Part shown: positions 1 through 43,508 of the stretch, piece after piece | How the letters are laid out: each line of letters opens with the position of its first letter | Position numbering within the stretch: the stretch's first letter is position 1 | From: Candidatus Lokiarchaeota archaeon | Lineage (GTDB): Archaea > Asgardarchaeota > Thorarchaeia > Thorarchaeales > Thorarchaeaceae | NCBI GenBank assembly: GCA_014730275.1 | Contig: WJIL01000126.1 | Location: forward strand, 1 to 43,508 | Reading direction: 5' to 3' | Length of the DNA: 43,508 bases | The notes under the pieces: generated by a model | What the model was told of the DNA's origin: nothing | The model's input: only the letters and a program-made list of their open reading frames with translations | Database searches by the model: none | Translations under genes and position numbers: made by a program

Positions 1-691
1 AGTCGGATGCCCGGTCACGTTTTGCACAGATTTCGAGGGTATTGCAGCTCCCCGTTATGAGGAAGATATTGTCATCTGGTCCCTTTTCAAAGGTATGCAC
101 CCATTCCAACTCCCGATCAATGCCATCAGCAGAGAACCGCATATTATCCTTTCCAGTTGGGGGCAAGTTGGTAACGATATTGCCAAAGCGGTCAATTTGA
201 GTTACCTCACCGGTCCGACCTTCCAGGTGGAATTCAAGCGGAACACTGAAGTCGTCCTTAAGCGGTCCCAGGTGACGACCGGCCAGGCCCTTCTCAAGAT
301 AGGCAGCCATCCGGGCAAAGACATCTCGACCGTGAAATGTATTTGATGGCACATCTTCAACAATGATAGGGAACACCTGGGTGATGACGTCACTATGGGC
401 GGCAGGGTACATCAGTCCGTTATCAGGTCCGATGAAAACGTAGTTGGTTGTCTTGACGAGTACAGCATCACGGTCAGTACCAACACCAGGATCAACCACG
501 CAAACGAATATCGATCGTGGAGGGAAGTAGCGATAAGCGTTGAGTAGTACCCACGCACCTTCTCGAACCGAGTGTGGTGTTATGTCATGCGTAAGATCAA
601 CAATCTCCGCCTGTGTGCAGATGGTGTGAATAACCCCTTTCATCATCCCAGTATACTGTGAGCCGCCGAAATCAGATAGCAATACAATCAC
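1..691 (-). CDS. SAM hydroxide adenosyltransferase (DUF62), C-terminus cut by window edge
   Basis: This family hydrolyses S-adenosylmethionine to adenosine and methionine using a water-derived hydroxide, and is related to SAM fluorinase/chlorinase. The reading frame runs off the window at base 1, so only about 230 residues are visible. The family N-terminus is clear: LLSDFGGSQYTGMMKGVI near residues 4-21, then EIVDLTHDI, VVDPGVG, IGPDNGL and TFHGRDVF, followed by the start of the C-terminal barrel (IDRFGNIVTN). There is no upstream ATG in frame: a TGA lies a few codons before. The GTG at 691 is preceded by GAGGT seven bases upstream and places the family motif at the expected distance from the N-terminus. 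In the usual family motif a second Asp follows DFG (TDFGxxD); here the stretch reads SDFGGSQY. The gene lies 52 bases downstream of the ATP-NAD kinase-like gene and may be cotranscribed with it. Family assignment is firm; the exact reaction is inferred. Confidence 0.88.
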   Translation of the reverse strand, partial: MIVLLSDFGGSQYTGMMKGVIHTICTQAEIVDLTHDITPHSVREGAWVLLNAYRYFPPRSIFVCVVDPGVGTDRDAVLVKTTNYVFIGPDNGLMYPAAHSDVITQVFPIIVEDVPSNTFHGRDVFARMAAYLEKGLAGRHLGPLKDDFSVPLEFHLEGRTGEVTQIDRFGNIVTNLPPTGKDNMRFSADGIDRELEWVHTFEKGPDDNIFLITGSCNTLEICAKRDRASD

Positions 692-698
692 TATTGGT

Positions 699-703
699 AC
701 CTC
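699..703 (-). promoter_or_regulatory. Ribosome-binding site fixing a GTG start
   Basis: GAGGT on the minus strand is separated by seven bases from GTG at 691. The frame has a TGA four codons before the GTG region and no ATG, so this site decides the start of the SAM hydroxide adenosyltransferase. Confidence 0.6.
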
Positions 704-743
704 GTTCTCTTCTTGATAGTATCATCTCAAGCCTTTTGTTTTC

Positions 744-1889
744 CTATTCCACTTTCACCAGTCTAATCTCTCTATAATCGCTGATGACACGGATATATCC
801 ATGGAGCATATCGTCAACCTCTCGGTCTCCAGTATCGACTCGAAGGGTTTCATCCTCTATTCCTTTCAGTTTAGATGCAGTACTGATTGCAATGATATGG
901 TCTTTTCCCACCCGTTCAATGATTTTTGGACTAATCTGCTGGTTACCCCGACCAAACAACATGCCCTGATTTCCAATAGGAGACACAACAATCCAGGTCT
1001 TGTCGAAATCGTCTACGATATCAAGTATTTTTGATTCATTTACGTCATTGTAGACCTTGCCATCCTTGTAGATATCAACGCCAAGAACGGTTTTCTTGAT
1101 GTCGAGCAAATCCGCCACTGTCTTTACAGTAGTCCCCGGTCCCAGAATATACGTGGCATCTTCTTTCATATTATCTACAACGTGCCGAGCAATGGCTTGT
1201 TTTGCTTCTTCTTCATCAACGGTCTCAGGACTTGCCTGTTTTGAACCCTGGAATTTGGCGGGTACTGAAGGCCCCTCTAAATAGCCATATAGGTTGAGGT
1301 TGAATTCGTCCTCTCTGAAAGCGCTTTCATCAGCGTCCATAATCTCGAAGTCAGTTGTACCTGCAGTTCCCTCAACAACGAGACGAATCACTTCAACGGC
1401 TTCTCGTGGATTGACAACAAACACACCGCTGTACATCTTCACACCGGAGGGAATGCCAAGGACTTGGAGATTATCCAAATCATGTTCTTTCACAGAGTCC
1501 AGAATATCCCGTGCGGTGCCATCGCCTCCAACAAAGACCAAAAGTCGCACACCGGCTTCATAGAGCTTGGGCACACACCGCTTTGTGTCCCCTGCAGATG
1601 TATCATCTGAAATGTCAATGTCAATGGTCTTGTGGGTAATGCCAGCTTGTGATATCATGTTCCCTCCCATCTTGTCAGGACACGACCAAACTTCAATGTC
1701 ATAGGCAGAGTAACTCAAAAGGTCTTCTTGAAAAGCTTCGAGAAATTCGAGTGCGCGACCCGGCGATACAGGTTCGGCTCCACGCTCCAAGGCCTCTTCA
1801 ACAACACCGTCGGTCCCTTTCAGTCCAACGCGTCCACCCATACCCGCTATGGGATTTACGAGTAATCCGACAATCACCGTAAGAATCAC
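744..1889 (-). CDS. ATP-NAD kinase-like protein (COG3199 type)
   Basis: The 381-residue protein belongs to the NAD kinase/diacylglycerol kinase-like fold, in the long archaeal-bacterial COG3199 branch. Visible signatures are NPIAGMGGRVGLKGTDG at 12-28, the nucleotide-binding GGDGT at 121-125, and GIPSGVKMYSGVF at 145-157, a typical pattern of this branch. By family it could phosphorylate NAD or a related small substrate with ATP or polyphosphate; the substrate cannot be read from sequence. The chosen start is GTG 1889; another GTG four codons later (1877) would also retain the NPIAG motif. TATA-like AT-rich stretches lie at about 1916-1942. The gene is 52 bases upstream of the SAM hydroxide adenosyltransferase, same strand, so a two-gene unit around SAM/NAD nucleotide metabolism is possible. 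Confidence 0.82.
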   Translation of the reverse strand: MILTVIVGLLVNPIAGMGGRVGLKGTDGVVEEALERGAEPVSPGRALEFLEAFQEDLLSYSAYDIEVWSCPDKMGGNMISQAGITHKTIDIDISDDTSAGDTKRCVPKLYEAGVRLLVFVGGDGTARDILDSVKEHDLDNLQVLGIPSGVKMYSGVFVVNPREAVEVIRLVVEGTAGTTDFEIMDADESAFREDEFNLNLYGYLEGPSVPAKFQGSKQASPETVDEEEAKQAIARHVVDNMKEDATYILGPGTTVKTVADLLDIKKTVLGVDIYKDGKVYNDVNESKILDIVDDFDKTWIVVSPIGNQGMLFGRGNQQISPKIIERVGKDHIIAISTASKLKGIEDETLRVDTGDREVDDMLHGYIRVISDYREIRLVKVE

Positions 1890-1960
1890 CCTGCCGTATA
1901 GTGAGAGGGGCAGACTATGCTATAGTCGTTGCGATATATCGAGGTAAGGAGTAGCATACG

Positions 1961-3091
1961 CTATCCAATCATCATGAACTCGTCGTTAGTCTTCCATTGA
2001 TGCTTTTCTTCGTCGAAGGTTTCTGCCCACAGAGCATACACCTGAGACTGAATATAATCCACGAGGGAGACGGTTAACTTGTCAACATTCTGCTGAAGAT
2101 AGTTCAAAAGACTCGATAAGTGGCTCTGTGGAAGTCTCAAGTACCAGAAGATGAAATCGTCCTTGACCTTCAAAGTGGAACGGAAAGGTATAGGATGCAA
2201 TTCAATGCGTGTCTGCAGCTCTTTTCCGAATTCCTTGGGACATCGAGCGGTCAGGATAACATTACTGTACAAATCGAATGTTTCGCGATCCAAGAAGACA
2301 TGGTAGCCTTCGATGAAGTTCTCTTCCAGTAGAGCGTATCTCCGAGAGAATTCTTGTGAGGTGAATTCGACGCCCTCCTTTTTCAGCTCGATAATAATTT
2401 CCTTCTGCTTTCTCCGGGCACCCATTCCAAGTTTAGTGAGGATGTAGAAGTCCTTTTTGTTCAATATGTCAAGACGAGATTCTGTTGTCCTACGTCCAGA
2501 TGGTTCTCTTCTCGACAGGTCCTGCGAAGCCCATTCCTCCCAATCAAAGTTCCAAGTGAAAGAGTCCACATTCCAGTGTTCCAGGCTTGAAACCGTAAAC
2601 ACGGGTTGAGTGTTCACCGTTGGAAGAACAGTATAGTTATCAAAGCACAGTTCGGTCTGCTTCTGTTCTAGCATTTTGCGAACTTTGCCAGTCTTACTAA
2701 TCGGTACCCTGAACTGCGTGAATATACCAGAGTAGTTGCCATAACAGCGTGACCGATACTTTGTGTACGGGTGTTTCTCACAAAGCGCTTCTACGTCCTC
2801 TATGACTGCTAGTTCAGACGTTTCAACAAAAGCATCTACAGTCTGAAGCCCGAGAGCTTTTTCATTCAAATCAGGAATAACCCTGAAATATCGTCGGCCG
2901 TTATCCTTTGCACGCCCCTGTAATTCTCGCAAGTACTTGGAAACAGTTGTACGAGAGTATCCCACTCGCTCAGCAAGCTCTTCCAATGTATCCATTGGGC
3001 CCTCTTGAAGAGCGATAAGTAAACTGAGATAGTTACCACTAAGTCTACGGCCCATTCTTGACCATTCTCCCAAGTAATCCTCTCTTCCCAT
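1961..3091 (-). CDS. Duplicated winged-helix (Lrp-like) transcription regulator
   Basis: The 376-residue soluble protein starts with a helix-turn-helix at about residues 20-60 (TLEELAERVGYSRTTVSKYL is the recognition region). An alpha/beta stretch follows to about 170. A Ser/Arg-rich linker at about 190-210 leads to a second half beginning near LNKKDFYILTKLGMGARRK, which again looks like a winged helix followed by a strand-helix module. The layout resembles two Lrp/AsnC-like units fused in one chain, but I cannot name a family. Start ATG 3091 is the first in frame and precedes the HTH by a normal distance. The gene follows the small secreted protein by 29 bases on the same strand. DNA-binding role is inferred from the first HTH; ligand and targets are unknown. 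Confidence 0.65.
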   Translation of the reverse strand: MGREDYLGEWSRMGRRLSGNYLSLLIALQEGPMDTLEELAERVGYSRTTVSKYLRELQGRAKDNGRRYFRVIPDLNEKALGLQTVDAFVETSELAVIEDVEALCEKHPYTKYRSRCYGNYSGIFTQFRVPISKTGKVRKMLEQKQTELCFDNYTVLPTVNTQPVFTVSSLEHWNVDSFTWNFDWEEWASQDLSRREPSGRRTTESRLDILNKKDFYILTKLGMGARRKQKEIIIELKKEGVEFTSQEFSRRYALLEENFIEGYHVFLDRETFDLYSNVILTARCPKEFGKELQTRIELHPIPFRSTLKVKDDFIFWYLRLPQSHLSSLLNYLQQNVDKLTVSLVDYIQSQVYALWAETFDEEKHQWKTNDEFMMIG

Positions 3092-3120
3092 TCAGGTGTA
3101 GTCTTCAGATGATTAGGCTA

Positions 3121-3588
3121 TTAGAATAGCACTTCTATGTGTGGATCTCCAGTTCCAGAACCTGTGGGTGGATCAAACTCATAGCTCGTGCTGCAACAGT
3201 CAAAAACAGACCCACCAAACGCGATTGCATCAACCTTGAGGCTGTACCAACCGGATTCCCAAGCAGAATCATACCACAATATGTACATGTGAAGTTCTGA
3301 ATACTTGCCCACCAGCATTATCGCTGCACGATGTTCGATACCAGACGGAAGCCCAAGTGTAAGGTAGAACTCGGACTTTCTCGGTGGAGCACTCCCCTCG
3401 GAAATTTCACAACTCAGCTCTATCAGAACATCATCTTCAAGACCATCATCGTCAAGATCGTAGTAGTATGCGTGATCCACAGATACATCGAGCCTATCAC
3501 TCATGGCATAACAGTTCTGGGCCATTGAAATGAATAGGACCGCACCTATAAACAGGACAGCAAAGACACTTTTACGTCCATGAATCAT
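3121..3588 (-). CDS. Small secreted acidic protein with Ca-binding-like loop
   Basis: The 155-residue protein has a clear signal peptide: basic MIHGRKS, hydrophobic core to about residue 24, and a small-residue cut site near CYA-MS. Right after it, YYDLDDDGLEDDV at about 42-54 resembles an EF-hand/dockerin-type calcium loop. The rest is predicted beta-rich, with a CC pair in the last third that could form a disulfide outside the cell. I recognise no family. A strong TATA-like box at 3612-3622 lies about 30 bases before the ATG, so the mRNA probably has almost no leader. It sits between the subtilase and the regulator; an extracytoplasmic, beta-sandwich-like role is inferred, no function is claimed. 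Confidence 0.7.
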   Translation of the reverse strand: MIHGRKSVFAVLFIGAVLFISMAQNCYAMSDRLDVSVDHAYYYDLDDDGLEDDVLIELSCEISEGSAPPRKSEFYLTLGLPSGIEHRAAIMLVGKYSELHMYILWYDSAWESGWYSLKVDAIAFGGSVFDCCSTSYEFDPPTGSGTGDPHIEVLF

Positions 3589-3611
3589 AATGATGGAGAA
3601 AAGAAACCTTC

Positions 3612-3622
3612 CTTATATAACT
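3612..3622 (-). promoter_or_regulatory. TATA-like promoter of the small secreted protein
   Basis: Minus strand reads AGTTATATAAGG. Its centre is about 29 bases from the ATG at 3588, the spacing expected for an archaeal TATA box with a transcript starting close to the start codon. Confidence 0.55.
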
Positions 3623-3645
3623 TGTCAACAATTTCCGCGTTTCGT

Positions 3646-3679
3646 AAAAAAAAAGATGGAAGGAGGGGATTCCTCCTTC
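3646..3679 (-). terminator. Hairpin plus T-run overlapping the subtilase stop codon
   Basis: An 8-bp perfect stem (3659-3666 pairs with 3672-3679, 5-base loop) is followed on the minus strand by nine T (3646-3654). The right arm includes bases of the TGA stop (3678-3680) of the subtilase gene, so translation end and transcript end nearly coincide. Confidence 0.65.
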
Positions 3680-5927
3680 ATATACTGAATGTCTTGCTTG
3701 TCACTACGTTTGCAGTAGCATCGTATGTGTAGTTTGTATGAGTAACATCAGTCACGGTGACTGTGTACTCACCACTCGGTACCTTCTTCAGCTCGAAGAC
3801 CGCTATCCCATCACTACCTGTAGTAGCCGTATAGGTGCTGATGCTTCCGTCGGGATATTCGACGTCAATCGTAACATCAGCGCTGCTTACTGGGTTACCA
3901 TTGCTATCAACAATGGCAACTTCTATTGTTAACCAAGTATGGGGACCGCGTGACTGAGTGGAGTATGTGATGTCCGCAACGTGCATGGTTGCATCTCCAC
4001 TACCGCTATTATCAACAGTCACACCAACACTATCAGAAGCTGTCTGACCTGCTGAGTCTGTAGCACGAGCATCTATGGTATGGGAACCATCGGCATAGCC
4101 TGTTGTATCCCAATCATAGTAATAGTAGCCGTTGCTATCAACATTATTGCTGATATCAATCCATGTACCAGAGTCGATACTAATCTCGACTGTGCTGACA
4201 CTGTTGTCATCACTTGCCGATACAAGGATTCTGTAGGTACCACTCACGGTCTCACCGTCAGTTGGTGCTGCAATCGAACATGTTGGTGGATCATCTGTCG
4301 ACCCACTATTGTCGACTGTTAGGCCCACACTGTCGGATGCGGTCTGACTGGCTGTATCAGTGACTCTTGCATTGACTGTGTGACTGCCATCAGCATACGC
4401 TGTGGTGTCCCAGTCATAATAGTAGTAGCCGTCACTGTCCACATTGTTTGTGATGTCAATCCAGGAACCCGAATCGATGTTGACCTCAACTTTCGAGACG
4501 CCGTTGTCATCGCTAGCAGAGACCTTGATTCTGTAAGTTCCACTGACAGTCTCGCCTTCGGTTGGAGCTGCAATTGAAGCACTTGGTGGATTGTCAGTGC
4601 TACCACCCGTAACGTAATCGAGTGCATCCTTTGCTTGAGCAATGCCCCATCCGTAGGTATTGTCAGCACCAGTTTCACCCTTGTCCAAAGCGGTGGTCTT
4701 CAGTACGTTCTTCACATCAAAGGATGTCAGAGACGTGTCTGCTTGGCGAATAAGAGCGCCAATACCAGCCGCCATAGGTGTAGCCATTGAAGTACCGCTG
4801 TAGGTCACGTAGCCGCTTCCGCTGTTGGCTTCGGCTGCTGTGATACCGTTACCAGCTGCACATATCTCTGGCTTGATTCTCCCATCAGCAGTTGGTCCTT
4901 CATTGCTGAAACTTGAGTGACTGCCATCATCATCTACTGAACCGACGGTAATGGCATACTCTGAAGCTGATGGACATCCGATTGTATTGTATCCGTATAG
5001 CGCCTCAGGATGGCCATGATTACCAGCCGCTACAAAGAGGGCTATATCGTCAGACATCATCGCATCAGCCATCTGACAAATCTCGCAGGTTCCATCAGTG
5101 GAGCTGGAGGGGTTAGTCGAGAGGCTCATCGATGCGATGTTGATTCCGTACACATCGTTGTTGTCGATGACCCATTGCATTCCTGCAAGTAGGCCTTCCA
5201 TCGTTCCGCCACCATCTGCGTCAAGCACCTTCACACCAACTAACTGAGCGGCATAAGCAACTCCACGATAACGGGAATCGCCTTCACCGGTACCGGCGGT
5301 AATACTTGCGCAGTGTGTACCGTGACCATTATCATCGTACGCACTTACTGGCGCACTCAAATCATCTTGGCCATTGACAATGTCCTTGAAGGCAACGACC
5401 TTGTAGGTATTGTACGCGTCGTTGTCATCCAAGTCAACGTGGCTATTATCGATGCCAGTATCAAGTACACAGATAACCATTCCTTCTCCTCGATAGGAGT
5501 AGGAGTTGTAAGCCTCAGGGACTTGTACAACAGGTAAGCCACTATCTAGGGTGGCCTGCACCTTAGTCTTAGCGTCAGATATCCGGATAACATCAGCAGC
5601 GCTACCCAGAATCTTAACATTCTTCGCGGGCAACTCAACAGAGAGTGCCCCGATTGCATCATATCTGTACCTGACCTTAGCATCTAGTGCGGGAAGCAGG
5701 TCTTCAATGCTTCCGCTCGTAGTTACTAGGACAGAGACACGTTTGCTTCCCTCGACGCCGGCCAGCTTCGATTCAAAGTCGTCAACTATGTTATTGGCAT
5801 TCTGATCCCAACTGGTGGGCATAGTTGTGTTCTCGGACACAGTAGTAACAGAAAAACTGCTGACTACCATTGCCGTAAACAAGAATACGAAGCAGTAAGC
5901 GGCGAGTTTGTATTTCCTATCTCTCAC
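3678..5927 (-). CDS. Secreted subtilisin-like (S8) protease with two Ig-like repeats
   Basis: The 749-residue exported serine protease has a signal peptide/TM at about 7-28 and a propeptide-like region at about 35-125. The S8 catalytic domain at about 145-435 shows the triad D156 (VLDTGID), H202 (NGHGTH) and S380 (GTSMATP), with oxyanion N303 (AAGN). Two near-identical 100-residue Ig-like units follow (about 443-542 and 543-642; each with PPxxSIAAP, SDDN and DWDTT). A C-terminal beta domain (about 650-749) resembles a carboxypeptidase-regulatory or transthyretin-like fold (SSADVTIDV, GEYTVTVTD). There is no C-terminal membrane anchor, so it is likely released or loosely attached. Start GTG 5927 has GGGAGAGAG about five bases upstream; no earlier in-frame start is better. 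It ends in an intrinsic-type terminator and is divergent from the SDR gene. Confidence 0.93.
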   Translation of the reverse strand: MRDRKYKLAAYCFVFLFTAMVVSSFSVTTVSENTTMPTSWDQNANNIVDDFESKLAGVEGSKRVSVLVTTSGSIEDLLPALDAKVRYRYDAIGALSVELPAKNVKILGSAADVIRISDAKTKVQATLDSGLPVVQVPEAYNSYSYRGEGMVICVLDTGIDNSHVDLDDNDAYNTYKVVAFKDIVNGQDDLSAPVSAYDDNGHGTHCASITAGTGEGDSRYRGVAYAAQLVGVKVLDADGGGTMEGLLAGMQWVIDNNDVYGINIASMSLSTNPSSSTDGTCEICQMADAMMSDDIALFVAAGNHGHPEALYGYNTIGCPSASEYAITVGSVDDDGSHSSFSNEGPTADGRIKPEICAAGNGITAAEANSGSGYVTYSGTSMATPMAAGIGALIRQADTSLTSFDVKNVLKTTALDKGETGADNTYGWGIAQAKDALDYVTGGSTDNPPSASIAAPTEGETVSGTYRIKVSASDDNGVSKVEVNIDSGSWIDITNNVDSDGYYYYDWDTTAYADGSHTVNARVTDTASQTASDSVGLTVDNSGSTDDPPTCSIAAPTDGETVSGTYRILVSASDDNSVSTVEISIDSGTWIDISNNVDSNGYYYYDWDTTGYADGSHTIDARATDSAGQTASDSVGVTVDNSGSGDATMHVADITYSTQSRGPHTWLTIEVAIVDSNGNPVSSADVTIDVEYPDGSISTYTATTGSDGIAVFELKKVPSGEYTVTVTDVTHTNYTYDATANVVTSKTFSI
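4001..4600 (-). repeat. Two 300-bp tandem repeats encoding Ig-like units
   Basis: Bases 4001-4300 and 4301-4600 match at a 300-base period, for example the blocks around 4007 and 4307. They encode 100-residue units with PPxxSIAAPT, GETVSGTYRI and YYYYDWDTT in the same places. Codon positions have drifted while the protein sequence is conserved, pointing to an old duplication under selection. Confidence 0.85.
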
Positions 5928-5999
5928 CTAATCTCTCTCCCTTGTGGTTGTTCGAATCAACGACAACCATCAAGACAGTGTCGGAAAAATGAAAACTTA

Positions 6000-6009
6000 C
6001 TTATAAAAT
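6000..6009. promoter_or_regulatory. TATA-like box in the divergent subtilase/SDR gap
   Basis: CTTATAAAAT lies 73 bases before the SDR ATG and about 75 bases before the subtilase GTG. Read in the opposite sense it is ATTTTATAAG, so it could serve either gene. It is the only strong TATA-like element in this gap. Confidence 0.4.
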
Positions 6010-6082
6010 TACCTGAAATTTCCGCAACAGCTATGACAATCTCTTTCTAGACAGGGCTTTATCGTAGAAAAGGGAACAAACA

Positions 6083-6796
6083 ATGGCAGGTCAAAGCCCA
6101 AAATCAAAAGTCATAGTGATAACTGGTGGATCAAGTGGAATAGGTCGAACTACAGCGCTCCAACTCGCACCTGAAGGCCACTCATTTCTACTAATAGGGA
6201 GAAACGAGGAACGTCTCGAAGATACATGCAGAGAAGTAGAAGAGCTTGGAGGTAAGGCGATAGCAGCTACCGGAGATGTAGCTTCAGCAGAAGACGTTGA
6301 GAAACAATACAGGAAAGCAATAGACGAATTTGGGCGAGTTGACGTTCTCATTGCAAACGCAGGTGTTGGCTATTTTGGCAATTTAGAAGAACTCACTATC
6401 CAAGAATACGATGAACAGTTCGACACTAACGTCAGGGGCGTCTTTCTATGGATTAAACAGGTCCTTCCGAATATGAAAGAAAGAGATGCTGGTCAAATAG
6501 CCGTCACGTCCTCTAATCTCGGGCTAGAGACTTCAGCTCGGGCAAATATCTATGCTGCTACGAAGCATGCTGTACAGGCAATGGTCGGATCCCTTCGAAA
6601 AGAACTCAAAGACACCAATGTTAAGGCGGCAACAGTCAATCCTGGCTCGGTATCCACGCCATGGTTTGATGGTAAGGATGTAGACCGTTCGAAAATGCTC
6701 TCGGCGGAGGATGTCGCCAGGGCCTTCAAGATGATTATCGACCAAGGAAAAACGAGCGACATCGACCATATCCATCTTTTACCTACAAAAAGATGA
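6083..6796 (+). CDS. Short-chain dehydrogenase/reductase
   Basis: The 237-residue classical SDR is an NAD(P)-dependent oxidoreductase of an alcohol/ketone substrate. Motifs in order: cofactor-binding TGGSSGIG at 14-21, NAG at 92-94, N116, S143/S144 and the catalytic Y157-x3-K161 (YAATK), then NPGSV at 186-190. The complete Asn-Ser-Tyr-Lys set makes an active enzyme likely. R40 after the second strand (LIGRNEER) suggests NADP preference, which is inference. Length is typical. ATG 6083 follows AGGGA by seven bases. Substrate cannot be told; the general pattern resembles bacterial YdfG-type or 3-oxoacyl reductases. No same-strand neighbour; convergent with the NosD-like gene. Confidence 0.9.
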   Translation: MAGQSPKSKVIVITGGSSGIGRTTALQLAPEGHSFLLIGRNEERLEDTCREVEELGGKAIAATGDVASAEDVEKQYRKAIDEFGRVDVLIANAGVGYFGNLEELTIQEYDEQFDTNVRGVFLWIKQVLPNMKERDAGQIAVTSSNLGLETSARANIYAATKHAVQAMVGSLRKELKDTNVKAATVNPGSVSTPWFDGKDVDRSKMLSAEDVARAFKMIIDQGKTSDIDHIHLLPTKR

Positions 6797-6833
6797 CATG
6801 ATCATTGTGTATATGACGAGCTGAACTCGGTGG

Positions 6834-8444
6834 CTATTTGACTCGATAGCCGTTCCGTATGAATAATTCAATGCCAACAATCGCAATTACTACTACAGCT
6901 GCAACACCAATGATTATGACTGAAAAGCCTATTCTAGGGACGCATTCAGACATATGTGGAGTCCCGTCCGATAGCTTCCGAGGAAATCGATCTACGCCAG
7001 CTCCATATCCTTCTATGGGATAGGAATTGGTTCCATTGTAGTCACTCCAGTGGTTTCCCAGACCATCTCCGTTGTCCCAAGTGCAATTTGAAGCTACTTG
7101 GAAGGCATTTTCATCCCCGTTCCAGCCGATTTTGTTTCCAAAGATGTGGTTGTTATATGAGAAATACATGTATATTCCATATCTGGTGTTATTGTAAATC
7201 GCATTGTATGTGAAAAGGGATTCTTGCACTGATGCTGCGTGGATTCCGTGAGTGTTCCAGTACAGTCTATTACAGGAGAGTCTACACTCATGTCCGCTTT
7301 GTATCTTTATCCCGGCTCCTGGAAATGGAGGGTTTTTTGTTATGTTTCGAACCACATTCTTCTCAATAGTGCATCGCCAGCTAGCAAGCAAATGTATACC
7401 ATATCGAACACAGGATACAGCGGTGATGTTTCTCACGACACTATTCCAGCAAAGGAACAGCAAAATGCCAGTATGAACATTCTGGAAAAAACCGTATTTG
7501 AAAGAGGTGTTATTGCACCCTACTGCAACGATCTGTCCGTATTCCCTGCAATCCACGAAAGTGTTAGAGATGTTGTGGAAATAGCCAATCGGTTTGCCGC
7601 CAACGGTGTTATTTGTAATTTGGTAAGAATATGCAGAAGAAGATGGCCTTGTAAGGGATATACCAAAAGCTGCCATGGCGTTATCACTAACAACACAAGC
7701 AGGTGAGGAGTCGATAGAAATACCATGATTCTCAGAGAATATTGAATTTCCAATTATGTGAGTCCTATCGCAATCAGTTATTGCAATCCCTGCATTCCAA
7801 ATTGCATTGTTCTTGATAGTGAGTCCGCTACTCAACCAGAAACAAAACATGTTTCCGTATACCGCGTTGCTTCGAAAGGTGCACGACATGCACTCGATAA
7901 CGTCGATCCGTTGATTGCAACTGACTATTTCATTTAGTGATATCAGCGAAGAATTAATGGCCCTCATATGAATGCCATAGGAGCAGTTTCTGATGTGGTT
8001 ACCAGTTATTCTAAAGTTCAAGCCATTTCGAAGCCATATACCCCATTTGGCATTCCTAATTGTGCAATCAATCAATTTACCATGACTAACGTTACGTAGA
8101 TGGAGGCTGCAGTTTCCTCCACGAATTGCCACAAGGGTGCAGCTATCTATGACAAAATGACTACGTGTATCACTTATGCTGATTGGAACTATTTCTGAAG
8201 TTATATTGAGAGATGCGATAACGTATGGATTCGCTTCGGTCCCATTACCTGGCCACCCCTGCTCAGCAAAATCATCATCGGAATCTATTCGTATAGGTTC
8301 ATGATTTCCAGCTGGAATAGTATGTGCTGAATCTACTGATGACTGATTCAAAGCCGTGAACAGTACGGGACTGGGATTCAGAATCCTAGCTAGTAGAATG
8401 AAACACACCAAAACCCAGATTCTTACAGAGTACGTTCTGAACAT
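6834..8444 (-). CDS. Surface right-handed beta-helix (NosD-like) protein with C-terminal anchor
   Basis: The 536-residue protein has an N-terminal hydrophobic signal (about 8-30), a long parallel beta-helix region, and a single C-terminal membrane helix (about 508-530) followed by basic RNGYRVK. The central region has many short coils of the pattern x-I-x-x-N-x-I/x-x-C with N-x-I/SYGIHM, typical of periplasmic copper-binding NosD/PbH1 repeats. The end reads GNHWSDYNGT, a common NosD-type closing motif. Topology predicts an outside-facing helix anchored by its C-terminus. Such proteins bind or act on polysaccharides or assemble at surfaces; the true ligand is unknown. Cys are frequent, possibly in disulfides. 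ATG 8444 opens directly into the signal peptide. Confidence 0.85.
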   Translation of the reverse strand: MFRTYSVRIWVLVCFILLARILNPSPVLFTALNQSSVDSAHTIPAGNHEPIRIDSDDDFAEQGWPGNGTEANPYVIASLNITSEIVPISISDTRSHFVIDSCTLVAIRGGNCSLHLRNVSHGKLIDCTIRNAKWGIWLRNGLNFRITGNHIRNCSYGIHMRAINSSLISLNEIVSCNQRIDVIECMSCTFRSNAVYGNMFCFWLSSGLTIKNNAIWNAGIAITDCDRTHIIGNSIFSENHGISIDSSPACVVSDNAMAAFGISLTRPSSSAYSYQITNNTVGGKPIGYFHNISNTFVDCREYGQIVAVGCNNTSFKYGFFQNVHTGILLFLCWNSVVRNITAVSCVRYGIHLLASWRCTIEKNVVRNITKNPPFPGAGIKIQSGHECRLSCNRLYWNTHGIHAASVQESLFTYNAIYNNTRYGIYMYFSYNNHIFGNKIGWNGDENAFQVASNCTWDNGDGLGNHWSDYNGTNSYPIEGYGAGVDRFPRKLSDGTPHMSECVPRIGFSVIIIGVAAVVVIAIVGIELFIRNGYRVK

Positions 8445-8566
8445 CCGAAGAACAGCATCCTACCATGCATTCACCTATCATCTTGTCATAGCTGTAATAA
8501 ATCAATCCTCGGAAGATACTTGAACAAACAGAATCAGATGCATCCCATGAATAATGCGTAACGAGA

Positions 8567-9148
8567 CTATTTCAGCGCGTCAACTTCGGCTGCGGCCTTG
8601 AACCAGAAAGAGACCCTCACAAGAACCTCCTCAAGGAACCGTTGTCGGTCCTCCAGACTAACATCATCTGGCCAATTCACTTTTCGATATTCATTGAATT
8701 TGTTGAAGGTCTTGTCGTATTTGGTAGTGAGGGGGGTCTCTACCTTCTTATCACACACTGCAACAAGGGCCTTAATCAGCGTAGAGTAATCGTATCCGAG
8801 TTTCATGACCCACTTGGAAAGAAGGATGAAAAACCGTTTTTCCTTTGTTTTTTCCCAAGGAAGTGTTTTCAGTCCCTCGCGATCTTTCCCACCAACCCGC
8901 GGCTTGTTGAAGTCACATTCCTTATCGAATGTGCATCTCGCTCTTGCAAATACTTTGCCATCTGCAAACCACACGATAACTTGATGCTCTCCCTTTTTCT
9001 GCAGAAGCTTCTTGTGATCATCAGCATGAAGTATCATCTCTACAGCGCCGGGATCCTTGAAGGGGGCATCAATCTTAGAATACACATCGAAGGCATACGC
9101 TAAGGCAGGAAGGGTATTGACAGCATATAGGGAGTCTGAATCGGTCAT
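8567..9148 (-). CDS. Hypothetical 193-residue soluble protein
   Basis: I do not recognise a family. The protein is soluble, without signal or membrane segment. It looks alpha/beta in its first half (QVIVWFADGKVFARARC at about 57-73) and helical after residue 110, with many Lys and aromatic residues and a conserved-looking KVNWPDDVSLEDR near 155-167. I took ATG 9148 rather than TTG 9154 two codons earlier because ATG is more common and no ribosome-binding site favours the TTG. It lies 87 bases downstream of the small GTPase on the same strand, so the two may be linked functionally; that is only a context argument. Confidence 0.6.
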   Translation of the reverse strand: MTDSDSLYAVNTLPALAYAFDVYSKIDAPFKDPGAVEMILHADDHKKLLQKKGEHQVIVWFADGKVFARARCTFDKECDFNKPRVGGKDREGLKTLPWEKTKEKRFFILLSKWVMKLGYDYSTLIKALVAVCDKKVETPLTTKYDKTFNKFNEYRKVNWPDDVSLEDRQRFLEEVLVRVSFWFKAAAEVDALK

Positions 9149-9235
9149 GGTCAATAGTGGGGATAACGCACACCTTGATATGAGTTCGGTTTTGCACAGA
9201 ACGAAATACTTAGCGAGTACTAGTGCTTCAACCGT

Positions 9236-9784
9236 CTAGAAGTTGGTTTCTCGTCGCTCATTCACGAGAACCTTTGCAAGCTCTCCAAAAATATCAACGA
9301 TGCTCTCACCCGTCTTTGCGGATGACTCGATGTAGGGCATATCATGAGCTTCAGCGAATTCATGGCCTTCGCGAGGTTCAACCACCCGGTCAGGCAAGTC
9401 GATTTTATTACCTACAAGCACCAAGGGGATTTTCTTGTTGATTGCTTTTTCCAATTCGTTCAACCACTCATTCAACACAATGAATGTGCGACGACGGGTG
9501 ACATCAAAGACGAGGACACCGCCACTTGCTCCACGGTAGTACATTGGACGTAGAATCTGAAACCGTGATTGACCTGCTACATCCCATATCTGCAGTTTAA
9601 CAGTCAAATCGTCTTCCCCTTGAGATGGGATGGCCACATTCTTCACAGCAAACTGGGATCCAATGGTTGTCTTGTAGTCAGTTCTAAAGAACCCATGACT
9701 GAAACGTGTTACAATGGCTGTTTTCCCAACAGCCCCTTCCCCCAGGATAACCACTTTGAACAAGTAATCATATGATGAGCTCAT
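9236..9784 (-). CDS. Ras/Rab-like small GTPase
   Basis: The 182-residue protein shows all GTPase signatures in order: P-loop GEGAVGKT at 15-22, switch I Thr at 39-40 (YKTTIG), WDVAGQ at 67-72, NKID at 126-129 and SAK at 155-157. DxxGQ, with Gln at position 72 as in Ras Q61, is retained, so intrinsic hydrolysis is expected. The switch I Thr followed by IG and the WDVAGQ box are Rab-like. The C-terminus (NERRETNF) has no CaaX or Cys, so no prenyl anchor, as is usual for archaeal members. In Asgard archaea such GTPases are greatly expanded; in eukaryotes relatives guide membrane traffic. Role here is unknown. No GEF or GAP partner is recognisable next to it. Confidence 0.93.
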   Translation of the reverse strand: MSSSYDYLFKVVILGEGAVGKTAIVTRFSHGFFRTDYKTTIGSQFAVKNVAIPSQGEDDLTVKLQIWDVAGQSRFQILRPMYYRGASGGVLVFDVTRRRTFIVLNEWLNELEKAINKKIPLVLVGNKIDLPDRVVEPREGHEFAEAHDMPYIESSAKTGESIVDIFGELAKVLVNERRETNF

Positions 9785-9979
9785 CAGTGTATCGCCTTCT
9801 GTGGTTTTCAGTCTGTTTCAACAACACCAGTTAGCCAGTACGTGTATTCTAGTAGCTGATAGTGTTAAGCGAGAAAACCCTATCGACCTAATAAGGTTTA
9901 GTAGTTTTTAGTCACAAAATGCCTTCTCGATGAATCGGCATATCGAAGTAGAAATCCAATCCGAAAAGGGGGAGTACAA

Positions 9980-10768
9980 CTACTCAGAACCGTCGATACA
10001 CTCAATGAAATCTCGCAAGATTCTGTTGAAATGAGGGGCGTTCTCTAGCATCGGACAGTGATCCGAGTTTGGTACAACTGCGAAATCGGCACGAGGCAGC
10101 TGTCTTTCGAATCTCGCCATAACAGCGGGTTTGATAATATCATCATCTTCGCCAACAACACAGAAAGTGGGAGGGCGAATTTCGTTCACACGATTACATA
10201 TGTCAAAAGCATTACACGCCTGTAAATCACCTTGGAATACAGCGGGATTCTTCCTTCGGGCTTCCTCCTCTCTTTTCTTTATTTGATAGACTCTGCTTTC
10301 CTTCTTCGCATTTGAAGAACGGAACAGTCCAAATTGATATTCGAGAGCTTCAATAGCCAGTCCAGGTGCAATCTTCCCGAATTTGAGGTCGGGCGACGTC
10401 CCTACCAGAACCAATCCAAGCGGCATCACTCGTGGTGGAAGCAAAGTATACGACAGGGTAGCAGCCCCACCCATCGAATGGCCAACCATAAGATATCGTT
10501 CAAGGCCCAGATGATCCACAAGAGCCAGAATCTCCTCACTGTATCCCTTTATTGAAACGGGATCTTTCCCTGTTTGTGATTTTCCGTGGCCGGAGAGGTC
10601 CGTAGCAAGTACCCGATGTGTTGGTGAAAACTCTTCCACTTGAAACTCCCAGATTTCCGACGACGAACCTGCTCCATGAACGAAGAGGAGTGCGCACTCA
10701 TCCGCTCCTGCATTTGGATTTGTGTCAAGATACTCTAGACGTATTCCGTTATGATGGAACGATGGCAT
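9980..10768 (-). CDS. Alpha/beta-fold hydrolase (first of a pair)
   Basis: The 262-residue alpha/beta hydrolase has an oxyanion loop HGAG at 31-34, a nucleophile elbow GHSMG with S98, a likely acid around D208 (VVGEDDD) and H237 (NSDHCPM). Lid-like basic helices lie at about 155-175. The substrate (ester, lactone, epoxide or other) cannot be inferred. ATG 10768 is the first start that keeps the N-terminal strand. It lies 74 bases downstream of a second alpha/beta hydrolase on the same strand; the two are clearly different in sequence (HGAG versus HGLG, different lids), so they are not a recent duplication. Confidence 0.88.
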   Translation of the reverse strand: MPSFHHNGIRLEYLDTNPNAGADECALLFVHGAGSSSEIWEFQVEEFSPTHRVLATDLSGHGKSQTGKDPVSIKGYSEEILALVDHLGLERYLMVGHSMGGAATLSYTLLPPRVMPLGLVLVGTSPDLKFGKIAPGLAIEALEYQFGLFRSSNAKKESRVYQIKKREEEARRKNPAVFQGDLQACNAFDICNRVNEIRPPTFCVVGEDDDIIKPAVMARFERQLPRADFAVVPNSDHCPMLENAPHFNRILRDFIECIDGSE

Positions 10769-10842
10769 CTCAGTTCACCTATACATTTCCGGTAAAAGTC
10801 ATTGAGAGGGATTTGCATTTAGCCATATTCGTGATAGCTTGC

Positions 10843-11661
10843 TCAGGAATGTTTCTCAATAAGCTGGGTTACCAAACCCCAAAAGCCGGTCGGATTATCT
10901 TCGTGCATTGCATGACCCGCATCAGGCACGTACATAATAGATTCACCAGATTCCCTGACAAGATTCTCCGACGAATAGTCCCCTTTGTTATCCGCACCAT
11001 ATATGAAATACATAGGCCCGTCAAAAGCCTGAAACAGTCGTGGTAGGAGATTGTCTGTTTTTGAAACGGCCACCAAGTCCTTGCTTGAGGCCCAGATAGT
11101 TAGAGGGCCGGCTTGTTTAATACCTTGTATCCAAGATCGCATTGATTCATCTTCAGTTTGTTCTAGAGTGGACTGGCACCATGATTCAAACTTCTGCGCA
11201 TATTCCTGAAAAGGCATCGAGGCAACCTTCGACGAAAAGAATGCATCTCCCTCGTCCAGATTGCCTTCAAGATAAAGCAGCAACGTAGCCACAACCTCTT
11301 GGTTCGTTTCTAGCAGTTCCAGAAGAGAAATGGCTATGGGACCACCCATTGAATGTGCAATAATCCGTACCCGATCCACCTCTTCTTGCAGTAAGATATC
11401 ATAGAGGCACTCCGCTTGGTTTTCCATTGAATAAGCGGAAGTATCATCTGGTTTAACAGAATCACCATGACCAATCAAATCTGGAATAATCCACGAGTAT
11501 CGTTTCAGGTCATAGGTTTCCAAATGTTCGGAAAACCAGAAACGATTGTATCCTAGTCCGTGAATGAATAGGTTCACTTCGGTGGCTTCGGGGTTGCGAT
11601 ACACATCATAGACAACGTCTCCCAAATCCGAATCTATGTGTTTCGTCACGAGGCTGTTCAT
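10843..11661 (-). CDS. Alpha/beta-fold hydrolase (second of a pair)
   Basis: The 272-residue member of the same superfamily has HGLG at 34-37, DLIGHGDS at 61-68, AHSMGG with nucleophile S104, a likely acid at D224 (YGADN) and H250 (DAGHAM). It differs from its neighbour by a longer cap region (about 125-200). There is no signal peptide, so it is cytoplasmic. No clear ribosome-binding site lies before ATG 11661, so the transcript may be leaderless; the gap to the divergent phosphohexomutase is 139 bases and is AT-rich. It probably forms one transcript with the downstream hydrolase. Substrate unknown. Confidence 0.88.
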   Translation of the reverse strand: MNSLVTKHIDSDLGDVVYDVYRNPEATEVNLFIHGLGYNRFWFSEHLETYDLKRYSWIIPDLIGHGDSVKPDDTSAYSMENQAECLYDILLQEEVDRVRIIAHSMGGPIAISLLELLETNQEVVATLLLYLEGNLDEGDAFFSSKVASMPFQEYAQKFESWCQSTLEQTEDESMRSWIQGIKQAGPLTIWASSKDLVAVSKTDNLLPRLFQAFDGPMYFIYGADNKGDYSSENLVRESGESIMYVPDAGHAMHEDNPTGFWGLVTQLIEKHS

Positions 11662-11800
11662 GGGTTAATCGATGATGAATTGAATCGGTACAGTGAAAAA
11701 ACTATCCAATGTAGTAGAATAGTGGTATTGCACACTTTCTGTTTCAATCTTTGCCATACCTTTTTGTCTTAGTATTTCAATGCGAATACTGTGACCGAGG

Positions 11801-13177
11801 ATGACAGGTAATCTCTTTGGAACAACAGGTGTCCGCAAGGTGTACGGTTCCGAATTCAATCCGAATATGGCGCTCAATCTCGGAAAAGCACTTGGTACAT
11901 ATCTAGGTCAAGGAAGAATACTCCTTGCAAGAGACGCACGAACCACAGGAAAAATGATTGCTGACGCATTCGCTTCAGGTGTAATGTCCACAGGCATTGA
12001 TGTTGTAAGAGCGGGAGTGATTCCGACACCTACGTTAGCATACAATACGAAGGCGAGAGGTTTTGATACAGGTGTTATGATAACTGCTTCACACAATCCC
12101 CCGGAGTATACAGGAATCAAATTCTGGCGTTCAGACAGCATGGGTTATACTAGCGAGGAAGAACATGAGCTCGAGGAGATTTATGAATCTGGGAAATTCC
12201 AAGTTGCTTCTTGGGATGAGCTAGGCACCCAAACGGTATCGGATATTGAAGTCAAGAAACACATCGAGGCTATCTCTGAGAGTCTGAATACAAAGGCCAT
12301 AGCTGAACAGAGCTTCAAAGTAGCAATAGACCCAGGAAATGGTGCTGCATGTGTAATGACACCATATCTTCTCAGAAGACTTGGATGCAAAGTGATTACT
12401 ATCAACGCTCAGTTGGACGGTCATTTTCCTGGAAGGCCATCTGAACCTGGAGAAGAGAATCTCAGTGATCTGATGGAACTAACAAAGGATGCACAAGCTG
12501 ACATTGGAATCGCTCATGATGGCGATGCTGACAGGGTAACCTTTGTCACCGAGAATGGGAAGTTCATCCGCGGCGATAGGGTAATCGCTCTACTTGCAAG
12601 AGAAGCAATCAGACAATCAGACAAAAAGACGATTGTTACAACCGTTGATAGCTCCTTGGTCCTCGATGAGACCGTGGAGGAGGCAGGTGGAAATGCAGTC
12701 AGGACACCGGTTGGCGATATTGAGGTTGCGATAAAAATCAAAGAGCTAGAAGCGGCCATGGGAGGGGAAGCATGTGGCGTCTATATCCTACCAGAGTTTC
12801 ATCTTGCCCCAGAGCCCTTCTTGGCAGCTTGTATGATTCTGGAGCTGATTGCTGAGCAGAACCAGAGCTTTGGTGAGCTTATTTCGGAGATACCCGCCTA
12901 TCCGCTGACGAAGGGAAAGGTTCGTTGTGACAACAGTATGAAACCAAAGGTCATGGACCAACTACAAACCAAGCTACCCAAAACACTTGGAAAGCCCCGA
13001 GAGATAGTAACAGTCGATGGGATTGGGCTGTTCCTTGAGGATGGTTGGGTCTTGGTGAGACCATCGGGAACAGAACCAGTTATCAGGGTCACTTGCGAAG
13101 CTTCCTCTGAAGAGCAAGCGAAAAGATTGCTTGCGAAAGCCAAAGATATTGTAAGTCAAACTGTAGATGATGCATAA
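11801..13177 (+). CDS. Phosphoglucosamine mutase/phosphomannomutase family enzyme
   Basis: The 458-residue alpha-D-phosphohexomutase moves phosphate between C6 and C1 of a hexose (or C5/C1 of a pentose). It shows FGTTGVRKVYG at 6-16, the phosphoserine loop TASHNP at 95-100 with S97 as active Ser, the Mg site DGDADR near 242-247, and the phosphate-binding RPSGTEP near 426-432. Length fits archaeal GlmM-type enzymes. Substrate is probably glucosamine-6-phosphate or mannose-6-phosphate, which I cannot separate by sequence. If GlmM, it would feed UDP-GlcNAc, the donor used by the BshA-type glycosyltransferase 1.4 kb downstream; this link is inference. ATG 11801 abuts a GAGG, too close to act as a normal ribosome-binding site. 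Confidence 0.88.
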   Translation: MTGNLFGTTGVRKVYGSEFNPNMALNLGKALGTYLGQGRILLARDARTTGKMIADAFASGVMSTGIDVVRAGVIPTPTLAYNTKARGFDTGVMITASHNPPEYTGIKFWRSDSMGYTSEEEHELEEIYESGKFQVASWDELGTQTVSDIEVKKHIEAISESLNTKAIAEQSFKVAIDPGNGAACVMTPYLLRRLGCKVITINAQLDGHFPGRPSEPGEENLSDLMELTKDAQADIGIAHDGDADRVTFVTENGKFIRGDRVIALLAREAIRQSDKKTIVTTVDSSLVLDETVEEAGGNAVRTPVGDIEVAIKIKELEAAMGGEACGVYILPEFHLAPEPFLAACMILELIAEQNQSFGELISEIPAYPLTKGKVRCDNSMKPKVMDQLQTKLPKTLGKPREIVTVDGIGLFLEDGWVLVRPSGTEPVIRVTCEASSEEQAKRLLAKAKDIVSQTVDDA

Positions 13178-13217
13178 GTTAAAGGTGGTATGTGCTAAAA
13201 CCCACCATGCAAAGAAG

Positions 13218-13225
13218 GTTTATAG
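13218..13225 (+). promoter_or_regulatory. TATA-like box before the WH2-like protein
   Basis: GTTTATAG is centred about 26 bases before 13248, so a transcript would start near 13247. That allows leaderless use of ATG 13250 or an approximately 20-base leader for ATG 13268, which has AAGGGG nine bases upstream. Confidence 0.45.
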
Positions 13226-13267
13226 CACAATCACCTTACATCGAACTGGATGAAGGGGCCACTGCAT

Positions 13268-13765
13268 ATGGCAGAAGAGAACGATGACGATTTCATAGCC
13301 GAGGAATTTGAATGGGCACTCAAAGATCCTACCGAGGAGAAGCTAAGAGGTTTAGGAGAAGTAGTGAACGCTATCACTAAGAAGCTAGTTGATGCCATAG
13401 GTGAGCTTCAAGAAACGATCAATGGCATGGAGAACAGAATCGGCAATCTTGAATCGAAAGTCGAAAACATGGATGGAAGAATTTCCAATATTAAAGCAAC
13501 GGGCTCCGCTGGACCTTCATCTGCAGAATCCGCTGCTTCTTCAGCGCCTTCACCAGCAGAAGCTTCCGCGTCTTCAGCACCTCCAGGAGGACCAGCTGGC
13601 GCACCAGAACCCGCAACAGCCTCAGCTTCTGACGGGCCAGGAGGGCCAGAACCTGCTAAAGCACCTGCAGGCGGACCCGGTGGCGGTGGAGGAAAAGGAG
13701 GACTCATGGGCGAACTCAAATCATTACTTGCTGCTAGAAGAAAGAAAATTGACCAAGGTGAGTAA
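13268..13765 (+). CDS. Coiled-coil protein with Ala/Ser/Pro/Gly linker and basic WH2-like tail
   Basis: The 165-residue protein starts acidic (MAEENDDDF). A strong coiled coil follows at about 35-80 (ITKKLVDAIGELQETINGME and IGNLESKVENMDGRI), then about 60 residues rich in Ala, Ser, Pro and Gly. It ends with GGGGGKGGLMGELKSLLAAR and RKKID. The last part recalls actin-binding WH2 motifs (hydrophobic pair, helix, basic LKK-like end), and coiled coil plus Pro/Gly linker recalls WASH-complex subunit CCDC53 and similar eukaryotic regulators. The canonical WH2 Gly-Leu-Lys-Lys is not exact (LLAARRKKI), so this is a resemblance, not an assignment. ATG 13268 was chosen over 13250 because AAGGGG precedes it by nine bases. 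Base usage is as in neighbours. Confidence 0.7.
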   Translation: MAEENDDDFIAEEFEWALKDPTEEKLRGLGEVVNAITKKLVDAIGELQETINGMENRIGNLESKVENMDGRISNIKATGSAGPSSAESAASSAPSPAEASASSAPPGGPAGAPEPATASASDGPGGPEPAKAPAGGPGGGGGKGGLMGELKSLLAARRKKIDQGE

Positions 13766-13788
13766 TCCCGGGCCCAAAGCGCTGTCTG

Positions 13789-14457
13789 TCATAGTATTGT
13801 CTCAACGTTGTTATCTGGATAAAACGGCCCTATTTGTAGAGGCAACTTCACTGTGAATGCTTCACCCCTCTTGCAGCCGCCCTGCAAACCGCGGAGTCTA
13901 GTTCTGTAATCATAGAGTTTCTCGTAGTACCCGTCTGCCTTGTCAATCTGTGACTCATGTTGCTGTAACGCTTTTCTTGCGGATGCATACCCCTCTGTTA
14001 TGTCCACTATCAGATTAGGAAAGGAAATCATGGAGTTTATTTCCATATTGAGAACCCGTTCCACTCTATGCGCATTGTCAAATATCGTCCTATGAGATGC
14101 CCACTCAACAGCCTGATCTACGAGTTTCGAACACGATACATGATTCTGATTGTAGTCCTGTTCCGAGTGGGTGATGACTATTGTAGGAGCAGTTTTCAGT
14201 ATTGCTTCAACAACATCATCTTTCATCGAGGCACCAATATCGAAATCATCACGCATGTTGGAAAATACGTGTCTAGCTCCCAAAATTGAGCTGGCAGCTT
14301 CTAGTTCAGCATTCCGTTCTTCGCTTCCAGTCATACATAAAATGTCAACTGGAAACCCTTGTTGAGTATGAACAGAAATCGTTCCCCCTGCACCGAGACA
14401 TTCGTCATCAGGATGGGCAACCACAACAAGAAGTGAAGATTCAGAGTTTCTGGGCAT
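13789..14457 (-). CDS. PIG-L/BshB-type N-acetylglucosaminyl deacetylase
   Basis: The 222-residue zinc-dependent de-N-acetylase of the LmbE/PIG-L family removes acetyl from a GlcNAc-linked substrate. The metal/catalytic motif AHPDDE is at 14-19, with the third zinc ligand probably H106 (QNHVSCS). Family relatives are BshB (GlcNAc-malate, bacillithiol), MshB (mycothiol) and PIG-L (GPI precursor). The neighbouring divergent BshA-type glycosyltransferase and BshC-like protein favour a BshB-type role, i.e. making GlcN-malate; this is context inference. No signal peptide, so cytoplasmic. It shares a 104-base bidirectional gap with the glycosyltransferase. It converges on the coiled-coil/WH2-like gene, ending 23 bases from its stop. 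Confidence 0.85.
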   Translation of the reverse strand: MPRNSESSLLVVVAHPDDECLGAGGTISVHTQQGFPVDILCMTGSEERNAELEAASSILGARHVFSNMRDDFDIGASMKDDVVEAILKTAPTIVITHSEQDYNQNHVSCSKLVDQAVEWASHRTIFDNAHRVERVLNMEINSMISFPNLIVDITEGYASARKALQQHESQIDKADGYYEKLYDYRTRLRGLQGGCKRGEAFTVKLPLQIGPFYPDNNVETIL

Positions 14458-14475
14458 AGACTATATCTTGGGTAG

Positions 14476-14516
14476 CTGGTTAATCAAGTTTTGCCAGAAA
14501 ATCAATGCTGAACCAG
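14476..14516. promoter_or_regulatory. Inverted repeat in the shared bsh promoter region
   Basis: CTGGTT at 14476-14481 and AACCAG at 14511-14516 form a 6-bp inverted repeat 29 bases apart in the gap between the divergent deacetylase and glycosyltransferase genes. A TATA-like CTTAAAGG follows at 14521-14528. A common operator is possible, but short repeats of this kind occur by chance. Confidence 0.25.
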
Positions 14517-14561
14517 TTGGCTTAAAGGCCATTCAGATGTGTATTTCTTGGGTCATGGTTG

Positions 14562-15725
14562 ATGAGAATTGGAGTCTGTCTTTATCCTACAGTTGGTGGA
14601 TCCGGGTACCTAGGCACTCGACTAGGACAGCATCTGGCTGACCGAGGACATGAAGTGCATTTCATCACGTATGAGGAACCCTTTGCTTTGATGTGGGAAG
14701 AAGCCCAGAAGGTTCATGTGGACCTTGTCGATAGATTTGATTATCCCCTCTTCGAATCTATTGGTCCACCCTATGCAATGGCCTTGACATCCAAAATAGT
14801 GAAAGTGGCAAGAGATTCCAATCTTGATCTTGTGCACTGCCACTACGCAATACCTCATGCAATGGCGGCATACATGGCTCGTGAGATTGTCGGTATTCCG
14901 TACGCTGTGACACTCCATGGTTCAGATGTGCATACCCTTGGACAAGATCCAGCATATCGACCAGTCGTTCGACACACGGTTGAAACGGCTGATGTAGTCA
15001 GTTCAGTTTCTAATTTCTTGCGCAAAGAGGCACACGAAGGACTGTTCATAGATCGACAAATTGAGGTAATTCCCAACTTCATAGACACAAATCGATTTGT
15101 TCCCACGAAGGGTCTCAAGTTGGTTGTTGAGAGCGGTTGTGTTTCGGTACGGCGTGAAGAGGACGCAGAGGAGATACAACCCGATGAATTGGTATTGCTG
15201 CATGCATCCAATTTCAGAAAAGTCAAGCGAGTTCCCCAGTTAATCGATATAATGCACAAAGTAGTGGACAAGTATCCGAATACAAGGCTTGTGCTTGTTG
15301 GCGATGGTCCGGCACGGATAGAAGTTGAAAGGAAAATCGAGAAACTAGAGCTCTGTCATAATGTCCACTTGCTGGGAATCAAGAGTAATATGAGCCAGAT
15401 AATGGCGTCTGCAGATGTTTTCCTACAGAATTCAACCATGGAGGGCATGCCGCTAGTCCTGCTTGAGGCGATGTCGAGTGGGGTGCCTGTTGTTACAACT
15501 CCTGCGGGAGGAATCCCTGAACTGGTCAGAAAAGGCAAAGATGGAATCGTAACAGAAGGTTTTGAGTCAGATGAATATGCAGAAGCCGTAATCAAGGTGG
15601 TCTCTGATGACACTCTTCGAGAGAAGATGGGGAAAGCTGCTCGGAAGCGGGTAGAGGAAGGATTCTCTGCAGAGAAAATCGTCCCAGTATATGAGAAGAT
15701 GCTCCAATCGATAGTAGAGGAGTGA
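14562..15725 (+). CDS. bshA: BshA-type N-acetylglucosaminyl malate synthase (GT4)
   Basis: The 387-residue GT-B fold family 4 glycosyltransferase matches characteristic BshA stretches: CYPTVGGSG-like N-terminus at 6-14 (LYPTVGGSG), GHEVHFIT at 29-36, CHYAIPHA at 93-100, TLHGSDVHTLGQDP at 117-130, SNFRKVKRV at 216-224 and the EGMPLVLLE nucleotide-sugar motif (E294-x7-E302). BshA joins UDP-GlcNAc to L-malate as the first step of bacillithiol synthesis; the remaining uncertainty is the acceptor. Residues 184-209 carry a charged insertion not usual in BshA. ATG 14562 is chosen over TTG 14559, because it gives the typical MRIG start. The BshC-like gene starts directly after the stop, suggesting one operon. 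Confidence 0.85.
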   Translation: MRIGVCLYPTVGGSGYLGTRLGQHLADRGHEVHFITYEEPFALMWEEAQKVHVDLVDRFDYPLFESIGPPYAMALTSKIVKVARDSNLDLVHCHYAIPHAMAAYMAREIVGIPYAVTLHGSDVHTLGQDPAYRPVVRHTVETADVVSSVSNFLRKEAHEGLFIDRQIEVIPNFIDTNRFVPTKGLKLVVESGCVSVRREEDAEEIQPDELVLLHASNFRKVKRVPQLIDIMHKVVDKYPNTRLVLVGDGPARIEVERKIEKLELCHNVHLLGIKSNMSQIMASADVFLQNSTMEGMPLVLLEAMSSGVPVVTTPAGGIPELVRKGKDGIVTEGFESDEYAEAVIKVVSDDTLREKMGKAARKRVEEGFSAEKIVPVYEKMLQSIVEE

Positions 15726-15726
15726 C

Positions 15727-17442
15727 ATGGTGTTGGAACCGATTGCGACTAAAATCTATCAGGAGTACATATGGAAATCCAAGAGCAAGGAGTTGGCAGA
15801 AAGCCTGTATGCCAATCCCCCAGTTACACTGGGCGAAGCTGCAAAACGGGGTTCAGCCGTCTTTGCACAGTATGAGCAATCTGATTGTATTCGTCAGAAG
15901 GATTTAGAGAAACTCAAATCTGTCCTTCAGGCATCCAATTCAAAACTGGGCTGTTTGACCCCAGCGGTAGAAGAAAGCATCGATAAGTTGTCAAATGGGG
16001 CTGTTGAAGCTGCTCATCAGAGTGTGGCAATGGGTGGGCCAGGATACATATTGAACAAGGCTGCCTCTGCAAAAACCATTTCAAGCTTCTCGAAAGACAG
16101 CAGATTATCAGCTTTTTTCTTTGTTGCCGACTATGATGAAGTTCAAGCTGAGCTTCTCAACACCAGAACCCCTCTGATGGGACAATCAGGCAATCTAATC
16201 AGTATGCCAGTGCCCGAAGGATATGACCACTCCCCGGTCAGCGTATTGCCACTTCCTAGCTCTACATGGTATACTGAAGTCGAAGAAAGTATCCGGAAGA
16301 ATTACAATGAGCTATTCAAACCGTTGTCAGGCACAGGGAAGAAATTGTTTCAGGAGCGTCTTGAAGCTGCCCTTGCAGTAACACGATGGGCATTTCACAA
16401 TTCGGCTACTCTCGGAGAATGGGCCCAAAGAATCATCGGAAGACTTGTGAACATTGAAGGTAACCTCGGGCTCCCTATCATCCCTTCGAGCAATCCTGAA
16501 ATAAGGAAGCTCATGGCAAGAGGTTTCGAGTATCTCCTTGCTGATGAAAATCGGAAACAGTTCGTTGATGCACAGGTGCGAGCAAGCACAGTCATCGAGG
16601 AAAACGAGTATGAGACAGGAACGGGCAAAAGATCACGGGATTATGTTCCGTTCTTCTATGAATGTCAAGGGGACGGCTGCCATTCAAGTAGAGTAGAATT
16701 ACATTACGACCGGGAGGGAGCCACGGCAATTCTCACCGGTAGATGTCCAACCTGTGGAAGACCTGTGAAACTGGAATTCGATGCGGAGAAACCGGACTTG
16801 AGCGAGATTGCTGAACACCTCTCTCCCAGAGTGGATTCACGGCAATTCGTAATGGATATGGTTCTGCCTATCGTGGTTCATATTGGAGGGAGTGGCGAAA
16901 CGGCATACTACGCCCAGGTCATCCCCGTGGCAAAAGAGCTGGGTGTCCCGTTTCCAGCGTTCGTGAAATATCCCCGTCTCTACTTCAATACACCATGGGG
17001 TGAAAATCTGGCAAACACTCTGAACAACAAAGGCAAGCCAGCCTTCCATGGAGGGGAAATGTTCGGCACCATCGGGCGGATTACGAGAGCTCGTCAATCA
17101 GAGAACTATGCTGAAATGAATGAAGCTGTTCAGGACTTCAAATCACTCCTTTACGAATCACATGAGAAACTCAATCATGCTATAGATGAGCTTGAAAGAG
17201 AGCGAGAGAAAGCAAGCGATGAGAAAGACAAACAGCTTCAGATGACTCGGCTTGAAATAGAACGATACCTTAGTTGGGTATTCGGACAATACACTCAAGG
17301 AAAAATGGGGCAAGAAGTTACGTGGTCATGGATAGAATGGGCTCTGAATTCCGGCTTCACGGATCTCTTCGGACCTTATGAAAGAGCATATGTACCTGAA
17401 CTCAAGAATGGCTCAACCCTATTTGTTAATTTCATGGTGTAA
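15727..17442 (+). CDS. bshC: BshC-like putative cysteine-adding enzyme
   Basis: The 571-residue protein is recognised by colinear but diverged BshC features. SVAMGGPGYILNKAASAKTI at 99-118 corresponds to the GQQPGLFTGP..YKAISAI region; FFVADYDEVQ at 131-140 replaces the usual EDHDFEE; IGGSGETAYYAQ at 386-397 matches the strongly conserved BshC GGPGE-AYYAQ motif. The C-terminal third holds a coiled coil near 465-515 as in BshC. BshC is thought to add cysteine to GlcN-malate, completing bacillithiol. A Cys4 zinc-ribbon-like insertion (C313, C318, C340, C343) is unusual. ATG 15727 has AGGAG four bases upstream and lies one base after the BshA stop. The family is fairly sure; the reaction is inferred. 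Confidence 0.75.
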   Translation: MVLEPIATKIYQEYIWKSKSKELAESLYANPPVTLGEAAKRGSAVFAQYEQSDCIRQKDLEKLKSVLQASNSKLGCLTPAVEESIDKLSNGAVEAAHQSVAMGGPGYILNKAASAKTISSFSKDSRLSAFFFVADYDEVQAELLNTRTPLMGQSGNLISMPVPEGYDHSPVSVLPLPSSTWYTEVEESIRKNYNELFKPLSGTGKKLFQERLEAALAVTRWAFHNSATLGEWAQRIIGRLVNIEGNLGLPIIPSSNPEIRKLMARGFEYLLADENRKQFVDAQVRASTVIEENEYETGTGKRSRDYVPFFYECQGDGCHSSRVELHYDREGATAILTGRCPTCGRPVKLEFDAEKPDLSEIAEHLSPRVDSRQFVMDMVLPIVVHIGGSGETAYYAQVIPVAKELGVPFPAFVKYPRLYFNTPWGENLANTLNNKGKPAFHGGEMFGTIGRITRARQSENYAEMNEAVQDFKSLLYESHEKLNHAIDELEREREKASDEKDKQLQMTRLEIERYLSWVFGQYTQGKMGQEVTWSWIEWALNSGFTDLFGPYERAYVPELKNGSTLFVNFMV

Positions 17443-17475
17443 AAGAGAAAGAAGGGCACCGGATTGCCCGGTGCC
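17441..17475 (-). terminator. Hairpin with T-rich tail between bshC and aminotransferase
   Basis: GGCACCGG (17455-17462) and CCGGTGCC (17468-17475) form a perfect 8-bp stem with a 5-base loop. On the minus strand a tract rich in T (17441-17454) follows, which fits termination of the aminotransferase transcript; on the plus strand it has no T-run. Confidence 0.55.
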
Positions 17476-17484
17476 GTGAATCTG

Positions 17485-18756
17485 TTACTGAAGATGTTCA
17501 GTCAGGAGGTCGCCAAGTCTACGGATACCTTCCGAGATTACGTCCGGTTCAGCATACGAATAGCCCAGCCGCATGGTGTTATGTTCGGGCTTGCTCGGTA
17601 CCAGTTTGTCCTTTCCATTTCCTAGACTGTACCCAGTAATGGGATAGAACGCTGTTCCTGGCACGAATATCACATCGTTAGGTATGGCTACCTGTTTCAA
17701 GAACTCCCGTGCATCAAATTCCTCTTCACTTTGCCACCAGATGAAGAAACCGCCGGTTGGATCGGTACGCTTTCCTGGTGGGAAGGACTCATCGATAGCT
17801 TCAGCCATAGCCTCGTACCGCTTTTTGTAGCCCTTGATACCTTCCTCAAGCACATCGTCGATGTAGTTGCGATAGTACTCATCAAGTATGCGCTGAATCA
17901 AGGTTGACGTGCACAAGTCAAGGTAGCCCTTGTCCTTGAGAACCTGGTCCCTTACGGAGTCAGGCATCACAGAATATCCTACCCTCAGAACAGCTGCCTC
18001 CTTGCTGGTGGTACCAAGATAGGCAACACGGTTGTTGTCTTTATCGAGACTCTTGATAGGTTTCAAATCGGTCTCTTTGAATTGGATTTCCGCGTAAGCC
18101 GAGTCCTCCAAGAGAATAAGGTTATGATTCTCACAGATGTCAAAGAGTTCTTGCCTCCGCTTCATGGGTAAGGTAGTGCCCTTTGGATTATCAGAGTCAG
18201 GTACGACGTACACCATATCTGGATGCTTACCAAATTTCGCCTTTGAAAGATTGATGGCTTTATCGACATACTCGGGAATAATGCCATCCAGATCCGTCGG
18301 CACCGTGATTACTCGTGCTCCCAACTTGACCGCCGGACCAAGAAAACCAAGATATGCCGGTGAAGGAGTGATGATAACATCTCCAGGATCAATCATCGTA
18401 TCCAACAGAGCATACAAGGCCTGCTGTGATCCATTTGTTATTGATACACTTTCCCAGTCGGTCTCACAATCGATATTGATATTCCTCTTATCACAGAGCC
18501 GTTTTGCAAGAGTCTTCCGGAACCACTTGTGTCCGCCGGTAGGACCGTAGTTCAAATCCTCAAGTGCCATCCCGGGCTTCTCAGTATACTCTTCGCTGAG
18601 GTTTGACAGGATTTTTGCAAAGGTATCCGTCGGAATGATACCAGGTTTCCCGCCCGCGAAGTAGTATTCTACATTGTACTTGAGAAGTGCGCGGATTTGG
18701 CTCTCCGGAATGAAGCTAGTCCATGACGCGAACGCATACGAGTCTTCTTCTGCCAT
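17485..18756 (-). CDS. Class I/II PLP-dependent aminotransferase
   Basis: The 423-residue fold-type I aminotransferase moves an amino group between an amino acid and a 2-oxo acid using pyridoxal phosphate. Visible features are the GPTGGHKWFR helix start at 71-80, NGSQQAL at 108-114, DNP at 189-191, the D218 cofactor-ring partner (LEDSAYAEI), Schiff-base K252 (TTSKEAAVLRVGY), and R near 402 for the substrate carboxylate (MRLGYSY). It looks like MocR/ARO8-type family members that use aspartate, aromatic or branched substrates; the exact pair is not known. ATG 18756 has no ribosome-binding site; a palindrome (18776-18793) and a TATA-like box lie just upstream. The gene ends in a hairpin terminator. 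Confidence 0.9.
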   Translation of the reverse strand: MAEEDSYAFASWTSFIPESQIRALLKYNVEYYFAGGKPGIIPTDTFAKILSNLSEEYTEKPGMALEDLNYGPTGGHKWFRKTLAKRLCDKRNINIDCETDWESVSITNGSQQALYALLDTMIDPGDVIITPSPAYLGFLGPAVKLGARVITVPTDLDGIIPEYVDKAINLSKAKFGKHPDMVYVVPDSDNPKGTTLPMKRRQELFDICENHNLILLEDSAYAEIQFKETDLKPIKSLDKDNNRVAYLGTTSKEAAVLRVGYSVMPDSVRDQVLKDKGYLDLCTSTLIQRILDEYYRNYIDDVLEEGIKGYKKRYEAMAEAIDESFPPGKRTDPTGGFFIWWQSEEEFDAREFLKQVAIPNDVIFVPGTAFYPITGYSLGNGKDKLVPSKPEHNTMRLGYSYAEPDVISEGIRRLGDLLTEHLQ

Positions 18757-18775
18757 CAGCTAAATACCCCTGTGC

Positions 18776-18809
18776 ATGTACAGATTCGTACATACTACGC
18801 ATAAGGAAA
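18776..18809 (-). promoter_or_regulatory. Palindrome and TATA-like box upstream of the aminotransferase
   Basis: ATGTAC (18776-18781) and GTACAT (18788-18793) form a perfect 6-bp inverted repeat with a 6-base spacer. A TATA-like TTCCTTATGCG (18799-18809) predicts a transcript start near 18779, so the palindrome would overlap it, a common place for an archaeal repressor site. GTGCATGT also recurs at 18772 and 18811. Confidence 0.4.
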
Positions 18810-18904
18810 AGTGCATGTCCCCTTTATCTGTTTCTAAGTTCGTGCGAGGTAGCACGTAGACATGAGCTCGAAGATGTACAAATGTGTTCACTGGTGAAAT
18901 CTGG

Positions 18905-19711
18905 CTATGAAACCCAAGGTGGGGAGTCTGTCCATGTTTGAGAGGCGATGCTTTCAGCTACTGAAGCGGGATCATCTGCATTGACTATGGACCTGGCAAC
19001 AATCACGTAGGATGCTCCGGACTCGATTGCTGTTTTGGCATCACCGCCCTGAGCTCCAACACCCGGGCTGAGTATTGGCATTTCATCACCAAGCACCTGT
19101 CTGATTTCCCGTATTTTCTCAGGATATGTAGCTCCCACTATAGTGCCATCTGCACCCCACTGTCTGGCTTTTCGTGCAAAGGACAGATACAGGGGTTCGT
19201 GATTTTTCTTCTTCTCGTCTTTTGCCACCATCAGGCCATATCCCTCATCTGCAGCTGGATGAGACATGTACGAAAGGGTGATGACACCTCGTTTCTTCTT
19301 TTCTGCGATTTCAAAAACTCGCTTAAGACCACCGTCCCAACCTACTAGCGGATTGGCTATAATAGCATCAAAGCCCGCATCGAAGTAATGGTTAGCAATC
19401 ATCTCATTGCTGTTTCCTATATCGTTCAGCTTACAGTCCATGATGGCAATCAGGGCCTGATCATGGATAGTATCGATAATACTTGGAATTCGATCAAAAA
19501 GACCAAGCGGTAACATCAAGTGACGGTTTATTTTGTAAGCGACAGCGTAATCAGAAGTCAACTCTATGATTTTTCGCGCTTCACTTTCCAAACGTGCCTT
19601 TTCGGTACCCCAAGCCGCTTCACTTGTTAAGGGAAGCTTAGGAGTTAGGTCTAGTCCAATAACCAATCTCGTTTTTCGTACGTAGGCAGCAGCGGACAAT
19701 TTGCGCTTCAA
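18905..19711 (-). CDS. pyrF: Orotidine 5'-phosphate decarboxylase
   Basis: This enzyme decarboxylates OMP to UMP, the last step of de novo pyrimidine synthesis. Visible: LDL near residue 20-22 (first Asp), YKINR near 59-63, and the catalytic MDCKLNDIG with D92, K94 and D97 (the D-x-K-x-x-D signature). SPGVGAQGGD near 210-220 is the phosphate-gripper loop and VARSI near 237-241 supplies the Arg. The TIM barrel is complete, so the protein should be active. TTG 19711 was chosen as start because AGGAG lies five bases upstream; TTG 19732 with AGGAGGT only one base before it is the alternative. No other pyr gene is close; the divergent partner is a membrane protein. Confidence 0.87.
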   Translation of the reverse strand: MKRKLSAAAYVRKTRLVIGLDLTPKLPLTSEAAWGTEKARLESEARKIIELTSDYAVAYKINRHLMLPLGLFDRIPSIIDTIHDQALIAIMDCKLNDIGNSNEMIANHYFDAGFDAIIANPLVGWDGGLKRVFEIAEKKKRGVITLSYMSHPAADEGYGLMVAKDEKKKNHEPLYLSFARKARQWGADGTIVGATYPEKIREIRQVLGDEMPILSPGVGAQGGDAKTAIESGASYVIVARSIVNADDPASVAESIASQTWTDSPPWVS

Positions 19712-19716
19712 GGATT

Positions 19717-19740
19717 CTCCTGGAATGTCCAAGACCTCCT
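19717..19740 (-). promoter_or_regulatory. Two ribosome-binding-site-like elements before pyrF
   Basis: AGGAGGT (19734-19740) sits one base before TTG 19732, too close for normal use, but seven bases before an in-frame ATT. AGGAG (19717-19721) sits five bases before TTG 19711. The second arrangement is the better one, so the start was placed there. Confidence 0.45.
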
Positions 19741-19767
19741 AGGTCATAGAGTGTATCGAATACTTAT

Positions 19768-20847
19768 ATGAGTGATGGGAAGGCCATTTCGTTGGTGGAA
19801 CACTTGTCTCCAGACTGGTTGGCTACCCGGGTTACAGTAGCAGCTATGGGCATTTTCCTTCCAGTTTACTTTTTCATTCTCATGTTTGTCCTGCCATTTC
19901 AATTGCAGCCATTCACAGATCCAACACTGAACTGGCTATTCCATCATCTTCTCGTGCCGGCTCTGTTCTGTGCTCCATGGGTATCTTTCCTGTATGTCAA
20001 CAGGTACCGACTAGCCAATACTATTCACATGACGCATGAGACAACCACATCGGTTCCCCTCAGATGGAGGATATTCTATGGCATGAATGCTGCTTTTGTG
20101 GTGATGTTTTTCGTGTTTCCCATGGTAGCGTCTCCATTGGCAGTGATTGGAGGGCTGTTCCTTTCGGGGACGGTAATCTACAGGGTGGCAAAGGGGAAAC
20201 TGGGGAAAGGTAAACCTGCAAAGCTCATTGCAATAATCCTAGGCTTTCTCTTATCCATATTACCGATCTATGTATTCTTGCTGTTTGCACCGAGATACCT
20301 AGAGGTTTGGACAGCCATTCTCAGTGCATGGAGCAGCTTCTGGTTCGGTGTGGTATATGGAGTAGCTCAGTGTCTTGTCAATGTCCTAAGCTTTGGCTCA
20401 CCAATCCACTTCATGTATTTCGCAGCCAACGAGTTTGATAAAGGAGTGTACGGGCGCAGTTACACCCGGACACCAACAAACAAGATTCGTTTCGGGGAAT
20501 CCATCCTCTACATAGTGTTTCTTATCCTATATCTGCCGCCAATTCCTACACCTTTGGGGACTATACCGTTTCTTAACATGTCGTGGCTGTTCAAACAGTA
20601 CATCAACTGGATCTCAATGGGTGTGGTTGGCATCATGACGCTCATCAAATGGAGGTTGGATGTGGGAGATGAACAAACGCTTGGAGGCCCCTTGAACATC
20701 ATTGTTGTCGGGATGTTCCTGATCGTAGAGATATTCTTCAAAACAGATTTGCTTGTTGTAACGCTGGTCATATGGTTGGCATTCATCATATTCGCTGCGC
20801 TGTCTGCTGTTGCTTATGCTAGCGCTTCCCCACGGGAGATGCACTGA
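19768..20847 (+). CDS. Multi-pass membrane protein of unknown function
   Basis: The 359-residue protein has about eight hydrophobic helices (roughly 22-46, 58-80, 102-124, 128-146, 154-175, 185-212, 245-263, 280-300, 313-350), joined by short basic loops. There is a longer extracytoplasmic or cytoplasmic loop at about 215-245 with YGRSYTRTPTNKIRFGE. No transporter signature is seen. ATG 19768 follows AATACTTAT, so it may be leaderless. The NUDIX gene starts two bases after its stop, so the two are probably co-expressed. Possibly a permease or membrane enzyme; I cannot name a family. Confidence 0.7.
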   Translation: MSDGKAISLVEHLSPDWLATRVTVAAMGIFLPVYFFILMFVLPFQLQPFTDPTLNWLFHHLLVPALFCAPWVSFLYVNRYRLANTIHMTHETTTSVPLRWRIFYGMNAAFVVMFFVFPMVASPLAVIGGLFLSGTVIYRVAKGKLGKGKPAKLIAIILGFLLSILPIYVFLLFAPRYLEVWTAILSAWSSFWFGVVYGVAQCLVNVLSFGSPIHFMYFAANEFDKGVYGRSYTRTPTNKIRFGESILYIVFLILYLPPIPTPLGTIPFLNMSWLFKQYINWISMGVVGIMTLIKWRLDVGDEQTLGGPLNIIVVGMFLIVEIFFKTDLLVVTLVIWLAFIIFAALSAVAYASASPREMH

Positions 20848-20848
20848 C

Positions 20849-21289
20849 GTGTACAAGAATCCTAAACCGACTGTTGATATTGCAATCACTGATGGAAAAC
20901 GCGTTGTCGTTATCAAGCGGAAGAATGACCCATTCAAAGGTTCATGGGTTTTGCCGGGCGGCTTCGTTGAATATGGTGAGACGGTCGAAAACACAGCGAT
21001 TCGTGAAGCAAAAGAAGAGACTGCAATCGACATCGAGCTAGAGGATATCTTGGGAGTATATAGCGCTCCAAACCGTGATCCACGAGGTCACAATATAACC
21101 ACTGTATTTGTGGCAACACCTGTAAAGGGGGTACCTGAAGGCGGTGATGATGCGGCTGAAGCAGAATGGCGTGAAATTAGCTCCTTACAGGCTGGTGACT
21201 TAGCTTTCGATCATGACCTGATTCTAAGAGACCTACGAAGCTGGTTGAATCAGAGACAGAGCTTCTGGTCAACAAAGTCTCGTGAATGA
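20849..21289 (+). CDS. NUDIX hydrolase
   Basis: The 146-residue protein contains a Nudix box at residues 38-60: G-x5-E44-x7-R52-E53-x2-E56-E57 with A59 in the usual Gly position, in GGFVEYGETVENTAIREAKE and the following ETAID. NUDIX enzymes cleave nucleoside diphosphates linked to another group; the GSWVLPGGFVE region and length resemble ADP-ribose/ADP-sugar or 8-oxo-(d)GTP clean-up members. GTG 20849 is chosen: it lies one base after the stop of the membrane protein, with GGGAG ten bases upstream, and gives the usual short N-terminus (MYKNPKPTVDIAI). The reading frame could start at 20810 inside the upstream gene, which is less likely. Confidence 0.88.
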   Translation: MYKNPKPTVDIAITDGKRVVVIKRKNDPFKGSWVLPGGFVEYGETVENTAIREAKEETAIDIELEDILGVYSAPNRDPRGHNITTVFVATPVKGVPEGGDDAAEAEWREISSLQAGDLAFDHDLILRDLRSWLNQRQSFWSTKSRE

Positions 21290-21309
21290 AAGATTCAATA
21301 TTTTTTGAA

Positions 21310-21666
21310 TTACAGATCCAGAATCTCCAGTTTCTCTGCCAGCATGATGATTGGAAGGTGAACAATCATGGGCTCACTATCAATTTTGCTAACGAACTTC
21401 ACACTTTCTTCCGGCCGGGACTTGTATGCAAGGAAGCTACCAGAAGGGGGCCCTTCACCTTCAGTGTATATCCAGAGGGGCATGCCGTGGTATTCGTAGT
21501 AGCCGTGATTCGAAATTAGTGTGCCATAGATGTGTTTACCATTGTGCTCGAAGTAGAGCATGCTTGCCGTCCGTTCCCGCTGACTCCAAGAAACGAGCAT
21601 CCTTGCCAAATCCGTCATTGATGCGAGTTTCAGATTTACGGGAGGGCGTATGTCTGATTTGCTCAA
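21310..21666 (-). CDS. Hypothetical 118-residue protein
   Basis: The small soluble protein has a helix (about 12-34, MTDLARMLVSWSQRE) followed by beta-rich sequence with several Tyr and His (ISNHGYYEYHGMPLWIY) and a helical end (MLAEKLEILDL). No family is recognised. TTG 21666 is the longest start and lies close to the transcript start predicted from the TATA-like box at 21701-21708; ATG 21618 would also keep the core. The gene is convergent with NUDIX and divergent from trmI. The sequence looks like a real globular protein rather than a shadow frame, because hydrophobic and charged residues alternate as expected. Confidence 0.55.
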   Translation of the reverse strand: MSKSDIRPPVNLKLASMTDLARMLVSWSQRERTASMLYFEHNGKHIYGTLISNHGYYEYHGMPLWIYTEGEGPPSGSFLAYKSRPEESVKFVSKIDSEPMIVHLPIIMLAEKLEILDL

Positions 21667-21700
21667 TATAGTACACCGGTTCGGTTGTCAACATATTCGC

Positions 21701-21735
21701 CTTATAAGCGCATAGCCCTATGAGCATATTATATC
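21701..21735. promoter_or_regulatory. Back-to-back TATA-like boxes between hypothetical gene and trmI
   Basis: CTTATAAG (21701-21708) is palindromic; read on the minus strand it predicts a start near 21678 for the hypothetical gene. ATATTATATC (21726-21735) predicts a plus-strand start near 21756, leaving a 35-base leader for trmI with a ribosome-binding site. Confidence 0.45.
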
Positions 21736-21790
21736 AAATAGAATGAGGAACACTCAAAACACGTGAAAGTCTAGCAGAGGTGTGCTGAAC

Positions 21791-22564
21791 TTGATACAGG
21801 ATGGCGACTTTGTATACATATTCTTAGATGCGAAACGAAACTGGATACGGAAGGTCAAGAAGGGAAAAGCATTCCATTCTAACCGAGGTATGATTGAGTA
21901 TGACGATATGATTGGACGTCCCTTCGGAATAACGGTGCAAAGTCATTCAGGAGTAGATTTTCAGATTCACAAGCCAAGCCAAACAGATATCCAGGTCGCT
22001 ATGGGCCGCAATACCCAGATCATCTATCCGAAAGACGCTGGAACAATACTAGTCGAAGCTGGAATCAGCTCGGGTTCCAGAGTTGTAGAAGCCGGTACAG
22101 GCTCAGGTGCACTCACGTTCATACTAGCTAACGCTGTAGGTTCCAACGGTCATATCTATACGTATGAAGTCCGCGAAGATATGTACAACGGAGCACGGAA
22201 GAATCTAGAGAAATATGATGTCTTGGACAATATCACCATGCATAACAAAGACATTGAAGAAGGTATTGAGGAAGAAAATGTCGACGCGGTCGTATTAGAT
22301 TTGGCCACACCTTGGAAGATTGTCGATGTTGTACATAAGGCTCTCAAGCCAAGTCATTACCTAGCCAGTTATAGCCCAACCATAGAACAAACCATGAAAA
22401 CCTGTAAAGCTATGGGACAAAGCGGAAACTGGGGAATGATCAAAACTCTTGAAGTGCTTCAGCGAGAATTACTTGTTCGAGAGGGGAAGACAAGGCCAAA
22501 GACATGGATGATTGGCCATACGGGGTATCTCAGCTTTGGTAGAAAACTGGCTTCTGATGAGTGA
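21791..22564 (+). CDS. trmI: tRNA (adenine-N1)-methyltransferase TrmI
   Basis: The 257-residue class I SAM methyltransferase makes m1A (position 57/58 in archaeal tRNA). An N-terminal beta domain (about 1-65, IQDGDFVYIFLDAKRNW) precedes the Rossmann domain. Motif I VEAGTGSGA at about 99-107 and the family-specific SYSPTIEQTMK near 200-210 are clear, as is IYPKDAG at about 78-84. TTG 21791 is taken as start because AGAGGTG (21776-21782) lies eight bases upstream and the resulting MIQDGD matches the family N-terminus; GTG 21782 sits inside that ribosome-binding site. It probably has its own promoter (21726-21735). The following unknown gene also has a TATA-like box. Confidence 0.93.
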   Translation: MIQDGDFVYIFLDAKRNWIRKVKKGKAFHSNRGMIEYDDMIGRPFGITVQSHSGVDFQIHKPSQTDIQVAMGRNTQIIYPKDAGTILVEAGISSGSRVVEAGTGSGALTFILANAVGSNGHIYTYEVREDMYNGARKNLEKYDVLDNITMHNKDIEEGIEEENVDAVVLDLATPWKIVDVVHKALKPSHYLASYSPTIEQTMKTCKAMGQSGNWGMIKTLEVLQRELLVREGKTRPKTWMIGHTGYLSFGRKLASDE

Positions 22565-22572
22565 TTAACAAA

Positions 22573-22583
22573 CTCTTATATGC
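22573..22583 (+). promoter_or_regulatory. TATA-like box before the acidic protein
   Basis: CTCTTATATGC is centred about 25 bases before 22604, so transcription would begin close to the GTG at 22602, consistent with a leaderless transcript of the following operon. Confidence 0.45.
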
Positions 22584-22601
22584 ACTAATGAATCATATTT
22601 C

Positions 22602-23003
22602 GTGTTGATTGTTGTTGACGGCGATGCATCGATGAGTTATGAACACAAAGACGAGTTGACAACCCGGGACGCAAAACAGATTCTAACAAACATTCTGCCA
22701 GCTGGACAAGAAGAATACGAACTGGAGATTAGACCTAGCACTACAGAACTACCTAACAACCAAGATGAAGCAGAAGGTGAAGAAGCCAATGTGCTTCCAG
22801 AAGAAGCTGATGCTCTGATAACCGAAATGGATGATTCATCAGTTCCTGGCGACGCCACCTTGGAGTCTGAAGAGGGCAAAGTAGATCAATATGACGACGA
22901 AGATGAATTTGATTTCGACCCGGAAGAGCCAAAACGAGCCTTTGAGAAGAAGAAGAAAGGCAGGGACTACGTGGAGTTTAGAGATCAGTACTACAGGTAC
23001 TAA
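22602..23003 (+). CDS. Acidic low-complexity protein of unknown function
   Basis: The 133-residue protein is very rich in Asp and Glu, mostly disordered after residue 40. A helical N-terminal part (about 15-33, KDELTTRDAKQILTNIL) and a basic tail (KRAFEKKKKGRDYVEFRDQY) are the ordered candidates. The final residues with several Tyr look like a docking tail. There is no known family. GTG 22602 fits the predicted transcript start; ATG 22632 (MSYEHKDEL) is an alternative that lacks a ribosome-binding site. It lies 12 bases upstream of a winged-helix gene with a strong ribosome-binding site, so the two are likely cotranscribed. Eukaryote-style acidic tails on nucleic-acid-binding proteins come to mind, but no role is claimed. 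Confidence 0.6.
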   Translation: MLIVVDGDASMSYEHKDELTTRDAKQILTNILPAGQEEYELEIRPSTTELPNNQDEAEGEEANVLPEEADALITEMDDSSVPGDATLESEEGKVDQYDDEDEFDFDPEEPKRAFEKKKKGRDYVEFRDQYYRY

Positions 23004-23015
23004 GGAGGGAAGTTC

Positions 23016-23399
23016 ATGAATAGAGAAGAAGAAATGAAGAAACTCAGAAAGGAAATACATCAACTGAGTATGACTGTTTCTAATCTTGAGGAGACTATTG
23101 GAGAACTGAAATCGAAAGTTGAACGGAATCTCACAAGCAAGCAGACAAAAGCAAACGCCCAGTACGATGTATTCGCTAATCAACAGAGCGTAATAGAGCG
23201 AGATATGAGCTGGGAAAGGCTCATTGGACTACTGGAAGATACCGAAAGAGGATTGACCGCTCAACAGCTTGCTAGAAAATGGGGAAGATCCCGTTCGCGC
23301 ACCAGCGAAGTCCTGAACACATTGGTAGACGAAGGCAGATTGGTGAAATTCCGCGATGGACGTCATATGAGATTCATTGCACCAGATGAAGAAGTATAG
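23016..23399 (+). CDS. Coiled-coil winged-helix DNA-binding protein
   Basis: The 127-residue protein starts with a charged coiled coil (about 2-40, MKKLRKEIHQLSMTVSNLEE and on). A basic linker follows, then a winged-helix domain (about 64-120): helix around ERLIGLLEDTERGLT, recognition region QQLARKWGRSRSRTSEVLNT and wing EGRLVKFRDGRHMRF. The coiled coil suggests a dimer or a partner. GGAGG eight bases before ATG 23016 makes a strong start. It follows the acidic protein by 12 bases. A transcription regulator or chromatin-type binder is likely; targets are unknown. The all-helical 771-residue gene starts about 100 bases later. Confidence 0.72.
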   Translation: MNREEEMKKLRKEIHQLSMTVSNLEETIGELKSKVERNLTSKQTKANAQYDVFANQQSVIERDMSWERLIGLLEDTERGLTAQQLARKWGRSRSRTSEVLNTLVDEGRLVKFRDGRHMRFIAPDEEV

Positions 23400-23498
23400 A
23401 CTCTGTTGATTTTTGAAAAAGAAACTATTACCCAGAATAGGCTTAAGTAGGCCTCATATACTGTGAAGGCAAAGTCCTGTTCCGGGAGTCAGTGCAAG

Positions 23499-25814
23499 AT
23501 GGATAAATCTTCGCCAAGGTCCAAGAATAGCCAAGATAGCGATGTGAAGGTGTATTCGAGCAGCTTCTTCGAGCTCAATTTAGAAATCCAAGACGCTGTT
23601 AGAGAATTCATTCTTCACGATATTGATGACACAGAGGGGCTTGAAAGCAAGAGAATCCAAATGCATAACGCATTCACCAATCTGTATGAGGAAATCACCC
23701 GTTTTGGACAAGACGTGATGGCCGAATCCTTTGATATGGAATTTCTCAGAAAAGGAATCGCACAGGCCGAACCTGAAGTCAAGGAACAAATGCAAGCAGC
23801 CCTAGAAGATTTGGTTGAACAGGAAAAATCTCAACTTGCCGAAATCTGGATGGCAAAGGTCTTGGCTTGGTTGCACCAATCAGCCGCGACTTCAAGTCCG
23901 TTCGTAGAAGAGACGAACCAAGAAAGTAAACAACGGGCCCTGACACTTATGGCCGACATCTATACGATGTTGGAAAAGCCGTTTTCCGCTGTTCCTTCAA
24001 AGGTTGATGGCACACAGAAACTGAGAAGAGTTGCTCTTAGTGACAAAGCTCGTAGTCTTCAGATGAAAGCCAAAGGTGAAGAAAACGGAACTCCTCGAAT
24101 GATTGTCAATGCAAAAATCAGCGAAGCGGAGTTCTATGACGAGTTCCTGAACGAACTGATTGGGAATGAAAGCACCTTTCGACAGGCCTTCAATCCGTTC
24201 GATGAGCTGCTCTGGAGAGACCTGTTAAGTTCGTTTATTTTTGAAGAAGCAACAGAACTATACAACGAGGTTATACCTCCTCTCAAGGACCTAGATGACC
24301 AAGAGGAATACGAACTTGAGAAGCTGACGGATTGGAAAAAGAATACCGCAGGTTTGAGTGAAGTCTATTGTGCTATGATCTACAACGATATCGCTGACGC
24401 ACAGATGCGAAACGGGAATCTAGAGGATGCTTCTAAGCTGTATATGACCTCTTCTGAAGCCTTCGGACGTGCTGAAAAGTCCTTCAAAGAAGTGCCCAAG
24501 CTGCATGACAATGCCCAGCAGTCGGAAAAAGATAAGAAGCATCGAAAAGCCCAAGCCCTCTTCTGTCGTTCAGAAAACAGCGTGAAAACGCTATCTGATT
24601 TATTGACCGTAGATAATCGTGATGAGGCAGTAGAACTCCTAGAGGGTATTTTCAAGGACCTACAAAAGGCAGAGAAACTATCAAAGAGAAGAGAGCTAAC
24701 AGCGGCGATACAGGAGAATCTACGCACCTTCTCCTTCGTTGAGGATATGTTAGGAAGACAAGAGAAGAATCTGAAGAATATTGCAGAGCATATCAAGTTT
24801 GCAAAGGATTTGAGAAAAACAGGTCTGATTCAGAACGTAAACAAACATTTGGATGAAGCAAGTGCACAGATGAAAAACAAGCCTGCAGAGGCATTGGAAG
24901 AAATCCGCGAAGGTTTGTCCATTCTGGGCATACTCTTGAATCTGGAAGCAGAAGACAAAGAAGTGCGGCATCTAAGAAACAAGACACTCGCTTTTCTGGG
25001 TCATATCAAGTATCTTATCCAGTTCAAATTGAGCTCTCAACTTGAGGGGGGTCTCAAATTCATCCAGTCAAGAATCCTCGAGAACCTCCATGCCGAAGAA
25101 GCTGCTTCATACTACAAAATCATTGGTGAGCAAGGTACAGCCGCCGAACTGATGGATAGAGGGAGACTAGCCTTTGCAACTGCATACGCTTCAGAAGCGC
25201 AGATTTATTCGAAACAATCTGAACAATTGGCTTTCAAGACCCAATTGGATAGAATTAATCTCTCGGGAGAACTCGATGATCAGATTGCTGAACTAAAGGA
25301 AGAGCGTATTCTGGAGAAGGGAATCAAATCGCATGATGTGACACTCAACAGAATCAAGTGTGCAAAAGCCGCCTTTGAGGCAGCCGCTAATGAATTAGAT
25401 AGTGTGAAAAATGGTCGAATCCGCGAGAAAAACAATGTTGACATGCAAGTGCAACAACTTCGTGGAGTTGTTATGAAACTGAATGGGGATCTCGCGAGAA
25501 TCCAAGGGGCCAAGGACGATTTTATGGCAGAGGTTTCATCAAAGCTGGGCGACGAGAGAGAAGCTAAGCGCCTCTACTCCGATGCGAGCGACAAGCTCAG
25601 AAACGCTGTTGGAGACTACTCGGACGCAGTTCAGGTGTTCCGTGAGATTGGAGACAATCAAGCAGCTCAAAACGTTGAAGGGCGAGCGAAGATTGCAGAT
25701 CTTCTTGCACGTGGAGTATGGGATAACAAGCAGCGAATTGGTAGAGATCAAGAACCCAATTACAAAGGCCAAGATGAACTCATCGCGCTTTATCAAGGCC
25801 TTCCAAGAGGGTAG
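23499..25814 (+). CDS. Large all-helical protein (coiled coil/TPR-like), unknown function
   Basis: The 771-residue protein has no signal or membrane segment. Nearly the whole chain is predicted helical, with Glu/Lys/Ala-rich heptads. There is a TPR-like stretch around NDIADAQMRNGNLEDASKLY and a later similar ERE-AKRLYSDASDKLRNAVGD (helix-turn-helix pairs), plus a coiled coil near the C-terminus (about 590-680). No enzyme motif is seen. ATG 23499 was chosen: GGGAG lies ten bases upstream, and the TATA-like CTTAAG (23442-23447) predicts a transcript start near 23470, so the upstream GTG 23463 would be outside the transcript. It could be a scaffold or a membrane-remodelling partner; this is a guess. 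It converges on the ATPase subunit I gene. Confidence 0.6.
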   Translation: MDKSSPRSKNSQDSDVKVYSSSFFELNLEIQDAVREFILHDIDDTEGLESKRIQMHNAFTNLYEEITRFGQDVMAESFDMEFLRKGIAQAEPEVKEQMQAALEDLVEQEKSQLAEIWMAKVLAWLHQSAATSSPFVEETNQESKQRALTLMADIYTMLEKPFSAVPSKVDGTQKLRRVALSDKARSLQMKAKGEENGTPRMIVNAKISEAEFYDEFLNELIGNESTFRQAFNPFDELLWRDLLSSFIFEEATELYNEVIPPLKDLDDQEEYELEKLTDWKKNTAGLSEVYCAMIYNDIADAQMRNGNLEDASKLYMTSSEAFGRAEKSFKEVPKLHDNAQQSEKDKKHRKAQALFCRSENSVKTLSDLLTVDNRDEAVELLEGIFKDLQKAEKLSKRRELTAAIQENLRTFSFVEDMLGRQEKNLKNIAEHIKFAKDLRKTGLIQNVNKHLDEASAQMKNKPAEALEEIREGLSILGILLNLEAEDKEVRHLRNKTLAFLGHIKYLIQFKLSSQLEGGLKFIQSRILENLHAEEAASYYKIIGEQGTAAELMDRGRLAFATAYASEAQIYSKQSEQLAFKTQLDRINLSGELDDQIAELKEERILEKGIKSHDVTLNRIKCAKAAFEAAANELDSVKNGRIREKNNVDMQVQQLRGVVMKLNGDLARIQGAKDDFMAEVSSKLGDEREAKRLYSDASDKLRNAVGDYSDAVQVFREIGDNQAAQNVEGRAKIADLLARGVWDNKQRIGRDQEPNYKGQDELIALYQGLPRG

Positions 25815-25837
25815 AGCACAATGCTACGCCTTTCTGA

Positions 25838-27985
25838 TTACTGTTGATTCACCGATGACAAAGTCGAAACTGTATGCTTCCGTTCAAAAGAGAACGGGGT
25901 GAAAGGTGAACCGCCGCCATGATAGAATTTGCTGAACCATTCTACGTAATGCAAACGAAGTGTGTGCATGAAAGCCAATAGTCCCTCAAGCAATCCAACG
26001 ATGAACGTACCGACCAAGGCACCTAAGAGAGGTATATGCGGAGCTACATGATGACCCTCATGAATGAAATACTCAGGTACTATCTCAATTCCAAAAAATG
26101 TCAATGGGGGAATTGGAATCTCAATGATAGCGGGTAGTAACGAAATGAATACTCCACTCAATATAACGTGGACTGTGTTAAGCGCGAATATTCGGGCATA
26201 GCTTACTGTATGGCTAATCATCCCTATTGCAGATTCCATTGAGTGTACCATGCTTTCCATCCCACCAGGTAGTGATGTAACGAGCATCAATACGAAGGGA
26301 ACAATGAAGGAGAGAAGTAAGAAGTTCATTGGACTGAGAGGAAAATTCGGATACACTCCGTTGTCTCCAACGCCATATCCAATTCCAAGGAAGGGAATCC
26401 AGAGATTCATCGTACCAGTTCCCGAGAACCAAGCGCTAACATTGTTGTAGCTGACACCGAATAGCAAATTGACGAAGCCGTAGTATGCCCAAAGATAGGA
26501 GAATGATGTAACAGCAGCTCTGTATTCACCATGTCTGAACCGATTGTACATATCAAGGAGGATACCCAACATGATATGAATAGCACCAATCTCGATGGAA
26601 AGCTTGAGCATGTGAGTTGACCGGTAAGGATTCGGCTCACCATCGATGTAGTGTGTGAAGACAGGCCAGAGCGGTTCGATGACAGTCTCTGCACCAAACA
26701 CGCTGCCAAATAGTAATCCACCGACCATCGCCGATATTCCCATTGTGATAAGCCCATAGCTTCCAGTCTGCAAATAGCCCAGAATATCCCCTACGTCCAT
26801 CTCCTTCCTTCTTGTCCACCATGCAGCCAACCCAATTAGGAGTATCAAGAATCCTTGCCCTAAGTCTGCGAATATCAAGCCGAAAATAATCGGGAAGGAT
26901 AGGAAGACGATCTTCGTAGGGTCAACATCGTGCTGTGAAGGGGTGTCATAGGAAGTTACGACTTCTTGAGCGGGCTTCATAATATCAGGGTTATCGAGAG
27001 AAGTTGGAGCTGCATGGGCCTCGGGATCTGGTCTCTCGAAAGAGAGCTCGAAATAAGAGCCAAGTCGATTCTCAAGGATTTCCCGAAGTTCATCTTTAGT
27101 ACTGCCCGGAACCCAGCCCCAAACCTTGATGGCATTCTCAGTATAGACTAAGTATTGCTTTGCTTCTATACGGTTCCTCTCAGCCAGAAGAACCTCCCTT
27201 GCAGCAAGAATCTTCTTGCTCCATTCACGTTCAATCATTTCCATCTGCTGTTTGAGCTCTTCAAGCTCCAATTCTAAATCCCGAATATGATCTTCCGCGT
27301 TTTCAGCAATTATGCGCGGTTCACCTCGAAAACCTTCGGGAACCTCTAAGGGATCGAAACCTGTAGCTCTTAGTACGCGTTGTGTCGTTTCTTTCTGTTC
27401 TATAGGTACGGTCACGCTGCATACTGATTTGCCGTCTTTGGACGCCGTAGTAGACAGAGAGAAAGTGTCGCCTGTCAGGCCTTGAAGGTTCCACCGAATC
27501 TCAGGAATCTCGCTTGTCGGCATGATACCTACTGTGGTATAGGTGAACTCCGATTCACCAATCATCTCGACATCTATGTCCAAGATTTTGAGGGAGGAAG
27601 CAGACCTTAGCGCATTTCGTTCTCGCTTCAAATCCACCTTAATTTTGTCTCTCTTTTCCTCGATTGAATCAAGTTGTGGTTCAACCGAGTGTACAACGTT
27701 CTCAACATATGAGATGATCTCGTCGAGGTCTTCTTCTTCAATAGCAATCGGACTTCCCTTTTCTGTTTCGGGATTCAGGCCGAGATTGTCTACTAGAGAT
27801 TGCACTCGCTCAATTGCTGCGTATACTGTTTTCTCTTGGCGGGATTTTTCAACTTCTCCTACTTTGGCCTGCTGAGTGAGGTCTATGAATTCGAAGTTTC
27901 CAAATTCTTCAAGAGCAAGGATAACTTCTCTGTCGAGTTCCTTGCGAGAAACTATTTTACCAACGAGCATCTCTCCGGGACTCAT
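25838..27985 (-). CDS. atpI: A/V-type ATP synthase subunit I (a subunit, stator)
   Basis: The 715-residue stator subunit of the archaeal ion-translocating ATPase is the counterpart of V-ATPase a. The N-terminal half (about 1-345) is the soluble peripheral-stalk arm with coiled coils (about 85-125 and 230-275). The C-terminal half holds about eight membrane helices (from about residue 350: IVFLSFPIIFGLIFADLGQG). An Arg lies in the TM near 595 (HTVSYARIFAL), the likely proton-path Arg. The end FKFY/HYVEWFSKFYHGGG is a typical C-terminal motif. ATG 27985 has GGATG-type sequence upstream. It is divergent from the H-E pair. The A, B, D, F genes are not next to it. Ion specificity cannot be told. 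Confidence 0.93.
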   Translation of the reverse strand: MSPGEMLVGKIVSRKELDREVILALEEFGNFEFIDLTQQAKVGEVEKSRQEKTVYAAIERVQSLVDNLGLNPETEKGSPIAIEEEDLDEIISYVENVVHSVEPQLDSIEEKRDKIKVDLKRERNALRSASSLKILDIDVEMIGESEFTYTTVGIMPTSEIPEIRWNLQGLTGDTFSLSTTASKDGKSVCSVTVPIEQKETTQRVLRATGFDPLEVPEGFRGEPRIIAENAEDHIRDLELELEELKQQMEMIEREWSKKILAAREVLLAERNRIEAKQYLVYTENAIKVWGWVPGSTKDELREILENRLGSYFELSFERPDPEAHAAPTSLDNPDIMKPAQEVVTSYDTPSQHDVDPTKIVFLSFPIIFGLIFADLGQGFLILLIGLAAWWTRRKEMDVGDILGYLQTGSYGLITMGISAMVGGLLFGSVFGAETVIEPLWPVFTHYIDGEPNPYRSTHMLKLSIEIGAIHIMLGILLDMYNRFRHGEYRAAVTSFSYLWAYYGFVNLLFGVSYNNVSAWFSGTGTMNLWIPFLGIGYGVGDNGVYPNFPLSPMNFLLLSFIVPFVLMLVTSLPGGMESMVHSMESAIGMISHTVSYARIFALNTVHVILSGVFISLLPAIIEIPIPPLTFFGIEIVPEYFIHEGHHVAPHIPLLGALVGTFIVGLLEGLLAFMHTLRLHYVEWFSKFYHGGGSPFTPFSFERKHTVSTLSSVNQQ

Positions 27986-28175
27986 CGTTTAATCATCCTA
28001 AGACCACCACAAGAAGGAATCCTGCCCGAAAGCCAAAGAGCCAAACAGGCCCCCTTCAGAAGTGCTTCCGTCGAAAGGGATTTTGAATCCCCAGATAAAG
28101 CTTATGACATAGGTGAATCTTTATGTGCATCAGGAACGGCGAGAACTCACCCTATTTGCCTTGGAGAGTATAGTC

Positions 28176-28502
28176 ATGTGTACAGCTCAGGAAAAAATTC
28201 GCGAAATACTGAAAGCAGAAAGGGCAGCCAAAGAGAAAATTGAGGAAGCTAAGAAGAAAAAGGAGCGAATCCAGAAACAGACCGAAGCAGATATTCAGAG
28301 GGTTCTCCAAGAGAAGAAAGAAGAGGCTGAAGAAGAAGCCAGTTACTTGCGCTCTAAACTTGAGCAGGAGAGAAAGCAAATAGAAGAAGCTGCAGCTGAG
28401 GAAAAGGAACAGAATATGAAACAAATCAGGCTGTCCGCTGAAGAGAGAACTCAAGCTGCTGAAAATGCAATAATCAACATGATTCTTGGGAAGGATGAGT
28501 AG
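28176..28502 (+). CDS. A/V-type ATP synthase subunit H (peripheral stalk)
   Basis: The 108-residue protein is one long coiled coil rich in Glu, Lys and Ala, the form of the archaeal AhaH/NtpF peripheral-stalk subunit, which pairs with subunit E to hold the catalytic head still. Its place directly before subunit E, overlapping translation signals, supports this. ATG 28176 is used because GGAGAG lies eight bases upstream; an upstream extension from 28113 exists but is not protein-like. The region before it is the divergent gap to subunit I (190 bases), in which GATAAAGCTTATG (about 28094-28106) may act as promoter. Small coiled-coil proteins are hard to tell apart by sequence; position makes this call. 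Confidence 0.78.
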   Translation: MCTAQEKIREILKAERAAKEKIEEAKKKKERIQKQTEADIQRVLQEKKEEAEEEASYLRSKLEQERKQIEEAAAEEKEQNMKQIRLSAEERTQAAENAIINMILGKDE

Positions 28503-28503
28503 C

Positions 28504-29127
28504 ATGAGCCAAGATTCTAACATGGTGAATATGATAAAGGAGAGAGCTGATAAACGAGCCAAGGAAATAGTCGAAGAAGCAAAGAAAGAGAGGGAACAAA
28601 GGCTCGAGGTTGCCAGAGAAAAAGCGGAGGAGCGGGCGAAAGAAATCAAAGAAGCAGCCATGAAGGAATACAAGACAGATCTTCAAAAAGCAAAAGCAAG
28701 CCAGACTCTTCAAACCAAACTAGCAATTCTTGATGCTAAGTATGAAATGCTTCAGGAAGTCATCAATCAAGCCAAAGAACGAGCTGAAGACAAGATAGGT
28801 TCCAAAGAATACAAGGGAATTCTCAAGAGACTGGCAACAGAAGCCGCCGAGGCGTTGGAAGAGGACGAAGTCGAAATCCAAGTTCCAGAAGGTCATGAGA
28901 AATACTTGGATGTAGGAAAAATCGAGAAAGAGATATCCAGAAAGAGAGACAAAGATATCTCCATTACTTTGTCAGATGAACCATTAGATGCCAAAGGCGG
29001 GGCTATTATTCGAAATATGAACAACACGAAATGGGTTGAGAATACTTTCGAGAAGCGCATAGAAAGAATGTCAGATGATATCCGACGGATAGCATTTACA
29101 ATCCTATTTGGAGAAGAAAGCACGTAA
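28504..29127 (+). CDS. atpE: A/V-type ATP synthase subunit E (peripheral stalk)
   Basis: The 207-residue protein has a long N-terminal helix (about 1-100, EIVEEAKKEREQRLEVAREK and EERAKEIKEAAMKEY) and a globular C-terminal domain (about 105-207). The latter has the family pattern LDAKGGAIIRN and NTFEKRIER near 165-190, typical of A/V-ATPase subunit E. It binds the catalytic head and H to form the stator. ATG 28504 follows the stop of subunit H by one base, so translation is likely coupled; ATG 28495 inside H is an alternative. The pair ends in a nested hairpin before subunit K, which runs the other way. Confidence 0.9.
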   Translation: MSQDSNMVNMIKERADKRAKEIVEEAKKEREQRLEVAREKAEERAKEIKEAAMKEYKTDLQKAKASQTLQTKLAILDAKYEMLQEVINQAKERAEDKIGSKEYKGILKRLATEAAEALEEDEVEIQVPEGHEKYLDVGKIEKEISRKRDKDISITLSDEPLDAKGGAIIRNMNNTKWVENTFEKRIERMSDDIRRIAFTILFGEEST

Positions 29128-29175
29128 TGTCGGGCAAATACCGACCTCCGTGCTTCTCCCATTCATTCACTTTTT
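29118..29175 (+). terminator. Nested hairpin and T-run after the H-E operon
   Basis: AAGCACG (29118-29124) pairs with CGTGCTT (29149-29155), and inside it GTCGG (29129-29133) pairs with CCGAC (29141-29145) over loop 29134-29140. TTTTT follows at 29171-29175. The left arm includes the end of the subunit E gene. It sits between convergent E and K genes. Confidence 0.5.
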
Positions 29176-29582
29176 CAGCCTAGAAGACTGGGTATGTATC
29201 CGGTTAGTAGGAACGCTATAACGAACCCGTAGATTGCGATAGCTTCAATGAAGACTACGTACAGTACAGTTTTTCCGAAAATCTCAGGTCTTTCTGTAAT
29301 TGCACCTAACGCAGCTGATGATGTGGTAGACATCCCCATAGCCGCAGCAGTTCCAGGCACACTGATCGCAAGCATTCCTGCAATTGCCAAGCCTATGATT
29401 GCCCAAGTGTTATCGTTAATATCGTTCTGTAGAGGGTGCAAACCATCCGTGGTACTCGATGCAAGAGCAGCAAGTTTCGCTGAGTGAAATTCGATACCAG
29501 CGATTAAACCCATGACAATGGTGAAAAGCACCATGCCCAGACCGAATAGCACCAAACTAGTTAATCGTTTCTTCAATTTCAT
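29175..29582 (-). CDS. atpK: A/V-type ATP synthase subunit K (proteolipid c ring)
   Basis: The 135-residue membrane rotor subunit has an N-terminal hydrophobic segment (about 8-30), then two helices of the c-type hairpin: about 62-85 (IIGLAIAGMLAISVPG) and about 110-133 (VLYVVFIEAIAIYGFVIAFLL). The key carboxylate is the Glu in FIEAIAIYG. A second carboxylate within helix one is not seen, so the ring is of the single-hairpin type with an extra N-terminal helix. ATG 29582 is favoured because GAGGT is eight bases upstream; ATG 29597 one base after the stop of subunit C is possible. It is cotranscribed with C. Ion choice cannot be assigned. Confidence 0.9.
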   Translation of the reverse strand: MKLKKRLTSLVLFGLGMVLFTIVMGLIAGIEFHSAKLAALASSTTDGLHPLQNDINDNTWAIIGLAIAGMLAISVPGTAAAMGMSTTSSAALGAITERPEIFGKTVLYVVFIEAIAIYGFVIAFLLTGYIPSLLG

Positions 29583-29590
29583 AGAGTAAT

Positions 29591-29595
29591 ACCTC
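29591..29595 (-). promoter_or_regulatory. Ribosome-binding site of subunit K
   Basis: GAGGT on the minus strand lies eight bases before ATG 29582. It overlaps the ATG at 29597, so use of the longer start would leave this site within the coding region. Confidence 0.45.
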
Positions 29596-29598
29596 ATG

Positions 29599-30663
29599 TT
29601 ACCATACTGTGATTATGTCCCGCATAATATCGGTGTCTAAGCCTCTTTCCACTCCCACTGCAAGAGAACTGATATTCCGTATTTCATATCCCTTCAGCGT
29701 AAAGAACCCAATAACGATTCCGAGATGAAATGGAAACGCCGTCAATTGCCGTTTCACTTGCTGAGCAACATAGTCTTTGACTGCGATTTCTACTTGGAAA
29801 AGATCGCGTCCTTCTTCCTCAATTCTCATAAGTCTCTCTGCGAACCGAGAATACTTGGTACGTTCCAGACTAAGAATAATCTTGTCCCAAGAATCTGCAT
29901 CTTCAAAAAGCTCCACAAAATCCCGCGAATCTTCAGTAAACCGAATCATCGATAGCCTGACTACCTCGGGTTCTAAGTCAAGAGACAAAGCTCTCAGTCG
30001 TGTCAATAGATTCTGCAAATCGACTCCTGGTTCTAGAATGCTCATTACTCGCTCGCGATCGTCTTTGGGGAAGCTTTCAAGGGCGTCTTGTACCTCTCTG
30101 AGATACCATTCCTCCACTGCAACCTCTAACGGAGCAGTAGATTCATACTTCTCAAAGGCTTCCTCTCTGGCAATTAAAGCAGTCTTTAGATTCTTGTAAG
30201 GTATAGCTTCTATCATATTTTTGATAGATCCGGTCTTGACAAGTTCAGTCAAGAGATTCTTTTGTTCAGGAGTTGTTGATGCGGCGAATTGAAGAATCTG
30301 ATCCTCGTCTAGGCCAGCATGAAGTCCGCGTATGATTGATTTCAGCCCCTCAATAAGAAACATCTCGAGATAGGTCTCAGTGAACCTCCTGACAACACCT
30401 GTTACCGATTCTGATATCGTATCAATGACCTCAGCAAAGTCTTTCGAGAGAATAGTAGAAAGCTCTTCGGGATCCGGAGTAGCTGTAGTTGCTTCTTGGT
30501 CAATTACGTCTCCATAGTATGTATTCTTCAGACTATTGATGAATGCGGAGTAACTTCCTGACCGCAAAAGCTGGTCATAGTCACCGGCATCTAGAAACCG
30601 CGACTTCATTGCGCGGATTCGTACGTTGACCACACCATATCGCTTCGCAGCCATGAAAGACAT
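29599..30663 (-). CDS. atpC: A/V-type ATP synthase subunit C (V-ATPase d homologue)
   Basis: The 354-residue soluble protein connects the central stalk to the membrane rotor ring. The N-terminal MAAKRYGVVNVRIRAMKSR with LLRSGSYSAFINSLKNTYYG at about 34-53 is diagnostic of this family, and the rest is all-helical repeats (LIEGLKSIIRGLHAGLD near 100-116). ATG 30663 or ATG 30654 (MAAKRYG) are both possible; family members often start near AAKRYG. Its stop is one base before the longer start of K, so translation of the two is probably coupled. No catalytic subunit (A or B) lies in the cluster. Confidence 0.92.
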   Translation of the reverse strand: MSFMAAKRYGVVNVRIRAMKSRFLDAGDYDQLLRSGSYSAFINSLKNTYYGDVIDQEATTATPDPEELSTILSKDFAEVIDTISESVTGVVRRFTETYLEMFLIEGLKSIIRGLHAGLDEDQILQFAASTTPEQKNLLTELVKTGSIKNMIEAIPYKNLKTALIAREEAFEKYESTAPLEVAVEEWYLREVQDALESFPKDDRERVMSILEPGVDLQNLLTRLRALSLDLEPEVVRLSMIRFTEDSRDFVELFEDADSWDKIILSLERTKYSRFAERLMRIEEEGRDLFQVEIAVKDYVAQQVKRQLTAFPFHLGIVIGFFTLKGYEIRNISSLAVGVERGLDTDIMRDIITVW

Positions 30664-30808
30664 CGATAACCATCCATCCAGTTCTCAAATCGACTGTGGG
30701 CACAGGTGCTTCACGCTTTGTTGGCGATATAAGTTATTCGAAGCGTCATTTGATTTCGACGCGTTACGTTCAAATAACCGTTGAACATGATAAGAAAGGG
30801 TGGGAATC

Positions 30809-31393
30809 ATGCCCGGTGAGAAAAGCTCAGAACAAGAAAAGACGAATCAGATCAATATCCAGTCAACATTCAGAACATCAGCCACAGTCACCTTTGTGGT
30901 GCAAATCATAGCAATCATCATTATGATAGGTTCTCTTGCGGCGTATCTCATTGGGTACACTGTATTCGATTTACCCGTTGATATTCAGATTTTGCTTCTG
31001 CTGATAGGGAGCATGATTACGCTTATGGTATTCCTCGGTGCAATAGGGCTTTTCATTCGATTCTCAAGACGGGTGAGCGATGCCGTTGTGGGGCACAGTA
31101 TAACACAGGTCAGTCTTGATGCTCCTCGTGTGAAGCCAGTCTTAGTTCTCTATGGTATGCTGATTGCTCTTATGGGCATAACTGGAGGCTACGTTTGGTA
31201 TCTCGTGGATAAGCGGATACTATCGATATGGGCCGCCTCTCTGAACTCCGTATCGCTGAGAATATTCGGGTTGGCACTTGGAGCGTTCTTCGTTGCGCTT
31301 CTGATTCAAATAATCGTGGCTCTAGTGGGAAGAAGCGCAACAAAAGTCATAGTCCGCGTCCTTGATGCAGATGATAGCGAATTTCTAGACTAG
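30809..31393 (+). CDS. Four-helix membrane protein, unknown function
   Basis: The 194-residue membrane protein has helices at about 26-50, 59-84, 109-130 and 147-172, an N-terminal soluble Lys/Glu/Gln-rich part and an acidic end (DADDSEFLD). Loop residues are basic (SRRVSDAV). No family is recognised. ATG 30809 follows GGGTGGGA by three bases; GTG 30800 is an alternative. It sits between the ATPase genes C (divergent) and an AtpI/AtpZ-like gene, whose stop codon overlaps its own, so an ATPase-related role is possible but unproven. Confidence 0.65.
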   Translation: MPGEKSSEQEKTNQINIQSTFRTSATVTFVVQIIAIIIMIGSLAAYLIGYTVFDLPVDIQILLLLIGSMITLMVFLGAIGLFIRFSRRVSDAVVGHSITQVSLDAPRVKPVLVLYGMLIALMGITGGYVWYLVDKRILSIWAASLNSVSLRIFGLALGAFFVALLIQIIVALVGRSATKVIVRVLDADDSEFLD

Positions 31394-31722
31394 GATTCTT
31401 CTTCATCATCAATTGCATCGAAATCGTAGTCTTCAAAGATTTCCTCTTGAGGGGGCACATAGGATTGTCGTGAACGCAGGCGTTTTTCCATCTTATCATA
31501 ACGCTTTACTGTTGCATAGATGCTCCAAGATCCAAAAAAGAAGCCAAGAAGCGCTCCGAAGAGAGCACCATACATAGCGCCTGTTTCTCCCATCCATGCC
31601 CGTCCAAGAATCTGACCGGCGAAGAGCATCACGACAACGCTACATGGGAGTTCCGAAGCAACTGCTAGCCATCTTCCAGTCCCTGCCATTCCACCGTCAG
31701 TACTCTCGCTCTCTTGGTTCAT
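31390..31722 (-). CDS. AtpI/AtpZ-like small membrane protein
   Basis: The 110-residue protein has two TM helices (about 22-42 and 48-70). The motif MGETGAMYGALFGALLGFFFG resembles the AtpI/AtpZ family (F1Fo-ATPase-associated; glycine-rich second helix GxLLGxxxG). A cytosolic basic/acidic tail of about 40 residues follows (YDFDAIDDEEES). In bacteria, AtpI/AtpZ helps assemble the c ring or move Mg/Ca. Here its place next to archaeal A/V-ATPase genes suggests a similar aid, by context. ATG 31722 has GAGG seven bases before it. Its stop (CTA at 31390-31392 on plus) overlaps the stop of the plus-strand membrane gene by the four bases CTAG. Confidence 0.6.
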   Translation of the reverse strand: MNQESESTDGGMAGTGRWLAVASELPCSVVVMLFAGQILGRAWMGETGAMYGALFGALLGFFFGSWSIYATVKRYDKMEKRLRSRQSYVPPQEEIFEDYDFDAIDDEEES

Positions 31723-31835
31723 GAGAAGGCCTCAATCATTGGAGCAATATCAATTGTGGTCTACCCTACACAGAGCTTTTCCTCTACATCAAGCTTTTCT
31801 AGGTTAAAGGAATCTATTACCAAAGGGAGTCATTC

Positions 31836-33119
31836 ATGAAAGTATCACTCAATTATGGAAAGCGTAAACTTGACCTGGATATCCCAGAAGAGAACTTCGC
31901 TGGCCTTATCGAACCAACTGAAACTGAAGCAACGGAGGAAATAACTGGCGAGCTGCAAAGTGCGTTGGACAACCCACATGGCCCACAGCTTGATGAGCTC
32001 GCTGAGAACAATAGCGTGTGTGTCTTGGTTGAAGATCATACTAGAGATGAACCACACAAAGAATTGCTCACAGTAGTGGCTCCCTTTTTGAGCGATGCAA
32101 AGAGTGTGGCCTTCATAGTGGCAACAGGCTCCCATGAAGTCGAGCATCCTGAAAATCTCAAGATCGTGGATCTTGTGGATACAGCAGCAAAAGAAGCTGG
32201 AATTCAGGATTACACAGTCAGCATTCACGACTGTCAAGAGGATCCAATGATAGCAGTAGGAGAAACAAGTAGAAGAACCCCCGTGGTCATCAATGCTAAG
32301 GCTGCCAACCACGACTTGTACGTGGCACTAGCTGATATGAAAGCACATTATTTCGCGGGTTATTCGAATGCACTAAAAGACTTCCTTCCAGGTATCTGCG
32401 CCTTTGAAAGCGTCGAAGCAAACCATGCGATGGCTGTAAATCCAAAGTCTACGTTTGGTAGGCATCCGTATCATCCAAACCCAGAACGCCGTGATAACCC
32501 ACTCGCGGATGACATGAGAGAGGCATACGAAATGATTACCGATGGTGCCGAAGCTTTCACCCTCTCAATCATATCGAGCAGCGATGGATTAGTCTGGGCA
32601 GAAGCTGGTGAGCTAGAACCGGTAATAAGGAATGGAATAGAGGTTCTAGACGAAACCACAAGCTTCACAGTGAAGCCAACTGACAGAATCATAGTGTCAC
32701 CTGGCGGGTATCCACAGGACAAAAGCCTCTATCATGCACAACGTGGACTTGAACTGACGAAAAACGCTGTGAAAGATGGTGGAGAAGTGCTGTTCCTGGC
32801 TGAATGCCGAGATGGAGTAGCACCAGAGAAAGCAATGGATAATTTCTACAACAAATTGACTGCACCTTTGAATAAGGTTGTCAAGTCCATAAGCAGCAAT
32901 TACCACTTGTATGAGCATAAGGCGTACAAATTCGCGAAACTCCTTCAGCAGGTAAAAGTACACATGTACACCGAATTGAGCAAGCAACAGGTACAAGCCG
33001 CTCATCTGGAGAAGGTAAGCGAACCACAGGACATCATTGATGAATGGCTCGAGGACGACCCTGACTGCAAAATCATGGCACTGAACAAAGGAAACAAGTT
33101 GGCGGTCTATAAGGAATAG
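31836..33119 (+). CDS. larA: LarA-family (DUF2088) protein
   Basis: The 427-residue protein matches the LarA family, whose founding member is the nickel-pincer-cofactor lactate racemase. Key residues appear as ATGSH (H100), KAHYFAGYSNALKDFLPG (H171 and K181), and EANHAM (H197), colinear with the cofactor and catalytic residues of LarA. Other LarA homologues act on other 2-hydroxy acids. There is no LarB, LarC or LarE gene in this window, so the cofactor would have to be made elsewhere. ATG 31836 has GGGAG six bases upstream. Its end overlaps the stop of a sugar kinase running the other way by 13 bases. The substrate is unknown. Confidence 0.82.
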   Translation: MKVSLNYGKRKLDLDIPEENFAGLIEPTETEATEEITGELQSALDNPHGPQLDELAENNSVCVLVEDHTRDEPHKELLTVVAPFLSDAKSVAFIVATGSHEVEHPENLKIVDLVDTAAKEAGIQDYTVSIHDCQEDPMIAVGETSRRTPVVINAKAANHDLYVALADMKAHYFAGYSNALKDFLPGICAFESVEANHAMAVNPKSTFGRHPYHPNPERRDNPLADDMREAYEMITDGAEAFTLSIISSSDGLVWAEAGELEPVIRNGIEVLDETTSFTVKPTDRIIVSPGGYPQDKSLYHAQRGLELTKNAVKDGGEVLFLAECRDGVAPEKAMDNFYNKLTAPLNKVVKSISSNYHLYEHKAYKFAKLLQQVKVHMYTELSKQQVQAAHLEKVSEPQDIIDEWLEDDPDCKIMALNKGNKLAVYKE

Positions 33120-34636
33120 TGGGCATCATACTTGATGTCGGAAGCCACGTTGTAAAGACGCTTGAAACGACGGAATCCTTGCTCGTATACATCCTGATTC
33201 TCCTTTCTGGGCAAAAGGGGCTCCAAAGGTTGCACCATTTCTTCAGCTGCCTTTGCCACGGAATCAAAAATACCCACCCCTCTGCAAGCAAGTATTGCGG
33301 CTCCAAGAGAAGTAGCCTCTTCCATTGCAGTTCGGATTACTGGTATACCCAAGACATCACTCTGAATTTGCATCCAGACGTCACTCCGTGCTGCTCCACC
33401 AGTAACTCGTAGTTCAGATATCGGAATATCAAGCCCTCGCATAACCTCCTGATTACTCCGCAGTTCATACGAGACGCCCTCTAGAATCGCCCGAATCAGG
33501 TGTTCCTTGTTATGCCCCAATGCAAGGCCTGCAAACATTGCTCGCGCATCAGGATTCCAATGAGGCGCCCCTGCACCAGTGAAATGAGGAATATGGATAA
33601 TACCTTCTGAGCCTGCAGGCACTACTGCAGCTTCTTCAGTGATGACATCATAGACATCAACCTCTACTGCTTCTGCCTTCATGCATTCCTCATACCCAAG
33701 ATTATCTCTGAACCAACGCAGAGCGGCACCAGTCGTGAACATACTGGCCTCAACAACAAAGGCATCAGGCACCACGTGACGGCTACAAAGCACCCGCATC
33801 TCGGGATCGAATTTCGGGATATCGGTGTGTGCCAGCATAAACGTACCAGTCCCCGTTGTCGCTTTGGTGCGACCCTCTCTCACGACACCTACGCCTAATG
33901 CGGCACATTGTTGATCTCCCCCGCCGGAAATCACGGGGGTGCCAACAGCTAGCCCTGTTTCTCGAGACGCTTCTTGTGTAACCTCGCCAACGACAGTACC
34001 AGACTCTACTGGCTGAGGAAGGCGTTCGGGAAGGATATCAAGTGTATCGAGAATCTCGTCAGACCACCTAGCATTCTCAATATCAAAAAGCATGGTTCTG
34101 CTGGCATTGGAGTAGTCGGTTACCATACAGTTGCAAAAACGATGAACAATGAAATCATGAACCAAGAGAAACTTGTGGGTCTCCGAATACGTCTCGGGCT
34201 CATGCTCCTTGAGGTAGAGAATTTTCGGGGCTGAGAAATACGGGTCTATGGACAACCCGGTTATCGAATAGATTTCGCGTTCCGATAGCATCTCGCGAAG
34301 ATGTTCGCATTGGGGAACCGTCCTGCGATCCTGCCAGACAATTGCATTACGCAAAGGATTTCCGGATTCATCTACTGGCACTATCGTCTCTCGCTGATTT
34401 GTAACTGCGACTGCTGCTATTCTCTCAACACTAGAACCGGACTTGCTTATGCATGCCTGCAGCGTTGATGATGCCGCATTCCACCAATCTTCCGCGTTCT
34501 GTTCTACCCATGATGGTTTTGGATAGATACTTTCGAATTCTTGGTACTCCCGATGGATTTCTGTGCCGTCAGTGTCAAAAAGAACTGACCGCACCGCAGA
34601 AGTTCCGGCATCAACAGCCGCAATGATTTCGCTCAT
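33107..34636 (-). CDS. FGGY-family carbohydrate kinase
   Basis: The 509-residue two-domain ATP-dependent sugar/polyol kinase starts with DAGTSAVRSVLFD at 8-20 (ATP/phosphate 1). It has WVEQNAEDWW at 43-52, TNQRETIVP at 77-85, DRRT near 102-105, ISGGGDQQCAALG near 238-250, TGTGTF near 265-270 and GGAARSDVWMQI near 405-416 (FGGY signature 2). Close types are glycerol kinase and xylulokinase; residues after WQDRRT are kinase-typical but do not settle the substrate. ATG 34636 has AGGGA seven bases upstream. It runs opposite to the LarA gene and overlaps it at the 3' end. Confidence 0.9.
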   Translation of the reverse strand: MSEIIAAVDAGTSAVRSVLFDTDGTEIHREYQEFESIYPKPSWVEQNAEDWWNAASSTLQACISKSGSSVERIAAVAVTNQRETIVPVDESGNPLRNAIVWQDRRTVPQCEHLREMLSEREIYSITGLSIDPYFSAPKILYLKEHEPETYSETHKFLLVHDFIVHRFCNCMVTDYSNASRTMLFDIENARWSDEILDTLDILPERLPQPVESGTVVGEVTQEASRETGLAVGTPVISGGGDQQCAALGVGVVREGRTKATTGTGTFMLAHTDIPKFDPEMRVLCSRHVVPDAFVVEASMFTTGAALRWFRDNLGYEECMKAEAVEVDVYDVITEEAAVVPAGSEGIIHIPHFTGAGAPHWNPDARAMFAGLALGHNKEHLIRAILEGVSYELRSNQEVMRGLDIPISELRVTGGAARSDVWMQIQSDVLGIPVIRTAMEEATSLGAAILACRGVGIFDSVAKAAEEMVQPLEPLLPRKENQDVYEQGFRRFKRLYNVASDIKYDAHYSL

Positions 34637-34689
34637 TGAAAGTTCCCTGTAGTGGTACTAAGAACTAGGATAAGAAGGCTTCGAGCAGG

Positions 34690-34980
34690 TTATGAGCTAG
34701 ATTCCCGATATGATTCCAATATGCCCTCTATGTCTCTCCTCTCCCCGATGAGGCGTTCCTTAAGGCTCCGATTCTGTTTGATTTCTATTTCCCGACGCAT
34801 AGCTTCGCTGCGGGATTCAAACCGCTCATAGTGGACTAGGTACTTGGGAGGATGCATGCGCAAATACTTGGCAGAATGGGAGTTGCCTGCTGCATGCTCA
34901 CCGAGCCGGCGAATCAAATCGTTTGTTTGTCCTGTGTAATATGTGCCATCTGCAGTTTCGATGATGTACACGTAGTACAT
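34690..34980 (-). CDS. GIY-YIG endonuclease-domain protein
   Basis: The 96-residue protein consists of a single GIY-YIG domain: YVYI (GIY-like) near 3-6, YYTGQTNDLIRRLGEH near 14-29 with the YTG (YIG), Arg and His, and a C-terminal E-I-K segment (EIEIKQNRSLKERL). This fits the YhbQ/UPF0213-type single-domain family, proposed to act in DNA repair. ATG 34980 is chosen: GAGG lies nine bases upstream and the family usually starts just before YVYI; TTG 34989 would add three residues. The catalytic Glu seems present in the EIEIK helix. It stands alone, 53 bases downstream of no same-strand gene. Confidence 0.9.
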   Translation of the reverse strand: MYYVYIIETADGTYYTGQTNDLIRRLGEHAAGNSHSAKYLRMHPPKYLVHYERFESRSEAMRREIEIKQNRSLKERLIGERRDIEGILESYRESSS

Positions 34981-35092
34981 TTGGGACAACCTCTCTATAT
35001 TACAACTGAATGACCTGATAAATGGGTTTGGAATACAAGAAGATAGGCAAGATTATAGTCCACGAAAACATATTCGCTTGCGTGATGCCGAT

Positions 35093-35281
35093 ATGGCCAA
35101 TCGTTGGTCTGCCTTTCTACCTGTGCTCGCCATTCTGATTGTTGTATTCTCAATGAGCGCAGTAGATGTTCTCATAATACACGAGCCGTTTAGAATACTA
35201 TCAGCAATTCCAATTATGTTCGTGGTCGTTCTGTGGGGTGTAGCAAGGGCCGCCTTGGAGAGGAAAGAGAATGTACGCTGA
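35093..35281 (+). CDS. Small two-helix membrane protein, unknown
   Basis: The 62-residue protein has two membrane helices (about 6-28 and 34-54) and a basic C-terminus (RKENVR). The reading frame is open from TTG 35078, but ATG 35093 gives a normal start and suits the transcript start expected from the TATA-like GATTATAG (about 35050-35058). The next gene overlaps its last 11 bases (ATG 35271), so the two are translationally coupled. No family is recognised; small subunits of transporters can look like this. Confidence 0.55.
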   Translation: MANRWSAFLPVLAILIVVFSMSAVDVLIIHEPFRILSAIPIMFVVVLWGVARAALERKENVR

Positions 35282-35897
35282 AATCGTGACCCTTACTGTT
35301 ATGATAGGATGCATTCCCTGTATTCTTCATTGCTACCTCGAGAGGGGAAAATGGACAACTCTCTCATTCTTTGCCGGCGGCTTTGTGTTTGGTATCGTCC
35401 GAGAGAACATCGTTTCTTTGATGCCTACTTTGTACCAATATCCCAATCACCCCCTCTACATCGGGAATGCCCCGTTGATGATGGGCTTTGGCTGGTCGGC
35501 ATCCTTCTACGCGTCTTGGATTGTTGGCCGTGATATCCTCAAAGGTCTATCTCGAAGCAATGTCAAACGGATTTGGGTTCAAGGCATTGCCACTGCAATC
35601 ATAACGGCGTTCTTGTCTATTCCAGTAGAAGTGGCCGCGGGGGCCCCGGAGACGCTTTGGTGGATTTGGCCCGCTGAAGCTATCACTGTGCTATGGGAGA
35701 TGCCAGCAATTGTTCCCTTCGGCTGGGGTGGAGCGGCGTTTCTGTTCGTTACATCATTTCAGTATGTGGAAGGAAGAAAAGATTCTGAATTCAACAAGAC
35801 AATCATGTTCACAATCATAACCCTCCCCCTGATTCTCATACATCTTGTATACGTATTTGGCGTCCGTTCGACAATTGTGCTCTTTCTTGGCGGATAA
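35271..35897 (+). CDS. Six-helix membrane protein, distantly CruF-like
   Basis: The 208-residue membrane protein has helices at about 4-20, 28-46, 66-85, 100-118, 135-160 and 180-200. Motifs such as GNAPLMMGFGWSASFYASWI recall the carotenoid-biosynthesis CruF/DUF422 family in the order of Gly-Pro/Trp-Tyr positions, but the match is weak. GGAGAG is eight bases before ATG 35271, within the upstream gene. It is followed by another membrane protein 38 bases on. It could be a carotenoid/isoprenoid-related enzyme or something else; treat as unknown. Confidence 0.65.
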   Translation: MYAEIVTLTVMIGCIPCILHCYLERGKWTTLSFFAGGFVFGIVRENIVSLMPTLYQYPNHPLYIGNAPLMMGFGWSASFYASWIVGRDILKGLSRSNVKRIWVQGIATAIITAFLSIPVEVAAGAPETLWWIWPAEAITVLWEMPAIVPFGWGGAAFLFVTSFQYVEGRKDSEFNKTIMFTIITLPLILIHLVYVFGVRSTIVLFLGG

Positions 35898-35935
35898 CAT
35901 GATGACATCATCTGATTCAATTGGAGTGATAATCG

Positions 35936-36985
35936 ATGAATAGCAACGGAAAATCAAGGTACATTTCAATTCTTGCGTTTGGAGTTTTTTCAACCGTTTT
36001 TGCAGAAGTATTCTCGGGGTCTGCTCCACTATGGTTCATAGACCCCTGGGGCATCATCGTTGTCCTTCCCCTATACTGGATGCATGCCTTGTTTCTGTTG
36101 AACTTGGCAATCAGGTGCAAGAGGACATCAATGAGTCAGCTATACTTCTGGGGGATTCTATTCGGGCTGTACGAGTCGTGGATCACGAAGGTTCTTTGGG
36201 CGGGATATATGGGAAAAGAACCACTGCTTGGAACATTCCTAGGCTTCGCAGTCGTCGAATTTCCCATTATTGGATTATTCTGGCACGCTGTGTTCGCCTT
36301 TATTCTGCCCATCTTGGTTTTTGAAATAGTGGTGATATCAGATGATGAATCACAAAGCCATGAGGTGCTGATGGGTCATACTGTTCATCTACGAGAATCA
36401 AGGAAGAACCTTGGTATCCTAATACTGCTCTTTCTGATCGGTTCGCTGTTTCTGTCTAACGGTCTGGAGATGAATCTCGGTGCCACGTTGTTCGCAAGCG
36501 TAGGTAACTCGCTCATCGTACTTGTGTTGATTGAGTCCCTTAGAATGGGTGGGAACAACGCTTTGCTTGCCAATTTGAAACTCGAAAGGAGGGGCATAGC
36601 GGCTAACTTGGTCATCCTCGGGATTATCTACATTGTGTTGTCAGTGCTATTGGTACCAGAGCGCTGGGCTTCGCTATTCACCATTCTACTGACAATCGGC
36701 TTCTATGGTTTGGTGTGTGGATTCTTGGGAATGAGTTCGAAGAATGAAACTGCTCTACAGACGCTGCCAAAAGAGGGGAGATACATCAGCATAAGGCGAG
36801 TGGCCACACTCTTTGCCTTCTTCACAGGCCTCTCTACACTGTGGTGTTCTATTCCGGACATCGGCAACTTAGTTACGATTCTGATCTATTTGGGAATGAT
36901 ACCTTCGGGTTTCGTTCTTCTTCTTTTATCAACCTATATGGTCATAAGAAACCGAACTCGAACAAATGATTTGACAGTGAAGTAA
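35936..36985 (+). CDS. Multi-pass membrane protein, unknown
   Basis: The 349-residue protein has about nine or ten hydrophobic helices with a basic loop near 145-155 (RESRKN) and a mostly non-charged interior. Motifs to note are SGSAPLWFIDPWG near 27-39 and FGLYESWITKVLWAGYMGKE near 75-94, which include Trp, Glu and Lys that may line a membrane site. No transporter signature is recognised. It is the last gene of a likely three-gene unit. ATG 35936 follows an AGTGAT sequence only weakly like a ribosome-binding site. It converges on the alkaline phosphatase. Confidence 0.68.
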   Translation: MNSNGKSRYISILAFGVFSTVFAEVFSGSAPLWFIDPWGIIVVLPLYWMHALFLLNLAIRCKRTSMSQLYFWGILFGLYESWITKVLWAGYMGKEPLLGTFLGFAVVEFPIIGLFWHAVFAFILPILVFEIVVISDDESQSHEVLMGHTVHLRESRKNLGILILLFLIGSLFLSNGLEMNLGATLFASVGNSLIVLVLIESLRMGGNNALLANLKLERRGIAANLVILGIIYIVLSVLLVPERWASLFTILLTIGFYGLVCGFLGMSSKNETALQTLPKEGRYISIRRVATLFAFFTGLSTLWCSIPDIGNLVTILIYLGMIPSGFVLLLLSTYMVIRNRTRTNDLTVK

Positions 36986-37038
36986 GCAGTGAAGTGTACC
37001 TGCTCATTTCATATTTGGACAACGCGGGACGCTGCTGA

Positions 37039-38409
37039 CTACCGGGGTTTTCTCAAAACCACGATTATCACTACGATAGTCACCGCAATGAGAACTATGG
37101 AGATAAACAGAACTGGCGGAATTAGGTCCGAAGGAGGATTTGTTGATGTAGTGGTCGTTTCAGTACTAGTCGTTGTAGTACTGCTTGTTGTTGATGTTGT
37201 GACATTTGTTATCGAAAGAGGCGTCCCGGTATAGTAATCATTCATCAGGTCAAAAACATCTGTATTGTCAATGGTGTAGTTTGCAGGGAGATTTTCAAAC
37301 GCCTCGCCGAAGCAGTAGAGTGGAACAGGGACTGCCGTATGATAATCTGAGATCCAAGAAACTGTTACATTAGTTGCTCTTTCAACTCTAAGACTCCGAT
37401 TCTCGCTTGCGGTCATAGATGCATCGGGAACGGTATCACTCAGATTCTCACTCATGACTGTAAGCCCGCCGCATTCGTGGTCTGCTGTAACCATGAGAAT
37501 CGTATTCGAATGTGATTGTACATAATCAATTGCAACCCCGACAGCTTCGTCAAAGGCGATAGTATCCAGAGCGTCATTCACCTTATCGTTATCATGTCCA
37601 GCGTGATCGATTCTCCCACCTTCAACCATCAAGAAGAATCCATCTGGATCTTGGGAGAGTACATCAATGGACTTCTCAGTCATCTCTCCAAGAGAAGGAG
37701 TCTGTTCAAAATCACGGTCCTGTTCATAGGGCATATGTGACTCCGAGAATAGACCCAAAATCTTGGAGGATGAAGTTGAGAGCATATGGGACCGATTCGT
37801 TACCACCGAGTAGCCCGAATCTTCCATGGCCGTTAGCTGGGATGGGGAGAAATACTCAGACCCACCACCCAGAATCACTTCAACATCTACTTCTTCTACC
37901 GCTTGTCGGGTTATCTCGCCGTAGCTTGACCTACTCTGAACATGGGCATAAAATGTCGCTGGCGTTGCATGCTGGACAAAACAGGTGGAAACGACACCCG
38001 TGGACTTGTCATACCCTTCTGCAATCTCCAGAATAGTCTCTAAGTTCGCTCCAGAGGGGTCCTTTGAAATCCTGCCATTAATGGTCTTCACGCCTGTAGC
38101 TAATGCTGTCCCTGCTGCCGCAGAATCAGTAATATCCGCGCTGGCACTATGGGTCAGAACCGATGCTGTAAAATCATATCGTTCCATCCGAAGGTGGCCA
38201 GTTCTGCCTAGCTCAACCCAACGGGCGAGTTTAACATGCTCGTATCCCATTCCGTCACCAATCATCAAAATGACGCTAAGGGGTTCTTCTTCCGCAGCCG
38301 GCTCTACTGGAACTCCAAGCGCAACGGAAGTTGTTGTTACCATCAATCCAAGGCAGAAGATGGTAAGGAGGGCAGAGATTGTTCCATGATAGACAGTCTC
38401 GGAAAACAT
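37039..38409 (-). CDS. Membrane-anchored alkaline phosphatase
   Basis: The 456-residue secreted alkaline phosphatase hydrolyses phosphate monoesters outside the cell. It shows a signal peptide (about 10-32), GDGMG at 51-55 with the metal ligand D52, the nucleophile in DSAAAG (S96), the metal cluster EGGRIDHAGHDND near 265-277 and TADHECGG near 308-315. A Thr/Ser-rich stalk (about 415-435) precedes the C-terminal helix (about 435-453) and a basic RKPR tail, so it is tied to the membrane facing outside. Catalytic residues look intact. ATG 38409 opens into the signal peptide. It is divergent from the epimerase gene. Regulation by phosphate is possible, not seen. Confidence 0.92.
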   Translation of the reverse strand: MFSETVYHGTISALLTIFCLGLMVTTTSVALGVPVEPAAEEEPLSVILMIGDGMGYEHVKLARWVELGRTGHLRMERYDFTASVLTHSASADITDSAAAGTALATGVKTINGRISKDPSGANLETILEIAEGYDKSTGVVSTCFVQHATPATFYAHVQSRSSYGEITRQAVEEVDVEVILGGGSEYFSPSQLTAMEDSGYSVVTNRSHMLSTSSSKILGLFSESHMPYEQDRDFEQTPSLGEMTEKSIDVLSQDPDGFFLMVEGGRIDHAGHDNDKVNDALDTIAFDEAVGVAIDYVQSHSNTILMVTADHECGGLTVMSENLSDTVPDASMTASENRSLRVERATNVTVSWISDYHTAVPVPLYCFGEAFENLPANYTIDNTDVFDLMNDYYTGTPLSITNVTTSTTSSTTTTSTETTTTSTNPPSDLIPPVLFISIVLIAVTIVVIIVVLRKPR

Positions 38410-38483
38410 GGTTGTTTTTCTCTATTTGACCGTTTATTTCTATTGTTCGATCCAAGTCGGGCATTGTCAGGCCAACAGCAGAA

Positions 38484-38492
38484 CTATTATAG
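38484..38492 (+). promoter_or_regulatory. TATA-like box of the epimerase gene
   Basis: CTATTATAG lies about 37 bases before ATG 38525. A transcript would begin near 38513, so the ribosome-binding site GGAAG (38515-38519) would fit within a short leader. Confidence 0.4.
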
Positions 38493-38524
38493 TGATTCAG
38501 TTGCTCCCAATCGTGGAAGAAACA

Positions 38525-39469
38525 ATGGTTCAAGATTCAGCCCTCGTCACAGGATGTGCCGGCTTCATAGGCAGCCATACAGCTGAAGAGCTACTTGAAC
38601 GAGGCTACAAGGTAACGGGTATTGATAATCTTCGAACAGGCAAAAAGGAAAACATGTCTAGTTTCATTGATCATCCTAGCTTTGAATTCCTAGAGGCGGA
38701 CATCTGTAGCAAGAAGTTAGATGAGAGCATTGAAGATTGTCTTGATTTCGTTTTTCATCTAGCAGCGATTTCCTCGGTTAAACTCTCTGTAGAAAAGCCC
38801 CTTCTTATCAATACAAACAATCTGAATGGGACACTTAGAGTATTGGAGACTGCAAAAGCATGTGGAGCAAAGAGATTCGTATTCTCTTCAAGTGCAGCTA
38901 TCTACGGAGACCCAGCTTCTTTGCCTGTGAAAGAAGACGCACCAATTGAGCCAATGAGTCCATATGCAGCCTCCAAAGCTGCAGCCGAGCAATACATCAA
39001 GTCCTATCAACAGAGCTATAATCTCAAGTCCACGATTCTTCGATACTTCAATGTTTATGGCCCCAGACAAGCCTATTCGGAGTACAGCGGCGTTGTGTCC
39101 ATCTTCATCAACCAAGCTTTGACAGGGAAGAATCTCACAATTGATGGAGACGGAAAACAAACTCGAAGCATGATACACGTCAAGGATGTCGTGAGAGCGA
39201 CAATCGGAGCTGCGTGTGAGAAAAATACAGTTGGGGAGACCATCAATATTTCAGGGCAGGAATCAATCAGTATTGCCGACATGGCTGAGACCATTAGAGG
39301 ATTAGTTTCATCAAGTAAATCAGATATCGTTCACACTGAGCCGAGAGAGGGTGATGTGAGACACAGTATAGGAGACATCACCAAAGCGAAAGATCTTCTT
39401 GGTTTCACTCCAGAGATATCTTTTCAGGAAGGTGTAGAAGATACCATAGAGTGGTACCGTGAGCACTGA
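38525..39469 (+). CDS. NAD-dependent nucleotide-sugar epimerase/dehydratase (GalE-like)
   Basis: The 314-residue extended SDR has TGCAGFIGSH at about 9-18 (GxxGxxG), DNLRTGKK at 34-41, AAISSVKLS near 80-88, SSSAAIYGD near 122-130, catalytic Y-x3-K (SPYAASKAAAEQY near 146-158), and NVYGPRQ near 180-186. This is the pattern of UDP-glucose/UDP-GlcNAc 4-epimerases and dTDP-glucose dehydratases; the exact sugar is not known. ATG 38525 is used since GGAAG precedes it closely and it precedes the NAD-binding motif by the usual distance, whereas an upstream extension to 38408 has no family match. Its product could serve surface glycan synthesis. Confidence 0.9.
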   Translation: MVQDSALVTGCAGFIGSHTAEELLERGYKVTGIDNLRTGKKENMSSFIDHPSFEFLEADICSKKLDESIEDCLDFVFHLAAISSVKLSVEKPLLINTNNLNGTLRVLETAKACGAKRFVFSSSAAIYGDPASLPVKEDAPIEPMSPYAASKAAAEQYIKSYQQSYNLKSTILRYFNVYGPRQAYSEYSGVVSIFINQALTGKNLTIDGDGKQTRSMIHVKDVVRATIGAACEKNTVGETINISGQESISIADMAETIRGLVSSSKSDIVHTEPREGDVRHSIGDITKAKDLLGFTPEISFQEGVEDTIEWYREH

Positions 39470-39490
39470 CCATGACATGCGGATAATCAC

Positions 39491-42400
39491 TCACGTCACG
39501 GTCAGGAATAGAGTAGTTTGATCAACCACACCTTCCTCGGTCTTGAGAGTCACAACCACCAGATACTGTGCAAACACTACTCCAGCAGGGAGATTCGCAG
39601 CCACAAGTGGAGAGGTCCCATACAAATCGCCAGGTCCGACCGTTCCAATATCCAATGTGAAAGTCGTATTCGATGGATACTCAGTAGGAGTCACCTCTGC
39701 TCCATGCCACAGGACAGAGAAATTGCCAGACACCACTGTGATTTCAACAGAGAGGTTGTGCGTTACATTGTCATTATTCCGCAAGCCCAAAACAAGCTCG
39801 GAGTAGTCACCAGAATCTACAGTAATGGGGTTGAAGGCCGCATCTTCAAACCCGACTTCTCCTTCTTCAACCACTGTCTGATTCAGTAGACCAAACATAT
39901 CGTAATACGCTTCAATCACATTCTCGCCAAGTTCAACTCGCTCACCGGTTTCAGCATCAACCAGACCTACACCACCGAGTTTCTCTATGACAACATTCGT
40001 GGAGGTCTCAACTTCCAAGAAGACCGGGACAACATAGAATAGGTCACCACCTAGGTGGTACACCAGTCTATTCCCATACCTATGAGAACCCCACAGCTGT
40101 AACTGGCTTCGTACAGCGTCATTTGTCTCAAAGGCTTGAACGGCGGCTCCCGGACCGAGTAGCTTGGAAAGGCCTGATTCCCGAACGCCATAAAATGACA
40201 ACTCACCAAAGCTCTTGTCTCCACAGCCCATAACATAAATGCCAGCCAAGTTTTCTCCAGCCGCATTTTCAAACTCAGCATTGTGCATAGCGACAAACCG
40301 TTCTTCTCCGCCGATGCGCATAATGATGTACCGAGTGTCTGAGCCTGTTGGGCTTTCATGGAAATCATTACCACTCTTCCAAGTGAAACCATTCTCAACA
40401 TGATAGGTATACGCTATATCGAGTTGACGCTCGTAGAGGTCCTCAGGCCATTTCATTTGGCTTTGTAACCAGGAAGGGATATCCTGCCAAGGATAATACT
40501 CTGAATAGGTTCTATCGATGAAGAAGTCATCTCCATCGCTTGGAGATTTGTAGAAATCCATATCGCCAGTATCAGCATCAACCAACACTACACCGAGAAA
40601 ACGCAGGTAATTCTCATGAGCATAGCCAGTTGTCAATGGATAATCGATAAACACAGAGATTCCGTAGTAGATGTTGCCGCTTGGGTCGACAACGATATAC
40701 GCATCATCATCCACAGTCAAGCCCTGCAGAAGCACAGACTTGACTCGCGAAGCGACATTACGCTCAACAAGCATATTCAAATCTTGACCAATGAAAGACC
40801 ACGCATCCGTTCCCATTCTAAGAGTATAGAACACAGACTCAAAACCTCTCAGCCTATAGTCGGGAGTACCTTGGAAAGTAGTATTTCCAACTTCATCAAA
40901 ATCATCAGTGTTGACAAACACCTCATGCTGAAACCCAGTTCCTTCACCGTAGTAGGTGGCAACTGTGTTCGATCTATTCAGCAGTGCAACTAGGCTTTCG
41001 TCTTCTATCAAATCACCGCTGTAGGCATCAAGAACAACAAGGCCTTCTGTGTGCGTGTAAATCAGATGCTTGTTGATGAAACTCGAGGTTATAGTGCTGT
41101 AATCGAAAGTGAGTGGTGCCATCCAATATTCATGGTTTCGTAAGTAGACGATGTCTGAATCAGCGAGCTCCATCCAGTTGGTTCCAATTTGATTTCTCAT
41201 ACGAAGATAGCTTGCCTGTTGATCCCATTGTCTCACAGTAGTAAGAAAATCAACATCACCGCTTGGAGTAGCATTCGAGGTCAGATCATCCAATGTTGTG
41301 GTTTGCATATTCTGGATGCCTGATGCCCATTGCGTAATTGCAATCTCCTTCTTCGTTTCGTAGTTGAACTTCCAATCGATATACTTGTCACCCTCCATTT
41401 GTATACCGTAGTAGAGCCCCTGAACGATAGGCAACAAAGCAACTATGAGAACAAGGAAAACTGTAAGCAGTGTAAATGATCTAGGAGAGCCGACGAAGGG
41501 AACAATTTTCTCGAGTTTGAGGCGATTCAGTTCACTACTCACATGATTTCTGTCTTGCATAAGAAGGTTAACTCGCTTTCTGTAATCCTCCATAGACAGA
41601 GAACCAGCTTCGTATTTGTTGCGTAGCGAAACAAGTTCATTCTGTAGTCGGTTAAGCTCGTTCTGTAGTTGCTGTATCTTGTTGTTCATCCGCTGTCGAG
41701 CGTCGCCCATATGAATACGTAGACCGAGGAAAGCAAGAGCTGCAACGATAGTTGCTCCCAAGGCGATAATGAGCGCAAGATAGCTCATCCAAGTTCCAGC
41801 ATTCACAGTCCACATGGGGACTGCCAGAATTTGAAGAACTAGAATCAGTGAACCAATTGAGAGCCCTTTTGCGGCAATGACAAACTCATCTCGTTGCGGG
41901 GCCATGAGGTCCTTCAACAAAGTAAGACCGATGCGGATACCCGTCGCAACAATGAAGGTTGAGACAAGTCCAAGGTAGAGCTGGTAAGCCTCCAGAGCCG
42001 GAACAAGGGAGGTAATTCCCTCAGCTGATGTCCCAGGGGCAAATGGAAGGGTGAAAAGCGTCCGGACCTGTGAGGCATTGATTGATATAGATCCGTGACT
42101 CATAAGCAGGAGAAGAAATGCCACATTCTGACCAGTGACTGAAAATCCACCTGATGAGACGTAGAAGAAGAACAGCCCACCAGCTTGTAAAAGCCTCCAA
42201 ATAACAGCTTGTTTCCTGCCTAATTTCTTTAGCTCGGGACCTTGTGTCGTTGCACGGGATAACAGTGACAGGAATGTTGAGCGCTGAGGTAAGGTAATCA
42301 TGCTCAGCAATGTGAGAAGAATTGAGGCGGTGAAGAGATTGTTTTCGAGCGTCCATATGGACCAGTAATCTACACCAGCTTTAGATCCGAATGTTGTTTG

Positions 42401-42502
42401 GAATATTCTCTGGTCAAGAACCCAGCCGTAGATCGTAGCTCCAACAAAGAGGAGGATTATGGCAAGTCCAACTGCAGTTATGGCATGTTTTTTGCGGCTC
42501 AT
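39491..42502 (-). CDS. UPF0182-like giant membrane protein with coiled coil and Ig-like end
   Basis: The 1003-residue protein has about seven N-terminal membrane helices (first at 6-28, last at 239-262), a coiled coil in a cytosolic loop (about 268-332; includes YEAGSLSMEDYRKRVNLLM, SHOCT-like), one more helix (about 342-366), then a large outside domain (about 370-860). The latter has the UPF0182 marks INKHLIYTHTEG near 487-498, WLQSQMKWPEDLYERQ near 676-691 and YRYTYHVENGF-like, NDFHE, with WGSHRYGNRLVYHLGGDLFYVVP near 820-842. A C-terminal beta domain (about 870-1003) resembles CARDB/Ig folds. UPF0182 function is unknown. ATG 42502 has AGAGGATG upstream. A TATA-like box lies at 42544-42553. 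Confidence 0.75.
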   Translation of the reverse strand: MSRKKHAITAVGLAIILLFVGATIYGWVLDQRIFQTTFGSKAGVDYWSIWTLENNLFTASILLTLLSMITLPQRSTFLSLLSRATTQGPELKKLGRKQAVIWRLLQAGGLFFFYVSSGGFSVTGQNVAFLLLLMSHGSISINASQVRTLFTLPFAPGTSAEGITSLVPALEAYQLYLGLVSTFIVATGIRIGLTLLKDLMAPQRDEFVIAAKGLSIGSLILVLQILAVPMWTVNAGTWMSYLALIIALGATIVAALAFLGLRIHMGDARQRMNNKIQQLQNELNRLQNELVSLRNKYEAGSLSMEDYRKRVNLLMQDRNHVSSELNRLKLEKIVPFVGSPRSFTLLTVFLVLIVALLPIVQGLYYGIQMEGDKYIDWKFNYETKKEIAITQWASGIQNMQTTTLDDLTSNATPSGDVDFLTTVRQWDQQASYLRMRNQIGTNWMELADSDIVYLRNHEYWMAPLTFDYSTITSSFINKHLIYTHTEGLVVLDAYSGDLIEDESLVALLNRSNTVATYYGEGTGFQHEVFVNTDDFDEVGNTTFQGTPDYRLRGFESVFYTLRMGTDAWSFIGQDLNMLVERNVASRVKSVLLQGLTVDDDAYIVVDPSGNIYYGISVFIDYPLTTGYAHENYLRFLGVVLVDADTGDMDFYKSPSDGDDFFIDRTYSEYYPWQDIPSWLQSQMKWPEDLYERQLDIAYTYHVENGFTWKSGNDFHESPTGSDTRYIIMRIGGEERFVAMHNAEFENAAGENLAGIYVMGCGDKSFGELSFYGVRESGLSKLLGPGAAVQAFETNDAVRSQLQLWGSHRYGNRLVYHLGGDLFYVVPVFLEVETSTNVVIEKLGGVGLVDAETGERVELGENVIEAYYDMFGLLNQTVVEEGEVGFEDAAFNPITVDSGDYSELVLGLRNNDNVTHNLSVEITVVSGNFSVLWHGAEVTPTEYPSNTTFTLDIGTVGPGDLYGTSPLVAANLPAGVVFAQYLVVVTLKTEEGVVDQTTLFLTVT

Positions 42503-42543
42503 TTCGAAAGCATCCTCTTCCTAAGCGTGGCTATACAATTCTG

Positions 42544-42553
42544 CATATATATT
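42544..42553 (-). promoter_or_regulatory. TATA-like box of the UPF0182-like gene
   Basis: Minus strand reads AATATATATG. The predicted start near 42524 gives a short leader holding the GGAAGAGGATG ribosome-binding region before ATG 42502. Confidence 0.5.
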
Positions 42554-42621
42554 CAGGCTATCTCTTGTCAAGAAATCGTATTACTCTTCTCATTAAGTCA
42601 TACATGTTCTTAACGTTTTGT

Positions 42622-42646
42622 CGTATTCTATTACGTTATTTCGTAA
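42622..42646 (+). promoter_or_regulatory. Overlapping inverted repeats before the 4Fe-4S protein
   Basis: CGTA (42622-42625) pairs with TACG (42632-42635), and TTACG (42631-42635) pairs with CGTAA (42642-42646), each with a 6-base spacer. They lie 30-55 bases before ATG 42678 and could form a tandem operator; length is short, so chance is possible. Confidence 0.25.
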
Positions 42647-42677
42647 CTCATATCAAGGATGCGGTCACGCTAAATGT

Positions 42678-43505
42678 ATGGCGCGACCTCTCTGGTTTGT
42701 TGAGCTACTCAAGAAAGCATTTCCGCATAGGCATATCATAGCATTGCTCACACACATTCCAATCATCGGGAGCTTAATCGATAAGATGCTCTTTGAGAGC
42801 GATGACATAGTATACCTGCCCACAGACAATGTTGCAACCAAAACCATCCCGATTGATCAGTCACTGGAACTACCAAAGCAGAGTGCCATTCCTTCCCAGA
42901 TTGTTCATCATTTCATAGAGAAAGCCAATTACCACTGGATAATGAATTTCTGTATTTGCAGGAGCGCAAACAAATGCGAAGATTATCCAATCGACATTGG
43001 GTGCTTGTTCTTGGGAGAAGCGGTAAAGGGCATCAACCCACAGCTTGGAAGACTCGTTTCGAAAGAAGAAGCTCATGAACATGTCAGAAAAGCTAGAGAG
43101 GCGGGACTTGTTCATATGATTGGACGAAACAAGCTGGATGCTATGTGGCTAAATGTGAAACCAGAACACAAACTCATGTCAATCTGTAACTGTTGCCCGT
43201 GCTGTTGCCTTTGGCGAGTCCTTCCTAACATGTCTCCGGACATAAGCAGGAAAGTGGCAAGAATAGAAGGCGTAAGCGTCACTGTGACTGATGCCTGTAC
43301 GGGTTGTGGGGCATGTATTGAGGATATATGTTTCGTAGACGCGATTAGACTCGAAGAGGAGAAGGCTGTAATCAGTGATGATTGTCGGGGATGTGGTAGA
43401 TGTGTTGAAGTCTGTCCTCAGAATGCGATAACCCTCTCTATTGAAGACGCAGATTTTGTTAATCATACAGTTCGAAAACTTGAACAAATCGTTGATACTG
43501 AATAG
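42678..43505 (+). CDS. Cys-rich double 4Fe-4S cluster protein
   Basis: The 275-residue protein ends in a two-cluster ferredoxin domain: CTGCGACIEDIC (C-x2-C-x2-C-x4-C) and CRGCGRCVEVCP (C-x2-C-x2-C-x3-C-P). Before it are NFCICRSANKC and CNCCPCCC, giving further Cys groups that may bind more metal or a cofactor. The first cluster has four, not three, residues before its last Cys and no Pro, which is unusual. An N-terminal part of about 90 residues with a hydrophobic helix (about 12-40, AFPHRHIIALLTHIPIIG) could touch the membrane. An electron-transfer or redox-sensing role is expected. ATG 42678 is chosen over TTG/GTG upstream starts as the first ATG before the conserved part. No partner is visible. 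Confidence 0.75.
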   Translation: MARPLWFVELLKKAFPHRHIIALLTHIPIIGSLIDKMLFESDDIVYLPTDNVATKTIPIDQSLELPKQSAIPSQIVHHFIEKANYHWIMNFCICRSANKCEDYPIDIGCLFLGEAVKGINPQLGRLVSKEEAHEHVRKAREAGLVHMIGRNKLDAMWLNVKPEHKLMSICNCCPCCCLWRVLPNMSPDISRKVARIEGVSVTVTDACTGCGACIEDICFVDAIRLEEEKAVISDDCRGCGRCVEVCPQNAITLSIEDADFVNHTVRKLEQIVDTE

Positions 43506-43508
43506 ACC

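Follow-up and report, generated by a model that had tools for sequence, protein, structure and literature searches.

Gene identities, synteny, co-occurrence, the fold of the putative ligase and its conserved residues together point to a thorarchaeial locus that makes a bacillithiol-type low-molecular-weight thiol, either bacillithiol itself or a close cysteine-hexosamine-acid variant, a reading to which we give a probability of roughly 0.72. The candidate pathway proposed in the initial annotation stands: BshA lies above its equivalog cut-off, the fold of BshC matches that of Bacillus subtilis BshC (4WBD), and the order of the three genes is conserved throughout the family. As a variant of a known pathway, the system is well supported at the level of the genes and predicted at the level of the product. 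The proposal has more precedent than the initial annotation assumed, since the relevant passage of a 2020 review already reported 39 BshA and 39 BshC InterPro matches in archaea, mainly Asgard, and suggested that bacillithiol synthesis is possible there (PMC7278568); that passage leaves out both BshB and the locus, and records no detection of bacillithiol in any archaeon at that date. A 2025 survey by BLAST, with Chlorobaculum queries and strict thresholds, listed no archaea with the pathway (PMC12719100), a statement that the Asgard gene set runs against. The Asgard-type BshC is probably too diverged for such strict searches, which can explain the conflict between the two papers. New here are the candidate BshB, the conserved locus, the Asgard-type BshC with its resemblance to class I lysyl-tRNA synthetase (LysRS-I), the donor-loop change in BshA, and variant clusters linked to a GT2 glycosyltransferase. 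With a complete syntenic candidate set, the identity of the principal small thiol in Asgard archaea becomes testable via expression of three genes.

The window analysed here (43,508 nucleotides, the whole of contig 126) comes from a draft genome of 3.64 Mb in 151 contigs that is 99.5% complete. The Asgard-like host suggested initially is borne out: the genome belongs to the Thorarchaeia, and its closest named relatives are Candidatus Thorarchaeota metagenome-assembled genomes. Asgard archaea are the archaeal group nearest to the ancestor of complex cells, and this member is uncultured. BshA, the PIG-L deacetylase and the BshC-superfamily protein lie where they had been annotated, with all of the quoted motifs, in the following arrangement:

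11801..13177, + strand: GlmM phosphoglucosamine mutase, for UDP-GlcNAc precursor supply (TIGR03990, 541 bits, cut-off 439); a conserved neighbour
13250..13765, + strand: small ORF of 171 aa between GlmM and bshB, in every thorarchaeial locus read that extends to it
13789..14457, - strand: PIG-L/LmbE deacetylase of 222 aa, candidate BshB
14458..14558, no strand: divergent bshB/bshA promoter region of 101 bp, with weak inverted repeats and short blocks common to some relatives
14559..15725, + strand: BshA, GT4 N-acetylhexosaminyl malate synthase, 388 aa from the TTG
15441..15452, + strand: EGMP donor-loop variant (BshA residues 295-298; ESFG in bacterial BshA)
15727..17442, + strand: Asgard-type BshC of 571 aa, candidate cysteine ligase (PF10079, AlphaFold, Foldseek)
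16663..16755, + strand: four-cysteine zinc-ribbon-like motif of BshC (C313, C318, C340, C343), from an alignment of 35 Asgard BshC proteins
17485..18756, - strand: class I/II PLP aminotransferase, convergent with bshC (PF00155, 90.9 bits); a conserved neighbour

A single base separates the end of the bshA ORF from the start of bshC, as expected for the one operon claimed initially, and the phosphohexomutase noted 0.6 kb from the deacetylase is indeed an archaeal GlmM. The deacetylase is divergent from bshA, as described, in each complete thorarchaeial locus read. The inverted repeats of the shared region (10 nt at 90%, 11 nt at 82%) are too weak, and their reading as a regulatory site was dropped; the short blocks TAATCAAGTTTTG and CTTAAAGG of this region are found again in several relatives. 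The same cluster was found in related genomes: the block is kept in 17/17 further thorarchaeial loci, in the order GlmM, small ORF, bshB (divergent), bshA, bshC, aminotransferase (convergent) and pyrF, with gaps only at contig ends. The aminotransferase also adjoins bshC in two Asgard genomes of family f20 (f2, f9, f16, f18, f20, f21, f22 and f27 are working labels for Asgard families).

In the proposed scheme, GlmM and GlmU (the latter elsewhere in the genome, 489 bits) would provide UDP-GlcNAc; BshA would move the N-acetylhexosamine onto malate (or a comparable 2-hydroxy acid); the deacetylase would take off the acetyl group; and the Asgard-type BshC would join the carboxyl group of cysteine to the freed amine, yielding Cys-GlcN-malate or a close relative. 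The substrates, the order of the steps and the thiol product are predictions, and the thiol may serve in redox buffering or in metal/electrophile handling. The scheme shares with the bacterial pathway (BshA-BshB-BshC of Bacillus, Staphylococcus, Deinococcus and Chlorobium) the three enzyme types, an equivalog BshA, the BshC fold with eleven conserved residues and a nearby gene for the GlcN precursor; it differs in a BshC far under the equivalog cut-off with an extra cysteine motif, in the EGMP loop, in the divergent deacetylase and in having neither a bacilliredoxin nor a true YpdA. The mycothiol pathway (MshA-MshB-MshC) likewise consists of GlcNAc transfer, deacetylation and the attachment of cysteine by an enzyme resembling class I synthetases, but has an inositol acceptor, a CysRS-derived ligase and an acetylation step, and the window BshA reaches just 67.5 bits with the MshA model (cut-off 462.5).

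The profile checks called for initially gave a divided answer, with only BshA (TIGR03999, 382.1 bits, equivalog cut-off 273.7) above its threshold; the deacetylase and the BshC-like protein fall under theirs, although BshB1 and BshC are their best families. The BshA-type GT4 assignment holds, and a phmmer comparison with B. anthracis BshA (2JJM) gives an E-value of 2.7e-79. The five residues named as functional in S. aureus BshA (H118, N171, K209, E280 and E288; PMC10361700) are all kept in the window protein (HGSD, NFID, SNFRKVKR and E-x7-E). The ATG at 14562, directly after the TTG called at 14559, is the likelier start. The PIG-L claim also held (PF02585, 70.2 bits, cut-off 28.2), with AHPDDE at residues 14-19 and HSEQDYNQNH at residues 97-106; the best NCBIfam family is BshB1 (TIGR04001), at 87.9 bits under an equivalog cut-off of 182.5. 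Among 26 thorarchaeial genomes, none has the bacilliredoxin BrxA/BrxB (PF06491) and none has the YpdA disulfide reductase (TIGR04018) over cut-off, with weak matches only for the latter; recycling would therefore need other reductases. No GCS2-type glutamate-cysteine ligase turned up in the genome. An LDH/MDH-type malate dehydrogenase is also absent from the genome, but a fumarase is present as a possible supplier, so that malate is available in principle. The scores of BshB and BshC well under their equivalog cut-offs, the EGMP loop in place of ESFG, the missing bacilliredoxin, YpdA and LDH/MDH-type malate dehydrogenase, and the relatives of this BshC that lack BshA count against the proposed scheme.

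By profile and by structure, the BshC-like protein falls inside the BshC family. It scores 58.9 bits against PF10079 (cut-off 27) but 61.9 bits against TIGR03998 (equivalog cut-off 265.8). Its AlphaFold model (pLDDT 93.3), fed by an alignment that included three canonical Asgard rows, has 4WBD as top Foldseek match in the PDB (E 1.9e-16, TM 0.67/0.70), and a profile of twelve thorarchaeial BshC proteins, which included no canonical row, finds 4WBD as sole significant PDB match (E 7.9e-8). A chance PF10079 match is ruled out by the structure and this thorarchaea-only profile. The single window sequence had no phmmer match in the PDB, and a fold search of a viral fold library gave nothing informative; a profile of 24 Asgard-type sequences matches canonical Asgard BshC with 99% probability. 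Eleven residues invariant in BshA-linked Asgard BshC are identical in B. subtilis BshC (Q98, G104, K111, D137, E142, G388, E391, Y394, P410, Q529 and E530), so that the C-terminal QE corresponds to the bacterial PQER, and DYD to DHD. The DYDE in place of EDHD reported initially holds for the His to Tyr change, but part of the difference comes from the register, with the invariant D137 as the final Asp of EDHD; other Asgard BshC have GDHD, GDYD or THD at this site. From fold, profile and shared residues we place the protein in a separate, Asgard-wide subfamily within the BshC superfamily, and not as an equivalog; that it is simply canonical is ruled out by the equivalog score and the tree.

Among the 35 Asgard BshC aligned, the four-cysteine motif is intact in thorarchaea, f9, f2 and f27, altered in most other Asgard-type BshC (two cysteines are left in f18) and absent from canonical BshC, both bacterial and, in this alignment, Asgard. 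It may bind zinc; since part of it is gone from some BshA-linked lineages, a structural role is likelier than a catalytic one. The second Foldseek match of the window model is LysRS-I (1IRX, E 1.6e-6), and a canonical Asgard BshC model, with a pLDDT of only 71, gives the same second match. The LysRS-I proteins of the same genomes show a cysteine ribbon together with a DDYD motif, ordered as in Asgard-type BshC, where the ribbon lies at the corresponding place with DYD; on the other hand, LysRS-I ligates lysine to tRNA, the TM-score is low (0.37-0.41), and no HIGH signature was seen in BshC. The profile score between BshC and LysRS-I (58.7) exceeds those of 20 shuffles (maximum 23.7), yet masking the cysteines lowers it to 28.8, and the thorarchaea-only profile (23.3) does no better than shuffles; structure and the cysteine motif are therefore the main basis of the link, and descent of BshC from LysRS-I at sequence level was rejected.

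PF10079 occurs in 105 of the 228 Asgard genomes searched and BshA over cut-off in 90: 85 have both, five only BshA, 20 only BshC and 118 neither (Fisher p 2e-36, relatedness of the genomes not being corrected for). The five BshA-only genomes are all <90% complete, two of them with BshC fragments at contig ends. Six of the BshC-only genomes belong to families otherwise having BshA, most with split or truncated BshA matches, and the other fourteen to f20, f21, f27 and f2. PF10079 had no match in four archaeal control genomes. BshC is detected by profile in 41/47 genomes of the thorarchaeial family, and most other Asgard families have bshA and bshC together, mainly convergent, with bshB often adjoining bshA. 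Three genomes (two of f2, one of f27), none with BshA over cut-off, have a PIG-L enzyme that exceeds the BshB1 cut-off directly next to the BshC-like gene; the two neighbourhoods scanned (L081, L083) have an amidohydrolase on the other side and a GT2 upstream. This set appears to be a further pathway, based on a GT2, that yields an aminosugar conjugate.

Several other readings of the thorarchaeial locus are less probable. A galactosamine analogue of bacillithiol, made by a BshA that uses UDP-GalNAc, is fairly unlikely, and is suggested by the donor loop: ESFG, which contacts GlcNAc (PMC10361700) and is outside the curated TIGR03999 cut-off, is conserved in characterised BshA (B. anthracis, B. 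subtilis) and present in Bernardetia and other Asgard, but was not found in any thorarchaeial BshA read, all of which have EGMP, with EGAP in the sister clade f9; in the meningococcal W/Y capsule GT4, a G/P residue at this position decides between UDP-Glc and UDP-Gal (PMC10361700). The conserved neighbour GlmM and the presence of GlmU point instead to UDP-GlcNAc. Many GT4 enzymes have a proline at this spot, the influence of which may be local, and we would treat EGMP as a lead on sugar choice, short of proof. Glycosylation of another small acid or polyol, giving a new Cys-GlcN conjugate without malate, is unlikely: the f2/f27 pairing of BshC-like protein and BshB with a GT2 suggests that the ligase family may tolerate other glycosides, and the missing malate dehydrogenase fits, but BshA is 108 bits over the malate-synthase equivalog cut-off and fumarase is present. 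Since some relatives occur without BshA, the BshC subfamily need not always use GlcN-malate. A broader form of the proposal, tentative and rather doubtful, is that the thorarchaeial thiol is not bacillithiol but one of an Asgard family of cysteine-aminosugar thiols, the ligase being an archaeal-type BshC with a retained zinc ribbon like that of LysRS-I, with lineage-specific sugar or acceptor (the EGMP BshA in thorarchaea, a GT2 in f2/f27).

It is improbable that the BshC-like protein is no cysteine ligase and that the product of the cluster is a non-thiol aminoacyl-sugar, for instance for a glycolipid or the S-layer. LysRS-I is the next structural relative of BshC, and a 2015 review (PMC4360819) records no in vitro demonstration of BshC activity at that date, bacteria included; yet the gene is tightly linked to a true BshA, the conserved residues are kept, and canonical f22/f16 BshC of the same phylum shares the same kind of cluster with BshA and BshB. 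Bacterial contamination or a mis-binned contig, conceivable for a fragmented draft genome and a pathway typical of bacteria, is of negligible probability, contamination being ruled out by synteny in the 17 other loci; the BshC subfamily is moreover distinct from bacterial BshC, and the window also carries V-ATPase subunits along with the archaeal-type GlmM.

The canonical f22 and f16 loci (L066-L068) are found in the same phylum and encode the same three steps as the thorarchaeial locus in a bacterial-like C-B-A operon, but differ from it in that f22 is above all three cut-offs (BshA 405-424 bits, BshC ~386 bits) and in having no zinc-ribbon motif. Their BshC group with bacterial BshC in the tree, and this grouping and the operon structure together suggest that the f22/f16 operon was transferred from bacteria.

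In thorarchaea, and likewise in Asgard genomes of family f20 that have no BshA over the cut-off, the BshC-like gene (candidate cysteine ligase) lies convergent to one and the same PLP aminotransferase:

window 17485-18756, thorarchaeial PLP aminotransferase, convergent with the BshC-like gene
L085:7864-9135, the same, f20 locus
L103:6000-7271, the same, f20 locus

The recurrence of this convergent pairing in both thorarchaea and f20 hints at a functional link between the aminotransferase and the BshC-like protein. A very distant BshC-like protein of family f13 (L104:7303-9015) has a cysteine motif and no NCBIfam match.

In f2/f27 Asgard genomes without BshA, a PIG-L gene (BshB1 over cut-off) adjoins a BshC-like gene:

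L081:6246-10568, PIG-L and BshC-like pair
L105:567-3977, the same
L083:1478-5823, the same

This arrangement, accompanied in L081 and L083 by an amidohydrolase plus a GT2 upstream, is possibly a second aminosugar-thiol route.

Within the window, a conserved 171-aa ORF between GlmM and bshB (13250-13765) combines a coiled-coil-like part with a proline/alanine/glycine-rich tail, its family matches being weak and all below cut-off. The preserved thorarchaeial block also includes a conserved 359-aa protein (19768-20847) that has no Pfam family assignment and carries hydrophobic stretches resembling membrane segments, and a protein resembling lactate racemase LarA is encoded at 31836-33119.
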